DNA of 64,000 nucleotides from Agromyces flavus (GTDB lineage: Bacteria > Actinomycetota > Actinomycetes > Actinomycetales > Microbacteriaceae), in the NCBI RefSeq assembly GCF_900104685.1, contig NZ_LT629755.1, positions 434,001 to 498,000 of the forward strand, read 5' to 3'. Position numbers and translations under genes: made by a program. The notes under the pieces were generated by a model. That model did not search any database, had not been told where the DNA came from, and saw only the letters and a list, made by a program, of their open reading frames with translations. Below, piece by piece: positions 1 through 64,000 of this stretch. Each line of letters opens with the position of its first letter. Positions within the stretch are counted from its first letter, which is position 1.

Positions 1-1484
1 GCGAGGCCTGGCGTGACGGACGGGACGACCTCGACCGCACCGCCGACGCGATCGGCGAGGCCATCGCCGCAGCATCCGCATCGCGTACCGAAGGCGAACT
101 TCCGACCTCGTCCCGGCTGCAGGATGCCGTAACCGAGCTCGCCGCCCAGGAGGACCCGGTGCACGGCGGCTTCGGCACCGCGCCGAAGTTCCCCGTCGCG
201 CCGGTCCTCGCCTTCCTCGCGCGATCCGGAACGGCCGGCCGCGAACTCGCCGCGCGCACGTTCCTCGCCATGGCCGCGTCACCGCTCCGCGACCCCGTCG
301 AGGGTGGCTTCTTCCGGTACGCGACACGGGCCGACTGGAGCGAGCCGCACTACGAGCGGATGCTCACCGACAATGCGCTCCTGCTCTCCGTCGCCGCCGA
401 CCTGGCGAGCGAGCCTGCACGATCCGACGCGGTCGTCCCGGTCGCGCGCGGGCTCATCGCCTTCCTCACCGGGCGCATGCGCGTGCCCTCTGGCGGCTTC
501 GCGAGCGCGCAGGACTCGGAGAGCGTCATCGACGGCATGCGCAGCGAGGGCGGGTACTACCTGCGCGACGCCGCCGGCCGAGCCGACCTCGAGCCGCCCG
601 CGCTCGACGCCAAGGTGCTCACCGGATGGAACGGCCTCGCGATCGGGGCACTGGCGCACGCGGGCCAGGTGCTCGCCGACGAGGCCGCACAGCGCACTGC
701 GCGCGGCGCGGCCGACCTGCTGCTCGAACAGCACGTTCGCGCGGACGGCACGCTCGTCCGCGCGTCGCTCGACGGCGTCGCGTCGCCGGCACGCGCCACG
801 CTCGAGGACACCGGCATGTTCGCCGGCGGACTCGTGCAGCTCGCGACGGCGACCGGCGAGGTGTCCTACGCGGTCGCCGCGCGCGCGCTCATCGACGCCG
901 CGGCATCCGACGACGACGGCGTCCCCACCGGCGAGGGCCAGTCGTCGCCGTTCCGCGCTCCGGGCGGCGCGGATCCCGTGCTCGTCGCCCGCGGCCTCGC
1001 GATGCCCGAGGACCCCGCCGAGGGCGCGACGCCGGCAGGAGCCACCGCGTGTGCGGACGCGGCCTGGCGGCTGTACGCCCTCGGGGCCGGCGACCGGTAC
1101 CGCGAGCTGGCCGAGCGCGCCATGCGTGCGGTCGCGGGCATCGCGGTCGAGCGGCCGATCGCGTTCGGCGGTGCCCTCGAGCTCATGGCGCGCATGGCCG
1201 CACCGCTCGTGCAGCTCGTGACGGTCGTGCCCGACGGTGAACGCGGCGGCGGGGGCGGTGCCGACGAGGATCCACTCGTCCACGCGACGCGCGGCCACGC
1301 GGCATCCGTCTCGACCGTCGTCACCGAGGGTGAGGCCCGAGCGTTCGCCGCCGCGGGATTCGAGCTCTTCGAGGGCCGGACGGCACGAGGCGCGCGCCCT
1401 GCCGCATACCGCTGCCATGAGTTCGTGTGCGCGCTTCCCGTCGGAACCGCCGACGAGCTCGCGGCGCTCGTCACGGACGCCTGA
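1..1484 (+). CDS. Thioredoxin-domain / N-acylglucosamine-2-epimerase-like protein (YyaL/DUF255 family), 5' partial
   Basis: The reading frame is open from base 3, so the true start lies upstream of the window; only the C-terminal part (about 490 residues) is present. The visible part has the GGFGxAPKFP motif typical of the YyaL/SSP411 family, whose full members (about 600-680 residues) join an N-terminal DUF255 thioredoxin-like domain to an (alpha/alpha)6-barrel resembling GlcNAc 2-epimerases. The barrel is seen here, with the family-type stretches DPVEGGFFRYATRADW, MLTDNALL and KVLTGWNGLAIGAL. The molecular function of the family is not established. The next gene starts 22 bases after the stop from its own -10 element. 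Identification is by recognised family motifs; the missing N-terminus cannot be assessed. Confidence 0.85.
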   Translation, partial: EAWRDGRDDLDRTADAIGEAIAAASASRTEGELPTSSRLQDAVTELAAQEDPVHGGFGTAPKFPVAPVLAFLARSGTAGRELAARTFLAMAASPLRDPVEGGFFRYATRADWSEPHYERMLTDNALLLSVAADLASEPARSDAVVPVARGLIAFLTGRMRVPSGGFASAQDSESVIDGMRSEGGYYLRDAAGRADLEPPALDAKVLTGWNGLAIGALAHAGQVLADEAAQRTARGAADLLLEQHVRADGTLVRASLDGVASPARATLEDTGMFAGGLVQLATATGEVSYAVAARALIDAAASDDDGVPTGEGQSSPFRAPGGADPVLVARGLAMPEDPAEGATPAGATACADAAWRLYALGAGDRYRELAERAMRAVAGIAVERPIAFGGALELMARMAAPLVQLVTVVPDGERGGGGGADEDPLVHATRGHAASVSTVVTEGEARAFAAAGFELFEGRTARGARPAAYRCHEFVCALPVGTADELAALVTDA

Positions 1485-1506
1485 CGGGCCGCCCTACGAT
1501 GGACGC

Positions 1507-1917
1507 ATGACCCGTGCGCGCCCCCGCAGCCTCGGCGCGATCGTCGGTGCCGCCGCAGCCGACGCCATCCTGATCGCCGCGTTCGCCGTGACCGGACGCG
1601 GCAGCCACGACGAGCGGCTCGACCTCCTGGGCGTCGTCGGCACGGCGTGGCCGTTCCTGGCCGGGGCCGCGATCGGATGGGTCGCCATCCGCGCATGGCG
1701 GCGGCCGCTGGCGGTGTGGCCGACGGGCGTCGTCGTCTGGGCGTGCGCGCTGGTCGGAGGAATGCTGCTGCGCGTCCTGACCGGGCAGGGCACGGCGACG
1801 GCGTTCATCATCGTGGCGGCCCTCACGCTCGCGCTGTTCCTCATCGGATGGCGCGCTGCCGTCGCCGCCGCGCTCGAGTTCCGTACGCGCCGACGCACCG
1901 GGGCGGCCGCGCGGTGA
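1507..1917 (+). CDS. DUF3054-like small membrane protein
   Basis: A 136-residue protein with about four hydrophobic segments (roughly residues 10-28, 42-60, 68-88 and 92-115) and an Arg-rich C-terminus, fitting the actinobacterial DUF3054 integral membrane family of unknown function. A TACGAT hexamer at 1495-1500 lies 6 nt before the ATG and no Shine-Dalgarno sequence is seen, so the transcript is probably leaderless; this decides the start. Its TGA overlaps the GTG of the downstream pnuC-like gene (GTGA), implying translational coupling. Family assignment is from length, topology and general sequence look, not from a search. Confidence 0.7.
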   Translation: MTRARPRSLGAIVGAAAADAILIAAFAVTGRGSHDERLDLLGVVGTAWPFLAGAAIGWVAIRAWRRPLAVWPTGVVVWACALVGGMLLRVLTGQGTATAFIIVAALTLALFLIGWRAAVAAALEFRTRRRTGAAAR

Positions 1918-2588
1918 ACCCGATCGAGTGGCTGTTCGACGCGCAACTGGTGATCGGCGACCAGGTGATCCTGTGGCGCGAGATCGTCGGCAACGCGTTC
2001 GGCCTCGCGTCGGCGGTGGGCGGCATGCGGCGCAAGGTGTGGGCGTGGCCGGTCGGCATCGTCGGCAACGTGCTGCTGTTCACGGTCTTCCTCGGCGCCG
2101 TGTTCGACACCCCCAACCCGGTGAACCTGCTCGGCCAGGCCGGCCGGCAGCTCATGTTCATCGCCGTGTCGATCTACGGCTGGGTGCAGTGGTCGCGCAA
2201 CCGCCGCCTGGGTCGCGAGCACGCCGCCGTCACGCCGCGCTGGGCGTCGGGGCGCGAGCGCCTGCTGCTCGTGGTCGTGCTCATCGGGGGCACGCTCGTG
2301 CTCACCCCGATCTTCCGCATGCTGGGCTCGTTCGAGCCGGTCTGGGCGGACGCGTGGATCTTCGTCGGCTCGCTGCTGGCGACGTGGGGCATGGCCCGCG
2401 GCTGGACCGAGTTCTGGCTGATCTGGGTGGCCGTCGACATCGTCGGCGTGCCGCTGCTCGTGAGCGCCGGCTACTACGCGTCGGCGCTGTTGTACCTGTT
2501 CTACGGCGTCTTCACGATCATCGGCTTCATCACCTGGGTGCGCGTGCAGCGACGAGCGGATGCCGCGACCGCACCGGCCGTGGGCTGA
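1914..2588 (+). CDS. pnuC: Nicotinamide mononucleotide/riboside transporter, PnuC family
   Basis: A 224-residue polytopic membrane protein (about seven hydrophobic segments) with PnuC-like features: an N-terminal segment with EIVGNAFGLASAVGG, WAWPVGIVGNVLL, an aromatic GWVQW segment, and late WGMARGWTEFW and YYASALLYLFYGVF segments. PnuC proteins take up vitamin B3 ribosides (usually nicotinamide riboside) by facilitated diffusion, with trapping by an intracellular kinase. The GTG start at 1914 overlaps the stop of the preceding DUF3054-like gene by 4 nt, so both are made from one mRNA. No NadR-type kinase gene is nearby, and no NAD riboswitch is seen. The precise substrate is inferred from the family. 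Confidence 0.85.
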   Translation: MNPIEWLFDAQLVIGDQVILWREIVGNAFGLASAVGGMRRKVWAWPVGIVGNVLLFTVFLGAVFDTPNPVNLLGQAGRQLMFIAVSIYGWVQWSRNRRLGREHAAVTPRWASGRERLLLVVVLIGGTLVLTPIFRMLGSFEPVWADAWIFVGSLLATWGMARGWTEFWLIWVAVDIVGVPLLVSAGYYASALLYLFYGVFTIIGFITWVRVQRRADAATAPAVG

Positions 2589-2618
2589 CCCGCCGGATCG
2601 ATGCGATCGCCCGGGGCC

Positions 2619-2951
2619 TCACCAGGTCGACGGGACGCGCCCGAGCACGCTCCACACCGCGGTGCTGAGCTCGGGATGGTCGAGCGCGATCTCGCGCAGC
2701 ACCTCGAACTCGAAGCGGGCCGCCTCGCCCCGGCGCGCGGTCGGATGGTACGCGCGGGCCCGAGCCGGGCTCCAGCGGTCGGAGTGCAGCCGCTCCTCGC
2801 GAAGCGTCGCGACGACCTGCTCGTCGACCGAGGGCAGCTCGGGCAGGAAGGACCACGGGTCCTCGCCGAGGCGGCAGCGCAGCTCGATGAGCGCGGCGAG
2901 CTCGTCGCGGGCATCCTGACGCAGGCGTTCCAGTGTGGACGACTCAGCCAT
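2619..2951 (-). CDS. Small conserved hypothetical protein (110 aa)
   Basis: A soluble, acidic/Arg-mixed 110-residue protein without membrane segments. I recognise no domain. The start at 2951 is chosen because a GGGAGG Shine-Dalgarno sequence sits about 7 nt upstream; a longer in-frame ORF reaching 3002 lacks such a signal. Visible features are an N-terminal amphipathic helix (LERLRQDARDELAALIELR), the segment DPWSFLPELPSVDEQV and a C-terminal helix. It is convergent with pnuC (30 nt gap) and diverges from the methyltransferase gene at 3107. Coding is supported by codon bias and by the ribosome binding site; function is unknown. Confidence 0.6.
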   Translation of the reverse strand: MAESSTLERLRQDARDELAALIELRCRLGEDPWSFLPELPSVDEQVVATLREERLHSDRWSPARARAYHPTARRGEAARFEFEVLREIALDHPELSTAVWSVLGRVPSTW

Positions 2952-3106
2952 GTCGCGACCTCCCCTCGCTCGTCCGATGGTAACCGACGCTACGCGGCGC
3001 ATGTGTCGGCGGGGTTACGCCTCGAGTCGGGGAATGGACACGAGATGTCCCCGCGGTGACGATCGCGGGACGGATGCCGCGGTGCCGGGCCTGCTTGAAT
3101 GGTCGC

Positions 3107-4702
3107 GTGCATTCCGTGACCGACGATCGCCTCGTCGACGCGCTCGCGGCCGACCTCGGCGCTGCCCGGTTCACGGTCGCGGCGATCGAGCGCCTCTGGG
3201 AGCGGTCGGCAGAGGCGGAGTCGACGCATCCCGGTGCCGCATTGCGACGCGGGCACCGGGTCCCGGCGATGCGCGCGCTCGAACGAGTGGATGCCGCGGA
3301 CCGGCCGCTGGCCGCGCTCGTGCGCTGCTTCGTGCTCGGCGCGCCCGTGGCATCCGTCGACCTCGAGGCGGCGCTGCCGTCGCTCGGGATCGAGGGGGCG
3401 GCAGGCCTCGGCCTCATCGAGCCGATCGGCGACGCCGGCGGGGCGGTCCGGCCCCGCGTCGACCTCAGGCCGTACGCCTTCGCGGACGCGGCCGGCGAGG
3501 GGGAGTGGTGGCTCGCGTCCGACCTCGGCGAGCTGGCAACCGGCGGCCCGCTGCCCGAGGGGCACGTCCTCGGCGTAGGCGGCGCCTCGACGACGCTGAG
3601 CGGCCTGCTCATGCAATCGCACGCGGGCACCACGCTCGATCTCGGCACGGGCTGCGGCATCCAGGCGATGCACGCGGCGAGGTTCAGCAACCGCGTGATC
3701 GCGACCGACATCTCCGGGCGGGCGCTCGACTTCGCGCGGTTCAACGCGAGGCTCAACCGGATGGATCGGATCGAGTTCCGGCTCGGCAGCCTGTACGACC
3801 CGGTGGCCGCCGAGCGCGTCGACCGGATCGTCTCGAACCCGCCGTTCGTCATCACGCCGCGCCGCGCGGGCGTGCCCGCGTACGAGTACCGCGACGGCGG
3901 AATGGTCGGCGACGGCATCGTCGAGGCCGTGGTCCGCGGCGCGGCCGAGCACCTCACCCCGGGTGGCACCGCGCAGTTGCTGGGCAACTGGGAGTACCGG
4001 CGGGCCGGCGGCACGAGCGAGTCCGGCGAGCTCGAGGACGGCCTGGAACGCGCGGCCGGGTGGGCCGCGGCATCCGGCCTGGAGTACTGGATCGTCGAAC
4101 GCGAGCGCCAGGACCCGAGCGAGTACGCCGAGACATGGATCCGCGACGGCGGCACGCGACCGGGCACCCCGGAGTTCGAGGCGCTGCACGCCGCCTGGCT
4201 CGACGACTTCGCGGAGCGCGGCGTCGAGTCGGTGGGCTTCGGCTACGTGCTGCTCCGACGTCCGGTGGACGACACCGGGCCGCGGCTCGCGCGCGCCGAA
4301 CGGCAGCACGGCCCACTCGGCGAGACGCCCGGCCGCCTCGGCGCGCACCTGGCCGAATGCCTCGAGGCCGTCGACCGGGTCGCTCCCCTCGACGACGCCG
4401 GAATGCGCGCGCTGCGCGTGGCAGTGGCCGGCGACGTCACCGAGGAGCGCCATCACTGGCCCGGCGATGAGCGGCCGACCGTCATCCTGCTCCGGCAGGG
4501 CGGCGGCTTCGGTCGGGTCGTGGACGCGGGCACGGGACTCGCGGCCCTGGTCGGCGCCGCCGACGGAGAACTGCCGCTCGGCGTGCTCTCGGATGCGATC
4601 GCGCAACTGCTCGAGGTCGAGCCGGCCGACCTCTGGGACGAGTTCGCTGCAGCCGTGCGCGAACTCGTCGCGGGCGGCCTGCTGCGCCCGGTCGTCCGAT
4701 AG
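3107..4702 (+). CDS. Class I SAM-dependent methyltransferase with extra N- and C-terminal domains
   Basis: A 531-residue protein with a central Rossmann methyltransferase domain: motif I LDLGTGCGIQAMHAARF at about residues 176-192, acidic motif II VIATDIS about 15 residues later, and catalytic NPPFV at about 244-248. NPPF is the signature of N-methyltransferases acting on adenine, guanine or glutamine amide (HemK/PrmC, RsmC, TrmN6 type). The N-terminal about 150 residues resemble the helical regulatory/target-binding half of actinobacterial methyltransferases annotated with DUF7059; the C-terminal about 190 residues are unassigned. GTG 3107 is chosen because TTGAAT at 3095-3100 is 6 nt upstream, fitting a leaderless start; GTG 3116 is an alternative. 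The substrate is unknown. Confidence 0.85.
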   Translation: MHSVTDDRLVDALAADLGAARFTVAAIERLWERSAEAESTHPGAALRRGHRVPAMRALERVDAADRPLAALVRCFVLGAPVASVDLEAALPSLGIEGAAGLGLIEPIGDAGGAVRPRVDLRPYAFADAAGEGEWWLASDLGELATGGPLPEGHVLGVGGASTTLSGLLMQSHAGTTLDLGTGCGIQAMHAARFSNRVIATDISGRALDFARFNARLNRMDRIEFRLGSLYDPVAAERVDRIVSNPPFVITPRRAGVPAYEYRDGGMVGDGIVEAVVRGAAEHLTPGGTAQLLGNWEYRRAGGTSESGELEDGLERAAGWAAASGLEYWIVERERQDPSEYAETWIRDGGTRPGTPEFEALHAAWLDDFAERGVESVGFGYVLLRRPVDDTGPRLARAERQHGPLGETPGRLGAHLAECLEAVDRVAPLDDAGMRALRVAVAGDVTEERHHWPGDERPTVILLRQGGGFGRVVDAGTGLAALVGAADGELPLGVLSDAIAQLLEVEPADLWDEFAAAVRELVAGGLLRPVVR

Positions 4703-4770
4703 CGCGCGGCGTTCGCGGCGCCCTCGCGGCGCGCGGCGGTATCCTCATGCTCGCCACCGAAAGCGAGCCC

Positions 4771-5706
4771 ATGCCCGACAGCCCACTCTCCCAGTCGCCC
4801 TACGAGGTCCTGGGCGTTCCGTCCGACGCGGATGCCGCGGCCCTCCGCCGCGCGTACCGGCGCGCGCTGCGTCACGCCCACCCCGACACGGGCGGCGACG
4901 CGGTGCGGTTCCACGCCGTGCAGGCGGCGTGGGAGCTCGTCGGCACACCCGAGGCGCGGGCCGCCTTCGACCGGGGGGTTCGCACGGTGGCTCCGTCGGA
5001 CGCCCCGCACGCCCCATGGGCGCCCGCCGCGCCGAAGCCTCGCCGCGACTCGCGGCCGCTCGCGCGATCCTACGGCCACCCCGGGGGATGGACGCGCGAA
5101 CGCTACCTCGCGCTCATCCGCGAATGGGCGGGGCGCGGAGTCACCCTCGACGACCCGTACGACCCGGCGCTCGTGCGGAGCGCGCCGCGCGACATCCGCC
5201 ATGTGCTCGCCGACGCGCTCGCCGAGGAGGACACGGCCCGCGCGCTCGCCACGCTGGGCATCGCGTACACGGTGTGGCACGATCTCGCGACGGACGCCGC
5301 GGGGCCGGGCATGCCGCCCAAGCTCGACCATCTCGTGCTGGGGCCGACCGGCCTGATCGCCATCCAGTCCGAGGACTGGGGCGGCCCGGTCGCGTTCAAG
5401 CGCGGCGAGCTGATCGGCGAGGCGCTCGCCGGTGAGCGGCCGATCCGTGCGCTCGCGGCGCGCGCGAAGGCCGTGACGCGGCCCGCGAGGGTCAAGCCGA
5501 CGGCGCTCGTGATCGTGGTGCCCGACGAGGACGCCGCCGCGCCGCTGGAGATCGGCGGCACGAACCGGGGCGCGGTCGTCGCGCTGGTGCGCCGGTCGAG
5601 GCTGGCGAGCGCGATCCGCGACGGGCTCCCCGGCGCGCCGCACCTCGGCGGGGCCGACTCGATGGAGGTGCGGGCCCGCCTCCAGGCGACCCTGCGCTTC
5701 GCCTGA
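4771..5706 (+). CDS. J-domain protein with C-terminal NERD-like domain
   Basis: A 311-residue protein. Residues about 10-65 form a J-domain: SPYEVLGVPSDADAAALRRAYR, the diagnostic HPD tripeptide at about 37-39 (HAHPDTGG), then the helix III/IV AFDRG end. J-domains stimulate ATP hydrolysis by DnaK/Hsp70. After a Pro/Arg-rich linker, the C-terminal half contains KLDHLVLGPTGLIAIQ and EDWGG (about 183-205), resembling the core of the NERD nuclease-related domain. There is no G/F or Cys-rich zinc domain, so this is a type III J-protein and not DnaJ. A TATCCT -10 box at 4740-4745 would put transcription start near 4752, ruling out the upstream ATG at 4747 and favouring ATG 4771. The partner and role are unknown. 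Confidence 0.75.
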   Translation: MPDSPLSQSPYEVLGVPSDADAAALRRAYRRALRHAHPDTGGDAVRFHAVQAAWELVGTPEARAAFDRGVRTVAPSDAPHAPWAPAAPKPRRDSRPLARSYGHPGGWTRERYLALIREWAGRGVTLDDPYDPALVRSAPRDIRHVLADALAEEDTARALATLGIAYTVWHDLATDAAGPGMPPKLDHLVLGPTGLIAIQSEDWGGPVAFKRGELIGEALAGERPIRALAARAKAVTRPARVKPTALVIVVPDEDAAAPLEIGGTNRGAVVALVRRSRLASAIRDGLPGAPHLGGADSMEVRARLQATLRFA

Positions 5707-5756
5707 CCGGCGGCACCGCGTCCGGCGGGTCGCTCGTCGTACGCGAAGATGGAGGG

Positions 5757-7040
5757 ATGGGCATCCCTGCGGTCGACGCGTACATCGAGGACTTCACCGC
5801 ATTCGTCACGGCATCGCCGTCGTCGTACCACGCGGCCGAGGAGGTGGCCCGGCGGCTCGAGGCGGCCGGATTCGACCGCCTCGACGAGGCCGAGGCGTGG
5901 CCCTCCGGCGCAGGGCGCCGGGTGGTCGTGCGCGACGGCGCCGTGATCGCGTGGGTGCAGCCCGAGTCGGCCGGTCCGGTCACGCCGTTCCGTATCCTCG
6001 GCGCGCACACCGACTCGCCGTCGTTCAAGCTCAAGCCGAACCCGTCGAGCGCCGCGGCCGGGCTCTCGCAGGCGAACGTCGAGGTGTACGGCGGCCCGCT
6101 GCTGAACTCCTGGCTCGATCGCGAGCTCCGGCTGGCCGGTCGGCTCGTCACGGCGGATGGCACGACGCACCTCGTGGCGACCGGTCCGCTCCTTCGCATC
6201 CCGCAGCTCGCGATCCACCTCGACCGGGGCGTCAACGCCGACGGGCTCACGCTTGACAAGCAGCGGCACGTGCAGCCGATCTGGGGCGTCGAGGCCGGGA
6301 TCGAGCCGGCCGACGTCGTCGGCCACCTCGCCGGGCTGGCGGGCGTCGACCCCGACGAGGTCGTGGGGCATGACGTGCACGTCGCCGACGCCGCCGCACC
6401 GGCCCGCTTCGGACGCGGCGACGTCTTCCTCGCATCCGGCCGCATGGACAACCTGACGTCGGTGCACGCCGGACTCACCGCGCTCCTCGAGGCGCCCGAC
6501 GATGCCGGCCACATCAGCGTGCTCGCCGCGTTCGACCACGAGGAGCTCGGCTCCGAGTCGCGCTCGGGAGCGAGCGGTCCATTCCTCGACGACGTCCTCA
6601 CGCGGATCGGCGCCGGGCTCGGGGCCGGTGTCGAGGAGCGTCGTCGCGCGTTCGCCGCGTCGTGGCACGTCTCGAGCGATGCCGGCCACGCGGTGCACCC
6701 GAACTACCCCGAGCGGCACGACCCCGTGAACCGGCCCGTGCTCGGCGGCGGCCCGCTCCTCAAGCTCAACGCGAACCAGCGATATGCGACGGATGCCGCC
6801 GGCTCGGCGCGCTGGGCGGCGGCGTGCCGTGCGGCCGGCGTGCCGACCCAGCCGTTCGTCTCGAACAACGCGATCCCGTGCGGCTCGACCATCGGACCGC
6901 TCACGGCCACGCGCCTCGGCATCCGCACCGTCGACGTCGGCCCGCCGCTGCTGTCGATGCACTCGGCGCGCGAGCTCGCGCACGTCGACGACCTGCGCGC
7001 GCTCGGCGCGGCCCTTGCCGCGTTCTTCGCGGGCGCCTGA
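5757..7040 (+). CDS. apeB: M18 family metalloaminopeptidase (aspartyl aminopeptidase type)
   Basis: A 427-residue protein of usual M18 length. Metal-site motifs are all visible: AHTDSPSFKLKPNP (about residue 82), GRMDNLTS (about 225), DHEELGSESRSGA (about 261), a DAGHAVHPNYPERHD block (about 306) and the C-terminal GPPLLSMHSARE (about 394). M18 enzymes are cytosolic dinuclear zinc exopeptidases that remove N-terminal acidic or neutral residues and assemble as tetrahedral dodecamers. The gene stands alone between the J-domain gene and the rhodanese gene. GGAGGG directly precedes the ATG, and GAAGAT sits 6 nt upstream, so it could be leaderless or have a very close Shine-Dalgarno sequence. Confidence 0.92.
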   Translation: MGIPAVDAYIEDFTAFVTASPSSYHAAEEVARRLEAAGFDRLDEAEAWPSGAGRRVVVRDGAVIAWVQPESAGPVTPFRILGAHTDSPSFKLKPNPSSAAAGLSQANVEVYGGPLLNSWLDRELRLAGRLVTADGTTHLVATGPLLRIPQLAIHLDRGVNADGLTLDKQRHVQPIWGVEAGIEPADVVGHLAGLAGVDPDEVVGHDVHVADAAAPARFGRGDVFLASGRMDNLTSVHAGLTALLEAPDDAGHISVLAAFDHEELGSESRSGASGPFLDDVLTRIGAGLGAGVEERRRAFAASWHVSSDAGHAVHPNYPERHDPVNRPVLGGGPLLKLNANQRYATDAAGSARWAAACRAAGVPTQPFVSNNAIPCGSTIGPLTATRLGIRTVDVGPPLLSMHSARELAHVDDLRALGAALAAFFAGA

Positions 7041-7154
7041 GGCGGGTCGGTACCCGCACGCCGGCTTGCCGCCGTCGCCTGAACGGCAGGATGTCGCGCA
7101 CGTCCGACGGGATCCGCACCGCGGCGCGCGCCTCACGGGTGCGAGCATCGTGAC

Positions 7155-7652
7155 ATGACGACGACGACCCCCGCACCCGCTCCCGCGACTTCCTCGCTCT
7201 TCGACCACGTTGCCGTCCCCTCGGAGGCGGTGCGCCACTTCCGGGCCCGGCTCGACTTCGAGACCGACGTCTCCGACGTGGCCGCCGCGCTCGCCGCTTC
7301 CGAACCGGGCTTCGTGCTCGTCGACACGCGCAGCGAGGCGGCGTGGCTCGCCGGCCGGATCCCCGGCGCCGTGCACCTGCCCGGGCGGAGGATCGCCGAT
7401 GAGGCGGAGGCGCGGTTCCCGGCCGGGACGCGCGTCGTGGTCTACTGCTGGGGGCCGGGATGCAACGGCGCGACGCGCGCCGCGCTCGCGTTCGCGACCC
7501 TCGGGTACCCGGTCAAGGAGATGCTCGGCGGCTTCGAGTACTGGGCGCGCGAGGGCTTCGAGGTCGAGCGCGACGCGGGCCGTGAACGGCGACCGGTCGA
7601 CACCCTCACGAACGTCGCCGCCGACGCGCCCCCGATCGAGTGCGCCTGCTGA
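7155..7652 (+). CDS. Rhodanese-like domain protein
   Basis: A single-domain rhodanese homologue of 165 residues. It has the N-terminal VLVDTRSEAAWLAGRIPGAVHLPG signature half and an active-site loop VVYCWGPGCNGATRAA in which Cys at about residue 97 is the expected sulfur-carrying nucleophile and Cys at about 101 a second thiol. A Cys-x-Cys pair (CAC) ends the protein. Rhodaneses transfer sulfane sulfur from thiosulfate or persulfides to thiol acceptors or cyanide; the physiological acceptor here cannot be read from the sequence. It lies alone, followed by a palindromic region and a convergent small membrane protein gene. Confidence 0.88.
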   Translation: MTTTTPAPAPATSSLFDHVAVPSEAVRHFRARLDFETDVSDVAAALAASEPGFVLVDTRSEAAWLAGRIPGAVHLPGRRIADEAEARFPAGTRVVVYCWGPGCNGATRAALAFATLGYPVKEMLGGFEYWAREGFEVERDAGRERRPVDTLTNVAADAPPIECAC

Positions 7653-7671
7653 GCGCCGGAATGGGGGACAC

Positions 7672-7721
7672 GGGCCGCTGCGGCGGACGCGTGCCGCGAC
7701 ATCCGCTCAGCGCAGCGGGCC
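7672..7721. terminator. Candidate bidirectional terminator palindrome between convergent genes
   Basis: GGCCGCTGCG near 7673-7682 can pair with CGCAGCGGGCC at 7711-7721 (one bulged base), with an inner GCGGA/TCCGC pairing. It sits between the ends of the convergent rhodanese and small membrane protein genes. No T-tract follows, as is common in high-GC actinobacteria. The inner word GCGACATCCGCT recurs in other intergenic palindromes of the window. Confidence 0.4.
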
Positions 7722-7898
7722 GCGTCGCGACTCGAGCCACAGCGTGTGATCCCGCAGCCCGTTGCGTACGGCGGTCTTGATGATCAGGTAGCCGATCCAC
7801 AGGCTGAGCGCGAGCAGGGCGAAGTAGATGAGCGAGCCGATGATGAGCGCGGCGGCGCTCATGCCGCCGATGACGTCGGGGGAGATGTTCGGGTCCAC
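7707..7898 (-). CDS. Small single-pass or two-pass membrane protein (63 aa)
   Basis: A 63-residue protein with hydrophobic stretches at about residues 10-24 and 26-43 (GSLIYFALLALSLWIGYLII), followed by a basic tail (HTLWLESRRGPLR). The start is GTG 7898; an AAGG-like sequence lies upstream but is weak. Length, hydrophobic content and convergent placement with the rhodanese gene support a real small gene, but there is no recognisable family. It lies just beyond the 3' end of sdaA on the same strand with an 87 nt gap. Confidence 0.5.
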   Translation of the reverse strand: MDPNISPDVIGGMSAAALIIGSLIYFALLALSLWIGYLIIKTAVRNGLRDHTLWLESRRGPLR

Positions 7899-7985
7899 CC
7901 GGCTACCTTGCCAGAGTGGTGCGGTCGGGCAGTAGCGACCCGATCGGGGGACACGGCCCCTCGCGACCGGCCGTGCGCCGGACGG

Positions 7986-9377
7986 TCAGCACTCGATGAC
8001 GTTGACGGCGAGGCCGCCCTCGCTGGTCTCCTTGTACTTCGTCATCATGTCGAGGCCCGTCTGCCGCATGGTCTCGATCACGGTGTCGAGCGAGACCACG
8101 TGCGTGCCGTCGCCGTGGAGAGCGAGCCGCGCGGCCGACACCGCGGTGGACGCGGCGATCGCATTGCGCTCGATGCAGGGCACCTGCACGAGTCCGGCGA
8201 CCGGATCGCACGTGAGGCCGAGGTGGTGCTCCATGGCGATCTCGGCGGCGTTCTCGATCTGGCGCGGCGTGCCGCCGAGCACGGCGCACAGGGCGCCCGC
8301 CGCCATCGCGCACGCGGAGCCGACCTCGGCCTGGCAGCCGCCCTCGGCGCCCGAGATCGACGCGTTCTTCTTCACGAGGCTCGCGATCGCTGCGGCGGTG
8401 AGGAGGAATCGTCGGATGCCCGCCTGGTCGGCACCCGGCACGAACCGCAGGTAGTAGTGGCCCACCGCGGGGAGGATCCCGGCGGCGCCGTTGGTCGGCG
8501 CGGTGACGACGCGGCCGCCCGACGCATTCTCTTCGTTCACGGCGAGCGCGAATGCGTGGAGCCACTCGGTCGACGTGTCGCGCCCCAGCGGCGTGCGCGC
8601 GGCGTCGTCGCGGTCGTACTCCTCGAGCCGGCGGCGCACCTCGGAGGCACGGCGCTTGACGCCGAGCCGGCCGGGCAGCATGCCCTCGGTGCGCAGGCCG
8701 TGCTCGACGCACTCGGCCATCGCGGCCCAGATCGCGTCGAGGCCGGCGACGATGCCCTCCTCGCCGTGCACGGCGACCTCGTTGCGCCAGGCGACGTCGC
8801 AGAAGTTGACGCCGTGGGCGTCGCAGAGGTCGAGCAGCTCGGCGGCCGTCGAGTAAGGGAGCGGATGGCGCAGCGCCTCGGCCTGCTCGGGGGTGTCGCC
8901 CTCGCGGCGGATGAACCCGCCGCCGACCGAGTAGTAGGTCTCCTCGGCGATCGGAAGGGCGTCGTCGTCGCCCCAGGCCTGCAGCGTCATCGCGTTGGGG
9001 TGGCCGGGCAGCCGGGTCCGCGGCTCGAGGCTGACGTCGGACTGGGTCATCATGATGGCGTGACGGCCGGCGAGCCGGATCTCGGCGCCCGCCGTGCCGA
9101 GCCGCGTCCACGCCCCGCGGACGTCGTCGGGGTCGCAGTCGTGGGGCACCAGGCCCCCGAGGCCCGCGACGACGGCGTCGGGCGTGCCGTGGCCGAGGCC
9201 GGTGGCGCCCAGCGAGCCGTAGAGCGAGCAGGTGACGCGGCGGACCGCGTCGAGCCGTCCGTCGTCGGCCAGCTCCTCGACGAACGCTCGGGCTGCCCGC
9301 ATCGGCCCCACCGTGTGGGAACTGGAGGGCCCGATCCCGATCGAGAAGAGATCGAGGGCTGAGACGAACGCTGTCAC
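7986..9377 (-). CDS. sdaA: L-serine ammonia-lyase (iron-sulfur, single chain)
   Basis: A 463-residue protein matching type 2 single-chain L-serine dehydratases, which convert L-serine to pyruvate and ammonia in the cytosol with a [4Fe-4S] cluster. The N-terminal [19 protein letters not shown] is the beta-domain signature; the alpha domain has [16 protein letters not shown] and, near residues 390-401, [16 protein letters not shown]. Three Cys (about 348, 390, 401; the last two 11 apart) are the expected cluster ligands. GTG 9377 is chosen because the protein then starts at the conserved FVSALDLF; an ORF reaching 9461 would add non-conserved residues from within a palindrome. It is transcribed alone or after the ABC operon upstream. 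Confidence 0.93.
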
Positions 9378-9390
9378 GAACCTAGGGTAC

Positions 9391-9459
9391 GTCGCAGCAC
9401 GCGCACGGATTCGCCGGTCGGTCGAAGAATCGTGCGCGAAGCCGGGCGCGTGCTGCGAC
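9391..9459. repeat. Long imperfect palindrome between ABC permease gene and sdaA
   Basis: GTCGCAGCACGCGC at 9391-9404 is perfectly complementary to 9446-9459, and the inner segments GCGCACGGATTC and GAATCGTGCGC also pair with one bulge. The element lies just after the stop of the reverse-strand ABC permease gene (9472) and before the sdaA start (9377), so it may end the ABC operon transcript. There is no T-tract. Confidence 0.6.
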
Positions 9460-9471
9460 ATCCGCTGGCCC

Positions 9472-10266
9472 CTAGGAGATCTTGCGGCGGTAGGCGAGCA
9501 TCGCGAAGGCGTACGCGATGACCAGGATGCCGACCAACCATGCCATGGCGATCCAGATGTCGGCGCCGACCGGCTGGCCGGTGAACAGCGCGCGGATCGC
9601 GTCGACGATGGCGGTGACGGGCTGGTACTCGGCGAAGACGCGGACCGGGCCCGGCATGCTCTCGGTCGGCACGAAGGCCGAGCTGATGAACGGCAGGAAG
9701 ATGAGCGGATACGAGAACGCGCTCGCGCCGTCCACCGACTTCGCGGTGAGGCCCGGGATGACGGCGAGCCACGTCAGCGCCAGCGTGAACAGCACCATGA
9801 TCCCCGCGACGGCGAGCCAGGCCAGCACGTCGGCGCCGGTGCGGAAGCCCATGATGAACGCGACCCCGACGACGATCGCGAGCGACACGAGGTTCGCGAC
9901 GAGCGAGGTCAGCACGTGCGCCCACAGCACGCTCGAGCGGGCGATCGGCATCGACTGGAACCGCTCGAAGATGCCGCCCTGCATGTCCAGGAACAGCCGG
10001 TAGGCCGTGTAGGACACGCCCGAGGCGACCGTGATGAGCAGGATGCCGGGCAGCAGGTAGTCCACGTACTGCGTGTCCGAGCCGGTGTCGATCGCCCCGC
10101 CGAAGACGAACACGAACAGCAGCATGAAGGCGATCGGCATGATCGCGGTCGTGATGATCGTGTCGAGGCTGCGGGTGATGTGCCGCAGGGATCGGCCCGT
10201 GAGCACGGCGGTGTCGCCGAAGAAATGCGTGGTCGTGGCCATCGGTGCGGTTGCGGTGGTCATCAT
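9472..10266 (-). CDS. ABC-2 type exporter permease (DrrB-like)
   Basis: A 264-residue integral membrane protein with six predicted segments and the ABC-2 permease hallmarks: N-terminal TGRSLRHITRSLDT, the FERFQSMPIARSSVLWAH coupling-helix region, and FVPTESMPGPVRVFAEYQPVT near the fifth segment. It pairs with the ATPase encoded immediately upstream; its ATG (10266) overlaps the ATPase TGA by 4 nt, and GGAAGG lies upstream. Such DrrAB-like pairs export lipophilic drugs, lipids or peptides. The substrate cannot be told from the sequence. Confidence 0.9.
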   Translation of the reverse strand: MMTTATAPMATTTHFFGDTAVLTGRSLRHITRSLDTIITTAIMPIAFMLLFVFVFGGAIDTGSDTQYVDYLLPGILLITVASGVSYTAYRLFLDMQGGIFERFQSMPIARSSVLWAHVLTSLVANLVSLAIVVGVAFIMGFRTGADVLAWLAVAGIMVLFTLALTWLAVIPGLTAKSVDGASAFSYPLIFLPFISSAFVPTESMPGPVRVFAEYQPVTAIVDAIRALFTGQPVGADIWIAMAWLVGILVIAYAFAMLAYRRKIS

Positions 10267-11093
10267 CGGTCCTTCCGGGTCGTGGCGGTCGTGGCCGCGT
10301 CGGCGTCGGCGTCCGCGGTGGCGGTGTCGTCGCCGACGAGGGTGAGGAAGATCTCCTCGAGGGTGGGCTGCTTCTCGACGTACTCGACCTTCGCGGGCGG
10401 CAGCAGCTGCTTCAGCTCGTCGAGGGTGCCGTTCACGAGGATCCGGCCCTGGTGCAGGATCGCGATCCGGTCGGCGAGGTGCTCGGCCTCGTCGAGGTAC
10501 TGCGTCGTGAGCAGCACCGTGGTGCCGTTGGCGGCGAGCTCCGTGACGGACTGCCACACCTCGATCCGCGCCTGCGGGTCGAGGCCGGTCGTCGGCTCGT
10601 CGAGGAAGATGATCGGCGGGTCGCCGATCAGGCTCATCGCGATGTCGAGGCGTCGGCGCATGCCGCCCGAGTACTCGGCCACCTTGCGGTTGCCGGCATC
10701 GGTCAGCGAGAAGCGGGCGAGCAGGTCGTCGGCGATGCGGCCCGGGCCGGGGAGGTGCCGCAGCCGGGCGACGAGCACCAGGTTCTCGCGACCGGTGAGG
10801 ACCTCGTCGACCGCGGCGAACTGCCCGGTCAGGCTGATCGACGCGCGGACCTCGGCCCCCTTCGCGGTGACGTCGAAGCCGTTCACGACGGCCGAGCCGG
10901 CATCTGCCCGGAGCAGTGTGGACAGGATCTTCACGACGGTGGTCTTGCCGGCTCCGTTGGAGCCGAGGAGGGCGAAGATGCTGCCGCGGGCGACGTCGAA
11001 GTCGACGCCGCGGAGCACCTGCAGGTCCTTCGCGTAGGACTTCTCCAGGCCCTGCACGCTGATGGCGGGCGCCTGGGTCTGATCGGTGGTCAT
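10263..11093 (-). CDS. ABC transporter ATP-binding protein (DrrA-like)
   Basis: A 276-residue nucleotide-binding protein: Walker A GSNGAGKTT at residues 44-52, Q-loop SLTGQFAAVDEVLTGREN, signature YSGGMRRRLDIAMSL, Walker B IIFLDEPTTGLDP, and switch His replaced by Gln in VLLTTQYLDEAEHLADR, as is common in DrrA-type ATPases. The C-terminal tail has the DrrA-like EKQPTLEEIFLTLVGDD motif. ATG 11093 is preceded by GGAG at suitable spacing; a longer ORF to 11141 lacks support. It drives the permease encoded by the overlapping downstream gene and lies behind the DUF4097 and RHH genes, suggesting one regulated operon. Confidence 0.93.
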   Translation of the reverse strand: MTTDQTQAPAISVQGLEKSYAKDLQVLRGVDFDVARGSIFALLGSNGAGKTTVVKILSTLLRADAGSAVVNGFDVTAKGAEVRASISLTGQFAAVDEVLTGRENLVLVARLRHLPGPGRIADDLLARFSLTDAGNRKVAEYSGGMRRRLDIAMSLIGDPPIIFLDEPTTGLDPQARIEVWQSVTELAANGTTVLLTTQYLDEAEHLADRIAILHQGRILVNGTLDELKQLLPPAKVEYVEKQPTLEEIFLTLVGDDTATADADADAATTATTRKDR

Positions 11094-11203
11094 CTGGATC
11101 TCCGTTTCTCGGTGTGCGTGTTCGGGTGTTTCCGGGCGCACTCGACCACCCCGACGTCGGGCGCGATTCGTCCGGCGGGTCGTGCGTGGCGGTGCGGGTC
11201 GGT

Positions 11204-12070
11204 CTAGCGGGCGGGCGTCGAGCTCGGCCGGCGGATCAGGATGTCGCCCCAGCTCGTGCGGGCGTGCAGCTCGACGGTGTTCTCGTCGGCGCCGGGCGCG
11301 TCGGACGGCGTGAGCTTGTTGCGGACGGCGCCGTGCTGGCTCGAGACGTCGAGCCAGGCGGCCGTGCCCTCGGCCACGCCGACCTCGATGCCGCCGTAGC
11401 CGGCCTCGAGCTGCACGCGGCCGCCGTCGATGCGCTCGACGAGGAGGTTGCCGTAGCTGGTCTTCGCGGTGACGTCACCTCTCGCGTTGGCGACGTTGAC
11501 ATCGCCGTGCGCGCCCTGCACGACCAGCGTGCCGGTGACCTCGCCGATGGTCGTCGACCCGTTCGGGTTCTTGATCGTCGCCTCGCCCGCGAGCTCGCGG
11601 ATGCGGACGCTGCCCGACGACGAATGGAGCTCGACGGCCCCGGTCGCGCGACCGATGATGATCGCGCCCGATGCGGTGCGCGCCGTGACGCGCTCGGCTT
11701 CGTCGACCCGCACGTCGCCGGCGCCGGTGCGATAGGCGATCGCACCGATTGCGCCCTCGACCAGGAGACGACCGGCTCCGGTGGCGCCGCGGACCTCGGA
11801 CCCCTCGGGGACCTCGATCGTGACGTCGACCTGGCCGGCGTTGCCGAACGGGGTGTAGTGGAGCCATCCCTTCGTCGTGCGCACGGCGAGCACATCGCCG
11901 ACGAGTTCGACCTTGGCCTCGGAGGCGGTCCTGACATCCCCCGACTTGTCTGGGTTGGCGGGCCGGATCTCGACGACGGTGTCGGCGCGGTCGGATGCGA
12001 CGACGTGGACGTCGCCCCACCCGAGATCGACGTCGATCACGACGGGGTGCGGGGTCTGGAAGGTGGTCAT
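11204..12070 (-). CDS. DUF4097 beta-helix repeat protein
   Basis: A 288-residue protein made of short repeats of the form G-x-V/I-x-V/I (GDVRVDEAERVTARTASGAI, GSTTIGEVTGTLVVQGAHGDV and so on), the signature of DUF4097/adhesin-type right-handed beta-helix proteins. No signal peptide or membrane segment is present, so it is probably cytoplasmic. DUF4097 proteins are often encoded beside ABC exporters and small regulators in actinobacteria; their function is unknown. It follows the RHH gene by 24 nt and precedes the ABC ATPase by 110 nt on the same strand, suggesting co-regulation. GGAG lies upstream of the ATG. Confidence 0.88.
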   Translation of the reverse strand: MTTFQTPHPVVIDVDLGWGDVHVVASDRADTVVEIRPANPDKSGDVRTASEAKVELVGDVLAVRTTKGWLHYTPFGNAGQVDVTIEVPEGSEVRGATGAGRLLVEGAIGAIAYRTGAGDVRVDEAERVTARTASGAIIIGRATGAVELHSSSGSVRIRELAGEATIKNPNGSTTIGEVTGTLVVQGAHGDVNVANARGDVTAKTSYGNLLVERIDGGRVQLEAGYGGIEVGVAEGTAAWLDVSSQHGAVRNKLTPSDAPGADENTVELHARTSWGDILIRRPSSTPAR

Positions 12071-12094
12071 GATGACTCCTCGGTGGTGTGGGTT

Positions 12095-12631
12095 TCAGCG
12101 GACCCAGCCGGTGACGCGGTTCGCGTCACCGTCGGCCGGGCGGGTCTCGGTGGGCCGTGTCGGGGCGGGCTCGATAGCGGCGGCGATCGCGCGCACGAGC
12201 CAGGTGTTGACGGAGACGCCGTCGCGGGCGGCGGCGAGTTCGACCTGGGCCTTGAGCTGGTCGGGGATGCGGAGCGTGGTGCGGCTCGTCGACGTGTCGT
12301 CGGCGACGGGCATGGCAGCGGATGCCACTGAGGCGGGAGCCTCGGACGCCGTCGCAGATCGATCGGCCGCGGGCTCGAACGAGGCCGTGGGTGGAACAGT
12401 GACGACGAACTCGGGATCGCGTCCGCGGAGTCGCACGTCGACGGCGCCGGGAGCGAGTTCGGCCGTGATCTCCGCCGCGGCGGCGGCGAGCGCCTCGAGC
12501 AGGACGAGGCGCGCGGAGGCGTCGAGCGGCGCGGTCAGGCGTTGTGCCAGCCCGAGCGCCTCGTCGCCGCCGGCCTCGGCCGCGACGGCCAACTGCCGCT
12601 GGAGTTCGTTGACGTATCCCGTGAGGTCCAT
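12095..12631 (-). CDS. Ribbon-helix-helix (HicB/CopG-like) DNA-binding protein
   Basis: A 178-residue protein. The N-terminal half (about 1-60) is helical and resembles HicB-family companion regions. A Ser/Ala-rich linker follows, and residues about 113-150 contain a ribbon-helix-helix pattern: TSRTTLRIPDQLKAQVELAAARDGVSVNTWLVRAI, with beta-strand TTLRIP, helix A DQLKAQVELAAARD and helix B SVNTWLVRAI (quoted in parts of one continuous region). RHH proteins bind operators as pairs of dimers. No toxin gene accompanies it; instead it heads the DUF4097-ABC exporter genes. The start codon overlaps the first half-site of a multi-copy TGACACC operator, so autoregulation is likely. Confidence 0.82.
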   Translation of the reverse strand: MDLTGYVNELQRQLAVAAEAGGDEALGLAQRLTAPLDASARLVLLEALAAAAAEITAELAPGAVDVRLRGRDPEFVVTVPPTASFEPAADRSATASEAPASVASAAMPVADDTSTSRTTLRIPDQLKAQVELAAARDGVSVNTWLVRAIAAAIEPAPTRPTETRPADGDANRVTGWVR

Positions 12632-12713
12632 GACACCAATATGACACCAATATGGTGTCATGTCAACGTTTCTGGTGTCAGTGTTGATGCGACATGGTGT
12701 CATCACGGTGTCA
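12631..12713. promoter_or_regulatory. Six-half-site operator between RHH gene and GNAT gene
   Basis: The heptamer TGACACC occurs at 12631-12637 and 12642-12648, and its complement GGTGTCA at 12654-12660, 12674-12680, 12696-12702 and 12707-12713. Spacings of 11, 20, 22 and 11 bp put most sites on one face of the helix. TGACACC-N5-GGTGTCA at 12642-12660 forms a palindrome. The region is AT-richer than its surroundings and lies between divergent genes; the likely binder is the RHH protein. Confidence 0.8.
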
Positions 12714-12757
12714 CGCGCTCAGCCGACTCGCATGGGACCACATCTAGGCTTGATCGG

Positions 12758-13318
12758 ATGCCTCCCATGCCGCCCGTTTCCGAAGTCAGGCTCGTGCGCG
12801 AGCACGAGATCGGCGCCGTTCGCGAGCTCGTGCGTGATGCCTACGCCGGCGACTTCGAGCTGAACCCCGCCTACCTGGCCGAGATCGAGCGCGTCGCCGA
12901 GCGGGCGCTCACCGCCGAGGTGTGGGTCGCCGCGGACGCGTCGACGGGAACGCTGCTCGGAAGCGTCACCACGCCGCGCGCCGGAGCGAGGCTCTCACCG
13001 GTCGCCCGCCACGATGACGAGCTCGACTTCCGGTTCCTCGGCGTCGCGGCCGACGCGCGCGGCCGCGGGGTCGGCGAGACGCTGGTGCGGCACGTGCTCG
13101 CGCTGGCGGCGAGTCGCGGCATCCGTCGCGTCGTGCTCAACACCGGACCCGAGATGAGGTCGGCGCAGCGACTCTACGAGCGGCTGGGGTTCGCGCGCCT
13201 GCCCGAGCGCGAGTATCGCTTCGAGCGAGCCGACGGGACGAGCTTCCTGATGATGGCGTACGGCCGCGAGGTGGTTCGCCGTGCGCCCGACGCGTCGGCT
13301 TCCGCTTCCGTTGCGTGA
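12758..13318 (+). CDS. GNAT family N-acetyltransferase
   Basis: A 186-residue protein with the GCN5-related fold: motif A LGVAADARGRGVGETLVRH (about 94-112; Q/RxxGxG/A acetyl-CoA loop RGRGVG), followed by VVLNTGPEMRSAQRLYERLGF (motif B, with the Tyr of RLYERLGF). GNATs move the acetyl group from acetyl-CoA to an amine; the acceptor is not predictable. TAGGCT at 12745-12750 lies 7 nt before ATG 12758, fitting a leaderless mRNA; ATG 12767 is an alternative. It is divergent from the RHH operon and shares the operator region, so it may be under the same regulator. Confidence 0.9.
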   Translation: MPPMPPVSEVRLVREHEIGAVRELVRDAYAGDFELNPAYLAEIERVAERALTAEVWVAADASTGTLLGSVTTPRAGARLSPVARHDDELDFRFLGVAADARGRGVGETLVRHVLALAASRGIRRVVLNTGPEMRSAQRLYERLGFARLPEREYRFERADGTSFLMMAYGREVVRRAPDASASASVA

Positions 13319-13399
13319 CGGCGGGCTTGCTCCGGCAGCCTTATAGCAACGAAGCGGCAAAAGCAGCGCAGTGGCCGTTCATCTAACGTCGGCGAGCCG

Positions 13400-13429
13400 T
13401 TGACATCCCCCCGAACGGGGCAATAGTCT
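13400..13429 (+). promoter_or_regulatory. Canonical sigma-70-type promoter for ThuA-like gene
   Basis: TTGACA at 13400-13405 and TAGTCT at 13424-13429 are separated by 18 bp, the clearest housekeeping-type promoter in the window. It is about 100 nt upstream of the ThuA-like gene start, giving a leader of about 90 nt that ends in a GAGGAG Shine-Dalgarno sequence. CCCCCCGAACGGGG inside the spacer is a short inverted repeat and could be an operator. Confidence 0.7.
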
Positions 13430-13527
13430 CATGCCCGGGAGCCATTTGTCGCCTGAGGCAACATATTGTTCCCGCGCGCCTGCACAGGCGGTTGGCACGG
13501 TCCACGCTCGAAGAGGAGAAACGACTG

Positions 13528-14631
13528 ATGAAGCAACACGTCCGACATGCGATCACCGGCGCCTGCGCCGTCGCGATCACACTCAGCCTGGGTCTCATCG
13601 CCACCCCGGCCAACGCCGAAGGCGACGAGTACGAGGTGCTCGTCGTCGGCGAGACGCTCGGCTTCCGGCACTCGCACATCGACGACACCACGAACGCGAT
13701 CATCGAGCTCGGCGAGGAGCACGGGTTCAGCGTCGACGTCTGGGACCCGCCGCAGGGCACGTCACCCGGTCAGCCCGCCCTCACGCTGCCGAGTTCCCCG
13801 TTCACGACCGCCGAGGACCTGTCGAAGTACGCGACGATCATCTTCGCCTCACCGGTCGACGCGACGAACAACCTCGACCCCAACCGACCGCGCCTGCTCA
13901 ACGACGCCGAGCTCGCCGCGTTCCAGGGCTACATCCGCGGCGGCGGAGGGTACGTCGGCCTGCACGCCGCGACCGACTCCATGCACACGGTGCCGTGGTA
14001 CAGCGAGCTGACCGGTGGCAGCGCACGGTTCCGCAACCACCCCGCGCAGCAGACCGCGACCATGCGCGTCGAGAGCCCGGGCCACCCGTCGACCGAGATG
14101 CTGCCGACCGAGTGGGTGCGGTTCGACGAGTGGTACAACTTCACGGCGAACCCCCGCGAGGACGTGCACGTGCTCATCACGCTCGACGAGTCCACGTACA
14201 ACCCGGGCAACGGCGCCATGGGCGAGGACCACCCGCTCGCGTGGTGCCACAACTTCGAGGGCGGCCGCTCGTGGTACGAGGGCGCCGGCCACGTGGACTC
14301 GTCATGGACGGACCCGCTGTTCCTCGACCACATCCTCGGCGGCATCGAGTGGACCGCCGGCAAGGTCACCGGTGGCGGCGACTGCGTGACGTTCAAGGAG
14401 GTCGACGGCATCGTCAGCGGCCTCGAGGACGGATCGCAGCGCATCGGGCAGCTCGGCGGTGATGTCGAGGCGTACCTCGACGCGGCCGAGCTCGCCGCCG
14501 ACTCGGGCGATCACGCCGGCGCGATCGCGGTGCTCGTGCAGGCGAAGGGCAAGGCGCACGGCCTGCAGGACGACGCGCTCGTCGCCAAGATCGACGACCT
14601 GATCGAGTGGCAGCAGGCGTTGGTGTCTTGA
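13528..14631 (+). CDS. Secreted ThuA-like domain protein
   Basis: A 367-residue protein with a Sec signal peptide (basic KQHVRH, hydrophobic core about 9-25, probable cleavage after Ala30 in PANA-EG). Residues about 35-275 match the ThuA-like class I amidotransferase fold: EVLVVGETLGFRHSHIDDT, GGGYVGLHAATDS, FRNHPAQQTATM, HPLAWCHNFEGGRSWYEGAGH and the FLDHILGGIEWTAG end. The family's catalytic role is unproven; members are linked to trehalose and other carbohydrate use. The last about 65 residues form a separate helical module (VEAYLDAAELAADSGDHAGA). ATG 13528 follows GAGGAG; the upstream in-frame ATG has no such signal. A strong terminator follows. Confidence 0.87.
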   Translation: MKQHVRHAITGACAVAITLSLGLIATPANAEGDEYEVLVVGETLGFRHSHIDDTTNAIIELGEEHGFSVDVWDPPQGTSPGQPALTLPSSPFTTAEDLSKYATIIFASPVDATNNLDPNRPRLLNDAELAAFQGYIRGGGGYVGLHAATDSMHTVPWYSELTGGSARFRNHPAQQTATMRVESPGHPSTEMLPTEWVRFDEWYNFTANPREDVHVLITLDESTYNPGNGAMGEDHPLAWCHNFEGGRSWYEGAGHVDSSWTDPLFLDHILGGIEWTAGKVTGGGDCVTFKEVDGIVSGLEDGSQRIGQLGGDVEAYLDAAELAADSGDHAGAIAVLVQAKGKAHGLQDDALVAKIDDLIEWQQALVS

Positions 14632-14645
14632 TTCCGGATGCGACG

Positions 14646-14671
14646 GGCCCCGCGACCTCGGTCGCGGGGCC
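14646..14671. terminator. Strong GC-rich bidirectional terminator hairpin
   Basis: GGCCCCGCGACC at 14646-14657 pairs perfectly with GGTCGCGGGGCC at 14660-14671 around a two-base TC (CTCG tetraloop-like) turn. It lies between the convergent ThuA-like and CoA-binding protein genes, 15 nt after one stop and 25 nt after the other. On the + strand TATT follows; there is no long T-tract. Confidence 0.85.
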
Positions 14672-14695
14672 TATTCGCGTCGTGCCCGGTGCGGG

Positions 14696-15322
14696 TCAGC
14701 GTCCGCCGCGCCGGCTCGTGATCTGGCCGGTGTCGAAGCCCAGCAGGTGCAGCCCGCCGTGGAAGCGCGCGTGCTCGACCTTGATGCAGCGATCCATGAC
14801 CACCGTGAGGCCCCGCTCCTCGCCGTAGTAGGCCGCCTGCTCGTTCCAGATGCCGAGCTGCACCCAGATGGTCTTCGCGCCGGCGGCGACCACCTCGTCG
14901 ACGACGGCCGGGATGTCGCTGCCGCGCCGGAACACCACGACGATGTCGGGCACTTCGGGCAGGTCGGCCAGACTCGCATACGCCGGCTCGCCGAGGATCT
15001 CGGTCTCGTTCGGGTTCACGAAGTACAGGCGGTAGTCGCTCGACTGCTGCAGGTACGTGCCGACGAAGTAGCTCGAGCGCTGCGGCTTGGGGGAGGCGCC
15101 GACGATCGCCACGGACTTCGCCGCGTTCAGGATGCGCAACCGCTGCTTCGCGTCGGGCCCGTTCCACGTGCGTTGCGACTTCAGCAGTTTCGCGAGCGGC
15201 GAATCGGCGGGCAGGTCGCAGGACAGGCCGTTGACGAGGCGCACGGTCTCGACGTCGCCGTCGGTCGCGGCATCCGTCGTCTGGGTCGCCGGCTCGGCCG
15301 TGGGGTCGATCGCGGTGCTCAT
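14696..15322 (-). CDS. CoA-binding (Rossmann) domain protein
   Basis: A 208-residue protein with a CoA-binding/succinyl-CoA-synthetase-alpha-like Rossmann domain: KSVAIVGASPKPQRSSYFVG (glycine loop), YRLYFVNPNETEILG, SLADLPEVPDIVVVFR and GAKTIWVQLGIWNEQAA, ending with VVMDRCIKVEHARF. This corresponds to the YccU-type stand-alone CoA-binding proteins, whose role is unknown. The first about 45 residues are a variable acidic extension. The ATG overlaps the metY stop by 4 nt, so it is co-translated with metY; the pairing is frequent in actinobacteria and hints at a sulfur or CoA-linked job. Confidence 0.88.
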   Translation of the reverse strand: MSTAIDPTAEPATQTTDAATDGDVETVRLVNGLSCDLPADSPLAKLLKSQRTWNGPDAKQRLRILNAAKSVAIVGASPKPQRSSYFVGTYLQQSSDYRLYFVNPNETEILGEPAYASLADLPEVPDIVVVFRRGSDIPAVVDEVVAAGAKTIWVQLGIWNEQAAYYGEERGLTVVMDRCIKVEHARFHGGLHLLGFDTGQITSRRGGR

Positions 15323-16644
15323 CGGTCTGCTCCGATCGTCGCGCCGGCCAGCGATCGGCCGTGCGTCGCCACGGCGAGCGCCTGGTCGAGGTCGGCGATG
15401 ATGTCCTCCACATCCTCGATGCCGACCGAGAGGCGCACCACGCCGGGCAGGACGCCCGCGTCGACGAGCTGCTGGTCGGTGAGCTGCGCGTGCGTGGTCG
15501 ACGCGGGGTGGATGATCAGGGTCTTGGCGTCGCCGATGTTGGCGAGGTGGCTCGCGAGGTTCACCGATTCGATGAGCGCCTGGCCGACCTCGCGGCCGCC
15601 CTTCACCTCGAAGCTGAACACCGACCCCGGTCCCTTCGGCAGGTACTTCGCGGCCCGCTCGAAGTGCGGGTGGTCGGGCAGCCCGGCCCAGAACACGCGC
15701 TCGATGCGCGGGTCGTCGGCGAGCCACTCGGCCACGGTGCGCGCGTTGTCGATGTGCGCCTGGATGCGGTACGGCAGCGTCTCGACGCCCTGCGCCAGCA
15801 GGAACGCCGAATGCGGCGCGAGCGCCGGCCCGATGTCGCGCAGCTGCTCGGCGCGCAGGCGCGTGAGGAACGCGTACTCGCCGAAGTTGCCCGACCACTG
15901 CAGGCCGCCGTAGCTCGGAACGGGCTCGCCGAACAGCGGGAACTTCTCGGAGTGCCAGTCGAATCGGCCCGACTCGACGACGACCCCGCCGAGGGTGGTG
16001 CCGTGCCCGCCGAGGAACTTGGTCGCCGAGTGCGTGACGAGGTCGGCTCCCCACTCGATCGGGCGGTTCAGGTATGGCGTGGCGATCGTCGAGTCGACGA
16101 TGAGCGGGATGCCGTGGGCGTGCGCGACATCCGCCAGGCCCTCGAGGTCGGCGATCTCACCCGACGGGTTCGCGATCGTCTCGACGAAGATGGCCTTGGT
16201 GCGCTCGGTGATCGCCGGCGCGTAGTCGGCCGGGTCCGAGGAACGCACGAACGTCGTCTCGACGCCGAAGCGGCGGAGCGTGACATCCAGCTGCGTGATC
16301 GAGCCGCCGTAGAGGTTCGCCGACGCGACGATGTGGTCGCCCGCGCCCGCGAGGCTCGCGAACGTGATGTACTGCGCCGCCAGGCCGCTCGCGGTCGCGA
16401 CCGCGCCGAGCCCGCCTTCGAGGCTCGCCACGCGCTCCTCGAACGCGGCGACGGTCGGGTTCGCGAGGCGCGAGTAGATGTTGCCGTACTTCTGCAACGC
16501 GAAGCGCGCCGCGGCGTCGGCGGTGTCGTCGAAGACGAACGCGCTGGACTGGTAGATCGGCAGCGCTCGGGCGCCCGTCTCGGCGTCGGGGATGTTGCCC
16601 GCGTGGATGGCGCGGGTCTTGAAGCCGTATTCGCGGTCTGCCAT
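15319..16644 (-). CDS. metY: O-acetylhomoserine sulfhydrylase / aminocarboxypropyltransferase
   Basis: A 441-residue PLP enzyme of the Cys/Met metabolism family. Landmarks are the N-terminal [42 protein letters not shown], and the lysine loop [16 protein letters not shown] at about residues 204-219 (PLP Schiff-base Lys about 208). Length and the N-terminal motif match MetY instead of MetB/MetC (about 380-400). It makes homocysteine from O-acetylhomoserine and sulfide by direct sulfhydrylation. TAGCGT at 16651-16656 (reverse strand) is 6 nt before the ATG, so the mRNA is likely leaderless and no SAM riboswitch can be present. Confidence 0.93.
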
Positions 16645-16725
16645 GGCCTCACGCTACCTCGGGTCGTCGAGCCATCCCCCCGGCCGCCGTAACGAACGGC
16701 AACGGGATGCTGCGGGTCACGCGCC

Positions 16726-17286
16726 TCACGCGCCGAGCACCTCGTCGGTCGACACGACGCGCGCGAAGCCGCCGCCGTCGAGGTTCACGGCCGTCGCGCG
16801 AGCGAGCTCCGCGGCGGTGAGGCGCATGCCTCCGGGCCCGGCCATGTCGAACGTGTGCGTCGCGTCGATCGGCAGCGTCACGTCGTAGCCCAGGTTGCCC
16901 GCCATCCGGGCAGTGGTCTCGACGCACTGGTTCGTCTGGATGCCGCACACGACGACTTGGCGGATGCCGCGCTCGTCGAGCCATCCGCGCAGGTCGGGCT
17001 CGCCGTAGAACGCCGAGTTGACCTGCTTCGTCACGAAGAGGTCATGGGGTGCCTCGGCAACGACGGGCTTCAGCGCGTTGCCCGGGGTGCCCGGCGCGAG
17101 CGGGGAGCCGGACTCGCGCGAGTCGTGCCGGACGAGCACGATCGGCCGCCCGGCATCCGCCCACGCCTGTACCAACCGGCCGATGTTCGCCTCGGCCTCG
17201 GGATTGTCGCGCTCACCCCAGGCGGGGTCGTCGAACCCCTGCTGCACGTCGATCACGAGGAGGGCGGCGGTGTCGTCGAAGTCCAT
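16726..17286 (-). CDS. Isochorismatase-like cysteine hydrolase
   Basis: A 186-residue protein with the isochorismatase-like catalytic triad: Asp in LLVIDVQQGF (about residue 12), Lys in FVTKQVNSAF (about 89) and Cys in VVVCGIQTNQCVETTARMAG (about 125). Cys presence argues for an amidase/nicotinamidase-like hydrolase and not a true isochorismatase domain lacking it. The substrate is unknown. The start at 17286 is chosen because it gives the conserved family N-terminus; an ORF extending to 17358 adds a low-complexity Gly/Arg stretch. It is divergent from the monooxygenase-oxidase operon starting at 17382. Confidence 0.9.
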   Translation of the reverse strand: MDFDDTAALLVIDVQQGFDDPAWGERDNPEAEANIGRLVQAWADAGRPIVLVRHDSRESGSPLAPGTPGNALKPVVAEAPHDLFVTKQVNSAFYGEPDLRGWLDERGIRQVVVCGIQTNQCVETTARMAGNLGYDVTLPIDATHTFDMAGPGGMRLTAAELARATAVNLDGGGFARVVSTDEVLGA

Positions 17287-17381
17287 GCGTCCATCGTCGC
17301 GCGGCGGGGTGGCCGGGCCGCCGGCACCGGCTGCCATTCCTCCGCGTCGGGCTGCCAACGGGGGCGGGTACGGTGGTGCGG

Positions 17382-17693
17382 GTGATCCTCGAGCACGCCG
17401 TCCTCCCCGTCGTCGCCGGCCGCGAAGCCGAGTTCGAGCGCGCCTTCGCCGAGGCGAAGGCGATCATCGCGTCGATGCCCGGCTTCGTCGACCTCTCGCT
17501 GTCCCGATCGGCGGAGACGCCGAACACCTACCTGCTGCTCGTGCACTGGGAGCGGATCGAGGACCACGACCCCGGCTTCCGCGGGTCGGCGGAGTACGCG
17601 CGATGGCGTGAGCTGCTGCACGGGTTCTACGAGCCGTTCCCGGTGGTGGAGCACTTCCGCGAGGTCCTTGCGGTCGCTGGAGGCGCACGATGA
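17382..17693 (+). CDS. Antibiotic biosynthesis monooxygenase (ABM) domain protein
   Basis: A 103-residue ferredoxin-like dimeric alpha+beta barrel protein: ILEHAVLPVVAGREAEFERAF, PGFVDLSLSRSAETPNTYLLLVHW (read as two adjoining strands) and the C-terminal AEYARWRELLHGFYEPFPVVEHF. ABM proteins include quinol and heme oxygenases, but many are of unknown role; no heme ligand can be assigned. GTG 17382 is chosen because TACGGT at 17369-17374 is 7 nt upstream, which fits leaderless initiation and gives the conserved N-terminus. The ATGA overlap with the downstream oxidase suggests a joint function. Confidence 0.85.
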   Translation: MILEHAVLPVVAGREAEFERAFAEAKAIIASMPGFVDLSLSRSAETPNTYLLLVHWERIEDHDPGFRGSAEYARWRELLHGFYEPFPVVEHFREVLAVAGGAR

Positions 17694-18865
17694 GCCCGGT
17701 GACGCAGGTCGAGACGGTCGTCATCGGCGGGGGCGCCATGGGCGCCGCGACGGCGTGGCAGCTCGCCCGCCGCGGGCGCGAGGTCGCGCTGCTCGAGCGG
17801 TACGAGCCCGGTCACCGCAACGGCGCCTCGCACGGCGCCTCGCGCAACTTCAACGTCGCCTACGCCGACCCGGTCTACGTGCGGATGCTCGTCGAGGCGC
17901 TGCCGCTCTGGCGCGAACTCGAGGCGGAGTCGGCCACGTCGCTGCTCGACCTCGTCGGCGTCGCCAACCACGGTCGGGCGGCGCAGTTCGACGCGGTCCA
18001 CGCGGCGCTCGCGGCGGCCGGCATCCCGGCCGAGTTCCTGCCCGTCGACGAGGCCGCGCGGAGGTGGCCCGGCATCCGCTGGGACACTCGCGTGCTGTTC
18101 AACGCGCAGGCCGGCCGGGTGAATGCGGATGCCACGATCGCCGCGTTGCACGAGACGGCGGCGTCCGCCGGCGCCGACGTACGGCATCGCACGCGGGCCA
18201 CGCGCATCGAGCCGCTCGGCGATCAGCGGGTGCGCGTGGCATCCGTCACCGACGACGGAGTCGAGGAGGTGTTCGAGGCGCGCACCGCGGTGGTCACCCT
18301 CGGCGCCTGGACCACCAAGCTGGTCGGCGGGCTCGCGTTGCCGCGGCTCGTCGTCACGCAGGAGCAGCCCGCGCACTTCGCCGTGCGCGACGACGCGATC
18401 GAGTGGCCGAGCTACAACCACTTCCCCGGTCCGGCCGACGCCGGGTACGAATACTGGCGCTCGCCGGTGTACGGCATGCTGACGCCGGGCGAGGGCGTCA
18501 AGGCCGGATGGCACGGCGTCGGCCCCGTCGTCGACCCCGACGCGCGCGACTTCCTGCCTAGGCCCGACCAGCTCGCCGACCTGCAGCGGTACGCCCGCGA
18601 CTGGTTGCCCGGGGTCGATGCCGACGCGGTGACGCCGATCAGCTGCACGTACACGACGACGCCCGACGAGCACTTCGTCCTCGACCGCGTCGGGCCCATC
18701 GTCGTCGGTGCGGGGTTCTCGGGGCACGGGTTCAAGTTCACGCCCGTCGTCGGGCGGATCCTCGCGGACCTCGCCGACGGCAGGGGCCCGGCGCCCGAGC
18801 GCTTCGCGGCCGACCGGGTGATCGCGGCCGCGGGCGGATCGCCCACAGGCCTCGCCGGGCGCTGA
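17690..18865 (+). CDS. solA: FAD-dependent N-methyl amino acid oxidase (SolA/MTOX-like)
   Basis: A 391-residue flavoprotein with dinucleotide-binding motif VVIGGGAMGAATAWQL (about 10-25), the ERYEPGHRNGASHGASRNF FAD loop typical of monomeric sarcosine / N-methyltryptophan oxidases, TLGAWTTKL, and SCTYTTTPDEHFVLDRV near 317-333, where the Cys (about 318) is in the position that carries covalent FAD in this family. It probably demethylates an N-methyl amino acid, giving formaldehyde and hydrogen peroxide. It overlaps the ABM gene by 4 nt. The exact substrate (N-methyltryptophan, sarcosine or other) is inferred from family only. Confidence 0.88.
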   Translation: MSPVTQVETVVIGGGAMGAATAWQLARRGREVALLERYEPGHRNGASHGASRNFNVAYADPVYVRMLVEALPLWRELEAESATSLLDLVGVANHGRAAQFDAVHAALAAAGIPAEFLPVDEAARRWPGIRWDTRVLFNAQAGRVNADATIAALHETAASAGADVRHRTRATRIEPLGDQRVRVASVTDDGVEEVFEARTAVVTLGAWTTKLVGGLALPRLVVTQEQPAHFAVRDDAIEWPSYNHFPGPADAGYEYWRSPVYGMLTPGEGVKAGWHGVGPVVDPDARDFLPRPDQLADLQRYARDWLPGVDADAVTPISCTYTTTPDEHFVLDRVGPIVVGAGFSGHGFKFTPVVGRILADLADGRGPAPERFAADRVIAAAGGSPTGLAGR

Positions 18866-18899
18866 TCGGCGCGTTCGCGACATCCGCTCGGCGAACTTC

Positions 18900-18972
18900 G
18901 TTTCAGGAGAATGGAGGCTGATCAGGATGAATCCGGCGATCCGGTCCTGAACCGCTTCCGTTCTCCTGAAAC
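18900..18972. repeat. Inverted repeat with 12-bp perfect arms
   Basis: GTTTCAGGAGAA at 18900-18911 is matched by TTCTCCTGAAAC at 18961-18972, with GGA/TCC pairing continuing inward after one mismatch. The 49-nt loop has further short complementary words (ATCCGG/CCGGAT-like). It lies 35 nt after the solA-like stop. Its AT content and form are unlike a simple terminator; it looks like an extragenic palindromic element. Confidence 0.6.
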
Positions 18973-18983
18973 CGGTGCGTGGT

Positions 18984-19011
18984 GCGGATGTCGCGGCGGC
19001 GCGACATCCGC
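18984..19011. terminator. Perfect 12-bp hairpin downstream of solA-like gene
   Basis: GCGGATGTCGCG at 18984-18995 pairs perfectly with CGCGACATCCGC at 19000-19011 over a 4-nt GCGG loop. It lies between the solA-like gene and the promoter/riboswitch of the sugE-like gene, where a terminator would insulate the two. The same word CGCGACATCCGCT also occurs singly at about 18876. Confidence 0.6.
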
Positions 19012-19044
19012 TCGGCTGCACAGGGCGTGATCAGGCCCGCTTGC

Positions 19045-19050
19045 TAGCCT
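19045..19050 (+). promoter_or_regulatory. -10 element for riboswitch-sugE transcript
   Basis: TAGCCT at 19045-19050 is a TANNNT -10 hexamer about 26 nt before the riboswitch aptamer; transcription would begin near 19057. No good -35 match is seen. Confidence 0.5.
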
Positions 19051-19075
19051 GAGGGCAGGTCGCCGGAGGGCGGCC

Positions 19076-19116
19076 CCGGACGAGGGAACCCAGTACCCGG
19101 AAGGCGACAAGACTGG
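19076..19116 (+). promoter_or_regulatory. Guanidine-III (ykkC-III) riboswitch aptamer
   Basis: The stretch contains the conserved ykkC-III blocks in order: CCGGACGAGG (19076-19085), GTACCCGG (19093-19100) and GACAAGAC (19106-19113). P1 is CCGG 19076-19079 with CCGG 19097-19100; a pseudoknot pairs CCAGT 19090-19094 with ACTGG 19112-19116. These are the features of the guanidinium-binding class III aptamer known from actinobacteria such as Thermobifida fusca. The aptamer ends 3 nt before the AAGGAG ribosome binding site of the SugE-like exporter gene (19120-19125), suggesting that folding upon guanidine binding frees or positions that site. Confidence 0.9.
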
Positions 19117-19132
19117 CCGAAGGAGTGCCGTC

Positions 19133-19462
19133 ATGTCGTGGGTCGTCCTCATCCTCTCCGGTGTGCTCGAGGCCGTGTGGGCTACCGCACTCGGCAAGTC
19201 CGAGGGCTTCACCAAGCTGTGGCCGTCGGTCGTGTTCGGCGTCGCGCTCGTCGTGTCGATGGGCGGACTCGCGTGGGCGATGCGCGACATCCCCGTCGGC
19301 ACCGCCTACGCGGTGTGGGTCGGCATCGGCGCGGCGCTCACGGTGATCTGGGCCATGGTCATGGGCGACACGGATGTCTCGTGGGCGCGCCTCGCGCTCA
19401 TCGCCGGGCTCGTGGGCTGCGTCGTCGGGCTCAAGCTCGTGGACGGCGGCGCCGGCCACTGA
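19133..19462 (+). CDS. sugE: SMR family guanidinium exporter (SugE/Gdx type)
   Basis: A 109-residue four-helix small multidrug resistance protein with the essential membrane Glu at residue 13 (GVLEAVWATALG) and the Gdx/SugE-type WAMRDIPVGTAYAVWVGIGA segment. SMR proteins work as antiparallel dimers; the Gdx subgroup exchanges guanidinium for protons. The substrate assignment is much strengthened by the guanidine-III riboswitch immediately upstream. AAGGAG at 19120-19125 is well placed for ATG 19133. It is probably monocistronic: a palindromic repeat and an independent promoter region follow. Confidence 0.93.
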   Translation: MSWVVLILSGVLEAVWATALGKSEGFTKLWPSVVFGVALVVSMGGLAWAMRDIPVGTAYAVWVGIGAALTVIWAMVMGDTDVSWARLALIAGLVGCVVGLKLVDGGAGH

Positions 19463-19600
19463 CGCGGCCGCCCCCCCGCGCCGCACATCCTCCGGTGACG
19501 AGTACGTGTCATCTGCACCGCTCGGTGCCCCTTGCGGTGCGGATGGCATGCACTCGTCCGCCGTGCGGCCGCGGGCCGCGCCATCCGCCCCGCCCCTGCC

Positions 19601-19664
19601 CGGCGAGGGTATGCGGAATGTCGTCGGACGCCGCTCGCCGGCGTCGTTCGGCATACCCTCGCCG
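19601..19664. repeat. Palindromic repeat family 1, solo copy A
   Basis: CGGCGAGGGTATGC at 19601-19614 is perfectly complementary to GCATACCCTCGCCG at 19651-19664, and weaker pairing continues inward (GGAATGTCG with CGTTCG). The arms share GAGNGTATGCNGAA with two copies at 32457 and 33563. It lies in the 297-bp gap between the sugE-like gene and the XRE operon. It may also terminate the sugE transcript. Confidence 0.75.
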
Positions 19665-19688
19665 CGGATCGAGGAAGCATCGGTGTAA

Positions 19689-19742
19689 AGAATGCTTGAC
19701 ACGATGTGCAGAATGATTGACACTGGGCATGTCAAACATTCT
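19689..19742. promoter_or_regulatory. Three-site operator upstream of the XRE operon
   Basis: The 13-mer AGAATGNTTGACA occurs at 19689-19701 and 19710-19722, with a reverse copy TGTCAAACATTCT at 19730-19742. The first two are 21 bp apart (two turns) and the last two form a near-palindrome around CTGGGCA. The region is AT-rich and carries TTGACA words that may double as -35 boxes. It lies just before the gene pair encoding a membrane protein and an XRE regulator, the likely binder. Confidence 0.75.
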
Positions 19743-19759
19743 TCACATCGGAGGTCGGG

Positions 19760-20191
19760 ATGTCGTACGAGGAGAAGGGGACGTGGCTGTACCTGGTCGT
19801 CGCCGTCGTCGGCTACGCCGTGTACCTCTCGCTGGTGCTGCCCCAGGTGACCGGAGGCACTCCGGTCGGCGACGTCGACTACGTGCCGATCATGCTCTGG
19901 ACCATCGGCGGGGCGATCGTCGCGACGATCGTGCTGCGCATCCTGGTCGAGATCGTGTTCCCGAGCGAGAGCACCAAGGGCGACGTGCGCGACAGGGAGA
20001 TCGACCGGCTCGGCACCCGCGTCGGAAGCTCCTTCGTCGTGATCGGCGCGCTCGGGGCGCTGGTGCTCGCCATGCTCGAGGCCGAGTGGTTCTGGATCGC
20101 CAACGTGATCTACCTGTGCTTCGTGCTCTCGGCTCTGCTCGAGAGCATCACGCGGCTCGTCGCCTACCGCAGGGGGGTGCCGGCGTGGTGA
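19760..20191 (+). CDS. Four-segment membrane protein, function unknown
   Basis: A 143-residue protein with four hydrophobic segments (about 9-29, 44-64, 89-107 and 112-130). I do not recognise a named domain, though the pattern resembles membrane proteins paired with YozG-type HTH regulators. GGAGG lies 7-8 nt upstream of the ATG. Its TGA overlaps the GTG of the HTH gene (GTGA) and all four genes 19760-22426 overlap by 4 nt, so they form one operon controlled from the operator at 19689-19742. It may sense or modify the signal for the HTH partner, but that is a guess. Confidence 0.8.
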   Translation: MSYEEKGTWLYLVVAVVGYAVYLSLVLPQVTGGTPVGDVDYVPIMLWTIGGAIVATIVLRILVEIVFPSESTKGDVRDREIDRLGTRVGSSFVVIGALGALVLAMLEAEWFWIANVIYLCFVLSALLESITRLVAYRRGVPAW

Positions 20192-20412
20192 AGCCGACGC
20201 GCGTGACGAACGACATCCGTGCGCTGCGCTTCCGCCACGGCGAGATGACCCAGGCCGAGCTCGCGCAGCGACTCGGAGTCACGCGCCAGACCGTCATCGC
20301 GATCGAGCAGGGGCGCTACTCGCCGTCGCTCGAGGTGGCCTTCCAGATCGCGCGGGTGTTCGGGGTCCCGCTCGACGACGTCTTCCAGTACCCCGAGACG
20401 GAGGCATCATGA
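20188..20412 (+). CDS. Small XRE-family transcriptional regulator (YozG-like)
   Basis: A 74-residue protein consisting almost only of a helix-turn-helix: ALRFRHGEMTQAELAQRLGV, RQTVIAIEQGRYSPSLEVAF and ARVFGVPLDDVFQYPE. The RQTVIAIEQGRYSPSL form is typical of single-domain regulators encoded next to small membrane proteins. It has no ligand-binding domain, so signal sensing would be by the membrane partner or another factor. GTG 20188 overlaps the upstream stop. It is the best candidate for binding the AGAATGNTTGACA sites upstream of its own operon. Confidence 0.92.
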   Translation: MKPTRVTNDIRALRFRHGEMTQAELAQRLGVTRQTVIAIEQGRYSPSLEVAFQIARVFGVPLDDVFQYPETEAS

Positions 20413-21401
20413 GGGTCGCACTCGCGGAGCGGTACGGACCGCCCGAGGTCGCCGCGGTCGCGACCCGGCCGCTGCCGGAACCGGGCCCGGGGGAGCTTCG
20501 CGTCCGCGTGCTCGCCGCGTCGGTCGGAGCTGCCGACGGCGCCTGGCGCTCGGGCCGGCCCTGGTTCGCGCGACTCGCGTTCGGGTTGCGCCGCCCGCGG
20601 AATCCGGTCATGGGATCCGACTTCGCGGGCCTCGTCGACGCCGTCGGCCCGGGTGCGACGCGCTTCGCGATCGGTGACCGCGTCTTCGGCGCGACGGGCG
20701 CCGCGGGTGGAGCGCACGCCGAGTTCGTCGTGGTGGGCGAGAACGGCGCGATCGCCCGGCTGCCCCAGGGCGTGTCGTGGTCGGATGCCGCGGCCCTCTG
20801 CGACGGCGCCATGACCGCGCTCCCCTTCCTCCGTGACGGCGGGCACGTCGGGCCGGGCATGCGCGTGCTGGTCAACGGGGCGGCGGGAAGCGTCGGGGGT
20901 GCTGCGGTGCAGCTCGGCCGTCACCTGGGCGCCGAGGTCACCGGCGTGTGCTCGACCGCGCACCTCGAGCACGTGCGTGCACTGGGCGCCCGGCATGTCG
21001 TGGATCGCACGCAGGTCGACCCGATGCGCACCGGCGAGCGCTACGACGTCGTCTTCGACGCGGCCGGCAAGAGCACGTACCGTCGCGCTCGCCGGGCTCT
21101 GGTCGACGGCGGCGTGTACCTCACCACCGTCCCGTCGTGGGCGGTCATGCTGCAGCAGCTCACCTCCCGCCTCGGCCGCACACGGGCCGTGATCATGTTC
21201 ACGGGCCTCCGCAGCGACGACGCGAAGCGGCCCGATCTCGACGAGCTCGCCGCGCTCGCCGCGGCCGGCGTGATCCGGCCCGCGATCGATCGCGTGCTGC
21301 CGATCGACCGCATCGCCGAGGCCTACGAGATCGTCGACACCGGACACAAGCGCGGCAGCGTCGTCGTGACGCCCTCCGCGGAGGCAGGAGGGGAACGATG
21401 A
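20409..21401 (+). CDS. NAD(P)-dependent medium-chain dehydrogenase (quinone-reductase type), first of tandem pair
   Basis: A 330-residue MDR-superfamily oxidoreductase: GroES-like N-terminal half (PLPEPGPGELRVRVLAASV, NPVMGSDFAGLVDAVG, FAIGDRVFG), then the Rossmann half with VLVNGAAGSVGGAAVQLGRHLGAEVTGV (quoted as one cofactor-binding stretch in parts) and DVVFDAAGKSTY. Catalytic and structural zinc ligands are absent, so it belongs to the quinone oxidoreductase/NADP-reductase type. It overlaps the XRE gene by 4 nt and the next dehydrogenase by 4 nt. The substrate is unknown; operon context suggests an inducible reductase. Confidence 0.88.
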   Translation: MRVALAERYGPPEVAAVATRPLPEPGPGELRVRVLAASVGAADGAWRSGRPWFARLAFGLRRPRNPVMGSDFAGLVDAVGPGATRFAIGDRVFGATGAAGGAHAEFVVVGENGAIARLPQGVSWSDAAALCDGAMTALPFLRDGGHVGPGMRVLVNGAAGSVGGAAVQLGRHLGAEVTGVCSTAHLEHVRALGARHVVDRTQVDPMRTGERYDVVFDAAGKSTYRRARRALVDGGVYLTTVPSWAVMLQQLTSRLGRTRAVIMFTGLRSDDAKRPDLDELAALAAAGVIRPAIDRVLPIDRIAEAYEIVDTGHKRGSVVVTPSAEAGGER

Positions 21402-22426
21402 GAGCCGTCGTCCAGGAGGGATACGGCGGACCCGAGGTGATCCGTGTGGCCGAGGTGCCCGAGCCGGTGCCGGGCCCGCGCGATGCCGCCATCCGCGTCC
21501 ACGCGGCCGGCGTGCACGCGGGCGACGTGCGCATCATGCGCGGCGAGCCGCTCATGATCCGTGCGGTGTTCGGACGTCGGAGGCCGCGCAAGCCCGTGAT
21601 CGGCCGCGACGTGGTCGGCACGGTGGTCGCCGTCGGGTCCGAGGTGGACGGGTTCGCGGTCGGCGATCGGGTGTTCACCGAGGCCGACCAGGGCGGGTTC
21701 GCCGAGGTCGTCGTGGTCGACGCGCCGCACGTCCGGCGCGCGCCTGCGAACCTCGACGACGAGCATGCCGCGGTCATCCCGGTCTCGGGAACCACGGCGC
21801 TGCAGGGCCTCCGGCTCGCGAAGGCCGCCGCGGGCGACCGCGTGCTCGTCATCGGTGCGTCCGGCGGGGTCGGCACATACACCGTGCAGCTCGCCGCGGG
21901 CCTCGGCGCCGAGGTGACGGGGGTCGCGAGCGCTGCGAAGGCCGACCATGTCCGCGCGGCCGGCGCGACCCACGTCATCGACTACCGGACGACCGATGTC
22001 ACCGAGCAGGGCGAGCGCTACGACGTCGTGTTCGACCTGGTGGGCGACCACCCGCTGCGGGCGATGCGCCGCATCCTCGCCCCGCACGGCACACTCGTGC
22101 TCTCGTCGGGCGGCGGCACACGCGTGCTCGGCCCGCTCGGGCGCATCGTCCGGGCCTCGCTGCTCGACCTGTTCACACGACAGCGGCTCCGGCCGCTCGC
22201 GGCGCGACGCGACGGCGACGACCTCGACGAACTCCGCCGGCTGGCCGAGGAGGGCACGCTGCGCCCGGTCGTCGATCGGGTCATGCCCATCGACCGGGCG
22301 GCCGACGCGCTCGCCCTGCTCGAGTCGGGCGCCGTGCGCGGCAAAATCGCCCTGCGGGGATTCGATCACCCCGGGCCCGCCGCGGCCGCGGACCATGCCG
22401 TTCAGCCGAGCAGCACGGCCCCGTAG
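21398..22426 (+). CDS. NAD(P)-dependent medium-chain dehydrogenase, second of tandem pair
   Basis: A 342-residue MDR oxidoreductase clearly related to the gene before it: the shared FGxRRPRxPVxGxD block, GDRVLVIGASGGVGTYTVQL cofactor loop, GERYDVVFD, and the C-terminal RPVVDRVMPIDRAADALALL. Zinc ligands are absent. The pair probably arose by tandem duplication and divergence. ATG 21398 overlaps the preceding TGA, with GGAGGGG just upstream. Its last 25 nt overlap the 3' end of the convergent yeiH-like gene, so the two mRNAs are antisense at their ends. Confidence 0.88.
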   Translation: MRAVVQEGYGGPEVIRVAEVPEPVPGPRDAAIRVHAAGVHAGDVRIMRGEPLMIRAVFGRRRPRKPVIGRDVVGTVVAVGSEVDGFAVGDRVFTEADQGGFAEVVVVDAPHVRRAPANLDDEHAAVIPVSGTTALQGLRLAKAAAGDRVLVIGASGGVGTYTVQLAAGLGAEVTGVASAAKADHVRAAGATHVIDYRTTDVTEQGERYDVVFDLVGDHPLRAMRRILAPHGTLVLSSGGGTRVLGPLGRIVRASLLDLFTRQRLRPLAARRDGDDLDELRRLAEEGTLRPVVDRVMPIDRAADALALLESGAVRGKIALRGFDHPGPAAAADHAVQPSSTAP

Positions 22427-23403
22427 GCCAGCGCGGCGACCAGCACCCACGACACGAGACCGACGGCGGCCGCTCGCCAGCCGGTGTGCAGCAGCGCGGC
22501 AACGCGCACCGACGTGCCGAGCGCGAACAGTGCCATGGCGAGCAGCGTCGTCTGCGCGACATCGGCCGCGACCAGCACGGACTCGGGTACGGCGACGAAC
22601 GTGCGGACGAGCACCGCAGCGAGGAAGCCCGCGATGAAGAGCGGCACGATCGCCGGACGCGGCCCCGCGCCATCCGTCGACCGCCGTCGTTCGAGGCCCG
22701 CCGCGATGGCGACCATGGGCGCCAGCAGGAGCACGCGCGTGAGCTTCACGACGACGGCCACCGCGAGCGCGGCCGTGCCGGCGACCTGCGCGGTCGCCAC
22801 CACCTGGCCGACGTCGTGCACTCCGGCACCGACCCAGTGGCCGAACCCCGTGGCGGTGAGCCCGAGCGGATGCCACAACGCAGGCAGGACGGCGATGGCG
22901 AGCGTGCCACACAGCGTGACGAGCGCCACCGGGTGCGCCTGCTCCTCGTCGCGGGCGCGCGTCGCCGCGGCCATCGCGCCGATGGCCGACGCCCCGCAGA
23001 TCGCGAATCCGCTCGCGACGAGCAGCGGCTCGCGCCCGGGCAGGCCGACGGCGCGACCGAGCGCCCAGGTGCCCGCGAAGGCGAGCACCACGACCGCGAC
23101 CGTGGTCGCGATCGTCACCCAGCCGAGCCCGGCGATGTCGGCGAGGCTGAGCTTGAGCCCGAGCAGCACGATGCCGGTCCGGAGCAGCGTGCGTGCGGAG
23201 AACGCGAGTCCGGGCCGCAGCGGACCGTCCAAGGCCACCCTCGCGCGCGGTACCTGGGCCGTGGCGATCCCCACCGCGACGGCGACCGTGAGCAGGGGGA
23301 CGGCCGGGACGAGCAGGTGCACGCCCCATGCGAGCGCCGCGGCCGTCGCGGTGACGGCGAGTCCCGGCATCCGCTCGGCCCATCGCTCGCGGAACGCGCT
23401 CAT
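22402..23403 (-). CDS. YeiH/UPF0324 family membrane protein (putative anion exporter)
   Basis: A 333-residue protein with about ten hydrophobic segments. It shows UPF0324/YeiH landmarks: RTGIVLLGLKLSLADI, VASGFAICGASAIGAMA, HWVGAGVHDVGQVVATA and VKLTRVLLLAPMV. The family is annotated as putative sulfate or other anion exporters; experimental support is thin. Its ATG overlaps the stop of the upstream PMT gene by 4 nt. This coupling to a protein mannosyltransferase is unusual and functionally unexplained. Confidence 0.88.
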   Translation of the reverse strand: MSAFRERWAERMPGLAVTATAAALAWGVHLLVPAVPLLTVAVAVGIATAQVPRARVALDGPLRPGLAFSARTLLRTGIVLLGLKLSLADIAGLGWVTIATTVAVVVLAFAGTWALGRAVGLPGREPLLVASGFAICGASAIGAMAAATRARDEEQAHPVALVTLCGTLAIAVLPALWHPLGLTATGFGHWVGAGVHDVGQVVATAQVAGTAALAVAVVVKLTRVLLLAPMVAIAAGLERRRSTDGAGPRPAIVPLFIAGFLAAVLVRTFVAVPESVLVAADVAQTTLLAMALFALGTSVRVAALLHTGWRAAAVGLVSWVLVAALAYGAVLLG

Positions 23404-25109
23404 CCCCACCCCGGCAGCCAGAAGTGCAGCTGCCGGAACTCCGGCGTGACCGGGATCCCGGTCCAGAGCGGGTAGAAGAACGCCGACACCGCGACGGCGA
23501 CGACGAGGTAGACGCCGACGGTCGCCAGCCCTCGGACCCGGCGCCACTCCGGGTCGTCGGCACGCCCGACGATCAGCGCGGCGACCGCGCCGAGCGCGAG
23601 CAGAACGAAGGGCTCGTACGCGATCGTGTAGAAGTGGAACACCGTGCGCTCGAGGTACATCAGCCACGGCAGGTATCCGGCCGCCACGCCGATGAGGATC
23701 GCGCCGTTCACCCACTCGCGGTACCTCGCGAAGCGGTAGACGAGGTACGCGGTGGCGAGCGTCGCTCCCCACCAGATCAGCGGGTTCGGGATGCCGATGA
23801 TCGAGGACCAGCACTCCGAGGCGCCGCAGCCTTCGGCGGTGCTCGAGAAGTACATGTTCGTCGGCCGCAGCGCGAACGGCCAGGTCAGCGCGTTCGCCTC
23901 CCAGGGATGCGTCGCGTGCACCCCGACGTGGTAGCGGTACGCGGCCTCGTGGTAGTGCCAGAGACCCTGCAGCGCCCGCGGCATCCACGCCCACGCGCCG
24001 GTCGCGGCGTTGTCGGGCTCGTCGGCCCAGTGACGGTAGTAGCCGCCGTCGGTCGCGAGCCAGCCGGTCCAGGAGGTGAGGTACACCACGGCGGCGACCG
24101 GCACGAAGAGCAGGAAGGTCGCCGGCCCCTGCTTCAGCACCGCACCGGTCATCCAGAACGGGAGGCCGATGCGCCGTCGTGCGAGCGCGTCGACGAGCAC
24201 GAGGTAGATGCCGAACGCCGCGATGAAGTACAGCCCCGACCACTTGACTGCGGTGGCGGCGCCGAACGCCGCCCCGGCCGCGACGACCCACGGCCGGGCC
24301 CAGATCACCGGGCCCGCGTACGGGTCGCGCCCCGCTTCGCGCGCCTCCGCGAGTCGCTCCGCAAGTCGGTCGGCGCTCCTCCGACGGTCGAGCAGCACGA
24401 ACCAGAAGCCGAGGAGGCAGAACAGCATGACCCAGTTGTCGAGCAGCGCGACGCGGCTCATGACGATGGCGCTGCCCTCGATCGCGAACAGGAGCCCCAC
24501 GATCACCGCGATGAGCGTCGAGCGGAAGAGCAGGCGCCCGACCATCGTCAGCACGAACACGGCCGCCGTGCCGGCGAGCGCCGTCGACGCGCGCCACCAC
24601 ACCGCGCTGTCGGCGCCGAACAGCGCCATGCCGAGCCCGATCATCCACTTGCCGAGCGGCGGATGGACGACGTAGGACGGATCGGTGGAGTAGAGGTCGG
24701 TGTCGCCCTGCGCGAACTCCTCGTCGGCGCCCTCGGGCCACGTGGACTCGTACCCGTGGTGGAGCAGCGTCCACGCGTCCTTCACGTAATAGGTCTCGTC
24801 GAAGACGATGGCGTGCGGGTGGCCCAGATTCCAGAAGCGGAGGACGGCGGCGAGCAGCGTCACCGCGATCGGGCCGCCCCAGTACCACAGCGCGCGGCGG
24901 CGCGGCGTCGACATGAGGTCGGACCACCAGCGGTCGAGGCGGCTGCCGCGCGGCTCGGACGGCGCTACGGGGGCAGCGCGCTGCTCCGCGTCGGCGTCGA
25001 TCCCGGCGGCGCGATCGTCGGTCGCGTCGCCCTCGGCGCTCGCCCCGGCGTCGGACGGCGGATCCGTGCGGACGGCGGGCGCGTCCGCACCCGTGCCGTT
25101 CACACCCAT
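23400..25109 (-). CDS. Polyprenol-phosphate-mannose protein mannosyltransferase (PMT, GT39)
   Basis: A 569-residue GT-C glycosyltransferase. After a disordered acidic N-terminus (about 1-55), it has many membrane segments; the first loop carries the catalytic Asp-Glu of IVFDETYYVKDAWTLL (about 86), followed by VVHPPLGKWMIGLG. The C-terminal PMT_4TMC region shows HPWEANALTWPFALRP, YLPWLMYLERTVFHFY and the LHFWLPGWG end. Actinobacterial PMTs transfer mannose from polyprenyl-phosphate-mannose to Ser/Thr of exported proteins together with Sec. TACAGT on the reverse strand is 6 nt before ATG 25109, pointing to leaderless translation. It is divergent from rsmI. Confidence 0.92.
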   Translation of the reverse strand: MGVNGTGADAPAVRTDPPSDAGASAEGDATDDRAAGIDADAEQRAAPVAPSEPRGSRLDRWWSDLMSTPRRRALWYWGGPIAVTLLAAVLRFWNLGHPHAIVFDETYYVKDAWTLLHHGYESTWPEGADEEFAQGDTDLYSTDPSYVVHPPLGKWMIGLGMALFGADSAVWWRASTALAGTAAVFVLTMVGRLLFRSTLIAVIVGLLFAIEGSAIVMSRVALLDNWVMLFCLLGFWFVLLDRRRSADRLAERLAEAREAGRDPYAGPVIWARPWVVAAGAAFGAATAVKWSGLYFIAAFGIYLVLVDALARRRIGLPFWMTGAVLKQGPATFLLFVPVAAVVYLTSWTGWLATDGGYYRHWADEPDNAATGAWAWMPRALQGLWHYHEAAYRYHVGVHATHPWEANALTWPFALRPTNMYFSSTAEGCGASECWSSIIGIPNPLIWWGATLATAYLVYRFARYREWVNGAILIGVAAGYLPWLMYLERTVFHFYTIAYEPFVLLALGAVAALIVGRADDPEWRRVRGLATVGVYLVVAVAVSAFFYPLWTGIPVTPEFRQLHFWLPGWG

Positions 25110-25160
25110 GCGCCCACTGTAGCCGCGCGCCCCGCGGCATCCGTGCGCCAGACTGGACCG

Positions 25161-25994
25161 GTGATCATCCTCGCGGCGACGCCCATCGGCAACCTCGGCG
25201 ACGCCTCGACGCGGCTCCGCCAGGCGCTCGAGGACGCCGCGGTCGTCGCGTCCGAGGACACCCGAGTCACGCAGCGACTGCTCGCCGCGCTCGGCATCGC
25301 CAACCGGCCGCGCCTCATCGCGCTGCACGAGCACAACGAGCGCGCCCGCGCGGGCGAACTCGTCGAGCTCGCGCGCGACGGCGACGTGCTCGTGCTGAGC
25401 GATGCGGGCATGCCGACGGTCTCCGACCCCGGCTTCCCGCTCGTGCAGGCCGCGGTCGAGGCGGGCGTCGACGTCACCGCGATCCCCGGACCGAGCGCGG
25501 CGATCACCGCGCTCGCGGTGTCGGGCCTGCCGACCGACCGGTTCGCCTTCGAGGGCTTCCTCCCGCGCAAGCAGGGCGAGCGGATGCGTCGGCTCGCCGA
25601 GCTCGCGGGCGACCGTCGCACGCTCGTCTTCTTCGAGGCGCCGTCCCGCCTCGCCGCGAGCCTCGCTGCGCTCGCCGAGGCGTTCGGCGCCGACCGCTCC
25701 GCGGCGGTGTGCCGTGAGCTCACGAAGCTGCACGAGGAGGTGCGTCGAGGACCCCTCGGCGAGCTCGCGGAGTGGGCGGCCGGCGGCGTGCGCGGTGAGA
25801 TCTGCGTCGTGGTCGGCGGGGCGGGCGAGCCCCCGGCGGCCGACGCCGACGCCGGCGTGGCGCGCGTGCTCGAGCTCGCGGCATCCGGCACCCGCCTGAA
25901 GGACGCGGCCGGCATCGTCGCCGCCGAGACCGGCCTCGGCAAGCGCGACCTCTACGAGGCGGCACTCGCCCGGCGCGCAGCCGGCTCACAGTGA
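25161..25994 (+). CDS. rsmI: 16S rRNA (cytidine-2'-O)-methyltransferase RsmI
   Basis: A 277-residue tetrapyrrole-methylase-fold protein with RsmI landmarks: ILAATPIGNLGDASTR, ASEDTRVTQRLL, LSDAGMPTVSDPG, IPGPSAAITALAVSGL, FEGFLPRK and FFEAPSRL. It methylates the 2'-OH of C1402 in 16S rRNA using SAM. The divergent pairing with a PMT gene is common in actinobacteria. GTG 25161 has CAGACT 6 nt upstream (25149-25154), a variant -10 box, again suggesting a leaderless message. Confidence 0.95.
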   Translation: MIILAATPIGNLGDASTRLRQALEDAAVVASEDTRVTQRLLAALGIANRPRLIALHEHNERARAGELVELARDGDVLVLSDAGMPTVSDPGFPLVQAAVEAGVDVTAIPGPSAAITALAVSGLPTDRFAFEGFLPRKQGERMRRLAELAGDRRTLVFFEAPSRLAASLAALAEAFGADRSAAVCRELTKLHEEVRRGPLGELAEWAAGGVRGEICVVVGGAGEPPAADADAGVARVLELAASGTRLKDAAGIVAAETGLGKRDLYEAALARRAAGSQ

Positions 25995-26050
25995 ATTCGC
26001 ACGCCTCGCGAGGATCATGACCCCTGGGGGGAACGAGTCGGGGGTGTGAC

Positions 26051-27154
26051 ATGGCGCAAGCGGTTCGATTCTCGGAGTACGGCGGTCCCGACGTGCTGGA
26101 GGTGGTCGAGATCCCCGTCCCGGAGCCGGGTCAGGGTGAGGTCCTCGTCGAAGTGGTCGCCACGGGCATCTCGCCGGTGGAGTCGGCGGTCCGGCTCGGC
26201 GGACATCCCGAGCGCTGGCCAGTGGAGTTCCCCTCCGGCCAGGGGCGCGAGTTCGCGGGAATCGTCGCGGGCACCGGGCCCGGCGTGACGCGGTTCCGGC
26301 GCGGCGAGGAGGTCATGGGCTACGTCGCGCGCGGGGCGCAGGCCACGCACGTCGTCGTGCCGGAGGCACAACTCCTGCCCAAGCCGACGTCGCTGCCGTG
26401 GGAGGTCGCCGGATCGCTGTACGTCGCCGGAACCACCGCGCTCGGCGCCGTCGAGGGCCTCAACATCGGCGCCGGCGACGTCGTCGTGATCACCGCGGCG
26501 GCGGGCGGTGTGGGATGCCTCGCGGCGCAGCTGGCCAAGGCGCGCGGCGCCGTCGTCATCGGCACCACCGCCCCGGCGCGCTTCGACTTCCTCCGCCAGT
26601 TCGGCATCATCCCGCTCGAGTACGGCGCCGACCTGGCTGCGAACGTGCGCTCCGTGACCGACCAGCCCGTCACGGCGTTCCTCGACTTCCTCGGCGGGCA
26701 GGCCGCCGCCGCGGCGGAGCTCGGCGTTCCGACGTTCCGGGTGTTCACCACGACCGACTGGGCGGCCGTCGAGGACAACTTCGCGGTCAAGCTGTACGCC
26801 GGCGACACCATCGCGCTCGGGCGCATCGCCCAGCTCGCCGCCGAACGGCAGATCCGGCTGCCCATCGCCGATGTGTTCGCGCTCGCCGATGTCGGCGACG
26901 CCTACCGCCAGCTCGACCAGCGCGACTCCGCCGGCAAGATCGTGATCGGCATGAAGCTCGTCGGCTACGACCGGCAGAAGGTCAAGCCGGCGCGACTCAA
27001 GGAGCAGGACGTGACGATCGGCGTGCCCACGCCGCACACGCCCCTGAGCGTCGAGGACATGCTGCCGCCGGTCATCGGCGACGGCCGCGCTCGCCAGTTG
27101 CGCCACGGCGAGGAGCCCCATCCGCGAGGCACCCCAGAGCCGCCCGAGCAGTGA
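26051..27154 (+). CDS. NADP-dependent quinone-oxidoreductase-like MDR protein
   Basis: A 367-residue MDR oxidoreductase with GroES-like half (VEIPVPEPGQGEVLVEVVAT, GREFAGIVAGTG, FRRGEEVMGYV) and cofactor loop VVVITAAAGGVGCLAAQLAK. Zinc ligands are absent. The C-terminal 60 residues (after GKIVIGMKLVGYD) form an unusual charged Pro-rich extension ending PRGTPEPPEQ, absent from standard family members of about 305-325 residues. It is unrelated in operon terms to the tandem pair at 20.4-22.4 kb. The initiation signal is weak (GGGGGTG 5-12 nt upstream). Substrate unknown. Confidence 0.85.
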   Translation: MAQAVRFSEYGGPDVLEVVEIPVPEPGQGEVLVEVVATGISPVESAVRLGGHPERWPVEFPSGQGREFAGIVAGTGPGVTRFRRGEEVMGYVARGAQATHVVVPEAQLLPKPTSLPWEVAGSLYVAGTTALGAVEGLNIGAGDVVVITAAAGGVGCLAAQLAKARGAVVIGTTAPARFDFLRQFGIIPLEYGADLAANVRSVTDQPVTAFLDFLGGQAAAAAELGVPTFRVFTTTDWAAVEDNFAVKLYAGDTIALGRIAQLAAERQIRLPIADVFALADVGDAYRQLDQRDSAGKIVIGMKLVGYDRQKVKPARLKEQDVTIGVPTPHTPLSVEDMLPPVIGDGRARQLRHGEEPHPRGTPEPPEQ

Positions 27155-27200
27155 CGGCGCCCGGCGTCTCGGTCATGCGGGCGCCCGTAGGATTGTCCGC

Positions 27201-28760
27201 ATGGCCGACGCCTCCTCGTTCTACATCACCACGCCCATCTTCTACGTGAACGACGTGCCCCACATCGGGCACGCCTACACCGAGGTCGCGACCGACGTGC
27301 TCGCGCGGTGGAACCGGCAGGCGGGGCGCGACACGTGGATGCTGACGGGCACCGACGAGCACGGCCAGAAGATCCTCCGCACCGCGACCGCCAACGGCGT
27401 GAGCCCGAAGGAGTGGGCCGACAAGCTCGTCGCCGAGGCGTGGAAGCCGCTGCTCGACACGATCGACGTCGCCAACGACGACTTCATCCGCACCACCGAC
27501 GAGCGGCACGAGGCCAACGTCCAGAAGTTCCTGCAGAAGCTCCACGACGACGGCCACATCTACACGGGCGAGTACGAGGGCTACTACTGCGTCGGCTGCG
27601 AGGAGTACAAGCAGCCGTCCGAGCTCGTCGACGGCACGGGGGAGTACGAGGGGCAGCTCGTCTGCGCCATCCATTCGAAGCCGGTCGAACTGCTGCACGA
27701 GAAGAACTACTTCTTCCGGATGTCGGCCTTCCAGGACAAGCTGCTCGAGCTCTACGAGTCGCGCCCCGACTTCGTGCAGCCCGAGTCGGCGCGCAACGAG
27801 GTGGTGAGCTTCGTGCGTCGCGGCCTCGAAGACCTCTCGATCTCGCGTTCGACGTTCGACTGGGGCGTGAAGGTGCCGTGGGACGAGACGCACGTCGTGT
27901 ACGTGTGGTTCGACGCCCTGCTGAACTACGTGACCGCGACCGGCTACGGGCAGGATGAGGCCGAGTTCGCCCGCCGCTGGCCCGCGCAGCACATCGTGGG
28001 CAAGGACATCCTGCGGTTCCACGCCGTCATCTGGCCGGCCATGCTCATGGCGGCCGGCCTCGACGTGCCTCGGGGCGTCTTCGGCCACGGCTGGCTGCTC
28101 GTCGGCGGCGAGAAGATGTCGAAGTCGAAGCTCACCGGCATCGCGCCCGAGCAGATCACCGACACGTTCGGCTCCGACGCGTTCCGCTACTACTTCCTCT
28201 CGGCGATCCACTTCGGCCAGGACGGCTCGTTCTCGTGGGAGGACCTCGCGGCGCGCTACCAGGCCGAGCTCGCCAACGGCTTCGGCAACCTGGCCTCGCG
28301 CGTGATCGCGATGATCGGCCGGTACTGCGACGGCGAGGTGCCGACCGGCGGTGAGCAGAGTGCGGCCGACCTCGAGATCGTGAGCATCGAGCGCGAGGCG
28401 ACGGATGCCGCGTGGGCCGCGATCGAGCGCCTGCAGATCCACGACGCCATCGCGTCGGTGTGGACGCTCGTCGACGCGCTCAACGGGTACCTGACCGCCG
28501 AGGAGCCGTGGGCCCTCGCGAAGGACCCGCACCAGCGCGAGCGGCTCGAGACGGTGCTCGCGACGGCGTACCACGGGCTCGGCACGCTCGCCGTGCTGCT
28601 CTCGCCGGTGCTGCCGAAGGCGACCGCGAAGCTGTGGTCTGCGCTCGGCGCCGACGGCGCCGTCGACGCCCAGCGCATCGACCGGGCGCACGAGTGGGGA
28701 ATCGGGTCGCGCGTGTCGGCGCTCGAGCCGCTGTTCCCGCGCGTCGAGGTCGCCGAGTGA
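27201..28760 (+). CDS. metG: Methionyl-tRNA synthetase
   Basis: A 519-residue class Ia synthetase: HIGH motif as PHIGHAYTEVATDV (about 17-21), zinc-knuckle ligands Cys130, Cys133, Cys155 and His158 (CVGCEEY...CAIH), WFDALLNY, and KMSKS exactly as EKMSKSKLTG at about 303-311, then a C-terminal anticodon-binding helical domain. The short form without a C-terminal tRNA-binding EMAP domain is normal for this lineage. TAGGAT at 27188-27193 lies 7 nt before the ATG, suggesting a leaderless mRNA. The TGA overlaps tatD by GTGA, the start of a metG-tatD-rsmA group. Confidence 0.97.
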   Translation: MADASSFYITTPIFYVNDVPHIGHAYTEVATDVLARWNRQAGRDTWMLTGTDEHGQKILRTATANGVSPKEWADKLVAEAWKPLLDTIDVANDDFIRTTDERHEANVQKFLQKLHDDGHIYTGEYEGYYCVGCEEYKQPSELVDGTGEYEGQLVCAIHSKPVELLHEKNYFFRMSAFQDKLLELYESRPDFVQPESARNEVVSFVRRGLEDLSISRSTFDWGVKVPWDETHVVYVWFDALLNYVTATGYGQDEAEFARRWPAQHIVGKDILRFHAVIWPAMLMAAGLDVPRGVFGHGWLLVGGEKMSKSKLTGIAPEQITDTFGSDAFRYYFLSAIHFGQDGSFSWEDLAARYQAELANGFGNLASRVIAMIGRYCDGEVPTGGEQSAADLEIVSIEREATDAAWAAIERLQIHDAIASVWTLVDALNGYLTAEEPWALAKDPHQRERLETVLATAYHGLGTLAVLLSPVLPKATAKLWSALGADGAVDAQRIDRAHEWGIGSRVSALEPLFPRVEVAE

Positions 28761-29707
28761 CGTCTGGCGCGGATGGCGCGGCCCACCTCCGAACGCGCTC
28801 CGACGGCGGACGCGCGGCCGAGTACCCGCCGGCGCCCGAGCCCCTGGCCGTCGCCGTGTACGACAACCACACGCACCTCGAGATCGCCGATGGGGCGCTG
28901 CCGCTGACGGCGCACGAGCACCTCGAGCGCGCGGCATCCGTCGGTGTCGCCGGCGCCGTGCAGGTCGGCACGGATGTCGCGACGAGCCGCTGGTCGGCCG
29001 AACTCGCCGCACGTGAACCGCGCCTGCTGGCCGCCGTGGCGCTGCACCCCAACGAAGCGCCCGAGCTCGACGCGCGCGGCGAGCTCGACGCGGCGCTCGC
29101 CGTGATCGACGAGCTGGCCGCGCAGCCGCGCGTGCGCGCCGTCGGCGAGACCGGCCTCGACTTCTACCGCACCGGCGACGACGGCCGCGACGCGCAGTAC
29201 CGCTCGTTCGAGGCGCACATCGAGATCGCCAAGCGGCACGGCGTCGCGCTGCAGATCCACGACCGCGACGCGCACGACGAGGTCGTCGCGACGCTGCGAC
29301 GCGTCGGCGCGCCCGAGACCACGATCTTCCACTGCTTCTCGGGCGGCGAGGAGCTCGCGCGCCTCGCCGGCGACGCCGGCTGGTACTGCTCGTTCGCCGG
29401 CAACGTGACGTTCAAGAACGCCGAGAACCTGCGCGAGGCGCTCAAGGCGGTGCCGCGCGAGCTCATCCTGGTCGAGACGGATGCCCCGTACCTGACGCCC
29501 GTCCCGCTGCGCGGTCGCCCCAACGCGCCCTACCTCGTGCCGCACACCATGCGGTTCATGGCCGAGGTGCTCGACGCCGACCTCGACGAGTTCTGCGCGC
29601 AGGTGGCCGGCAACACCGTGCGCGCGTACGGGTCGTGGAGCGATGGGCTCGGGCCATCCGATACCGGCGCGGAAGACGCGGCGCCGTCGGGCACGGGATC
29701 GGCGTGA
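28757..29707 (+). CDS. tatD: TatD family metal-dependent DNase
   Basis: A 316-residue TIM-barrel hydrolase. Metal and active-site motifs are present in order: [46 protein letters not shown] and [12 protein letters not shown]. TatD proteins are 3'-5' exonucleases linked to repair of oxidised DNA and DNA degradation. The N-terminus is extended by about 30 residues relative to common TatD proteins (which begin near the DxHxH motif); GTG 28757 is supported by the 4-nt overlap with metG. The order metG-tatD-rsmA-ispE is well conserved in actinobacteria. Confidence 0.94.
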
Positions 29708-29774
29708 ATCGGCGCGCCGCGACGACGGCGGTCCCGACCTGCCGGACGATCGAGACCGTGCGGGGGAAGCGGAC

Positions 29775-30695
29775 GTGAACGCGCATCGGCACGAGGCCGA
29801 CGGCGCCGACCGCACGCCGCGCCTGCTCGGACCCGCCGAGATCCGCGACCTGGCCGACGTGCTCGGCGTCTCGCCGACCAAGAAGCTCGGCCAGAACTTC
29901 GTGCACGACGGCAACACCGTGCGGCGCATCGTCCAGGCCGCGGGCGTCGAGCGCGGCGAGACCGTGCTCGAGATCGGGCCCGGGCTCGGCTCGCTCACGC
30001 TCGGCCTGCTCGAAGCGGGCGCCGACGTGATCGCGGTCGAGATCGACCGCCGGCTCGCCGAGCAGCTGCCCCACACCGTTTCGGTCATGCAACCCGGCAC
30101 CAGGCTCACGGTCGTGCACGACGACGCGCTGCGCGTCACCGAACTGCCGGGCGAACCCGTGCGGCTCGTCGCGAACCTGCCGTACAACGTCTCGGTCCCG
30201 GTGCTCCTGCACCTGCTCGAGCGGTTCCCGTCGCTGCGCTCGGGCATCGTCATGGTGCAGGCCGAGGTCGGCCACCGGCTCGCGGCCGAGCCCGGGTCCA
30301 AGGTGTACGGCGCGCCGAGCGCGAAGGCGGCCTGGTACGGCCGATGGCGCCTCGCGGGCCAGGTCTCGCGCATGGTGTTCTGGCCCGTGCCGAACGTCGA
30401 CTCGGTCCTCGTCGGATTCGAGCGCGGCGAGGCGCCGGGCGACCCGTCCGGCACCGAGGACGAGCGAGTGGCGGTGTTCGAGCTCGTGGACGCCGCGTTC
30501 CAGCAGCGGCGCAAGATGCTGCGCCAGTCCCTCTCGGGGCGCCTCGGCGGTTCCGCCGCCGCGGCGAGCGACGTGCTGCAGCGCGCGGGTGTCGACCCGC
30601 AGGCGCGCGGCGAGCAGCTCTCCGTCGACGACTTCCTGCGGATCGCGCGCTCCGCGGCATCCGGCGCCGACGAGTCGGCAGGGTCGACCGCGTAG
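29775..30695 (+). CDS. rsmA: 16S rRNA (adenine1518/1519-N6)-dimethyltransferase RsmA
   Basis: A 306-residue KsgA/Dim1 methyltransferase: [18 protein letters not shown], motif [37 protein letters not shown], catalytic [15 protein letters not shown] and [13 protein letters not shown]. It dimethylates two adjacent adenines of helix 45 in 16S rRNA late in small-subunit assembly. GTG 29775 is chosen by conserved N-terminal length; GGGGGAAGCGGA precedes it. It follows tatD by 67 nt, in the usual actinobacterial order. Confidence 0.96.
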
Positions 30696-30849
30696 GCGCG
30701 TCGGGCCGCGCCGTGCCGGCGTCGCGCGACGCCCCGGCCCGCGCGCGCCGACCCGTGCGCGCCGGCCGGCCGCCCGGGCGCATACCGTCGCCCGCGGTCG
30801 CGTGGCGACCCCTTGCGACCGCGCCCCGGTGCGGGAGTACCGTGGCGGC

Positions 30850-31392
30850 ATGAGCGAGGGCAGCATCGGATCCTCCCGCGACGGCGTCGGCGACCAGTCG
30901 GTGCGCGAAGCCACGGGGCGCACGCACGACGAGTGGTTCGCGATGCTTGACGACGCGGGAGCGGCGGAGTGGCGGCACGCCGAGATCGCCGCGTGGCTCG
31001 CCGGCGACCAGGGCGTGGACGCCTGGTGGTCGCAGCACGTGACGGTCGCGTACGAGCAGGCGCGCGGCCTCCGCGATCCCGGGCAGCGCGAGGACGGCCG
31101 GTTCGAGGCGAGCGTGTCGCGCACGGTGTCGCTCGAACCCGTCGCCGCGCTCGAGGCGCTGGCCGACGTCGTGACCGCCGGGACCGGGGTCGAGGCGCTC
31201 TCGCGCAACACCGGCGCGCGCCATCCCACCGCCCGCTTCCACCTCGACGGCGGTGAGTTCGTGCTCGCCGGTTCGAGCCCGCGTGGCGAGGGGCGTTCCT
31301 CGATCTCGCTCACCTGGGGCCGGATGCCCGACGGTTCGCGCGTCGCCGAGATCAAGGCCACGTTGCGCGAGTGGCTCGCGCGCGTCGGCTGA
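30850..31392 (+). CDS. DUF4287 domain protein
   Basis: A 180-residue protein with an N-terminal DUF4287 segment (TGRTHDEWFAMLDDAGAAEW, AAWLAGDQGVDAWWSQHVTV, EQARGLRDPGQREDGRFEAS) followed by a C-terminal beta-rich half that resembles START/SRPBCC-like or DUF-type domains (EFVLAGSSPRGEGRSSISLT). Function is unknown; the family is common in actinobacteria. TACCGT at 30838-30843 is 6 nt before ATG 30850, fitting leaderless translation and deciding the start. It interrupts the usual rsmA-ispE neighbourhood. Confidence 0.82.
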   Translation: MSEGSIGSSRDGVGDQSVREATGRTHDEWFAMLDDAGAAEWRHAEIAAWLAGDQGVDAWWSQHVTVAYEQARGLRDPGQREDGRFEASVSRTVSLEPVAALEALADVVTAGTGVEALSRNTGARHPTARFHLDGGEFVLAGSSPRGEGRSSISLTWGRMPDGSRVAEIKATLREWLARVG

Positions 31393-31428
31393 CGCGTCGC
31401 CCCTCGGCCATGGCCTAGCGTGGACCGC

Positions 31429-32388
31429 ATGACGATGCCGGCGACCGACGAGGCGGTGCACGTCCGGGCGCCGGGCAAGATCAACGTCTTCATGCGCGTC
31501 GGCGCGCTCGACGCCGACGGGTACCACGATGTCGCCACCGCCTACCAGGCGGTGTCGCTCTACGAGGACGTGCGCGCGTGGCCCGACGACCAGTTCTCGG
31601 TCTCGTTCGCGGGCACCATCGACACGGCCCTGCTGCCGACGGATGCCTCGAACCTCGCGATCCGCGCGGCGAAGCTGCTCGCCCGGCACGCGGGGGTCCC
31701 CGGCGGCGTCCGGCTCGAGATCGAGAAGCACGTGCCGATCGCGGGCGGCATGGGGGGCGGGTCGGCGGATGCCGCGGGCACCCTCGTCGCGTGCGACGCC
31801 CTCTGGGGGACCGCCCTCCCCAAGGAGGAGCTGCACGCGCTCGCCGCGTCTCTCGGGGCCGACGTGCCGTTCTCGCTCTCGGGCGGCACGGCGATCGGCA
31901 CCGGCCGCGGCGACCGGCTGAGCCCCGCGCTCGCCACCGGGTCGTTCCACTGGGTGCTCGCCGTCGCCGAGTTCGGGCTCTCCACGCCCGCCGTGTACCG
32001 CGAACTCGACCGCCGGCGCGACGCGGGACTCGAGCCGTCATGGCGCGACCACGCGCACGGCGCGGCCGTCGGGCTCGACTCGCCCACGGTCGACGCGGCG
32101 GTGCTCCAGGCGCTGCGCGCGGGCGACGCCCGCCGCCTGGCCCCCGCGCTGCACAACGACCTGCAGTCCGCCGCGCTGGCGCTCGCGCCCGGCCTCGGCG
32201 GGATCCTCGAGCTCGGCACCGAGAACGGCGCGCTCGCCGGGCTGGTCTCCGGATCGGGCCCGACGGTCGCGTTCCTCGTCGACGACGCCGACTCGGCCAT
32301 CGAGCTGCAGGTCGCCCTCTCGGCGGCGCGCCTCACCGCGGTGCGCGTGCACGGCCCCGTCCACGGCGCGCGCGTCCTCACCCACTGA
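31429..32388 (+). CDS. ispE: 4-diphosphocytidyl-2-C-methyl-D-erythritol kinase
   Basis: A 319-residue GHMP kinase: the N-terminal [20 protein letters not shown], the ATP loop [19 protein letters not shown] (about 103-121), [20 protein letters not shown], and C-terminal [15 protein letters not shown]. IspE phosphorylates CDP-ME in the non-mevalonate (MEP) isoprenoid pathway. TAGCGT at 31416-31421 lies 7 nt before ATG 31429 and defines a leaderless start; the in-frame ATG at 31420 overlaps the -10 box and is excluded. A palindromic repeat begins 69 nt after the stop. Confidence 0.95.
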
Positions 32389-32456
32389 ATCTCTCTTCGC
32401 TCTCCCCTCTCCCTCCCTCCACCACCCGCGCCGCGAGTGCATGACGCACCAGGCGG

Positions 32457-32514
32457 CGAGAGTATGCCGAACGTCGCCGAAACCGTTCCGATCCCGACGT
32501 TCGGCATACTCTCG
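32457..32514. repeat. Palindromic repeat family 1, copy B (5' flank of AbiEi/DUF559-like gene)
   Basis: CGAGAGTATGCCGAACGTCG at 32457-32476 is perfectly complementary to 32495-32514, leaving an 18-nt loop. It is the most perfect copy of the family and ends 68 nt before the start of the AbiEi/DUF559-like gene; copy C lies just behind that gene. Confidence 0.9.
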
Positions 32515-32581
32515 GCCGGGGCTGAGGCGTGGATGTGGAGAACTGCGGGCTGCGAAACGGCTCTGGCGGCAGGGTGGGGGC

Positions 32582-33541
32582 GTGCGACATCCTCGAGCAC
32601 TGCCGCCCGACCTCCTTTCGCGGCCGGCATTCACCGTGCAGCGCGCCGGACTCGTCGGCGTCCACCCCAGCCGCCTCTCCGCGCCCGACTTGAGGCGCCC
32701 GTTCCACGGCATTCGACAGCACGCGAGCATCGCGGAAGACGCGCGCTCGCGGGCGATGGCGTATGCGGTCGGGATGCCCGCCCGACAGGTCTTCTCGCAT
32801 GTCACGGCCGCACTGCTCTGGGGAATGCCGCTTCCACATCACCTCGAGCGGGACCAGCGGATCCACGTCGGAGTGCCGAGCGGGTCGACGCGATCGCTCG
32901 CCGCAGGAGTGGTCGGCCACGTGATCCAGCCCGAGCGGCTCGGGGTGACCTCGCTCGCAGGCGTACGGGTGAGTTCACCGGCTGATACATGGTGCCAGCT
33001 CGGATCTCTTCTCGGAGAGGACGATCTCGTGGCCGTCGCCGACTTCCTGATCACGGGCGGCGAGCCGAGCGGCCGACATCCGGCGCTGTGCAGTCGGACG
33101 GAATTGGAGGCCGCGCTGAAGCGGCACAAAGGATGTCGCGGTGCGACGCGGCTCCGCGGCGCACTCGAGCTCGTCAGGTACGGCTCGCTGTCGCGCCGCG
33201 AGACGCTCATGCGCTTGGATCTGGGGCGCGCGGGATTGCCCGAGCCGTCACCGAACCACTCGGTCGCGGACGCACTGGGCGCGTTCGTCGCCATGATCGA
33301 CCTCGCATTTCCGGAGTACCGCGTGGGCATCGAATACCAGAGCGATCTCCACCGCGGTCCCGAGCGCTTCAAAGCGGACGTGCGGCGACTCGAACGACTC
33401 CTGGACGAGGGGTGGCTCATCGTGCAGGCGACGTCGGAGGACGTCAGTGCAGACGGACGGCTCCGCGACTCCGCCGCCTTCGCAGCGCGCGTCGCGCGCC
33501 GCCTGGAGAGCCGCGGCTGGCACCCGATCGCACTGCCGTGA
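32582..33541 (+). CDS. AbiEi-like N-terminal / DUF559 (Vsr-like) domain protein, copy 1
   Basis: A 319-residue protein of an actinobacterial multicopy family often labelled type IV toxin-antitoxin AbiEi-like or DUF559. The N-terminal half has AYAVGMPARQVFSHVTAALL, WGMPLPHHL and HVGVPSGSTRSLAAGVVGH; the C-terminal half has the nuclease-fold pattern IDLAFPEYRVGIEYQSDLHR (about 240-259), with Asp and Glu placed as in PD-(D/E)xK/Vsr-like enzymes. No AbiEii toxin gene is adjacent. Codons such as AAA, TTG, CAT and TTT are commoner than in neighbours, suggesting acquisition. GTG 32582 follows a purine-rich AGGGTGGGGG. It is bracketed by family 1 palindromes and is paralogous to the gene at 58753. 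Function unknown. Confidence 0.8.
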   Translation: MRHPRALPPDLLSRPAFTVQRAGLVGVHPSRLSAPDLRRPFHGIRQHASIAEDARSRAMAYAVGMPARQVFSHVTAALLWGMPLPHHLERDQRIHVGVPSGSTRSLAAGVVGHVIQPERLGVTSLAGVRVSSPADTWCQLGSLLGEDDLVAVADFLITGGEPSGRHPALCSRTELEAALKRHKGCRGATRLRGALELVRYGSLSRRETLMRLDLGRAGLPEPSPNHSVADALGAFVAMIDLAFPEYRVGIEYQSDLHRGPERFKADVRRLERLLDEGWLIVQATSEDVSADGRLRDSAAFAARVARRLESRGWHPIALP

Positions 33542-33562
33542 CACCGTGCCATCCTCAGGGAG

Positions 33563-33626
33563 CGTCGAGAGTATGCCGAACCACGTTGAACGGTCGCCAT
33601 TCGCGACGATCGGCATACTCTCGACG
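33563..33626. repeat. Palindromic repeat family 1, copy C (3' flank of AbiEi/DUF559-like gene)
   Basis: CGTCGAGAGTATGCCGA at 33563-33579 pairs perfectly with TCGGCATACTCTCGACG at 33610-33626 (17 bp). The core GAGAGTATGCCGAA is identical to copy B. It begins 22 nt after the stop codon of the AbiEi/DUF559-like gene and ends 63 nt before the ABC-F gene. Confidence 0.9.
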
Positions 33627-33688
33627 GTAGACGGAGGTGCGGGCCGGTGGGGGAGCCGCCGGCGGCGGGGAAGTAGGGTGGGCAGGAC

Positions 33689-35533
33689 ATGGCACACCTC
33701 CTGGGCGCCGAGCGCCTGCACCTCGAGTTCCCCACGCGCGTCGTCTTCGACGAGGTCACGCTCGGCATCGACGAGGGCGACCGCATCGGCATCGTGGGCC
33801 GCAACGGCGACGGCAAGTCGACGCTCATGAAGCTGCTGGCGGGCCGGCTCGAACCCGATGGCGGGCGGGTCACGGTGCGCCGCGGCATCCGGATCGGCAT
33901 GCTCGACCAGGCCGACGCGCTCGACCCGGCGACGACCGTCGCCGACGCCGTGGTCGGCGGCATCGAGGAGCACGTGTGGGCGGGCGACGCCAAGGTGCGC
34001 GACGTGATCGCGGGCCTGCTGGCGGATGTGCCGTGGCAGGGGCGCGTGGGCGACCTCTCGGGTGGGCAGCGACGGCGCGTGGGGCTCGCGGCGCTGCTGG
34101 TGGGCGACTGGGACGTGCTGTTCCTCGACGAGCCGACGAACCACCTCGACGTCGAGGGCATCGCGTGGCTCGCACGGCACGTGAAGGGCCGCTGGGCGGC
34201 GAGCGACGGCGCGCTCGTCGTCGTCACGCACGACCGCTGGTTCCTCGACGAGGTGTGCACGGCCACCTGGGAGGTGCACGACCGTGTGGTCGAGCCCTTC
34301 GAGGGCGGATACGCCGCTTACGTGCTGCAGCGCGTCGAGCGCGACCGGATGGCCGCGGCATCCGAGGCCAAGCGCCAGAACCTCATGCGCAAGGAGCTCG
34401 CGTGGCTCCGCCGCGGCGCACCGGCGCGCACGAGCAAGCCGAAGTTCCGCATCGAGGCGGCCAACCAGCTCATCGAGAACGAGCCCCCCGTGCGCAATCC
34501 GGTCGAGCTGAACCGCCTCGCGGTGTCGCGGCTCGGGAAGGACGTGGTCGACCTGCTCGACGTCTCGGTCGAGTACCCCATGCCGGATGTCGCGCCCGGC
34601 GGACCGGCGATGCGCACCGTGCTGCACGAACTCGAGTGGCGCATCGCGCCGGGGGAGCGCACGGGCATCCTCGGCGTCAACGGCGCGGGCAAGTCGACGC
34701 TGCTCAAGCTCGTGACGGGCGAGGTGCAGCCCACGACCGGGCGCGTCAAGCGCGGCAAGACCGTCAAGATCGCGGTGCTCAGCCAAGAGCTCGCCGAGCT
34801 CGCGGAATGGACGGACGAACGCGTGAGCGCGGTGGTCGCGGCGCAGCGCACGAGTTACACGATCGGCTCGGGCTCGAAGGCGGTCGAGCTCACGCCCGGG
34901 CAGCTGCTCGAGCGGCTCGGGTTCACGAACCAGCAGCTCGCGACGCCCGTGCGCGACCTCTCCGGCGGGCAGAAGCGCCGGCTGCAACTCCTGCTGATCC
35001 TGTTGCAGGAGCCGAACGTGCTGATCCTCGACGAGCCCACGAACGACCTCGACACCGACATGCTGGCCGCCATCGAGGACCTCCTCGACGCGTGGCCGGG
35101 CACGCTGCTCGTGGTGAGCCACGACCGGTACCTCGTCGAACGCGTCACCGACCGCCAGGTCGCAATCCTCGACGGACACCTGCGCGACCTCCCGCGCGGC
35201 GTCGACCAGTATCTCGAGCTGCGCCGGCAGCAGGCCGCGGATGTCGAAGCGCGCCCAGCCCCGCCGACGGCGACCCGATCGCCTGGCCCGGCGGCTCCCG
35301 CACAGCTCGCGGGCGCCGACCGGCGCGCCGCCGAGAAGGAGATCGCCTCGATCGACCGGCGCCTCGAGAAGCTGCAGGCGCAGATCGCCGCGCAGCACGA
35401 GCGGCTCGCGCGGCACGACCAGTCCGACTACGTCGGACTCGGCGTGCTCGGCGACGAACTGGCGGAGCTCGAGGGTGCGGTGGCCGACCTCGAGACGCGC
35501 TGGCTCGAAGTTTCCGAGCAGTTGGAAGGGTGA
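33689..35533 (+). CDS. ABC-F family ATPase (Uup-like)
   Basis: A 614-residue soluble protein with two ABC cassettes and no membrane domain: Walker A GRNGDGKSTLMKLLAG (about 37-52), signature LSGGQRRRVGLAALL, Walker B LFLDEPTNHLD; second set GVNGAGKSTLLKLVTG (about 330), LSGGQKRRLQLLLIL, ILDEPTNDLD. A linker with charged helices lies between them and a C-terminal coiled coil (about 550-614, ADRRAAEKEIASIDRRLEKL) follows, as in Uup. ABC-F proteins act on ribosomes or DNA intermediates. TAGGGT at 33674-33679 is upstream of ATG 33689. Confidence 0.92.
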   Translation: MAHLLGAERLHLEFPTRVVFDEVTLGIDEGDRIGIVGRNGDGKSTLMKLLAGRLEPDGGRVTVRRGIRIGMLDQADALDPATTVADAVVGGIEEHVWAGDAKVRDVIAGLLADVPWQGRVGDLSGGQRRRVGLAALLVGDWDVLFLDEPTNHLDVEGIAWLARHVKGRWAASDGALVVVTHDRWFLDEVCTATWEVHDRVVEPFEGGYAAYVLQRVERDRMAAASEAKRQNLMRKELAWLRRGAPARTSKPKFRIEAANQLIENEPPVRNPVELNRLAVSRLGKDVVDLLDVSVEYPMPDVAPGGPAMRTVLHELEWRIAPGERTGILGVNGAGKSTLLKLVTGEVQPTTGRVKRGKTVKIAVLSQELAELAEWTDERVSAVVAAQRTSYTIGSGSKAVELTPGQLLERLGFTNQQLATPVRDLSGGQKRRLQLLLILLQEPNVLILDEPTNDLDTDMLAAIEDLLDAWPGTLLVVSHDRYLVERVTDRQVAILDGHLRDLPRGVDQYLELRRQQAADVEARPAPPTATRSPGPAAPAQLAGADRRAAEKEIASIDRRLEKLQAQIAAQHERLARHDQSDYVGLGVLGDELAELEGAVADLETRWLEVSEQLEG

Positions 35534-35557
35534 CGCCGAAGGATCTGTGACGCCCGA

Positions 35558-35598
35558 TGACCATGTGGTCAATAGGGCGCAGGAACTTCACCTAGCGT
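35558..35598 (+). promoter_or_regulatory. Candidate promoter and operator of the metQNI operon
   Basis: TAGCGT at 35593-35598 is a good -10 hexamer. TGACCATGTGGTCA at 35558-35571, an inverted repeat with 5-bp arms and a 4-nt spacer, lies just upstream and overlaps the -35 position, so a bound repressor would block transcription. A leader of about 120 nt runs to the metQ start. I see no riboswitch consensus in the leader. Confidence 0.55.
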
Positions 35599-35727
35599 GG
35601 AAGTGCGCCCGCGATCGCGGCATCGACGCCCCCACCGCATCCTCGGATGGCGGAGCCATGCCGTCTCCACCATGCCCACACCAGGGCAGCCGATCGCGCG
35701 CGCCCACGTGAAAGGAACCGCACCGCC

Positions 35728-36618
35728 ATGCCCAGCACCCGCACCAAGATCCTCGCCGCGCTCGCCGCCGCCCCGCTCGTCATCGGCCTCTCGGCCTGCG
35801 CCTCGGGCGCCGGCGCCGACGGCGGCGACGACGTCGTCCGCATCGGCGTCGTCGGCAAGTCCGACCCGCAGTGGCCCGCCTTCGAGGAGGCCGCCGCCGA
35901 GGCCGGCATCGAGATCGAGCTCGTCGACTTCGCCGACTACGCGCAGCCGAACCCTGCGCTCACCGAGGGCGAGCTCGACCTCAACCAGTTCCAGCACATC
36001 GTCTACCTGGCCGACTACAACGTCTCGGCCGACGAGGACCTCACGCCGATCGGCTCGACGCAGATCTACCCGCTGGGCCTGTACTCCACGAAGTACGAGT
36101 CGGTCGATGACATCGAGGAGGGCGAGACCGTCGCGATCCCCGACGACCCCTCGAACCTCGCGCGCGCGCTGCTCGTGCTGCAGTCGGCCGGCCTGATCGA
36201 GCTCGAGGACGGCGGCTCGATCTTCTCGACCGTCGCCGACATCGACGAGGCGAAGTCCAAGGTGAAGGTGACGCCGCTCGAGGCGTCGCTGACCGCGACG
36301 AGCCTGCCGGATGTCGCGGCCGCCGTCATCAACAACGACTTCGTCGAGGACGCCGGCCTCTCCTTCGAGGACGCGATCGCGAAGGACGACCCGACCGACC
36401 CGAACGCGCTGCCGTACGTGAACATCTTCGCCGCGCGCGCCGACGACGCCGACGACGAGACCTACCTGAAGCTGGTCGAGATCTTCCAGACCGACCCCGA
36501 GGTGCAGGCCGGCCTCGACGAGGCGTCGGCGGGCACGGGCGTCTCGGTCGAGATCCCCGTCGCCGACCTCGAGGCGTCGCTCGCCGACGTCGAGGACGAC
36601 ACGCGGGCCCAGGGCTGA
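35728..36618 (+). CDS. metQ: Methionine ABC transporter substrate-binding lipoprotein
   Basis: A 296-residue NlpA/MetQ-type lipoprotein. The signal peptide ends in lipobox LSAC with the lipidated Cys at residue 24. Family landmarks include VVRIGVVGKSDPQWPAFEEA, FADYAQPNPALTEGELDLNQ, FQHIVYLADYN, PLGLYSTKY and VAIPDDPSNLARAL. It binds methionine outside the membrane and hands it to MetNI. ATG 35728 follows AAAGGA; the upstream in-frame ATG at 35647 would bury the signal peptide. A strong hairpin separates it from metN. Confidence 0.94.
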   Translation: MPSTRTKILAALAAAPLVIGLSACASGAGADGGDDVVRIGVVGKSDPQWPAFEEAAAEAGIEIELVDFADYAQPNPALTEGELDLNQFQHIVYLADYNVSADEDLTPIGSTQIYPLGLYSTKYESVDDIEEGETVAIPDDPSNLARALLVLQSAGLIELEDGGSIFSTVADIDEAKSKVKVTPLEASLTATSLPDVAAAVINNDFVEDAGLSFEDAIAKDDPTDPNALPYVNIFAARADDADDETYLKLVEIFQTDPEVQAGLDEASAGTGVSVEIPVADLEASLADVEDDTRAQG

Positions 36619-36651
36619 ACCACCCGGCCCGGACCCGACCCACGAATCGAC

Positions 36652-36704
36652 CGCACGCGAGCGGGCGGGGGCGCCACGAACGGCCCCGCCCGCTCGGGCG
36701 TGCG
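36652..36704 (+). terminator. Intercistronic hairpin between metQ and metN
   Basis: CGAGCGGGCGGGG at 36658-36670 pairs perfectly with CCCCGCCCGCTCG at 36684-36696, extended by CGCACG (36652-36657) with CGTGCG (36699-36704) past a GG bulge. It ends 15 nt before metN. It probably acts as a partial terminator or mRNA stabiliser that gives more binding protein than ATPase/permease. Confidence 0.75.
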
Positions 36705-36719
36705 CGGAGGAGGAATCCC

Positions 36720-37748
36720 ATGGCGCTCGTGACCCTCGAGCACGTCTCCAAGTCCTACCCGGCCGCCGACCGGCGCGCCGACGTCGTGACCGCCGTCGAC
36801 GACGTGTCGCTCGAGATCGAAGCCGGCGACGTGTACGGCATCATCGGGTACTCCGGTGCCGGGAAGTCCACGCTCGTGCGGCTCGTCAACGCGCTCGAGC
36901 CTGCGACGAGCGGGTCGATCCGCATCGACGGCCGCGAGATCACCGGCCTGCGCGAGCGGGAGTTGCGCGGCATCCGCCTCGGCATCGGGATGATCTTCCA
37001 GCAATTCAACCTGTTCGACGCGAAGACCGTTCGCGCCAACGTCGCGTACCCCCTCAAGGTCGCGGGCTGGAAGTCGGCCGACATCCGGGCGCGCGTCGAC
37101 GAACTGCTCGAGTTCGTCGGCCTGACCGACAAGGCCGGCGCCCACCCCGACCAGCTCTCGGGCGGCCAGAAGCAGCGCGTGGGCATCGCGCGGGCGCTCG
37201 CGACGCGCCCGCGCATCCTCCTCGCCGACGAGGCCACGAGCGCGCTCGACCCCGAGACGACGCACGAGGTGCTCGCGCTCCTCAAGCGCGTCAACGAGGA
37301 GCAGGGCGTCACGATCATCGTCATCACGCACGAGATGGACGTGATCCAATCGATCGCGACCAAGGTTGCGGTCATGGACGGCGGCCGGGTGATCGAGCAC
37401 GGCGACGTGTTCGACGTCTTCTCGAGCCCGAGCCATCCGTCGTCGCAGAAGTTCGTCGGCACGGTCATCAAGGGCGTGCCCTCGCCGGCCGAGCTCGCCG
37501 TGCTGCGCGAGCGCCACGAGGGACGCATCGTCACGTGCTCGTTCCGCGACGGCGATGCGTCGCAGGCACAGGTCTTCCTCGACCTGGCCGCGGCCGGGCT
37601 CGAGTTCGAGCTGGTCTACGGCGGCATCAACGACATCCGCGGCCGCGCGTTCGGCCACCTCACCCTGGCGATCCGGGGCGCGGATGCCGCGATCGACCGG
37701 GCCATCGCCGCGATCTCGCGGCACGCCGACGTGACGGAGGCGCCCTGA
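36720..37748 (+). CDS. metN: Methionine ABC transporter ATP-binding protein
   Basis: A 342-residue ABC ATPase with Walker A GYSGAGKST at residues 43-51, Q-loop MIFQQFNLF, signature LSGGQKQRVGIARAL, Walker B ILLADEATSALDP and H-loop IIVITHEMDV. The C-terminal about 80 residues (after GVPSPAEL) form the NIL/ACT-like domain of MetN, which binds methionine and inhibits transport when the cell is replete (trans-inhibition). GGAGGAGG lies 8 nt upstream of ATG. The stop overlaps the metI ATG by 1 nt (TGATG). Confidence 0.95.
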   Translation: MALVTLEHVSKSYPAADRRADVVTAVDDVSLEIEAGDVYGIIGYSGAGKSTLVRLVNALEPATSGSIRIDGREITGLRERELRGIRLGIGMIFQQFNLFDAKTVRANVAYPLKVAGWKSADIRARVDELLEFVGLTDKAGAHPDQLSGGQKQRVGIARALATRPRILLADEATSALDPETTHEVLALLKRVNEEQGVTIIVITHEMDVIQSIATKVAVMDGGRVIEHGDVFDVFSSPSHPSSQKFVGTVIKGVPSPAELAVLRERHEGRIVTCSFRDGDASQAQVFLDLAAAGLEFELVYGGINDIRGRAFGHLTLAIRGADAAIDRAIAAISRHADVTEAP

Positions 37749-38407
37749 TGGAGAAGCTCATCGAACTGGCCCCCGAGTTCTGGACCGCGGCGGCCGAGAC
37801 CTTCTACATGGTGGCGCTCACCATGCTGTTCGGCGGCGCGGGCGGATTCCTGCTGGGTGTCGGGCTCTACGTCACGCGTCGGGGCGGGCTGCTGCCGAAC
37901 GCGGCAGTGAACAACGTGCTCAACGTCGTCATCAACTTCTTCCGGCCCATCCCGTTCATCATCTTCATCGCCGCGGTGCAGCCGGTCACGCGAGCCGTCA
38001 TCGGCACGGGCATCGGCACGGATGCCGCGATCTTCGCCCTCTCGCTCGCCGCGTCGTTCGCCATCGGCCGCATCGTCGAGCAGAACCTCATCACCGTGCG
38101 TCCGGGCGTGATCGAGGCGGCGCGCTCGATGGGCGCGGGGCCGTGGCGCATCCTCGGCACCGTCGTCGTGCCCGAAGCGCTCGGCCCGCTGATCCTCGGC
38201 TACACGTTCATCGTCATCGCGGTGATCGACATGTCGGCCATGGCGGGCCTGATCGGCGGCGGCGGCCTCGGCTACTTCGCGCAGCTGTACGGCTACCGGC
38301 AATTCGAGCCGGTCGTCACGTGGGCCGCGGTGCTGCTCATCGTGGTGTTCGTGCAGGTCGTGCAATACCTGGGCAACTGGCTGGCGCGACGGGTGCTGCG
38401 CCGGTAG
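37748..38407 (+). CDS. metI: Methionine ABC transporter permease
   Basis: A 219-residue inner membrane protein with five segments and the MetI landmarks: TFYMVALTMLFGGAGGFLLG, NFFRPIPFIIFIAAVQPVTR, AIGRIVEQNLITVRPGVIEA and the EAA coupling loop EAARSMGAGPWRILGTVVVP, then SAMAGLIGGGGLGYFAQLYGY. Two copies form the channel of the MetNI complex. The start overlaps the metN stop. It is convergent with the marR-like gene, leaving 15 nt between them with no evident terminator. Confidence 0.95.
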   Translation: MEKLIELAPEFWTAAAETFYMVALTMLFGGAGGFLLGVGLYVTRRGGLLPNAAVNNVLNVVINFFRPIPFIIFIAAVQPVTRAVIGTGIGTDAAIFALSLAASFAIGRIVEQNLITVRPGVIEAARSMGAGPWRILGTVVVPEALGPLILGYTFIVIAVIDMSAMAGLIGGGGLGYFAQLYGYRQFEPVVTWAAVLLIVVFVQVVQYLGNWLARRVLRR

Positions 38408-38422
38408 CGGACGGGCTCCGCG

Positions 38423-38914
38423 TCAGGCGAATCCGAGCGACAGCTTGCGCAGCAGCGCGGCCAGGCGGCGCTGCTCCGCCGCCGGCAGGCCCGCGAGCAG
38501 CTCGGCCTCGGCGTCGACGAGCCGCGTGATCGCCGCGTCGACGCGCGTCAGGCCGCCCGGCGTCATCTCGACGAGGATGCCGCGGCCGTCGTGCGGGTCG
38601 GTCTGGCGCGTCACGAGCCCGCGGGAGACGAGCCGATCGATCCGGTTGGTCATGGTGCCGCTCGAGACGAGCGTCTGCGCGAGCAGCGCCTTCGGCGGGA
38701 GGCGGTAGGGAGCGCCCGCGCGGCGCAGCGCCGAGAGCACGTCGAACTCCCACGACTCCAGCTCGGACCGCTCGAACGCCTGCTTGCGCGCGCGATCGAG
38801 CAGCTTGGCGAGCCGCCCGACGCGTGAGAACACCTGCAGCGGCGCGAAGTCGAGGTCTGGTCGCTCGCGCTCCCAGTCGTCGACGATCCGGTCCACTTCG
38901 TCGCTGTCGGTCAC
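38423..38914 (-). CDS. MarR family transcriptional regulator
   Basis: A 163-residue protein with a MarR winged helix: SWEFDVLSALRRAGAPYRLP, PKALLAQTLVSSGTMTNRID (recognition helix region), RLVSRGLVTRQTDPHDGRGI and LVEMTPGGLTRVD. The N-terminal and C-terminal helices form the dimer interface. The target and ligand are unknown; the divergent flavodoxin-like gene (39001) is the natural candidate. GTG 38914 is chosen because CACAAT on the reverse strand is 6 nt upstream (variant -10, leaderless); a longer ORF to 39022 would run through that box. Confidence 0.9.
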   Translation of the reverse strand: MTDSDEVDRIVDDWERERPDLDFAPLQVFSRVGRLAKLLDRARKQAFERSELESWEFDVLSALRRAGAPYRLPPKALLAQTLVSSGTMTNRIDRLVSRGLVTRQTDPHDGRGILVEMTPGGLTRVDAAITRLVDAEAELLAGLPAAEQRRLAALLRKLSLGFA

Positions 38915-39000
38915 CCGCCCATTGTGGCAGGAGGGCCGCCAGGGGCCCGGAGGGACGAAGGTCCTCGCCGCGCCCGGCGCCCGGTGCGACCGTGGGCCGC

Positions 39001-39510
39001 ATGGCCAAGGTCCTCGTCGCATACGCGACCAAGCACCATTCCACCGCCGAGATCGCCCAGGCGGTGGCCGAGGAACTGCGTGCGCGGGGGCACGACGCCG
39101 AGGCCGTCGAGGCGGGCTCCGCCACCGCCGAGGGGTACGACGCGGTCGTGCTCGGCAGCGCGACCTACATGGGCCGGTGGCGTCGCGAGGCGCGCCACTT
39201 CCTGTCGCACGAACGCGACCGGCTGGCCCGCATTCCGTTCTGGGTGTTCAGCTCGGGACCGGTCGGCGAGCCGAAGGACGACGCATCGCCCGAGGACGAC
39301 AAGTGGCTGGAGCCGCGCAAGGTCATCGCCCAGGCCGAGGACGCCGGAGTGCGCGAGCACGTGGTGTTCGGCGGCCGGCTGCCGGAGGAACCCAGCGGCT
39401 ACATCGAGAAGGGCATGGTCAGCGGCACGCCCGAGGAGTTCCGCGACCGTCGCGACTGGGACGAGATCCGCGCCTGGGCCGACCGGATCGCCGACGAGCT
39501 CACCGGGTGA
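39001..39510 (+). CDS. Flavodoxin-domain protein
   Basis: A 169-residue protein with a flavodoxin fold: FMN phosphate loop VLVAYATKHHSTAEIAQAVA (T-K-x-x-S-T), DAVVLGSATYMGRWRREARH (the ring-binding loop) and FWVFSSGPVGEP. It resembles HemG-like flavodoxin proteins (menaquinone-linked protoporphyrinogen oxidase-like) common in actinobacteria, but the role is not proven. It is divergent from the MarR gene with an 86-bp gap. It lies 119 nt upstream of tRNA-Gln. Confidence 0.87.
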   Translation: MAKVLVAYATKHHSTAEIAQAVAEELRARGHDAEAVEAGSATAEGYDAVVLGSATYMGRWRREARHFLSHERDRLARIPFWVFSSGPVGEPKDDASPEDDKWLEPRKVIAQAEDAGVREHVVFGGRLPEEPSGYIEKGMVSGTPEEFRDRRDWDEIRAWADRIADELTG

Positions 39511-39629
39511 GCGACACGGGGCGACCCTGCATCGGGCGTCCCGGACCTCCGCCGTCCGTGCACGCCCGGGCGGCCATGGCAGACTTGACGGCGGCGCCTG
39601 CAGGCCCCGTCGCCTGCGCCAGCGCGCGG

Positions 39630-39701
39630 TCCGCCATGGTGTAACGGCAGCACGACAGCCTTTGGAGCTGTGAGGACCAGGTTCGAATCCTGGTGGCGGA
39701 G
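39630..39701 (+). tRNA. tRNA-Gln (anticodon TTG)
   Basis: A 72-nt cloverleaf: acceptor TCCGCCA (39630-39636) with TGGCGGA (39694-39700), D arm with GTGT/GCAC, anticodon stem ACAGC/GCTGT with loop CTTTGGA (anticodon TTG at 39662-39664), T arm CCAGG-TTCGAAT-CCTGG, discriminator G at 39701. CCA is not encoded. The glmU start codon begins at 39703, one base after the tRNA. Confidence 0.97.
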
Positions 39702-39702
39702 C

Positions 39703-41181
39703 ATGGACAACAACCTCGCGATCATCGTGCTCGCCGCGGGCCAGGGCACGCGCATGAAGTCGGCCACGCCCAAGATCCTGCACCCGCTCGCCGGCGCGCC
39801 CATCATCGCGCACGTGCTCGCCACGGCGCGTGCGCTCGACGCGGCGCACGTCGTCGCCGTCGTGCGTCACGAGCGCGACCTCGTCGCGCAGGCGATCGAG
39901 AGCGAGCTGCCCGGCACGGTCATCGTCGACCAGGACGAGATCCCCGGCACGGGCCGTGCCGTCGAGCAGGCCGTCGACGCGCTGCCGGCCGACTTCGCGG
40001 GCGACGTGCTCGTGCTGAACGGCGACGTGCCGCTGCTGAACGCCTCGACGCTCAGCGAGCTGCTCGAGCGCCACCGCGCCGACGGGCTCGCGGCATCCGT
40101 GCTCTCGGCGCGCTACGACGACCCCAGCGGGTACGGCCGCATCGTCCGTGCCGCCGACGGCGCGTTCGACCGCATCGTCGAGCAGAAGGACGCCACCGAG
40201 GACGAGCTCGCGATCGACGAGGTCAACGCGGGCGTGTACGCCTTCGGCGCGAACGCGCTGCGCGACCAGCTCGCCAACCTCACGACCGAGAATGCCCAGG
40301 GCGAGAAGTACCTGACCGACGTCATCGAGCACCTCCGCGCCGCCGGGTCCGAGGTGAAGGCCCGTCCGGTGTCGAAGTCGTGGCTCGTGGCGGGGATCAA
40401 CGACCGTGCACAGCTCTCGGAGACCGCCGCGCGGCTGAACGCGCTCATCGTGCGCGGCTGGCAGCTCAACGGCGTCACGATCGAGGACCCCGCGACGACC
40501 TGGATCGACCTCGCCGTCCGAATCGAGCCCGATGTCACCATCCGGCCCGGCACGCAGCTGAAGGGCGCGACGGCGATCGCGACCGGGGCGGTCGTCGGCC
40601 CCGACACGACGCTCGTCGACTGCGAGATCGGCGCGAACGCCGAGGTCAAGCGCACCGACGGCACGCTCGCCGTGATCGGTCCTGGCGCGTCGGTCGGCCC
40701 GTTCGCCTACCTCCGGCCCGGCACGGTGCTCGACGCCGCGGGCAAGATCGGCACGTTCGTCGAGACCAAGAACGCGCACATCGGCGAGGGCAGCAAGGTG
40801 CCGCACCTCTCGTACGTCGGAGACACCGAGATCGGCGTCGGCTCGAACATCGGCGCGGGATCGATCACCGCGAACTACGACGGCGTGAACAAGCACCGCA
40901 CGACGATCGGCTCGCACGTGCGCACGGGCTCGCACGGCGTGTTCGTCGCGCCCGTTACGATTGGGGACGGCGCCTACACGGGGGCCGGCACGGTCGTCCG
41001 CAAGGACGTCCCGGCCGGTGCGCTGGCCGTGAACGTCGCGCCGCAGCGCAACCTCGACGGCTGGGTGCTCACGCATCGCGAAGGCACGAAGGCGGCCGAG
41101 GCGGCCGAGGCGGCGAAGACGGCCGAGACATCCGCCGAGGCGGAGGGCGACCGGCAGGGCGACGAGCAGGGCCAGGACTAG
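39703..41181 (+). CDS. glmU: Bifunctional UDP-GlcNAc pyrophosphorylase / GlcN-1-P acetyltransferase
   Basis: A 492-residue enzyme. The N-terminal uridyltransferase domain has AIIVLAAGQGTRMKS (about 7-21) and LNGDVPLLN; the C-terminal left-handed beta-helix acetyltransferase domain (about 250-460) shows hexapeptide repeats and the GAGSITANYDGVNKHRTTIG active region. It makes UDP-GlcNAc for cell-wall synthesis. A charged Ala/Glu tail of about 30 residues ends the protein. The ATG is 1 nt after the mature 3' end of tRNA-Gln, so there is no room for a Shine-Dalgarno sequence: RNase Z cleavage would leave a nearly leaderless mRNA. An upstream ATG at 39670 lies inside the tRNA and is rejected. Confidence 0.96.
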   Translation: MDNNLAIIVLAAGQGTRMKSATPKILHPLAGAPIIAHVLATARALDAAHVVAVVRHERDLVAQAIESELPGTVIVDQDEIPGTGRAVEQAVDALPADFAGDVLVLNGDVPLLNASTLSELLERHRADGLAASVLSARYDDPSGYGRIVRAADGAFDRIVEQKDATEDELAIDEVNAGVYAFGANALRDQLANLTTENAQGEKYLTDVIEHLRAAGSEVKARPVSKSWLVAGINDRAQLSETAARLNALIVRGWQLNGVTIEDPATTWIDLAVRIEPDVTIRPGTQLKGATAIATGAVVGPDTTLVDCEIGANAEVKRTDGTLAVIGPGASVGPFAYLRPGTVLDAAGKIGTFVETKNAHIGEGSKVPHLSYVGDTEIGVGSNIGAGSITANYDGVNKHRTTIGSHVRTGSHGVFVAPVTIGDGAYTGAGTVVRKDVPAGALAVNVAPQRNLDGWVLTHREGTKAAEAAEAAKTAETSAEAEGDRQGDEQGQD

Positions 41182-41209
41182 GGCGACTCCGGTGGGAAGG
41201 ACAGCACAC

Positions 41210-42187
41210 ATGTCGGGAATCGAGACCACCGGATCGAAGCGCCTCGTGCTCGTCTCCGGGCGCGCGCATCCGGAGCTCGCCGAGCAGATCGCAGTCGAGC
41301 TCGGCACCGAGCTCATGCCCACCGACGCGCGCACCTTCGCGAACGGCGAGCTGTACGCGCGCTACGACGAGAGCGTTCGCGGCACCGACGCGTTCGTGAT
41401 CCAGTCGCACGCGGCGCCGATCAACGAATGGCTCATGGAGCAGCTGATCATGGTCGACGCCCTCAAGCGCGCCTCGGCCAAGCGCATCACCGTCGTCTCG
41501 CCGTTCTACCCCTACGCGCGCCAGGACAAGAAGGGTCGTGGCCGCGAGCCGATCTCCGCCCGCCTGGTCGCCGATCTCTACAAGGCCGCCGGCGCCGACC
41601 GCATCATGTCGGTCGACCTCCATGCGGCGCAGATCCAGGGCTTCTTCGACGGCCCGGTCGACCACCTCTTCGCGATGCCGGTGCTGCTCGAGCACTTCCG
41701 CGCACTGCTCGACCCGCAGACCCTCACCGTCGTCTCGCCCGACATGGGCCGCGTGCGCGTCGCCGACATCTGGTCCGACAAGCTCGGCGCGCCGCTCGCC
41801 ATCATCCACAAGCGCCGCGACCCGCTCGTGCCCAACCAGGTCTCGGTGCACGAGATCGTCGGCGACGTCGAGGGCCGCGTCTGCCTGCTCGTCGACGACC
41901 TCATCGACACGGGCCGCACGATCGCCAAGGCGGCCGAGGCGCTGAAGAAGAACGGCGCGATCGGCGTCGTCGTCGCCGCGACCCACGCGGTGTTCTCCAA
42001 TCCGGCGGTCGAGATCCTGCAGTCCGACGCGATCGACCGCGTCGTCGTGACCGACACGCTCCCGATCCCTGCCGAGAAGCGCTGGGACCGCCTGACCGTG
42101 CTGCCCATCGCCCCGCTGCTCGCGCGCGCCATCCACGAGGTCTTCGACGACGGCTCGGTGACGAGCATGTTCGACGGGGCGGCCTGA
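41210..42187 (+). CDS. prs: Ribose-phosphate pyrophosphokinase
   Basis: A 325-residue PRPP synthetase: FANGELYARYDESVRGTDAF, VVSPFYPYARQDKKGRGREP (ATP/flexible loop), DRIMSVDLHAAQIQGFFDGP, and the PRPP-binding loop CLLVDDLIDTGRTIAKAAE at about 224-242. It makes PRPP from ribose-5-phosphate and ATP for nucleotides, His, Trp and NAD. The glmU-prs order is conserved in actinobacteria. GGGAAGGA precedes ATG 41210; an upstream ATG at 41192 would overlap that signal. Confidence 0.96.
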   Translation: MSGIETTGSKRLVLVSGRAHPELAEQIAVELGTELMPTDARTFANGELYARYDESVRGTDAFVIQSHAAPINEWLMEQLIMVDALKRASAKRITVVSPFYPYARQDKKGRGREPISARLVADLYKAAGADRIMSVDLHAAQIQGFFDGPVDHLFAMPVLLEHFRALLDPQTLTVVSPDMGRVRVADIWSDKLGAPLAIIHKRRDPLVPNQVSVHEIVGDVEGRVCLLVDDLIDTGRTIAKAAEALKKNGAIGVVVAATHAVFSNPAVEILQSDAIDRVVVTDTLPIPAEKRWDRLTVLPIAPLLARAIHEVFDDGSVTSMFDGAA

Positions 42188-42189
42188 GC

Positions 42190-43923
42190 ATGTCGGATGC
42201 CGCGGCGCGACCCTGGCTCGCCAGCTACGCTCCCGGCGTACCGCACGAGCTCCCCGCGCCGAGCGGCTCGCTCGTCGACCTGATCGAGGCGTCCGCCGAG
42301 GCCTACCCCGACCGGCCCGCGCTGGAGTTCTTCGGGCGCGTCACGACCTACGCCGAACTGCTCGAGCAGGTCGAGCGCGCGGCCGAGGGCCTGCGCCTCA
42401 TGGGAGTGCAGCAGGGCGACCCGGTGGGCATCGTGCTGCCGAACTGCCCGCAGCACGTGGTCGCGTTCTACGCGGTGCTCCGACTCGGCGCGATCGTCGT
42501 CGAGCACAATCCGCTCTACACGCCGCGCGAGCTGCGGCACCAGTTCGAGGACCACGGCGCCCGGGTGGTCATCGCGTGGGACAAGGTCGTGGCGTCCATC
42601 CAGGACTTCCCCGACGACCTCGCGATGCGCCACGTCATCTCGGTCGACCTGACGCGCGCCATGCCGTTCACGACCCGCGCCGCCCTCCGCCTGCCGATCG
42701 CGAAGGCGCGCGAGGCCCGCGCCGCGCTCACCACTCGCGTCGATGGCGCCGTGCCGTGGCACGAACTCGTCGCCTCCGACCGCATCGCCCGGCACATCCA
42801 CGGCCCCGACGTCGGCGACGTGGCGCTCATCCAGTACACGAGCGGCACGACCGGCAGCCCGAAGGGCGCGACCCTCACGCACGCGAACCTGCTCGCGAAC
42901 GCCGCACAGGCGCGCGCCTGGGTGCCCGACATCGAGCGCGGCACGTCGGTGGTCTACGCCGTGCTGCCGATGTTCCACGCGTACGGCCTGACGCTGTGCC
43001 TCACGTTCGCGATGAGCATGGGGGCGCGGCTCGTGCTGTTCCCGCGCTTCGACCCCGAGATGGTGCTGAAGGTCGCGCGCAAGCGGCCGCCGACGTTCCT
43101 GCCGGCGGTGCCGCCCATCTACGAGCGCCTGGCGAAGGCGGCCGTCGACGAGGGCGTCTCGCTCCGCGGCATCCCGATCGCGATCTCGGGGGCGATGCCG
43201 CTGTCGGCCGACGTCGTCGAGCCGTGGGAGGCGCTGACCGGCGGCTACCTCGTCGAAGGCTACGGCCTGTCGGAGTGCTCGCCGGTGCTCATGGCCAACC
43301 CGGTGGCGCCCACCCGCAAGGCCGGCACGGTCGGCCTGCCGCTGCCCGGCACCGAGGTTCGCGTGGTCGATCCCGACCAGCCCACGCGCGACGTGCCGGC
43401 CGGCGAACGCGGCGAGCTCGTCGTTCGCGGTCCGCAGGTGTTCCAGGGGTACTGGCACAAGCCCGAGGAGACCGCCGCGGTGTTCGTCGAGGACCCCGCG
43501 GGCGGTGCGCCGTGGTTCCGCACGGGCGACATCGTCACGATCGACGACGGCGGGTTCGTCCGCATCGTCGACCGCATCAAGGAGCTGATCATCACGGGCG
43601 GCTTCAACGTCGCGCCGAGCGAGGTCGAGGATGCGATCCGGCACCACCCCGACGTCGAGGACTGCGCCGTGGTCGGGCTCCCCGACGACCGCTCCGGCGA
43701 GCAGGTCGTCGTCGCGGTGGTCCTGCGCGCGGGCGCCTCGCTCGACGCCGAGTCGATCCGATCGCTGGCTCGCGAGCGCCTGACGCCGTACAAGGTGCCG
43801 CGGCGCGTGGTCCAGGTCGACGACCTGCCGCGCTCGCTCATCGGCAAGGTCATCCGCCGTCAGGTCAAGGAGCAGCTGCTCTCCGGCGAGGCGGGAGCGG
43901 ACGCCGGCTCGACCTCGTCCTAG
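42190..43923 (+). CDS. fadD: Long-chain fatty acid--CoA ligase (AMP-forming)
   Basis: A 577-residue ANL-superfamily enzyme: P-loop IQYTSGTTGSPKGATLTHAN (about 214-233), A5 VEGYGLSECSPVL, A7 FRTGDIV, A8 IKELIITGGFNVAPSEVEDA and A10 SLIGKVIRR with the catalytic Lys in PRSLIGKVIRRQVKEQ. This matches FadD-type acyl-CoA synthetases, which activate fatty acids via acyl-AMP. The ATG is 2 nt after the prs stop, so translation is probably coupled. The stop codon lies in a CTAG shared with the convergent downstream gene. Confidence 0.9.
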   Translation: MSDAAARPWLASYAPGVPHELPAPSGSLVDLIEASAEAYPDRPALEFFGRVTTYAELLEQVERAAEGLRLMGVQQGDPVGIVLPNCPQHVVAFYAVLRLGAIVVEHNPLYTPRELRHQFEDHGARVVIAWDKVVASIQDFPDDLAMRHVISVDLTRAMPFTTRAALRLPIAKAREARAALTTRVDGAVPWHELVASDRIARHIHGPDVGDVALIQYTSGTTGSPKGATLTHANLLANAAQARAWVPDIERGTSVVYAVLPMFHAYGLTLCLTFAMSMGARLVLFPRFDPEMVLKVARKRPPTFLPAVPPIYERLAKAAVDEGVSLRGIPIAISGAMPLSADVVEPWEALTGGYLVEGYGLSECSPVLMANPVAPTRKAGTVGLPLPGTEVRVVDPDQPTRDVPAGERGELVVRGPQVFQGYWHKPEETAAVFVEDPAGGAPWFRTGDIVTIDDGGFVRIVDRIKELIITGGFNVAPSEVEDAIRHHPDVEDCAVVGLPDDRSGEQVVVAVVLRAGASLDAESIRSLARERLTPYKVPRRVVQVDDLPRSLIGKVIRRQVKEQLLSGEAGADAGSTSS

Positions 43924-44270
43924 GTCTCGCGGCCCGGCTCGACGAGCCGCGGCGCACCGGGCATGAGCCCGAGGTTTCCGAGCAGCATGCCCCGGTCGCC
44001 GGCGCCCACCTCGGCGTAGCAGAGCCAGCCCGGCCCGCCCTCGGCGAGGAGATCGAGGACGACCCGCGACGATGCGGTCGAGTGGTAGGCGGTCGCGTAG
44101 ACCGCGCACGCGCGCTCGGCCGCCGAGCGCGCCACGCCATACGCCGAGAGCACGAGCGGGAGCAGCATTCCGGCGAGCGCGACCAGCACGACGACCCGCA
44201 GTACGCGGCGACGTCGGTCGGTGCGTACCGGCCGGTCGTCGTCGTCGAATTCGGGATGCCAATCGCTCAT
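43920..44270 (-). CDS. Small single-pass membrane protein with extracytoplasmic domain (116 aa)
   Basis: A 116-residue protein: acidic then strongly basic N-terminus (DDDDRPVRTDRRRRVLR), one membrane segment at about residues 24-45 and a C-terminal about 70-residue domain likely outside, with two Cys (CAVYATAYHST and GWLCYAEVG) that could form a disulfide. I recognise no family. AAGGAG lies 7 nt upstream of the ATG and a TATCCT -10 box is further upstream on the same strand (near 44385), supporting expression. Its TAG overlaps the fadD TAG on the opposite strand. Confidence 0.72.
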   Translation of the reverse strand: MSDWHPEFDDDDRPVRTDRRRRVLRVVVLVALAGMLLPLVLSAYGVARSAAERACAVYATAYHSTASSRVVLDLLAEGGPGWLCYAEVGAGDRGMLLGNLGLMPGAPRLVEPGRET

Positions 44271-44420
44271 CCGCTCTCCTTCCCGACGACTCGACGAGCA
44301 CCGGGACGTTCCCCGTCGGCTCGCGCGACCGCGGCGGCCGCAGCGGCCGACGGCAGTGGCCGGCGCGGTGACGTGATGGTCAGGATAACCCCGGTCGCCG
44401 GAACCGCCGCCGCCACGACC

Positions 44421-45890
44421 TCAGTGCGAGGAGGGCGTCGTCTCGATCTCCGAGCGGTCGCCCGACCAGAGCGTGTGGAACACGCCCGGCTTGTCGACCC
44501 GCTTGTAGGTGTGCGCGCCGAAGAAGTCGCGCTGGCCCTGCACGAGCGCCGCGGGCAGGCGATCGGCCCGCAGGCCGTCGTAGTACGCGAGCGAAGACGA
44601 GAACGCCGGGGTCGGGATGCCGGCGCCCGCCGCGACCTGCACGACGCGCCGCCAGCTGTCCTGCGCGCCCGCGACCGCGTCGCGGAAGTACGGGGCGGTC
44701 ACGAGGGCGACCAGTCCCGGGTCGGCGTCGTAGGCCTCGGCGATGCGGTTGAGGAACCGGGCACGGATGATGCAGCCCGCCCGCCAGATCTTGGCGATGT
44801 CGCCCTTCTTGATGTCCCAGCCGAACTGCTCGGCGCCCGCGACGATCTCGTCGAAGCCCTGCGAGTAGGCGATGATCTTCGACGCGTACAGCGCGCGGCG
44901 GACGTCCTCGACGAACGCGTCGGAGTCATCAGGGGCGACGGTCCACTTCGACGAGGGGCCGGGCAGGTCAGCGGCGGCGTCGCGCTGGGCGCGCTTCGAC
45001 GACAGGCTGCGGGCGAACACGGCCTCGGCGATGCCGGACTCGGGCACGCCGAGCTCGAGCGCGTTCTGCACGGTCCACGCGCCGGTGCCCTTGGCGCCGG
45101 CCTCGTCGAGGATGACGTCGACGAGCGGCTGCCCGGTCGCGGCATCCACCTGGCGCAGCACCTCGGCCGTGATCTCGATGAGGTAGCTCTCGAGTTCGCC
45201 GGTGTTCCACTCGGCGAAGACGTCGGCGATCTCGGCGGGCGACTTGCCGGTGCCCTGGCGGATGAGGTCGTAGGCCTCCGCGATGAGCTGCATGTCGGCG
45301 TACTCGATGCCGTTGTGCACCATCTTGACGAAGTGGCCGGCGCCGTCGGTGCCGACGTGCGTCACGCACGGCTCGCCCTCGGCCACCGCGGCGATCGACG
45401 CCAGGATCGGGCCGAGCGTCTCGTACGACTCCGCCGAGCCGCCGGGCATGATCGACGGGCCGTGCAGCGCGCCCTCCTCGCCGCCCGAGATGCCCGCGCC
45501 CACGAAGTGGATGCCGGTCGGTGCGATCTCGGCCTCGCGGCGGATGGTGTCGTGGAAGTTCGCGTTGCCGCCGTCGACGATGATGTCGCCCGGCTCGAAG
45601 CGCTTGACGAGCTCGGAGATGACCGCGTCGGTGCCCTTGCCGGCCTGCACCATGATGATCGCCGTGCGGGGCTTGGCGAGCGTGGCGACGAACTCGTCGT
45701 AGCCCTCGGACGCGACGAAGCCGGCCTCGGGGTGCTCGGTGGTGAGCGTGCGCGTGCGCTCGGGCGAGCGGTTGAACACGGCGACGGTGTTGCCCTCGCG
45801 GCTGGCGAGGTTGCGGGCCAGGTTCGAGCCCATCACGGCGAGTCCGACGACTCCGATGTTGGCGCTGGCGGGTGTGGTGCTCTCGGGCAT
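44421..45890 (-). CDS. gnd: 6-phosphogluconate dehydrogenase (NADP-dependent, decarboxylating)
   Basis: A 489-residue enzyme of full usual length: NADP fold IGVVGLAVMGSNLARNLASR, VFNRSPERT, VDGGNANFHDTIRRE, VGAGISGGEEGALHGPSIMPGG (in part), KMVHNGIEYADMQLIAEAYD with the catalytic Lys, and C-terminal GQRDFFGAHTYKRVDKPG. It makes ribulose-5-phosphate, CO2 and NADPH in the pentose phosphate pathway, feeding prs nearby. CAGGAG precedes the ATG. A GntR/FadR-type regulator is encoded just upstream, and the AT-rich gap between the two probably holds its operator. Confidence 0.96.
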   Translation of the reverse strand: MPESTTPASANIGVVGLAVMGSNLARNLASREGNTVAVFNRSPERTRTLTTEHPEAGFVASEGYDEFVATLAKPRTAIIMVQAGKGTDAVISELVKRFEPGDIIVDGGNANFHDTIRREAEIAPTGIHFVGAGISGGEEGALHGPSIMPGGSAESYETLGPILASIAAVAEGEPCVTHVGTDGAGHFVKMVHNGIEYADMQLIAEAYDLIRQGTGKSPAEIADVFAEWNTGELESYLIEITAEVLRQVDAATGQPLVDVILDEAGAKGTGAWTVQNALELGVPESGIAEAVFARSLSSKRAQRDAAADLPGPSSKWTVAPDDSDAFVEDVRRALYASKIIAYSQGFDEIVAGAEQFGWDIKKGDIAKIWRAGCIIRARFLNRIAEAYDADPGLVALVTAPYFRDAVAGAQDSWRRVVQVAAGAGIPTPAFSSSLAYYDGLRADRLPAALVQGQRDFFGAHTYKRVDKPGVFHTLWSGDRSEIETTPSSH

Positions 45891-45925
45891 GCTCGTGCTC
45901 CTGCGTCGGTGCGGTTTCCGGCACC

Positions 45926-46001
45926 ACGCTAGCAGTCGGGTGCCACTGGAGAATCAGACGTCAATCAGTATGACATCGATTAAATATGATTTGAAATCGG
46001 A
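45926..46001 (-). promoter_or_regulatory. AT-rich promoter/operator region of gnd
   Basis: TAGCGT (reverse strand, 45926-45931) is a good -10 box for gnd. Upstream, 45950-46001 is strikingly AT-rich for this genome and contains repeated ATCAG-N-GTCA/TGACA words, including GTCA-N7-TGAC at 45960-45974. These are plausible operator sites for the GntR/FadR-type regulator encoded immediately upstream. Confidence 0.55.
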
Positions 46002-46015
46002 TGGCGCGACCGCCC

Positions 46016-46738
46016 TCATGCCGTGGCCGCGTCCGCGCGCGGCACGTCGCGCCACGTGCGCTCGACGTCGTCGGCGGTGCGCCCGAGCACGCGCTGCATC
46101 GCCTCGCGGGCGGCGTCGGGACGACCCGCGAGGATCGCGTCGGCCACGTCGACGTGCCACTGCATCGCATCCTCGTTCGGATGGGTCGGCATGAGCCCGC
46201 TCGACGTGCGCCCGCGCAGCACCTCGCCGACCGCATCGCCGAGCGCCGCGAACATCTCGTTGCCCGACGCACGCAGCACCATCCGGTGGAAGTCGACGTC
46301 GAGCTCGAGGAATGCGTCGGCGTCGCCCGCGCGCCCCGCCGTGCGCATGGATGCGGCGATGCCCATGAGCTCGCCGGCGAGGGCAGGCGGGGCGAACCGT
46401 GCCGCGAGCTCGGCCGCCACCGGCTCGATCGCCGTCCGCAGCTCGGTGAGCGAACGGAGCTGCGCGCCGTTCTGCGCCGACTCGAGTCGCCACCGGATGA
46501 CCGACGGGTCGAACAGGTTCCACGAGCGCATCGGCAGCACGCGGATGCCGACCCGCTTCACGGTCTCGACGAGGCCGAGCGACTGGGCGACGCGCACGGC
46601 CTCGCGGACGACCGACCGCGAGACGCGCAGGTCGTCCTCGAGCGCGTCGGTCCTGAGCACCGCGCCCGGCGCGAGCTCGCCCGACACGATGCGCGTGCCC
46701 AGGTGCTCGACGGCCAGGTCGTGCAGACGGGAGCTCAT
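46016..46738 (-). CDS. GntR/FadR family regulator (likely gluconate-type)
   Basis: A 240-residue protein with an N-terminal winged helix (LHDLAVEHLGTRIVSGELAP, LRTDALEDDLRVSRSVVREA, VRVAQSLGLVETVKRVGIRV) and a C-terminal FCD helical ligand-binding domain (LRTAIEPVAAELAARFA, DFHRMVLRASGN, HVDVADAIL). The VLPMRSWNLFDPSVIRWRLE linker is typical of gluconate/sugar-acid regulators. TATCCT on the reverse strand (46745-46750) is 6 nt before ATG 46738, pointing to a leaderless mRNA. Its position before gnd suggests it responds to gluconate or 6-phosphogluconate. Confidence 0.9.
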   Translation of the reverse strand: MSSRLHDLAVEHLGTRIVSGELAPGAVLRTDALEDDLRVSRSVVREAVRVAQSLGLVETVKRVGIRVLPMRSWNLFDPSVIRWRLESAQNGAQLRSLTELRTAIEPVAAELAARFAPPALAGELMGIAASMRTAGRAGDADAFLELDVDFHRMVLRASGNEMFAALGDAVGEVLRGRTSSGLMPTHPNEDAMQWHVDVADAILAGRPDAAREAMQRVLGRTADDVERTWRDVPRADAATA

Positions 46739-46793
46739 GCGTCGAGGATATCGGCGGCGTCTCCGCGGCGAGGCGGCCGGCCGCGGCATCCGG

Positions 46794-46968
46794 TAGACTG
46801 GGCGATTGAACTTCGGCGAGGGATGCCGCCGAAGGCCGGGTCAGCCCGGTCGCGGCATCCGTGATCGACGCGGTGGAAGCGAGCTTGACGGCTGTTCCTC
46901 ACGCGCATGCGTTCGAGTTGAAGACAGACACCCACTCTGGGCCCGAGAGCCCGCAAGGAGCAATCATC
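46794..46968 (+). promoter_or_regulatory. Promoter and structured 5' leader of rplY
   Basis: TAGACT at 46794-46799 is the -10 box, leaving a leader of about 160 nt before rplY. Early in the leader CTTCGGCG (46811-46818) pairs perfectly with CGCCGAAG (46827-46834), and CCGGG (46836-46840) with CCCGG (46845-46849) over a TCAG loop. The leader ends with AAGGAG before the ATG. This may be an autogenous ribosomal-protein leader, but it matches no motif I know. Confidence 0.6.
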
Positions 46969-47607
46969 ATGGACGAAGACAACAAGGTCGTCGCCGAAGC
47001 GCGCGAGACGTTCGGCAAGGGCGCGGCGCGCAAGATCCGTGCCGCCGGCAAGATCCCCGCCGTGCTGTACGGCCACGGCACCGACCCCCGCCACCTCACG
47101 CTGCCGGGTCACCAGATCCTGCTGCTGGTCCGCAAGGCCAACGCCGTGCTCGAGCTCCAGATCGGCAGCAAGACCGAGCTCGCGCTGGTGAAGGACGTCC
47201 AGAAGGACCCGGTGCACCAGATCATCGAGCACCTCGACCTCATCGTCGTCAAGCGCGGCGAGAAGGTCCAGGTCGAGGTCCCGGTGCACGTCGAGGGCGA
47301 GCCCGAGTCCGGCACCATCGCCGACCTCGACGCGACCACCCTGTCGCTCGAGGTCGAGGCGACCCACATCCCCGAGAACGTCGTCGTCAGCGTCGAGGGC
47401 CTCGAGGACGGCACCAAGCTCTTCGCGAGCGACGTCGAGCTGCCCAAGGGCGCCACGCTGCTCAGCGACCCCGAGACGCTCGTCATCAACGTGCACGTGC
47501 CGCAGAAGGTCGACCTGGGCGAGGAGGCCGAGGCCGCCGAGGGCGAAGAGGCCGCCGAGGGCGCCGAGGAGGCCGAGGAGGCCGCTTCGGAGGAGTCGGC
47601 CGAGTAG
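46969..47607 (+). CDS. rplY: Ribosomal protein bL25 (general stress protein CTC type)
   Basis: A 212-residue CTC/TL5-type L25: the N-terminal 5S-rRNA binding domain ([38 protein letters not shown]) and the C-terminal TL5 beta domain ([40 protein letters not shown]), ending in a very acidic Ala/Glu tail of about 30 residues. It binds 5S rRNA in the large subunit. ATG 46969 follows AAGGAG; a longer in-frame ORF from 46861 runs through the structured leader. Adjacent pth is the usual actinobacterial neighbour. Confidence 0.95.
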
Positions 47608-47720
47608 CCGACCGCGCTCCGTCGCCACCGTCGCGAGGGCTCGCGGCGCCGCATCCGGGTACGCTCGGATCGCGGGGCCGCGGGCCCTTCGCCGTTCCCA
47701 CCCACCAGCCCGGAGGCATC

Positions 47721-48350
47721 GTGAACCTGCTCGACCGCCTCCTGCACCGCCGGAAGGACGAGGTCGTGTCCGACAACACCTGGCTCGTGGTCGGCCTCGG
47801 CAACCCCGGCGCCCAGTACGCCGGCAACCGGCACAACGTCGGCCAGATGGTCGCCGACGAGCTCGCCGCGCGCATCGGCGCGGCCTTCAAGAGCCACAAG
47901 ACGCCCTCGCGCGTCGCCGAGGGGTTCCTCGGCCCGGGTCGGCCCAAGCTCGTGATCGCGAAGCCGAACGGGTACATGAACACCTCCGGCGGCCCCGTCT
48001 CGGCGCTGCTCAAGTTCTACTCCCTGAGCGTCGACCGGCTCATCGTCGTGCACGACGAGCTCGACATCCCCTTCGACACCGTGCGGCTCAAGCGCGGCGG
48101 CGGACACGGCGGGCACAACGGCCTGCGCGACATCCAGAAGGCGACGGCATCGCCCGACTTCACTCGCGTGCGGGTCGGCATCGGCCGGCCACCCGGCCGC
48201 ATGGACGCCGCGGACTTCGTGCTGCGCGACTTCGCCGGACCCGAGCGCGCAGCACTGCCCAACCTGCTGTCGGATGCGGCGGACGCCGTCGAAGCGGTCG
48301 TCGAGGACGGCCTCGTCGCCGCGCAGCAGCGGTTCCACTCGCCGGCCTGA
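47721..48350 (+). CDS. pth: Peptidyl-tRNA hydrolase
   Basis: A 209-residue Pth: [20 protein letters not shown] with the conserved Asn and catalytic His (NRHNVGQMV), [33 protein letters not shown] and HNGLRDI, and [19 protein letters not shown]. It releases peptides from prematurely dissociated peptidyl-tRNA. The GTG at 47721 follows GGAGG at ideal spacing and gives a 15-residue extension before the conserved core; GTG 47766 is the alternative. TACGCT at 47660-47665 may be its own -10 box besides read-through from rplY. Confidence 0.95.
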
Positions 48351-48369
48351 CGACGGAGCCGAGCGCGGG

Positions 48370-49086
48370 TCAGATCAGGCCGCGGAGGAACTCCTCGGGC
48401 GAGGTGCCGGCCGCGCGGGCGCGCTCGACGAGCCGAGTGTGCTCCTCGGTCGTGAGTTCGAGGGCGAGCGTGGTCCAGTCGGCCGTCGGGTCGTCGAAGT
48501 CGAAGAGCGCCGCGTCGCCGAGGTCGAGAGCGGCCGCGTCGGCGTCGTGAGGGGAGACCTGGTCGACCTCGGCGTCGACGTCGGCCGGCGCCGGTGAGAC
48601 GAGTGCGTCGACCGCGGGCTCGCACGCGCCGCTCCACCCGGGCCCGGCCGGGATGTCGCCGCCCCGCTGGTATGCGGTCGCCACCGCGCGCGCCCGCTCG
48701 TCGGCCGCCTCGTTCATGGGATGCCCCGCATGGCCGCGCACCCACTCGAAGCGGTAGCGGCGACCGCGAAGCGCCTCGTCGAGCGACTGCATGAGCTCGA
48801 GGTTGAGCACGGGGGAGCCGTCGGCCTTGCGCCAGCCCTTGCGCTTCCAGTTCGGCATCCACTTCGTGAGGGCGTTGATGACGTACTGGCTGTCGCACTG
48901 GACGAGCAGTTCCTCGTCGAGGTGCGCCGTGGCGCGGAACAGCTCGAGCACGGCCGTGAGCTCGCCCTGGTTGTTGGTGCCGCGCGGCCAGCCGCCCGCA
49001 GCCCAGCAGGCGTCGTCGACGTACCAGGCCCAGCCGGCGGGCCCAGGATTGCCGAGCGCGGAACCGTCTGCGGCGGCGATGATCAT
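48370..49086 (-). CDS. rnhA: RNase HI with C-terminal extension
   Basis: A 238-residue protein. Residues 1-about 140 are RNase HI: IIAAADGSALGNPGPAGWAW (first catalytic Asp), NNQGELTAVLELF (Glu), LLVQCDSQYVINAL (Asp) and WVRGHAGHPMNEAADERARA (His and last Asp). It cuts RNA in RNA:DNA hybrids. The remaining about 95 residues are an acidic linker and a small helical module TTEEHTRLVERARAAGTSPE, resembling a short DNA-binding/adaptor region of unknown role. ATG 49086 follows GAAGGA. It lies convergent to pth and divergent from mfd. Confidence 0.92.
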   Translation of the reverse strand: MIIAAADGSALGNPGPAGWAWYVDDACWAAGGWPRGTNNQGELTAVLELFRATAHLDEELLVQCDSQYVINALTKWMPNWKRKGWRKADGSPVLNLELMQSLDEALRGRRYRFEWVRGHAGHPMNEAADERARAVATAYQRGGDIPAGPGWSGACEPAVDALVSPAPADVDAEVDQVSPHDADAAALDLGDAALFDFDDPTADWTTLALELTTEEHTRLVERARAAGTSPEEFLRGLI

Positions 49087-49177
49087 GCGGGTCCTTCCGT
49101 TCGGGGCGGGCGGCGACCATGCTATCGGCGGCGACCCTCCTCGGCGGCGTGTCAGGGGCCGCGCGTAGACTGCTCCG

Positions 49178-52100
49178 GTGATCCTGCAGGGCTTGAACAC
49201 GGCGCTTTCGCGCGCCTCCACGATCGACCGAGCCCTCGCCGAGGCCGAGCGCAACGCCGACTTCTCGGCCCCCGCGGGGCTCGATGCGCCGCTCATCGCC
49301 GCCCTGCTCGAGCGCCGCGCCGCCGCGGGCCACCCGCCCGCCCTCTTCGTCGTGACGGCGACCAGCCGCGAGGGCGAGGCCCTGCGCGCGTCGCTCGAGC
49401 CGTACCTCGACGGCGCCGAGCTCCTCGAGTTCCCCGCGTGGGAGACGCTGCCGCACGAGCGGCTGAGCCCCAGCGCCGAGACGGTGGGCCGACGCCTGCA
49501 CGCCCTGCGGCGCCTGCGGGCGTGGGCGGGCGAGGGGGCGCGCCATCCGCTCGTCGTCGTCGCCTCGGTGCGGGCGGCCCTGCAGCCCGTCGCCGACAAC
49601 CTCGGCGACCTCGAGCCGATCGAGCTCGTCGCGGGCGGTCGCGGGTACGACCTGCCCGAGATCGCCGAGCGCCTCGTCGACCTCGCGTACGCGCGCGTCG
49701 ACATGGTGGCGCGCCGAGGCGAGTTCGCGATGCGCGGCGGAATCCTCGACGTCTTCCCGCCGACCGCCGACCATCCCGTGCGCGTCGACTTCTTCGGAGA
49801 CGAGGTCGAAGAGGTGCGGGCGTTCTCGGTGGCCGACCAGCGTTCGCTGCCCGACCGCGTCGAGCGCGTCGCCCTGGCGCCCAGTCGCGAGCTGCTGCTG
49901 ACCGAGCCCGTGCGGCAGCGAGCGCGCGAGATGGTGCACGAGTTCCCCAACCTCTCGGGCATGCTCGAGAAGATCGCCGAGGGCATCCCGGTCGAGGGCA
50001 TGGAGTCGCTCGCCCCGGCCCTGCTCGAGCGGCTCGTACCGGTCACCACCTACCTCCCGCCCGGGGCGGCCGTCGCCGTGGTCGCGCCCGAGCGCGTCGC
50101 GTCGCGCGCCGTCAACCTCGCCGAGACGAACCGCGAATTCCTCGCCGCGGCGTGGAACGCCGCCACCGCCGGCGCTGCCGCGCCCATCGACCTCGAGGCC
50201 GGCGACTTCCTGACGCTGCGCGAACTCCGCGCTTCCGCGCTGCTCACCGCACCCGGCGAGCCCGACCCGCAGCGCGCGTGGTGGACCTTCTCGAGCTTCG
50301 ACCAGGGCGACGCCGCCGAGGAGATCGGCGAGACCGCGGGCGACGCCGACGGCGCGTACGTCCGCATCGCGGCGTCGGCCGTGCCGAGCTTCCAGGGCAA
50401 CGTCGAGGGGGCCGTCGCGCACGTCGGCGAGCGCCTTCGCGACGGGTGGAGCCTCGTGGTCGCGGCCGCCGGACACGGGCTCGTCGAGCGCGCCCGCGAC
50501 GTGCTCGCCGAGCACGGGCTCGCGGGCCGCCTCGTCGACGCCGTGCCTGCCGAGCTCGAACCGGGCGTCGCCTACCTCGTCCAGGCGCAGGCCGCCGCCG
50601 GCTTCGAGGTGCCCGAGGCCAAGCTCGGGTTGCTCGCCGAGGCCGAGTTCTACGGCCGTTCGGCCGGCTACGACACCCGGCAGGTGAAGAAGCTCGCGAG
50701 CCGGCGGCGGAACGTCGTCGACCCGCTGCAGCTGAAGCCCGGCGACCACGTCGTGCATTCCACGCACGGCATCGGCCGCTTCGTCGAACTCGTGCAGCGC
50801 GAGGTGGCGACCGGTACGCGCCCGACCGGCCCGAGCCGCACGGCGGGCATCAAGCAGGCGCCGACCGCGGTCCGCGAGTACGTGGTGCTCGAGTACGCGC
50901 CGTCGAAGCGCGGCCAGGCGGGAGACCGGCTCTACGTGCCGATGGACCAACTCGACCTGCTGTCGCGCTACGTCGGCGGCGAGGCGCCGAGCCTGTCGAA
51001 GATGGGCGGAAGCGACTGGGCTCAGGCCAAGAGCCGAGCGCGCAAGGCGGTGCGCGACATCGCCGTCGAGCTCGTCAAGCTCTACTCGGCGCGCATGGCC
51101 GCGAAGGGCCATGCCTTCGGCCCCGACACCCCATGGCAGCACGAGCTCGAGGAGGCGTTCCCCTACGCCGAGACGCCCGACCAGCTGCAGACCATCGACG
51201 AGGTCAAGGCCGACATGCAGCGGCCCATCCCCATGGATCGCCTGCTCGCCGGCGACGTCGGATTCGGCAAGACCGAGGTGGCCGTGCGCGCGGCGTTCAA
51301 GGCCATCCAAGACGGCAAGCAGGTCGCGATGCTCGTCCCGACGACCCTGCTCGTCAAGCAGCACCTCGAGACCTTCTCCGAGCGATTCGCCGGATTCCCC
51401 GTGCACGTGCGCGCGCTCAGCCGGTTCCAAACCGACAAGGAGGTGCGCGAGACGGTGGCAGGCCTGGCCGACGGCACGGTCGACATGGTCATCGGCACGC
51501 ATCGCATCCTCACCGAGAAGGTGTCGTTCAAAGACCTCGGGCTCCTCATCGTCGACGAGGAGCAGCGATTCGGCGTCGAGCACAAGGACCAGCTGAAGAA
51601 GCTGAAGACCAACGTCGACATCCTCGCGATGAGCGCGACGCCGATCCCGCGCACCCTCGAGATGGCCGTCACCGGCATCCGCGAGATGTCGACGCTCGCG
51701 ACGCCGCCCGAGGACCGTCACCCGATCCTCACGTTCGTCGGACCGTACTCCGAGCAGCAGGTCGGCGCCGCCATCCGCCGCGAGATGCTCCGCGAGGGCC
51801 AGGTGTTCTTCGTGCACAACCGCGTCTCGTCGATCAACCGGGTCGCGGCGCAGCTCGCCGAGCTCGTGCCCGAGGCGCGCATCGCGGTCGCGCACGGCCA
51901 GCTCAACGAGCACGTGCTCGAGCAGATCGTGGTCGACTTCTGGGAGCGCAAGTTCGACGTGCTCGTCTCGACGACCATCATCGAGACCGGACTCGACATC
52001 TCGAACGCGAACACGATCATCATCGACCGCGCCGACAAGTACGGCCTCTCGCAGCTGCACCAGCTGCGCGGCCGCGTCGGCCGCGGCCGCGAGCGGGCGT

Positions 52101-52867
52101 ACGCGTACTTCCTCTACGACCCCGCCAAGCCGCTCAGCGAGACGGCGCACGACCGGCTCGAGACGATCGCGGCCAACAACGAGCTCGGCAGCGGCATGCA
52201 GGTCGCCCTCAAGGACCTCGAGATCCGCGGTGCGGGCAACCTGCTCGGGGCCGAGCAGGCCGGCCACATCGCCGGCGTCGGGTTCGACCTGTACCTGCGG
52301 ATGATCGGCGAGGCCGTCAACGCGTTCCGAGGCGAGGTCGCCGAGGGCCAGACCGAGCTCCGGCTCGAGCTGCCCGTCGACGCGCACATCCCCGAGGAGT
52401 ACGTCGACTCCGAGCGCCTCCGGCTCGAGGCGTACCAGAAGCTGTCGGCCGCGAGCGGCCCAGCGGCGAAGGACGGCCAGATCGACCTCGTCGTCGAGGA
52501 GCTCGTCGACCGTTACGGCGAGCCTCCCGAAGCCGTCGAGCACCTCGTCGCGATCTCGCGCCTGCGTCGGAGGGCGCAGCTCGCCGGGCTCTCCGACGTC
52601 ATCGCGACCGGGTCGAAGCTGCGCATCGCCCCCGCCAGGCTGCCCGACTCCCGTCGTGTGCGGCTCGAGCGCATGTATCCGGGCGCAAAGCTGTTCCCGC
52701 AGAACGACGTCATCCTCGTGCCGTTCCCCACGCCCGGCGGCGAGGCGCCCGGCGACGCCGACCTCATCGAATGGGTGTCGAACCTGATCGGCGTCATCTT
52801 CCCGGCCGAGCCGGCGGCCGCCGAAGGCGCCGGAGCGGGAGCGGGCGCGGCGGCCACCGCGGGATGA
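49178..52867 (+). CDS. mfd: Transcription-repair coupling factor Mfd
   Basis: A 1229-residue protein of normal Mfd length. N-terminal UvrB-homology modules (EFPAWETLPHERLSPSAETV), the RNA polymerase-interacting domain around VHSTHGIGRFVELVQRE and YVVLEYAPSKRGQAGDRLYV, then the superfamily 2 translocase: Walker A LAGDVGFGKTEVAVRAAFKA (about 690-709), DEEQRFGVEHKDQLK, MSATPIPRTLEMAVTGIREM, IIETGLDISNANTIIIDRAD and QLRGRVGRGRERAYAYFLYD; a C-terminal D7 domain follows. It removes stalled RNA polymerase and recruits UvrA. TAGACT at 49166-49171 is 6 nt before GTG 49178: leaderless. Confidence 0.97.
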   Translation: MILQGLNTALSRASTIDRALAEAERNADFSAPAGLDAPLIAALLERRAAAGHPPALFVVTATSREGEALRASLEPYLDGAELLEFPAWETLPHERLSPSAETVGRRLHALRRLRAWAGEGARHPLVVVASVRAALQPVADNLGDLEPIELVAGGRGYDLPEIAERLVDLAYARVDMVARRGEFAMRGGILDVFPPTADHPVRVDFFGDEVEEVRAFSVADQRSLPDRVERVALAPSRELLLTEPVRQRAREMVHEFPNLSGMLEKIAEGIPVEGMESLAPALLERLVPVTTYLPPGAAVAVVAPERVASRAVNLAETNREFLAAAWNAATAGAAAPIDLEAGDFLTLRELRASALLTAPGEPDPQRAWWTFSSFDQGDAAEEIGETAGDADGAYVRIAASAVPSFQGNVEGAVAHVGERLRDGWSLVVAAAGHGLVERARDVLAEHGLAGRLVDAVPAELEPGVAYLVQAQAAAGFEVPEAKLGLLAEAEFYGRSAGYDTRQVKKLASRRRNVVDPLQLKPGDHVVHSTHGIGRFVELVQREVATGTRPTGPSRTAGIKQAPTAVREYVVLEYAPSKRGQAGDRLYVPMDQLDLLSRYVGGEAPSLSKMGGSDWAQAKSRARKAVRDIAVELVKLYSARMAAKGHAFGPDTPWQHELEEAFPYAETPDQLQTIDEVKADMQRPIPMDRLLAGDVGFGKTEVAVRAAFKAIQDGKQVAMLVPTTLLVKQHLETFSERFAGFPVHVRALSRFQTDKEVRETVAGLADGTVDMVIGTHRILTEKVSFKDLGLLIVDEEQRFGVEHKDQLKKLKTNVDILAMSATPIPRTLEMAVTGIREMSTLATPPEDRHPILTFVGPYSEQQVGAAIRREMLREGQVFFVHNRVSSINRVAAQLAELVPEARIAVAHGQLNEHVLEQIVVDFWERKFDVLVSTTIIETGLDISNANTIIIDRADKYGLSQLHQLRGRVGRGRERAYAYFLYDPAKPLSETAHDRLETIAANNELGSGMQVALKDLEIRGAGNLLGAEQAGHIAGVGFDLYLRMIGEAVNAFRGEVAEGQTELRLELPVDAHIPEEYVDSERLRLEAYQKLSAASGPAAKDGQIDLVVEELVDRYGEPPEAVEHLVAISRLRRRAQLAGLSDVIATGSKLRIAPARLPDSRRVRLERMYPGAKLFPQNDVILVPFPTPGGEAPGDADLIEWVSNLIGVIFPAEPAAAEGAGAGAGAAATAG

Positions 52868-52911
52868 GCCGCCGCGGCGACGGTCCGACTCGTCGCCCTC
52901 GGCGACCCAGG

Positions 52912-54138
52912 TCAGTGCGAGAACGGTCCGCCCTGCCCGGCGTGCTCCCCCAGGCGACGGTAGTGCCTCGACCGTGCGGTCACGACGACGGCCGACAGCA
53001 GGATGGCGACGGCTGACCCCAGCAGGACCGCGAGGGTTCCCTCGTCCCGCACCCCCGGATCGGCGGGGAAGGCGAGCTCGTTCATGAGGAGCGAGACGGT
53101 GAAGCCGATCCCGCCGAGTGCCCCGACGACCCCCAGGTCGGCGAAGGTCAGGTGCGTTCCCGCCCGGCGTCGCGTCACGAAAACACCCAGCAGTCCGGCG
53201 AGGACGATCCCCACCAGCTTCCCGACGGGAAGGCCGACCAGGATGCCCCAGAACGCCGCATTCAGCTCGGCCGGCGACACCTGGGGTACCACGACCATGG
53301 CCGCCGAGAACGCGAAGAGCGGCAGGATGACGCCGTTCGACCAGGGCTCGAGCGCGTGCGCCGCGCGGCCGGCCGGACGCCGCGACATGGCCAGGCCGAG
53401 CGCCACCCCCGCGATGGTCGCGTGCACGCCCGAGCGGTAGACGAAGTACCACGCGAGCACGGCGAGGACGATCAGCACGAGGACGATCGGCCACTGCGCT
53501 CGCCGCGAGAGGATCCACGCCGAGCGCGGCCTCATGATTCGGCTGACGGCACCGAACAGGGCGATGGTCACGATCGCCAGCCCGAGGTACGACGGCTCGG
53601 CGTTGTCGGTGAAGAAGAACGCGATGATGAGGATCGCGATGAGGTCGTCGAGCACCGCGAGCGCGAGCAGGAACACCCGGATGCGGGTCGGGATCCACCG
53701 GCCGAACACCGCGAGCACGCCGAGCGCGAACGCGATGTCGGTCGCGGTCGGGATGGGCCATCCGTCGACCGTGTCGCCGCCCACCGTGAAGGCCACGTAG
53801 ATCGCCCCGGGCACGACGACGCCACCGACCGCCGCGATCGCCGGGAGCAGCGCCTTCGACAGGGAGTTGAGCTCGCCGATGACGAGTTCGCGCTTGAGCT
53901 CGACCGCCACGATGAAGAAGAAGATCGCCAGCAGGCCGTCGGTGATCCAGTGCCCGGCCGACAGGTCCACGCGCGCCCACGGGATCTCGAGGTGCGCATC
54001 CTTCACGCCGATGACGGACTCGCCGAACGGCAGGTTCGCGATCACGAGGCCGAGCACGGCGGCGATCAGCAGCAGCACGGCGGCCAGACGCTCGGAGCGG
54101 AGGATTCTCATGGGGCTCCCGTCCCTGTGGATGCTCAT
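52912..54138 (-). CDS. nhaA: Na+/H+ antiporter NhaA
   Basis: A 408-residue protein with about 12 membrane segments and NhaA landmarks: [38 protein letters not shown] (with the Asp of the TATDIAF loop) and [19 protein letters not shown] with the paired Asp residues that bind Na+ and H+; a conserved Lys-like position lies later. Electrogenic exchange of 2 H+ for 1 Na+ gives salt and alkali tolerance. ATG 54138 overlaps the nhaB stop by 4 nt; ATG 54111 is an alternative. It is the second gene of an nhaB-nhaA operon. Confidence 0.95.
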
Positions 54139-55652
54139 GCCAGGAAGATGATGGCGAGCAGCGCTGTCGTGGTGAGCGTGATCGTGTACGGCAGCGCCAT
54201 CCAGAGCATGCGCACGTAGCCGAGGCGGATGAGCGGCGCGAGCGCCGACGTGAGCAGGAACAGGAACGCCGCCTGACCGTTCGGCGTGGCGACGCTCGGC
54301 ACGTTCGTGCCCGCGTTGACCGTGATCGCGAGCGCCTCGTACTGCTCACGCGTGATCGCGCCTGCGTCGAAGGCGTTCGCGATCTCGGTGATGTAGATCG
54401 TCGCCACGAACACGTTGTCGCTGATCGCCGAGAGGGCACCCGTGACGAGGAACAGCACGGTCAACTGCCGCTGTCCGTCCTGGGCGAGCACCGCGTCGAT
54501 GATCGGGGCGAACAGGCCTTGCGTGTTGATCATCGCGACGACGGCGAAGAACGTGACGAGCAGGGCCGCGAACGGCATCGAGTCCTGGAACGCGCGCCCG
54601 AGTGCATGCTCGTCGATGACGCCGTTGAGGGCGGTCGCCATGATGATGACCAGGAGTCCGACCAGCCCGACTTCGGCGAGGTGGAAGGCGAGCGCCAGCA
54701 CCAGCACCACGGCCGTGAGCGCCTGGACCATCAGCCGGGCGCGACGCCGGGGATCCTGGCGCGCCGACTCCCGGCGTTCCCAGCGCTCCATCACCTCGCG
54801 AACGGATTCCGGAAGCTGCGCGCCGTATCCGAACCAGCCGGTCTTCTCGAGCACGACCGTCGTGAGCAGGCCGACGACCAGTACCGGGATCGAGACGGGG
54901 AGCATCCGGACGAAGAACTCGGTGAATCCCCATCCGACCGCCTCGCCGATGAGGAGGTTCTGCGGCTCGCCCACCAGGGTGGCGAGCCCGCCCAGCGCCG
55001 TGCCGACGGCAGCGTGCATCATCAGGTTGCGGAGGAAATCGCGGAAACGGTCGAGGTCGCCGCGGAGGGGGTCGTTGACGAGCTCGTCGTCATCGTGATC
55101 GTGTTCGTCGTCGAATCCCCGGTCGGAGGCGAAGCGGTGGTAGACCGAGTACAGGCCCGTGCCGACGGCGATGACGACCGCGATGACGGTGAGCGCGTCG
55201 AGGAAGGCCGAGAGCAGCGCAGCGACGCCCGTGAAGGCGAGCGAGAGCAGGAGCTTCGAGCGCACCGCGACCAGCAGCTTGGTGAACACCAGCAGCAGGA
55301 GTTCGCGGATGAAGTAGATGCCCGTGACCATGAACATCACCAGGAGGATCACGGAGAAGTTCTCGGTGGTCTCGTGGTAGACGCTCTCGGCGCTCGTCAT
55401 CCCGATGACGACGGCTTCGATGGCGAGCAGTCCGCCGGGCTGCAGCGGATAGCACTTCAGCGCCATGACCAGCGTGAAGATGAACTCGGCCACGAAGAGC
55501 CACCCGGTCACGAACGGACCGAGGACGAGCAACGCGACCGGGTTCAGCACGAGGAAGGCGACGATCGTCAGCTTGTACCAGCGCGGTGCCGCGCTCAGGA
55601 AGTTCCTGCCCAGTGCCGCCGGGAAGACGCGCAGGGACGTGCGGCCGTCCAT
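54135..55652 (-). CDS. nhaB: Na+/H+ antiporter NhaB
   Basis: A 505-residue polytopic protein matching NhaB (TC 2.A.34) nearly end to end: [114 protein letters not shown], and [20 protein letters not shown]. NhaB is best known from gamma-proteobacteria (Escherichia, Vibrio, Pseudomonas), so its presence in this actinobacterium is unusual and suggests transfer, although codon use is now like the host. The start is ATG 55652 after AGGGGGG. It is divergent from mazG and overlaps nhaA. Confidence 0.95.
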
Positions 55653-55771
55653 AGCCCCCCTGTCTGGCGGCGGGCGCCGCCGGGTCGCGATCTCTTCGAC
55701 GGTTGCGACGCGCTCGCACCGGCCGACCAGACTTCCCGGCTCTCCTGCCCCCACCCTATCGGGGCCACCGG

Positions 55772-55777
55772 TTAGGC
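55772..55777 (+). promoter_or_regulatory. -10 element for mazG
   Basis: TAGGCT near 55772-55777 is a TANNNT -10 hexamer about 42 nt upstream of the mazG start, giving a short leader with GGTGGAG before the ATG. Confidence 0.45.
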
Positions 55778-55818
55778 TCGCATCGAGGACGCGCGAGCGC
55801 CCCCGAAGGGCGGTGGAG

Positions 55819-56559
55819 ATGACGCGGACAACCGGCGGACGCCCGATCGACGAGCGGGTCGATGCGCTCGAGGCGGCGAGGGCGGCAGCGACGGATGGCG
55901 CAGCGCATGGGACCGCGGCAACCGGCGACGGCCTGCTCGAGCTCGTCGCCATGGTCGGCCGCCTCCGTGGTCCGGGCGGATGCCCGTGGGATGCCGACCA
56001 GACGCACGAATCGCTCGTGCAGTACCTCGTCGAGGAGTGCTGGGAACTCATCGACGCGATCGAGTCGGGCAGCCGCGAGGAGATGATCGAGGAACTCGGT
56101 GACGTGCTCTACCAGGTCCTCTTCCACGCCGACCTCGCGGCGCACACCCCCGGCGAGGACTACGACATCGACGACGTGGCCCGGCACATGACCGCGAAGA
56201 TGGTGGCGCGCCATCCGCACGTCTTCGGCGACCGCGAGGCAGAGACGGCCGCCGACGTGGTCGCGTTCTGGGACGACCTCAAGGCTTCGGAGAAGCCGCA
56301 CCGCACGAGCGTGCTCGACGGGGTGCCGCAGGGCATGCCTGCCCTCGCGCTCGCGCAGAAGCTGCTGGGTAAGGCCGAGAAGGTCGGCGTGACCCGCGAG
56401 GCGACGGATGCCGCGTCCGCGCCGACCACGGAGGCCGAACTCGGCGACACGCTCATCGCGCTGGTCGCCTCGGCCCGTGCTCAGGGGCTCGACGCCGAGC
56501 GCGCGCTGCGGGGCGCCATCCGCTCGCTGCAGGAGGACGTTCGCGACGCGGAGGCCTGA
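55819..56559 (+). CDS. mazG: MazG nucleotide pyrophosphohydrolase
   Basis: A 246-residue all-alpha NTP pyrophosphohydrolase: [40 protein letters not shown] (EExxE metal site begins), [20 protein letters not shown] (ExxD half), and HPHVFGD. It hydrolyses nucleoside triphosphates to monophosphates and pyrophosphate, cleaning non-canonical NTPs or adjusting ppGpp. It is a single-domain-sized actinobacterial version; the tandem second MazG domain of E. coli is absent or degenerate. Position next to hisS/eno region and mfd is common in actinobacteria. Confidence 0.94.
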
Positions 56560-56614
56560 GGTCGCGGGTCGCAAGGCCCCCGATCGCACCGCGGGCACGG
56601 CGTAGCCTGCGGGC

Positions 56615-57055
56615 ATGGCCATCGAATCCAACGCACTGCACGAGTTCTTCGGCCGATACGGCGCCGCGCTCGAGAACTTCGATGCGCGAACGTCGGCGGC
56701 ACTCTGGGGCGCGCCGCGCGCGATGCTGTCCGACGCGTTCGCCGGCGCGCTCGGAAGCGACGACGAGGTGGAGGCCGCCCTCGAGCAGTCGTACCCGCTC
56801 TACCGGCAGCTCGGGCTGGCCGGCGTCGAGTTCGACGTGCTCGAGGAGGTGCCGATCACCGAGCACATCACGCGCGCACGCATTCGATGGCACTTCCTCG
56901 ATGCCGACGGCGAGCGCATGAGCCGCAGCGACTACGAGTACTACGTGCAGCGCGGCGACGACGGCGAGCTGACCGTGCGGTTCGCGCTCGGCATCGACGA
57001 CGCCGAGCAGCTCGCGGCGCTCATGCACCGCAAGGGCCTCGACGTCCCGAGCTGA
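56615..57055 (+). CDS. NTF2/SnoaL-like small protein
   Basis: A 146-residue protein with the general pattern of NTF2-like cone-fold proteins: helical start ALHEFFGRYGAALENFDART, a middle YPLYRQLGLAGVEFDVLEEV and strands ARIRWHFLDADGERMSRSDY followed by EYYVQRGDDGELTVRFALG. No catalytic residue can be assigned. TAGCCT at 56603-56608 is 6 nt before the ATG, implying leaderless translation and supporting a real gene. It lies between mazG and hisS on the same strand. Confidence 0.78.
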   Translation: MAIESNALHEFFGRYGAALENFDARTSAALWGAPRAMLSDAFAGALGSDDEVEAALEQSYPLYRQLGLAGVEFDVLEEVPITEHITRARIRWHFLDADGERMSRSDYEYYVQRGDDGELTVRFALGIDDAEQLAALMHRKGLDVPS

Positions 57056-57113
57056 CCGGGCGCGGTCGCGCCCGGTTCGGGACGCGCCATCCGCTGCTGG
57101 AAGAATGGGCGGC

Positions 57114-58397
57114 ATGGCCCAGACCGTGACGCCCCCGCGCGGCATGCGCGACTTCCTGCCCGCCGAGAAGGCCCGCCGCGAGCACGCGCTCTCGGTGATC
57201 CGCGGGGTGTACGCGACGCACGGCTTCGACGAGATCGAGACGCCGGTCATGGAGGACTCGTCGCGCCTGCACGCGGGGCTCGGCGGCGACAACGAGAAGC
57301 TCGCGTTCGCCGTCATGAAGCGCGGCATCACGCACGACGACCTGCGCGCCGCGGCGGAGTCCGGGGATGCGCTCGCGCTCGCCGACCTCGGGCTGCGCTA
57401 CGACCTCACGGTGCCGCTGGCCCGGTTCTACGCCACGCACCGGGCCGCGCTGCCGCCGGTGTTCCGAGCCATCCAGATCGGCCCGGTGTGGCGTGCCGAG
57501 CGCCCGCAGAAGGGGCGTTACCGGCAGTTCGTGCAGTGCGACATCGACATCATCGGCGAGGCGGGTCCGCTCGCCGAGCTCGAGCTGCTCACCGCGACGG
57601 TCGCGGCGCTCGACGCCCTCGGGCTCGCCGGGTGCCGCATCCGGCTGAACGACCGGCGCATCCTGTCGGGCATCCTCGCGTCGTGGGGCGTCGCCGACGA
57701 GCTGCGCGAGCGCGCGCTCATCACGATCGACAAGCTCGACAAGATCGGCCCCGACGGCGTGGCCGCCGAGCTCGCGACCCTCGGCGTCGAGAAGGCGGAT
57801 GTCGCGGACGAGCTCCGCCAGCTCGCGACCGCCGACTGGTCGCTCGCCGACCGCCAGCCGTCGCAGACCGGGCACGGTGTTCCCGCGCCCGCGTGGCTCG
57901 ACGTCGACGCCTACCGCGACCTCATCGCGCTGCGCGACGCGGTGCCCGGCACGGGCATCGACTTCGACCCGACCCTCGTGCGCGGCATGGGCTACTACAC
58001 GGGCACGATCTTCGAGATCGCGCACCCCGACTTCGGCTACTCGCTCGGCGGCGGCGGCCGCTACGACCACATGATCGGGCGGTTCCTCGGCCAGGAGGTC
58101 CCCGCGTGCGGGTTCTCCATCGGATTCGAGCGCATCGTCGACCTGCTCGCCGTGCGCGACGAGGGCCGCCCGCGCTCGGTCGTGCTCGTGTACGACGCCG
58201 AGGTCGAGCCCGCCGAGCTGCTCGGGCTCAAGCACGAGCTGGTGGCATCCGGCATGCGCGTGCGCTTCGAGCGACGCGCCAAGAACCTGCGCGGGCTGCT
58301 CGACCGCGTGAGCGCCGACGGCTTCGACGCGTGGGCCTCCGTGACGTCCGACACGACGGATGCCGCGTCGCTCGAGTTCCGCGACCTCGGCGCGTAG
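57114..58397 (+). CDS. hisS: Histidyl-tRNA synthetase
   Basis: A 427-residue class II synthetase: TPPRGMRDFLPAEKARREHA, LRYDLTVPLARFYATH (motif 2 region with RAIQIGPVWRAERPQKGRYR), RGMGYYTGTIFEI (His-specific), GGGGRYDHMIG and motif 3 GFSIGFERIVDLL, then the C-terminal anticodon-binding domain. ATG 57114 gives the conserved N-terminus MAQTVTPPRGM; the upstream ATG at 57105 falls in the AAGAAT -10-like box and is rejected. The 355 bp after the stop carry only palindromic repeats. Confidence 0.96.
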   Translation: MAQTVTPPRGMRDFLPAEKARREHALSVIRGVYATHGFDEIETPVMEDSSRLHAGLGGDNEKLAFAVMKRGITHDDLRAAAESGDALALADLGLRYDLTVPLARFYATHRAALPPVFRAIQIGPVWRAERPQKGRYRQFVQCDIDIIGEAGPLAELELLTATVAALDALGLAGCRIRLNDRRILSGILASWGVADELRERALITIDKLDKIGPDGVAAELATLGVEKADVADELRQLATADWSLADRQPSQTGHGVPAPAWLDVDAYRDLIALRDAVPGTGIDFDPTLVRGMGYYTGTIFEIAHPDFGYSLGGGGRYDHMIGRFLGQEVPACGFSIGFERIVDLLAVRDEGRPRSVVLVYDAEVEPAELLGLKHELVASGMRVRFERRAKNLRGLLDRVSADGFDAWASVTSDTTDAASLEFRDLGA

Positions 58398-58441
58398 CGC
58401 CCGCTCGCTCTTCCTCGGCCGCAGCCCCGCCCGCCCCTTGG

Positions 58442-58488
58442 CGAGAAGTCGCGGATGGCTGGTGCGGCGCGCCATCCGTGCCCTCTCG
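58442..58488. repeat. Palindromic repeat family 2, copy 1
   Basis: A 47-bp imperfect palindrome. CGGATGGC at 58452-58459 pairs with GCCATCCG at 58471-58478, and the outer CGAGA with TCTCG; total CGAGAAGTCGCGGATGGC against GCCATCCGTGCCCTCTCG. It lies 44 nt after the hisS stop. Confidence 0.85.
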
Positions 58489-58534
58489 ATCGGAGCCGCG
58501 CGACCCTGTACCCGGTCGCGCCGTCAGCCTTCAT

Positions 58535-58581
58535 CGAGAAGTCGCGGATGGCGGGTGCGACGCGCCATCCGGGACTTCTCG
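58535..58581. repeat. Palindromic repeat family 2, copy 2 (best conserved)
   Basis: CGAGAAGTCGCGGATGGCG at 58535-58553 pairs with CGCCATCCGGGACTTCTCG at 58563-58581 with 18 of 19 matches around a 9-nt loop. This is the clearest copy of the family. Confidence 0.9.
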
Positions 58582-58624
58582 GGGAAACGACTCGACGCTC
58601 TAGGCCGGTCGAGCCGCCACGCTC

Positions 58625-58675
58625 ATCGAGTGGTCGCGGATGGCGGGTGGGACGCGGCATCCGCGACGTTTCGAT
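58625..58675. repeat. Palindromic repeat family 2, copy 3
   Basis: GTCGCGGATG at 58633-58642 pairs perfectly with CATCCGCGAC at 58658-58667; after a short mismatch the outer ATCGA/TCGAT words (58625-58629 and 58671-58675) pair again. It ends 78 nt before the AbiEi/DUF559-like gene. Together with copies 1 and 2 it fills most of the 355-bp gap after hisS. Confidence 0.8.
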
Positions 58676-58752
58676 CGCCCAAGCTCGCCCGACGAACCGC
58701 GGGCTGTGGAGAGCGGCGGCGGCGGCGCCGAGAACGCGGGCAAGGTGGGCGG

Positions 58753-59670
58753 ATGACTCGACGCGCGCCGCTCGCTCCGCACCTGTCCGGAGCGGCGTTC
58801 CGTGTCGGGGATGTCCCGTTCCACGGCGCGACACGCGGTCGGCTGCGCGCGTCCGACCTGCAGCATCCGTTCACCGCCGTCCGTTCGATCGGACTCGACC
58901 TCGACGACGCACTCGGCCGCTGCCTCGCGTACGAGCCGCTCCTCCGGCAGGGCGAGGCGTTCAGCCACGAGACGGCCGCCGCACTGCTGCGGCTTCCGCT
59001 TCCGCACGACTCGAGCACGGTGCACGTGCTCGCGCCGCCCGGCGCGACCCGGGCACGAGGGCGTGGAGTGGTCGGTCACGCCGCATCCGTCGCCCCGCCC
59101 GTCGTGCTGCACGACGGCCTGCCCGTCGTCGCCCCCGCGTACGTCTGGTGCCAGCTCGCGAACGGATCCTCGATGTACGACCTCGTCGCACTCGGCGACG
59201 CCGTCGTCACCGGGCTGCGCCGTGGCGAGATGCGCCTTCCCGCGCTCGCGTCGCTCGACGAACTGCGCGATGCCGCGAGGGGCTGGGGCAGCCGGCGAGG
59301 AGCGGTGACCATCGCTGAGGCGCTGCCGCGCATCCGCGTCGGGGCGGAGTCGCCCAAGGAGACCCACCTGCGACTGATGCTGGTCGATGCAGGGCTGCCC
59401 GAGCCGATGCCGAATCCGCCCGTTCGACTGCCGTCCGGCGCGACGGTGCACCCCGATCTAGCCGACCGCCGACGACGCATCGCCTTCGAGTACCTCGGCG
59501 ATATCCACCGCACCGATCGGCGACGGTGGCAGGACGACCTGCGTCGGCGCCGTGAGCTCACGGCCGCCGGCTGGCACGTCGTGGAGGTCACGGCCGACGA
59601 CCTCACCTGGAATCGAGAGGCCTTCATCGCGGGGGTTCGCGCGCTGCTCGGCGTCTCGGCGCAACCCTGA
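58753..59670 (+). CDS. AbiEi-like N-terminal / DUF559 (Vsr-like) domain protein, copy 2
   Basis: A 305-residue paralogue of the protein at 32582-33541. Shared blocks are AFSHETAALLRLPLPHDSS (compare VFSHVTAALLWGMPLPHH), VHVLAPPGATRARGRGVVGH, VVAPAYVWCQLANGSSMYDL, ETHLRLMLVDAGLPEPMPNP and the nuclease-like VHPDLADRRRRIAFEYLGDI followed by HRTDRRRWQDDLRRRRELTA and GWHVVEVTADDL. Asp and Glu are placed as in PD-(D/E)xK/Vsr-like folds; activity is untested. No toxin partner is encoded. ATG 58753 follows AAGGTGGG. It is bracketed by three upstream and two downstream copies of palindrome family 2. Confidence 0.8.
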   Translation: MTRRAPLAPHLSGAAFRVGDVPFHGATRGRLRASDLQHPFTAVRSIGLDLDDALGRCLAYEPLLRQGEAFSHETAAALLRLPLPHDSSTVHVLAPPGATRARGRGVVGHAASVAPPVVLHDGLPVVAPAYVWCQLANGSSMYDLVALGDAVVTGLRRGEMRLPALASLDELRDAARGWGSRRGAVTIAEALPRIRVGAESPKETHLRLMLVDAGLPEPMPNPPVRLPSGATVHPDLADRRRRIAFEYLGDIHRTDRRRWQDDLRRRRELTAAGWHVVEVTADDLTWNREAFIAGVRALLGVSAQP

Positions 59671-59684
59671 GGCCATGCGTCGAT

Positions 59685-59731
59685 CGAGAGGTCCCGAATG
59701 GCGAGCCGAACCCGCCATCCGCGCCGCCTCG
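59685..59731. repeat. Palindromic repeat family 2, copy 4 (degenerate)
   Basis: CGAGAGGTCCCGAATGGCG at 59685-59703 pairs partly with CGCCATCCGCGCCGCCTCG at 59713-59731. Both arms keep the family length and the CGAGA, AATGGCG and CGCCATCCG words but carry several mismatches. It starts 15 nt after the DUF559-like gene stop. Confidence 0.7.
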
Positions 59732-59768
59732 GGCCGGGCGGATGGCGCCGAACCTCGGACGGACGATT

Positions 59769-59815
59769 CGAGAAGTCGCGAATGCGCGGTGCGCCGCGCC
59801 ATCCGCGACTTCTCG
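59769..59815. repeat. Palindromic repeat family 2, copy 5
   Basis: CGAGAAGTCGCGAATG at 59769-59784 pairs with CATCCGCGACTTCTCG at 59800-59815 (15 of 16 matches). It has the same 47-bp overall length as copies 1, 2 and 4. Confidence 0.88.
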
Positions 59816-59830
59816 CGACGCAGCGGCGGC

Positions 59831-61280
<1,450 letters not shown>

Positions 61281-61297
61281 CGAGTCCGAGAGACGCT

Positions 61298-61328
61298 CGA
61301 CGGGGGCGGCCGACGGCCGCCCCCGTCG
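61298..61328 (+). terminator. Terminator hairpin after eno
   Basis: CGACGGGGGCGGCC at 61298-61311 pairs perfectly (14 bp) with GGCCGCCCCCGTCG at 61315-61328 over a GAC loop; GTCATT follows. It starts 17 nt after the eno stop and 35 nt before the next gene, so it probably uncouples eno from the division gene. Confidence 0.85.
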
Positions 61329-61363
61329 GTCATTCCCGGTGAGGTCGAGGAGGGGCGAAGGCG

Positions 61364-61945
61364 ATGAACGCGGCACGTCGTCCCGCGCGCGGCAGCGCGA
61401 GCCCGACCGCGCCCGCCACCGCTTCCGCGCCCGCGCCGGCACGTCGGTCACGCCAGTCCGTCCGCCAGGTCGCCTCAGCCTGGCTCACCGGCATCCGCTT
61501 CTCGGGGTTCTCGATCATCATGATGGGCGTGCTCGTGCTCGCCGTGGTGGTGCTCGCGCCGAGCATCGCCGAGTACGCGGAGCAGCGGCAGCAGATCGCC
61601 GAGCTCAAGGCCGACGTCGCGCGTCAGGAGGCCGCGGTCGCCGAGCTCGCCGAGGAGCGCGAGCGCTGGAACGACGAGACCTTCATCGTCACGCAGGCGC
61701 GTGAGCGCCTCTACTACGTCCGCCCGGGCGAGGTGAGCTACCTCGTGATCGACGACCGCGCGCCGTCCGGCTCCAGCAGCGCCGACCGAGCCGTCTCCGC
61801 CGAGGTCACCGAGCTGCGCGGCGACTGGATGCAGACCCTCCTGCGATCGATGATGACGGCCGGGCTCGCCCCCGCCGCCGGCTCCGATCCATCGCCCGCA
61901 CCGGCGCCCGAGCCCACCGACCAGTCCGCCGACGAGGGGAACTGA
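61364..61945 (+). CDS. Septum formation initiator family protein (DivIC/FtsB-like)
   Basis: A 193-residue bitopic membrane protein: a disordered Ala/Pro/Arg-rich cytoplasmic N-terminus (1-45), one membrane segment (about 48-70, FSIIMMGVLVLAVVVLAPSI), a coiled coil (YAEQRQQIAELKADVARQEA and following) and the DivIC signature ETFIVTQARERLYYVRPGEV, then an acidic Pro-rich tail. DivIC/FtsB links FtsQ/DivIB and FtsL in the divisome. GGAGG lies upstream. The stop overlaps the DUF501 start by 1 nt (TGATG). Confidence 0.92.
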   Translation: MNAARRPARGSASPTAPATASAPAPARRSRQSVRQVASAWLTGIRFSGFSIIMMGVLVLAVVVLAPSIAEYAEQRQQIAELKADVARQEAAVAELAEERERWNDETFIVTQARERLYYVRPGEVSYLVIDDRAPSGSSSADRAVSAEVTELRGDWMQTLLRSMMTAGLAPAAGSDPSPAPAPEPTDQSADEGN

Positions 61946-62484
61946 TGACCCGCCCGCCGTTCCCCCCGGTCTCCGAGCGCGACCTCCGCATCGTCTCGGC
62001 GCAGCTCGGCCGTCCCGCGCGCGATGTCGTCGGCATCGCGGCGCGGTGCGTGTGCGGCGCCCCGACCGTGGTGTCGACTGCGCCGCGGCTGTCCGACGGC
62101 ACACCGTTCCCGACCTTCTACTACCTCACCCACCCGGTGGCGACGGCGTCGATGTCGTTCCTCGAAGCCGCGCAGCTCATGGTCGAGTACACCGAGCTGC
62201 TCGAGCAGGACGCCGAGGTCGCCGCGGCGTATCGCGCCGCGCACGAGCAGTACCTCGCCGACCGCGAGCAGTACGGCACCGTCCCCGAGATCGCGGGGGT
62301 CTCCGCGGGAGGCATGCCCACGCGAGTGAAGTGCCTGCACGCCTTGGCGGGGCACGCCCTGGCGGCCGGCCCCGGCGTGAACCCGATCGGCGACCTCGCG
62401 CTCGAGCGGTCCAACTGGTCGCCCGACGTCTGCCGGTGCCCGGACTACGGCGTCGACGATCTCGACACCGCGGGGTCCGCGTGA
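61945..62484 (+). CDS. DUF501 domain protein
   Basis: A 179-residue DUF501 protein with the family's Cys pattern: GIAARCVCGAPTVVSTAP near the N-terminus, KCLHALAGHALAAGPGVNPI and the C-terminal VCRCPDY. The conserved Cys residues suggest a metal or iron-sulfur site. The family is largely actinobacterial, of unknown function, and nearly always follows eno and ftsB/divIC; an exopolyphosphatase (ppx) gene often follows too, but here a protease does. It overlaps both neighbours (TGATG and GTGA). Confidence 0.92.
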   Translation: MTRPPFPPVSERDLRIVSAQLGRPARDVVGIAARCVCGAPTVVSTAPRLSDGTPFPTFYYLTHPVATASMSFLEAAQLMVEYTELLEQDAEVAAAYRAAHEQYLADREQYGTVPEIAGVSAGGMPTRVKCLHALAGHALAAGPGVNPIGDLALERSNWSPDVCRCPDYGVDDLDTAGSA

Positions 62485-63776
62485 GTCGAGGGCCCGATCG
62501 CGCGCGAGCGCGCCGTCGGCGAGTCGGATGGCGCGCGGGCCTCAGCGTCGTGCTCGCGACCGTGCTCGCCGTGTCGGGCACGGCGCCCGCACGCGCCGAC
62601 ACGGTGCGCGACCTCGAGTACTGGCTGAACGACTACGGCTTCACGACCGCGTGGAACACCTCGCGCGGCGAGGGCGTGACCGTCGCCATCATCGACACCG
62701 GCGTGAACGGCGAGGTCGCCGAGCTGGCGGGCGTCGTGATCGGCGGCACGGATGTCTCGGGCCTCGGCTCCGACGACGGCCAGACCCCCGTCGGCGAGGA
62801 GAGCGAGCACGGCACCATGGTGGCGTCCCTGCTCGCCGGGCGCGGCACGGGTGAGGGCAACGGCGTGATCGGCGTCGCTCCGGATGCCGAGCTGCTGACG
62901 GCATCCGTCGCGTTCGGACAGGACACGGGCTCCGACAAGACGAACGACGAGCAGATCGCCGAGGCCGTGCGCTGGGCGGTCGACAACGGCGCCGATGTCA
63001 TCAACATGTCGCTGACCCGCAACACGCGCGACTGGCCCGAGAGCTGGGACGACGCCTTCACCTACGCGTTCGAGAACGACGTCGTGGTGGTGGCCGCGGC
63101 CGGCAACCGCGGGTCCGGGACGAGCGAGGTCGGCGCGCCCGCGACCATCCCCGGCGTGCTCGCCGTGGCCGGCGTCGACCGCGAACAGAACGCGAGCTTC
63201 GACGCCTCGGCGCAGGGCATCACGCTCGCGGTCTCCGCGCCGAGCGAGGATCTCGTCGGCGTGCTCCCCGACGGGAGCTATGTGCAGTGGTCGGGCACGA
63301 GTGCAGCGGCACCGCTCGTGTCGGGCCTCGTCGCGCTGGTGCGGTCGGCCTACCCGGAGCTGGACGCCGCGAACGTCATCAATCGCGTCATCCGCACCGC
63401 CGACCCCAAGGGCGAGGAGGTGCCGAGCCCGCTCTACGGCTACGGCATCATCGACCCCGTGGCGGCGCTGACCGCCGAGGTGGAGCTCGTCGAGGCGAAC
63501 CCGCTCGGCAGCCTCGCCGACTGGATCCGCGTGCACCGGCGCGCGGACCTGCCCGCCGAGGACGGCGGCGGCGACGACGCGCAGGAGATCGTGCCGATCG
63601 CCGACCCGCCGCCGCCACGGTCCGACAGCGCCAAGACCCTGCTGCCGACGGCGTGGACGCTCGCGTATATCACGGTCCCGCTCTCGCTGGTCGCGGGATT
63701 TGGTACGCTAGCAGCGCTGTTGGGCATCGGCGCCACTCGGCACATCAGGCGGACTTCGCGCACCGGCACGCGCTGA
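62481..63776 (+). CDS. Secreted, membrane-anchored S8 (subtilisin-like) serine protease
   Basis: A 431-residue protein with a signal peptide (basic start, hydrophobic AGLSVVLATVLAVSGTAPAR). The catalytic triad is intact: Asp in VTVAIIDTGVNG (about 70), His in SEHGTMVASLLAG (about 110) and Ser in SGTSAAAPLVSGLVAL (about 273), with the oxyanion Asn in VVVAAAGNRGSG. A C-terminal Pro-rich linker leads to a membrane segment (about 395-418) and basic tail, as in mycosins, but no ESX/type VII genes are nearby. GTG 62481 overlaps the DUF501 stop. Substrates are unknown; operon context suggests a cell-envelope task. Confidence 0.92.
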   Translation: MSRGPDRARARRRRVGWRAGLSVVLATVLAVSGTAPARADTVRDLEYWLNDYGFTTAWNTSRGEGVTVAIIDTGVNGEVAELAGVVIGGTDVSGLGSDDGQTPVGEESEHGTMVASLLAGRGTGEGNGVIGVAPDAELLTASVAFGQDTGSDKTNDEQIAEAVRWAVDNGADVINMSLTRNTRDWPESWDDAFTYAFENDVVVVAAAGNRGSGTSEVGAPATIPGVLAVAGVDREQNASFDASAQGITLAVSAPSEDLVGVLPDGSYVQWSGTSAAAPLVSGLVALVRSAYPELDAANVINRVIRTADPKGEEVPSPLYGYGIIDPVAALTAEVELVEANPLGSLADWIRVHRRADLPAEDGGGDDAQEIVPIADPPPPRSDSAKTLLPTAWTLAYITVPLSLVAGFGTLAALLGIGATRHIRRTSRTGTR

Positions 63777-63811
63777 CCGCAGTCATCCCAGAACCAAGGA
63801 GTGCATTCACC

Positions 63812-64000
63812 GTGCCCAAGATCCTCATCGTCGGTGGCGGCTACGCAGGCTTCTACACGGCGTGGAAGCTCGAGAAGTGGCTGCGCCCCGGCGAGGCCGA
63901 GGTGACGGTCGTCGACCCGCTGCCGTACATGACGTACCAGCCCTTCCTCCCCGAGGTCGCCGCCGGCTCCATCGAGCCGCGTCACTCGGTCGTCGCGCTG
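63812..64000 (+). CDS. ndh: Type II NADH:quinone oxidoreductase (NDH-2), 3' partial
   Basis: The first 63 residues are present; the gene runs off the window. The start has the FAD-binding loop KILIVGGGYAGFYTAWKLEK (GxGxxG) and the NDH-2 landmarks VDPLPYMTYQPFLPEVAAGS and RHSVVAL. NDH-2 is a peripheral membrane flavoprotein passing electrons from NADH to menaquinone without proton pumping. GTG 63812 lies 11 nt after AAGGA, a rather long spacing. TACGCT at 63704-63709, inside the end of the protease gene, could be its -10 box. Confidence 0.9.
   Translation, partial: MPKILIVGGGYAGFYTAWKLEKWLRPGEAEVTVVDPLPYMTYQPFLPEVAAGSIEPRHSVVAL

Follow-up and report, generated by a model that had tools for sequence, protein, structure and literature searches.

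To our knowledge, the HUH RAYT transposases are the only kind of driver known for REP-type repeats. A RAYT (TnpA-REP) gene and its REP or REPIN palindromes together make up a REPtron, as set out in the accessible portions of PMC2817692, PMC3733652 and PMC8266576. RAYT genes are reported always to lie between inverted REPs, to co-evolve with them and to correlate with REP abundance, and REPs usually exceed 100 copies per genome (PMC2817692, available text). One large class, the CGTC REPs, is said in the available part of PMC3733652 to be without a dedicated transposase.

Several other proteins are also relevant. Streptococcus agalactiae AbiEi is an autorepressor that acts on its promoter via an inverted repeat with 23-bp arms and an N3 centre, and AbiEi has been likened to Rv2827c (PMC3985639, accessible sections). 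EDxHD homing endonucleases and Vsr are covered by the portions at hand of PMC3943268, PMC6083498 and PMC11879112; the first of these reports that I-Bth0305I dimerises on a target of nearly 60 bp. The definition of the MTES_1575 family comes from a study of conflict systems (PMC3710099, available part). Among the literature matches listed, from a search that had most subscription journals outside it, there was no report of a nuclease-palindrome partnership such as the one proposed here.

We analysed a 64,000-nucleotide stretch of the Agromyces flavus genome (the window), in which one gene lies between copies of a 47-bp palindrome, three on its 5' side and two on its 3' side, all re-found in the sequence. 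The features are:

58442..58488, no strand: upstream palindrome copy 1, 47 bp; agrees with the arms used at 29 of 32 arm positions
58535..58581, no strand: upstream palindrome copy 2, 47 bp, the most perfect; 31 of 32 arm positions, 20 of 23 pairs complementary
58627..58673, no strand: upstream palindrome copy 3, 47 bp; 28 of 32 arm positions
58753..59670, plus strand: family gene, 305 aa, with an AbiEi-like DNA-binding half and a Vsr/MTES_1575 nuclease-fold half
59685..59731, no strand: downstream palindrome copy 4, 47 bp, the most divergent of the five; 26 of 32 arm positions
59769..59815, no strand: downstream palindrome copy 5, 47 bp; 31 of 32 arm positions

The preliminary description read this locus as a nuclease-palindrome element analogous to RAYT/REP but chemically different. 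That reading is supported by the sharing of palindromes between flanks, by palindrome sequences that follow the protein clade and by solo copies. Within the window the palindrome arms (at most three mismatches) have ten matches, all inside the five copies, versus 0.85 expected, and none of 100 shuffled windows reached ten. Together with the family-wide controls, this shuffle test excludes coincidence as the source of the flanking palindromes. The five copies are imperfect, with 15 to 20 of 23 position pairs complementary. The spacers between the upstream copies (58498-58521 and 58591-58613) each hold an additional short inverted repeat (GCGCGACC..GGTCGCGC; CTCGAC..GTCGAG), and because of these the upstream array is composite and somewhat BIME-like. 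The adjoining frames are, judging by resemblance, presumably histidyl-tRNA synthetase (hisS) and enolase (eno). Inspection of the neighbouring frames revealed no AbiEii-like gene, in agreement with the earlier statement that the protein has no toxin partner.

The window protein falls below the curated cut-offs of both MTES_1575 (PF18741; 23.2 bits versus 38.2) and DUF559 (PF04480). Across the family, 51 of 54 members match MTES_1575 and 31 of 54 match DUF559 (E <= 0.01), with no other family matched. The PADLOC AbiEi profile matches the window protein (E 8.9e-7), and the Pfam AbiEi models do not. An AlphaFold2 model built from the 54 aligned members is confident (pLDDT 95.2, pTM 0.91). Two parts were delimited by inspection:

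58753..58902, plus strand: N-terminal winged-helix-like part, about residues 1-50 (AlphaFold2 E14-17, H21-24, H28-31, E37-40, E43-46)
59353..59658, plus strand: C-terminal Vsr-like nuclease-fold domain, about residues 201-302

The best Foldseek match of the whole model, and the sole one at E <= 0.001, is Rv2827c of Mycobacterium tuberculosis (1zel_A, E 8.3e-4). Two Toxoplasma mitoribosome proteins (E 0.006) rank above the I-Bth0305I catalytic domain (3r3p), which is matched with probability 1.00 and TM 0.67-0.77 over the target (0.77 for 3r3p_B) at E 0.039-0.049. Vsr (1vsr, weaker) and TnsA stand lower, among other nucleases at E 0.2-0.9, and a profile search of PDB sequences returned nothing at E <= 1. 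Columns invariant in all 54 aligned members include S200, E203, R207, D235, E246, Y247, G249, D250, H252, R253 and D262, with D235, E246, D250, H252 and D262 in the C-terminal domain. By inspection, E203, D235, H252 and D262 appear to resemble the letters of the EDxHD motif. The Vsr/DUF559-like putative nuclease motif noted at the outset is consistent with the MTES_1575 and DUF559 matches in the family and with the Vsr/I-Bth0305I-like fold of the model.

Family members are widespread, occurring in 18 of 20 genomes (E <= 1e-10), in 68 of 100 genomes of the taxonomic family (E <= 1e-25) and in 189 of 295 genomes of the class (E <= 1e-15), the own genome included each time. Their association with palindromes is specific. 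From 119 loci we retained 109 as a first set (eight partial genes, one short flank and one duplicate were dropped), with 84 genes from 20 random regions and 109 mismatched upstream/downstream pairs as controls. Upstream and downstream flanks share a stretch of score >=20 at 56 of 109 loci, versus none of the mismatched pairs and none of the control genes; at score >=15 the figures are 80 loci, six mismatched pairs and six control genes, leaving 29 of 109 loci with no sharing at that score. Hairpins of score >=15 within 500 bp occur upstream of 51 of 109 loci (1/84 control genes), downstream of 40 (6/84) and on either flank of 63 (6/84); the median for the upstream ones is 60 bp in length. In a second set, drawn from another collection, the figures are 33 of 75 versus 2 of 75 mismatched; five of its 80 loci were left out, and one of the 75 (L281, from the genome of L133) is shared with the first set. 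Two more sets took 34 and 11 of 47 loci read: outside the taxonomic family 21 of 34 share (versus 4/102; two of the 34, both positive, were already in the first set), and further loci inside it gave 9/11 versus 0/33. The link between gene and palindrome is therefore strong and not universal, most but not all loci sharing flanks. Two outcomes that the preliminary description had named as counting against it did not arise: the majority of members elsewhere carry flanking palindromes, and palindromes are not equally common at unrelated genes, none of the 84 controls showing sharing at score >=20. Two broken or partial family genes (L062 and L122) keep their palindromes.

Palindrome and protein have diverged together. 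Where the proteins are >=60% identical, 4 of 9 locus pairs have palindromes that are alike (score >=14); at 50-60% identity this holds for 2 of 64 pairs, and at 30-45% for about 0.2-0.4% of pairs. Orthologues of the window protein are 79, 75, 74, 55 and 53% identical to it. Two of the orthologue loci (L240, L241) have GAGAAGTCGCG-type arms with an altered inner half, a third (L239) has a more diverged form, the A. allii orthologue has GAGAAGTCTCGGATGGCG arms and that of A. cavernae yet another palindrome. The upstream and downstream palindromes of a gene are closer to each other than to the same-position copy in the relative in 15 of 20 syntenic pairs (14/18 without a genome fetched twice); among the exceptions one pair is about equal (L042/L064) and the others are close pairs. 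Of 78 loci, this test used just the 29 at which the palindromes on either side of the gene match each other, a selection that favours same-gene likeness. The covariation of palindrome sequence with protein clade, as originally anticipated, is thus seen in the fall of likeness with protein identity, and the syntenic comparison agrees subject to that selection. Concerted evolution of the palindromes is suggested rather than proven, because loci entered only if their own palindromes match. At one Leifsonia locus (L257) the upstream flank holds a nested palindrome, with CATTCGTGACGAATG units inside a 90-bp hairpin and an apparent tandem copy-number difference to L256.

The A. flavus genome encodes five more full-length relatives of the window protein, 33-41% identical to it. 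Most have their own palindrome on both sides, each of a different sequence; the paralogue at 2884355 has weak palindromes only, with no upstream/downstream sharing at score >=15. One paralogue lies in the window, along with palindromes of its type and of another:

32582..33541 (genome 466582-467541), plus strand: second family gene, start codon uncertain
32457..32514, no strand: its upstream palindrome, 58 bp, CGAGAGTATGCCGAACG type
33563..33626, no strand: its downstream palindrome, CGAGAGTATGCCGAACG type
19601..19664, no strand: solo copy of the palindrome type of gene 32582
18900..18972, no strand: solo palindrome of the type that flanks an AbiEi_4 plus MTES_1575 gene at genome 312182

The palindromes had been described as absent from the rest of the window. 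This holds for the 47-mer sequence itself, but not for its class, since palindromes with other sequences lie at 18900, 19601, 32457 and 33563. Next to the 19601 copy is another solo palindrome (19497-19558, GACGAGTACGTGTCATCTGCACC type), by eye like the flank of a family gene (L084) in the congener G010. A hairpin at 19702-19750 with repeated AGAATG.TTGACA-like motifs, just 5' of a predicted gene at 19760, looks like some regulator's operator rather than an element of this family.

The AbiEi_4 plus MTES_1575 gene belongs to a sister subfamily (L032, genome 310682-313936), its AbiEi_4 match being weak (E 0.0087, below cut-off), and it lies between palindromes with 32-35 bp arms. This locus suggests that the palindrome partnership extends past the family counted here. 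An MTES_1575 domain also occurs within a much longer frame, which we take to be helicase-like, and had no palindrome in the stretch examined, which stops short of the start of the frame.

Palindromes are also dispersed as solo copies, the mapping of which the preliminary description had proposed, and this was seen for the window type, the 32582 type and Microbacterium types. At least 13 further copies of the 47-mer lie at eight other places in the genome (only stretches around arm matches were scanned), at three of them in arrays with an 82-84 bp period; control regions of other genomes, 200 kb in all, contain none. The arm GAGAGTATGCCGAACG of gene 32582 (at most one mismatch) is found 12 times in its own genome, 13 times in a congener with a 73% identical protein and 0-2 times in the other 58 of 60 congeners, the backwards control giving 0 throughout. 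That congener is the only other one among the 60 found to have a 32582 protein at least 70% identical. Each of the 12 solo sites examined in the two genomes forms a hairpin of 58-64 bp, and a site in G010 (protein 60% identical) extends the range to 58-66 bp; four lone-match loci in G005, G012 and G131 have no hairpin. Eight Microbacterium genomes gave 16, 28, 5, 33, 17, 5, 4 and 0 arm matches to the local palindrome type, often in arrays with a 73-bp period; the backwards control gave 0 in seven and 1 in the last, whose home palindrome is of another type. Overall, copy numbers reach tens per genome at most, not hundreds.

Dispersal does not follow the gene strictly. Among the matches listed, the Agromyces relative G002 and G011 have no close intact protein, yet G002 has four window-type copies at three places and G011 has one. 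Two broken family genes of G002 (L099, L102) have no matched palindromes nearby, though the genome keeps its orphan copies. A degenerate window-palindrome pattern applied to 18 genomes is noisy, with 9 to 47 matches per genome versus 2 to 17 backwards. By this loose pattern Agromyces sp. Soil535 (79% identical protein; 20 versus 13) and Marseille-P2726 (75%; 18 versus 10) are near background, and Agromyces sp. H66 stands out (47 versus 9). In A. allii (55% identical protein) a complete listing places paired arms at the home locus only. Such orphan copies, like palindromes confined to the home locus, speak against a strict gene-dispersal rule.

We think that a nuclease-palindrome partnership, working like a REPtron with a different enzyme, is the probable explanation. 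Each protein would bind the palindrome specific to it, about 47-65 bp long, and would probably do so as a dimer with one winged-helix half-site per arm, by analogy with AbiEi. The Vsr/homing-endonuclease-type domain would then cut or nick at the palindrome, and break repair would copy the palindrome to other copies and sites. Such copying could yield the fixed-period tandem arrays, concerted evolution and dispersed solo copies. We infer the dimer on both arms, the cut or nick and the copying repair from the AbiEi repeat geometry, the I-Bth0305I dimer on about 60 bp and the 60-bp median hairpin. The gene would often remain at one chromosomal place and could travel together with its palindromes. 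The stronger proposal, on which we are evenly divided, is that this is a second, independently evolved REP-type mobile repeat, in which an AbiEi-guided protein of Vsr/homing-endonuclease fold copies its own long palindrome through actinobacterial chromosomes, with several non-overlapping systems per genome.

The upstream copies may also allow the protein to repress its own gene, and such regulation is plausible by analogy; self-regulation does not explain the downstream and solo copies. Placement bears on an unlikely alternative, in which the palindromes are operators only, an AbiEi-like regulator represses itself and a regulon, and the nuclease-fold domain is dead or accessory with no driven spread. 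Self-repression by S. agalactiae AbiEi via a repeat of the same geometry (PMC3985639, accessible sections) is consistent with this, as is the position of upstream hairpins (score >=15), which stop 54-174 bp short of the estimated start codon (10th-90th percentile, n=88). Downstream copies, however, begin just past the stop (median 19.5 bp, n=62), and solo copies also sit at gene 3' ends, which is not where operators belong. Among 43 distinct sites away from home, 26 are between convergent genes, 12 tandem, 5 inside predicted frames and 0 divergent, versus 13 convergent, 64 tandem and 20 divergent among 97 background gaps. Gene calls here were made by codon-position G+C, and the background was 20 regions of other genomes. 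The 43 sites are 71 rows less 13 home sites, seven of the nine T1 sites, which had a hairpin score of 0, and eight repeats of one site. Dropping these T1 sites was over-strict, 47-mers being present at some of them, and the filter was unequal in that 11 Microbacterium sites with score 0 were retained. The Fisher p (1e-9) is too small, because the background was taken from other genomes and the Microbacterium sites come from related ones. The tandem arrays and the invariance of D235, E246 and H252 in 54/54 members likewise argue against operators alone.

Palindromes differ in presence between related genomes. Site A, between two convergent genes, spans 988 bp in Microbacterium G168 (L349 1322-2309) and 12 bp in two others. 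In G168 it consists of two alternating palindrome types, AGATGGAAAGCGCT and AGATGG(A/G)TTTCGT, with four copies of each and other short tandem repeats among them. Three genomes have site B filled and two have it empty; one of the filled and one of the empty genomes share about 94% identity at the home locus. Site D is filled in two and empty in two, with G166 outside the alignment. Site C was left out of the count because its alignment was too poor, and in a first empty-site comparison between Agromyces species the intergenic DNA was too diverged. Sites A, B and D alone do not separate gain from loss, and no target-site duplication or exact insertion boundary was readable at the sites compared.

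A role in addiction or defence seems improbable to us; there the nuclease would be a toxin, the palindromes a sink, decoy or antitoxin template, and dispersal a by-product. AbiEi-type profiles do belong to a defence library (the PADLOC matches), and MTES_1575 comes from the conflict-systems paper (PMC3710099, available part). Against this, the inspected window locus has no AbiEii-like neighbour, and many family genes stay put, 78 of 184 loci being syntenic with another locus of the set. The same chromosomal places are used through Agromyces, Leifsonia and Microbacterium. Across 22 pairs that we chose, dN/dS is 0.12-0.49, and in 20 of them the family protein is less conserved than its median neighbour. 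These comparisons point to a gene that often keeps its place and changes quickly while under purifying selection.

The same synteny of 78 of 184 members weighs against a plain mobile cassette, a very doubtful reading in which an element inserts whole, with the palindromes as its terminal repeats, and the solo copies are excision scars. Solo units, moreover, are single or regularly spaced palindromes and outnumber cassettes. The case in its favour comes from Agromyces sp. H66, whose orthologue, with four palindromes before it and one after, lies between two genes that neighbour each other in A. flavus, with a gap of 113 bp. The H66 protein falls in a fully supported clade (100/100), the other three members of which are at hisS-eno, where the A. 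flavus gene sits. This phylogeny and gene order clearly indicate one relocation of gene and palindromes together, into a site that is empty in A. flavus. Plasmid or phage cargo was rejected, with only three weak Arthrobacter plasmid matches and one weak phage match. The weakest reading, that these are ordinary intergenic hairpins or terminators, enriched next to the family genes since both favour long intergenic gaps, is hardly credible and already largely contradicted: the 3'-end position is like that of terminators, but the sequences are locus-specific, common to both flanks and track the protein, and ordinary terminators and known RNAs are ruled out by a consensus scan that found no terminator-like site at the window locus and by Rfam, which has no family for the palindromes (best E 0.016, 26.8 bits versus a cut-off of 80).

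If the nuclease-palindrome partnership is real, REP-type repeats would have a second driver of unrelated chemistry, implying convergence on nuclease-palindrome systems. It would account for palindromes scattered through the genomes of a class to which many bacteria of industrial and medical interest belong, and would suggest a function for DUF559/MTES_1575-type genes. The presence of several pairs of different specificity per genome makes the partnership directly testable. As one genome could run several non-overlapping specificities, the family would also be a natural set of proteins and targets for winged-helix re-targeting of a nuclease.

Among known systems, homing endonucleases and Vsr resemble the family in the fold of the C-terminal domain, and the I-Bth0305I target is about the size of the palindromes. 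Unlike a homing endonuclease gene, the window gene is outside any intron or intein and lies between, not inside, its presumed targets; its DNA-binding part is AbiEi-like and its cleavage putative. The MTES_1575 and DUF559 REase families are likened to it by the matches of 51/54 and 31/54 members, and differ in that a palindrome partnership is not described in the available part of PMC3710099. The family resembles AbiEi in profile and fold over its N-terminal and middle portions (Rv2827c, 1zel) and in having a long inverted repeat before the gene, whose N3 centre and 23-bp arms are the geometry of the window copies. It differs in the extra C-terminal nuclease-fold domain and in palindromes that are also downstream and dispersed, and because no AbiEii toxin gene was seen the window locus is not an AbiE system.

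The family is also not a RAYT, because it has neither the HUH transposase nor the GT(A/G)G head. Specifically, the enzyme is AbiEi-like plus Vsr-fold rather than an HUH tyrosine transposase, none of the 54 members matches Transposase_17 (E <= 0.01), and on inspection none of the five window copies has a GT(A/G)G head at its outer ends; family hairpins show a weak CGAG preference (55/150 versus 14.8% background). The palindromes are about 47-65 bp and number tens of copies rather than the usual REP figure of over 100, and the hosts are Actinomycetes, whose genomes have several paralogues with a separate palindrome for each. The likeness to a REPtron lies instead in a gene flanked on both sides by cognate palindromes (here at a majority of loci, not all), in palindromes that co-evolve with the gene and are dispersed where it is present (with G002, G011, Soil535, Marseille-P2726 and A. 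allii as exceptions), in regular arrays, and in a fast-evolving, often stationary gene.
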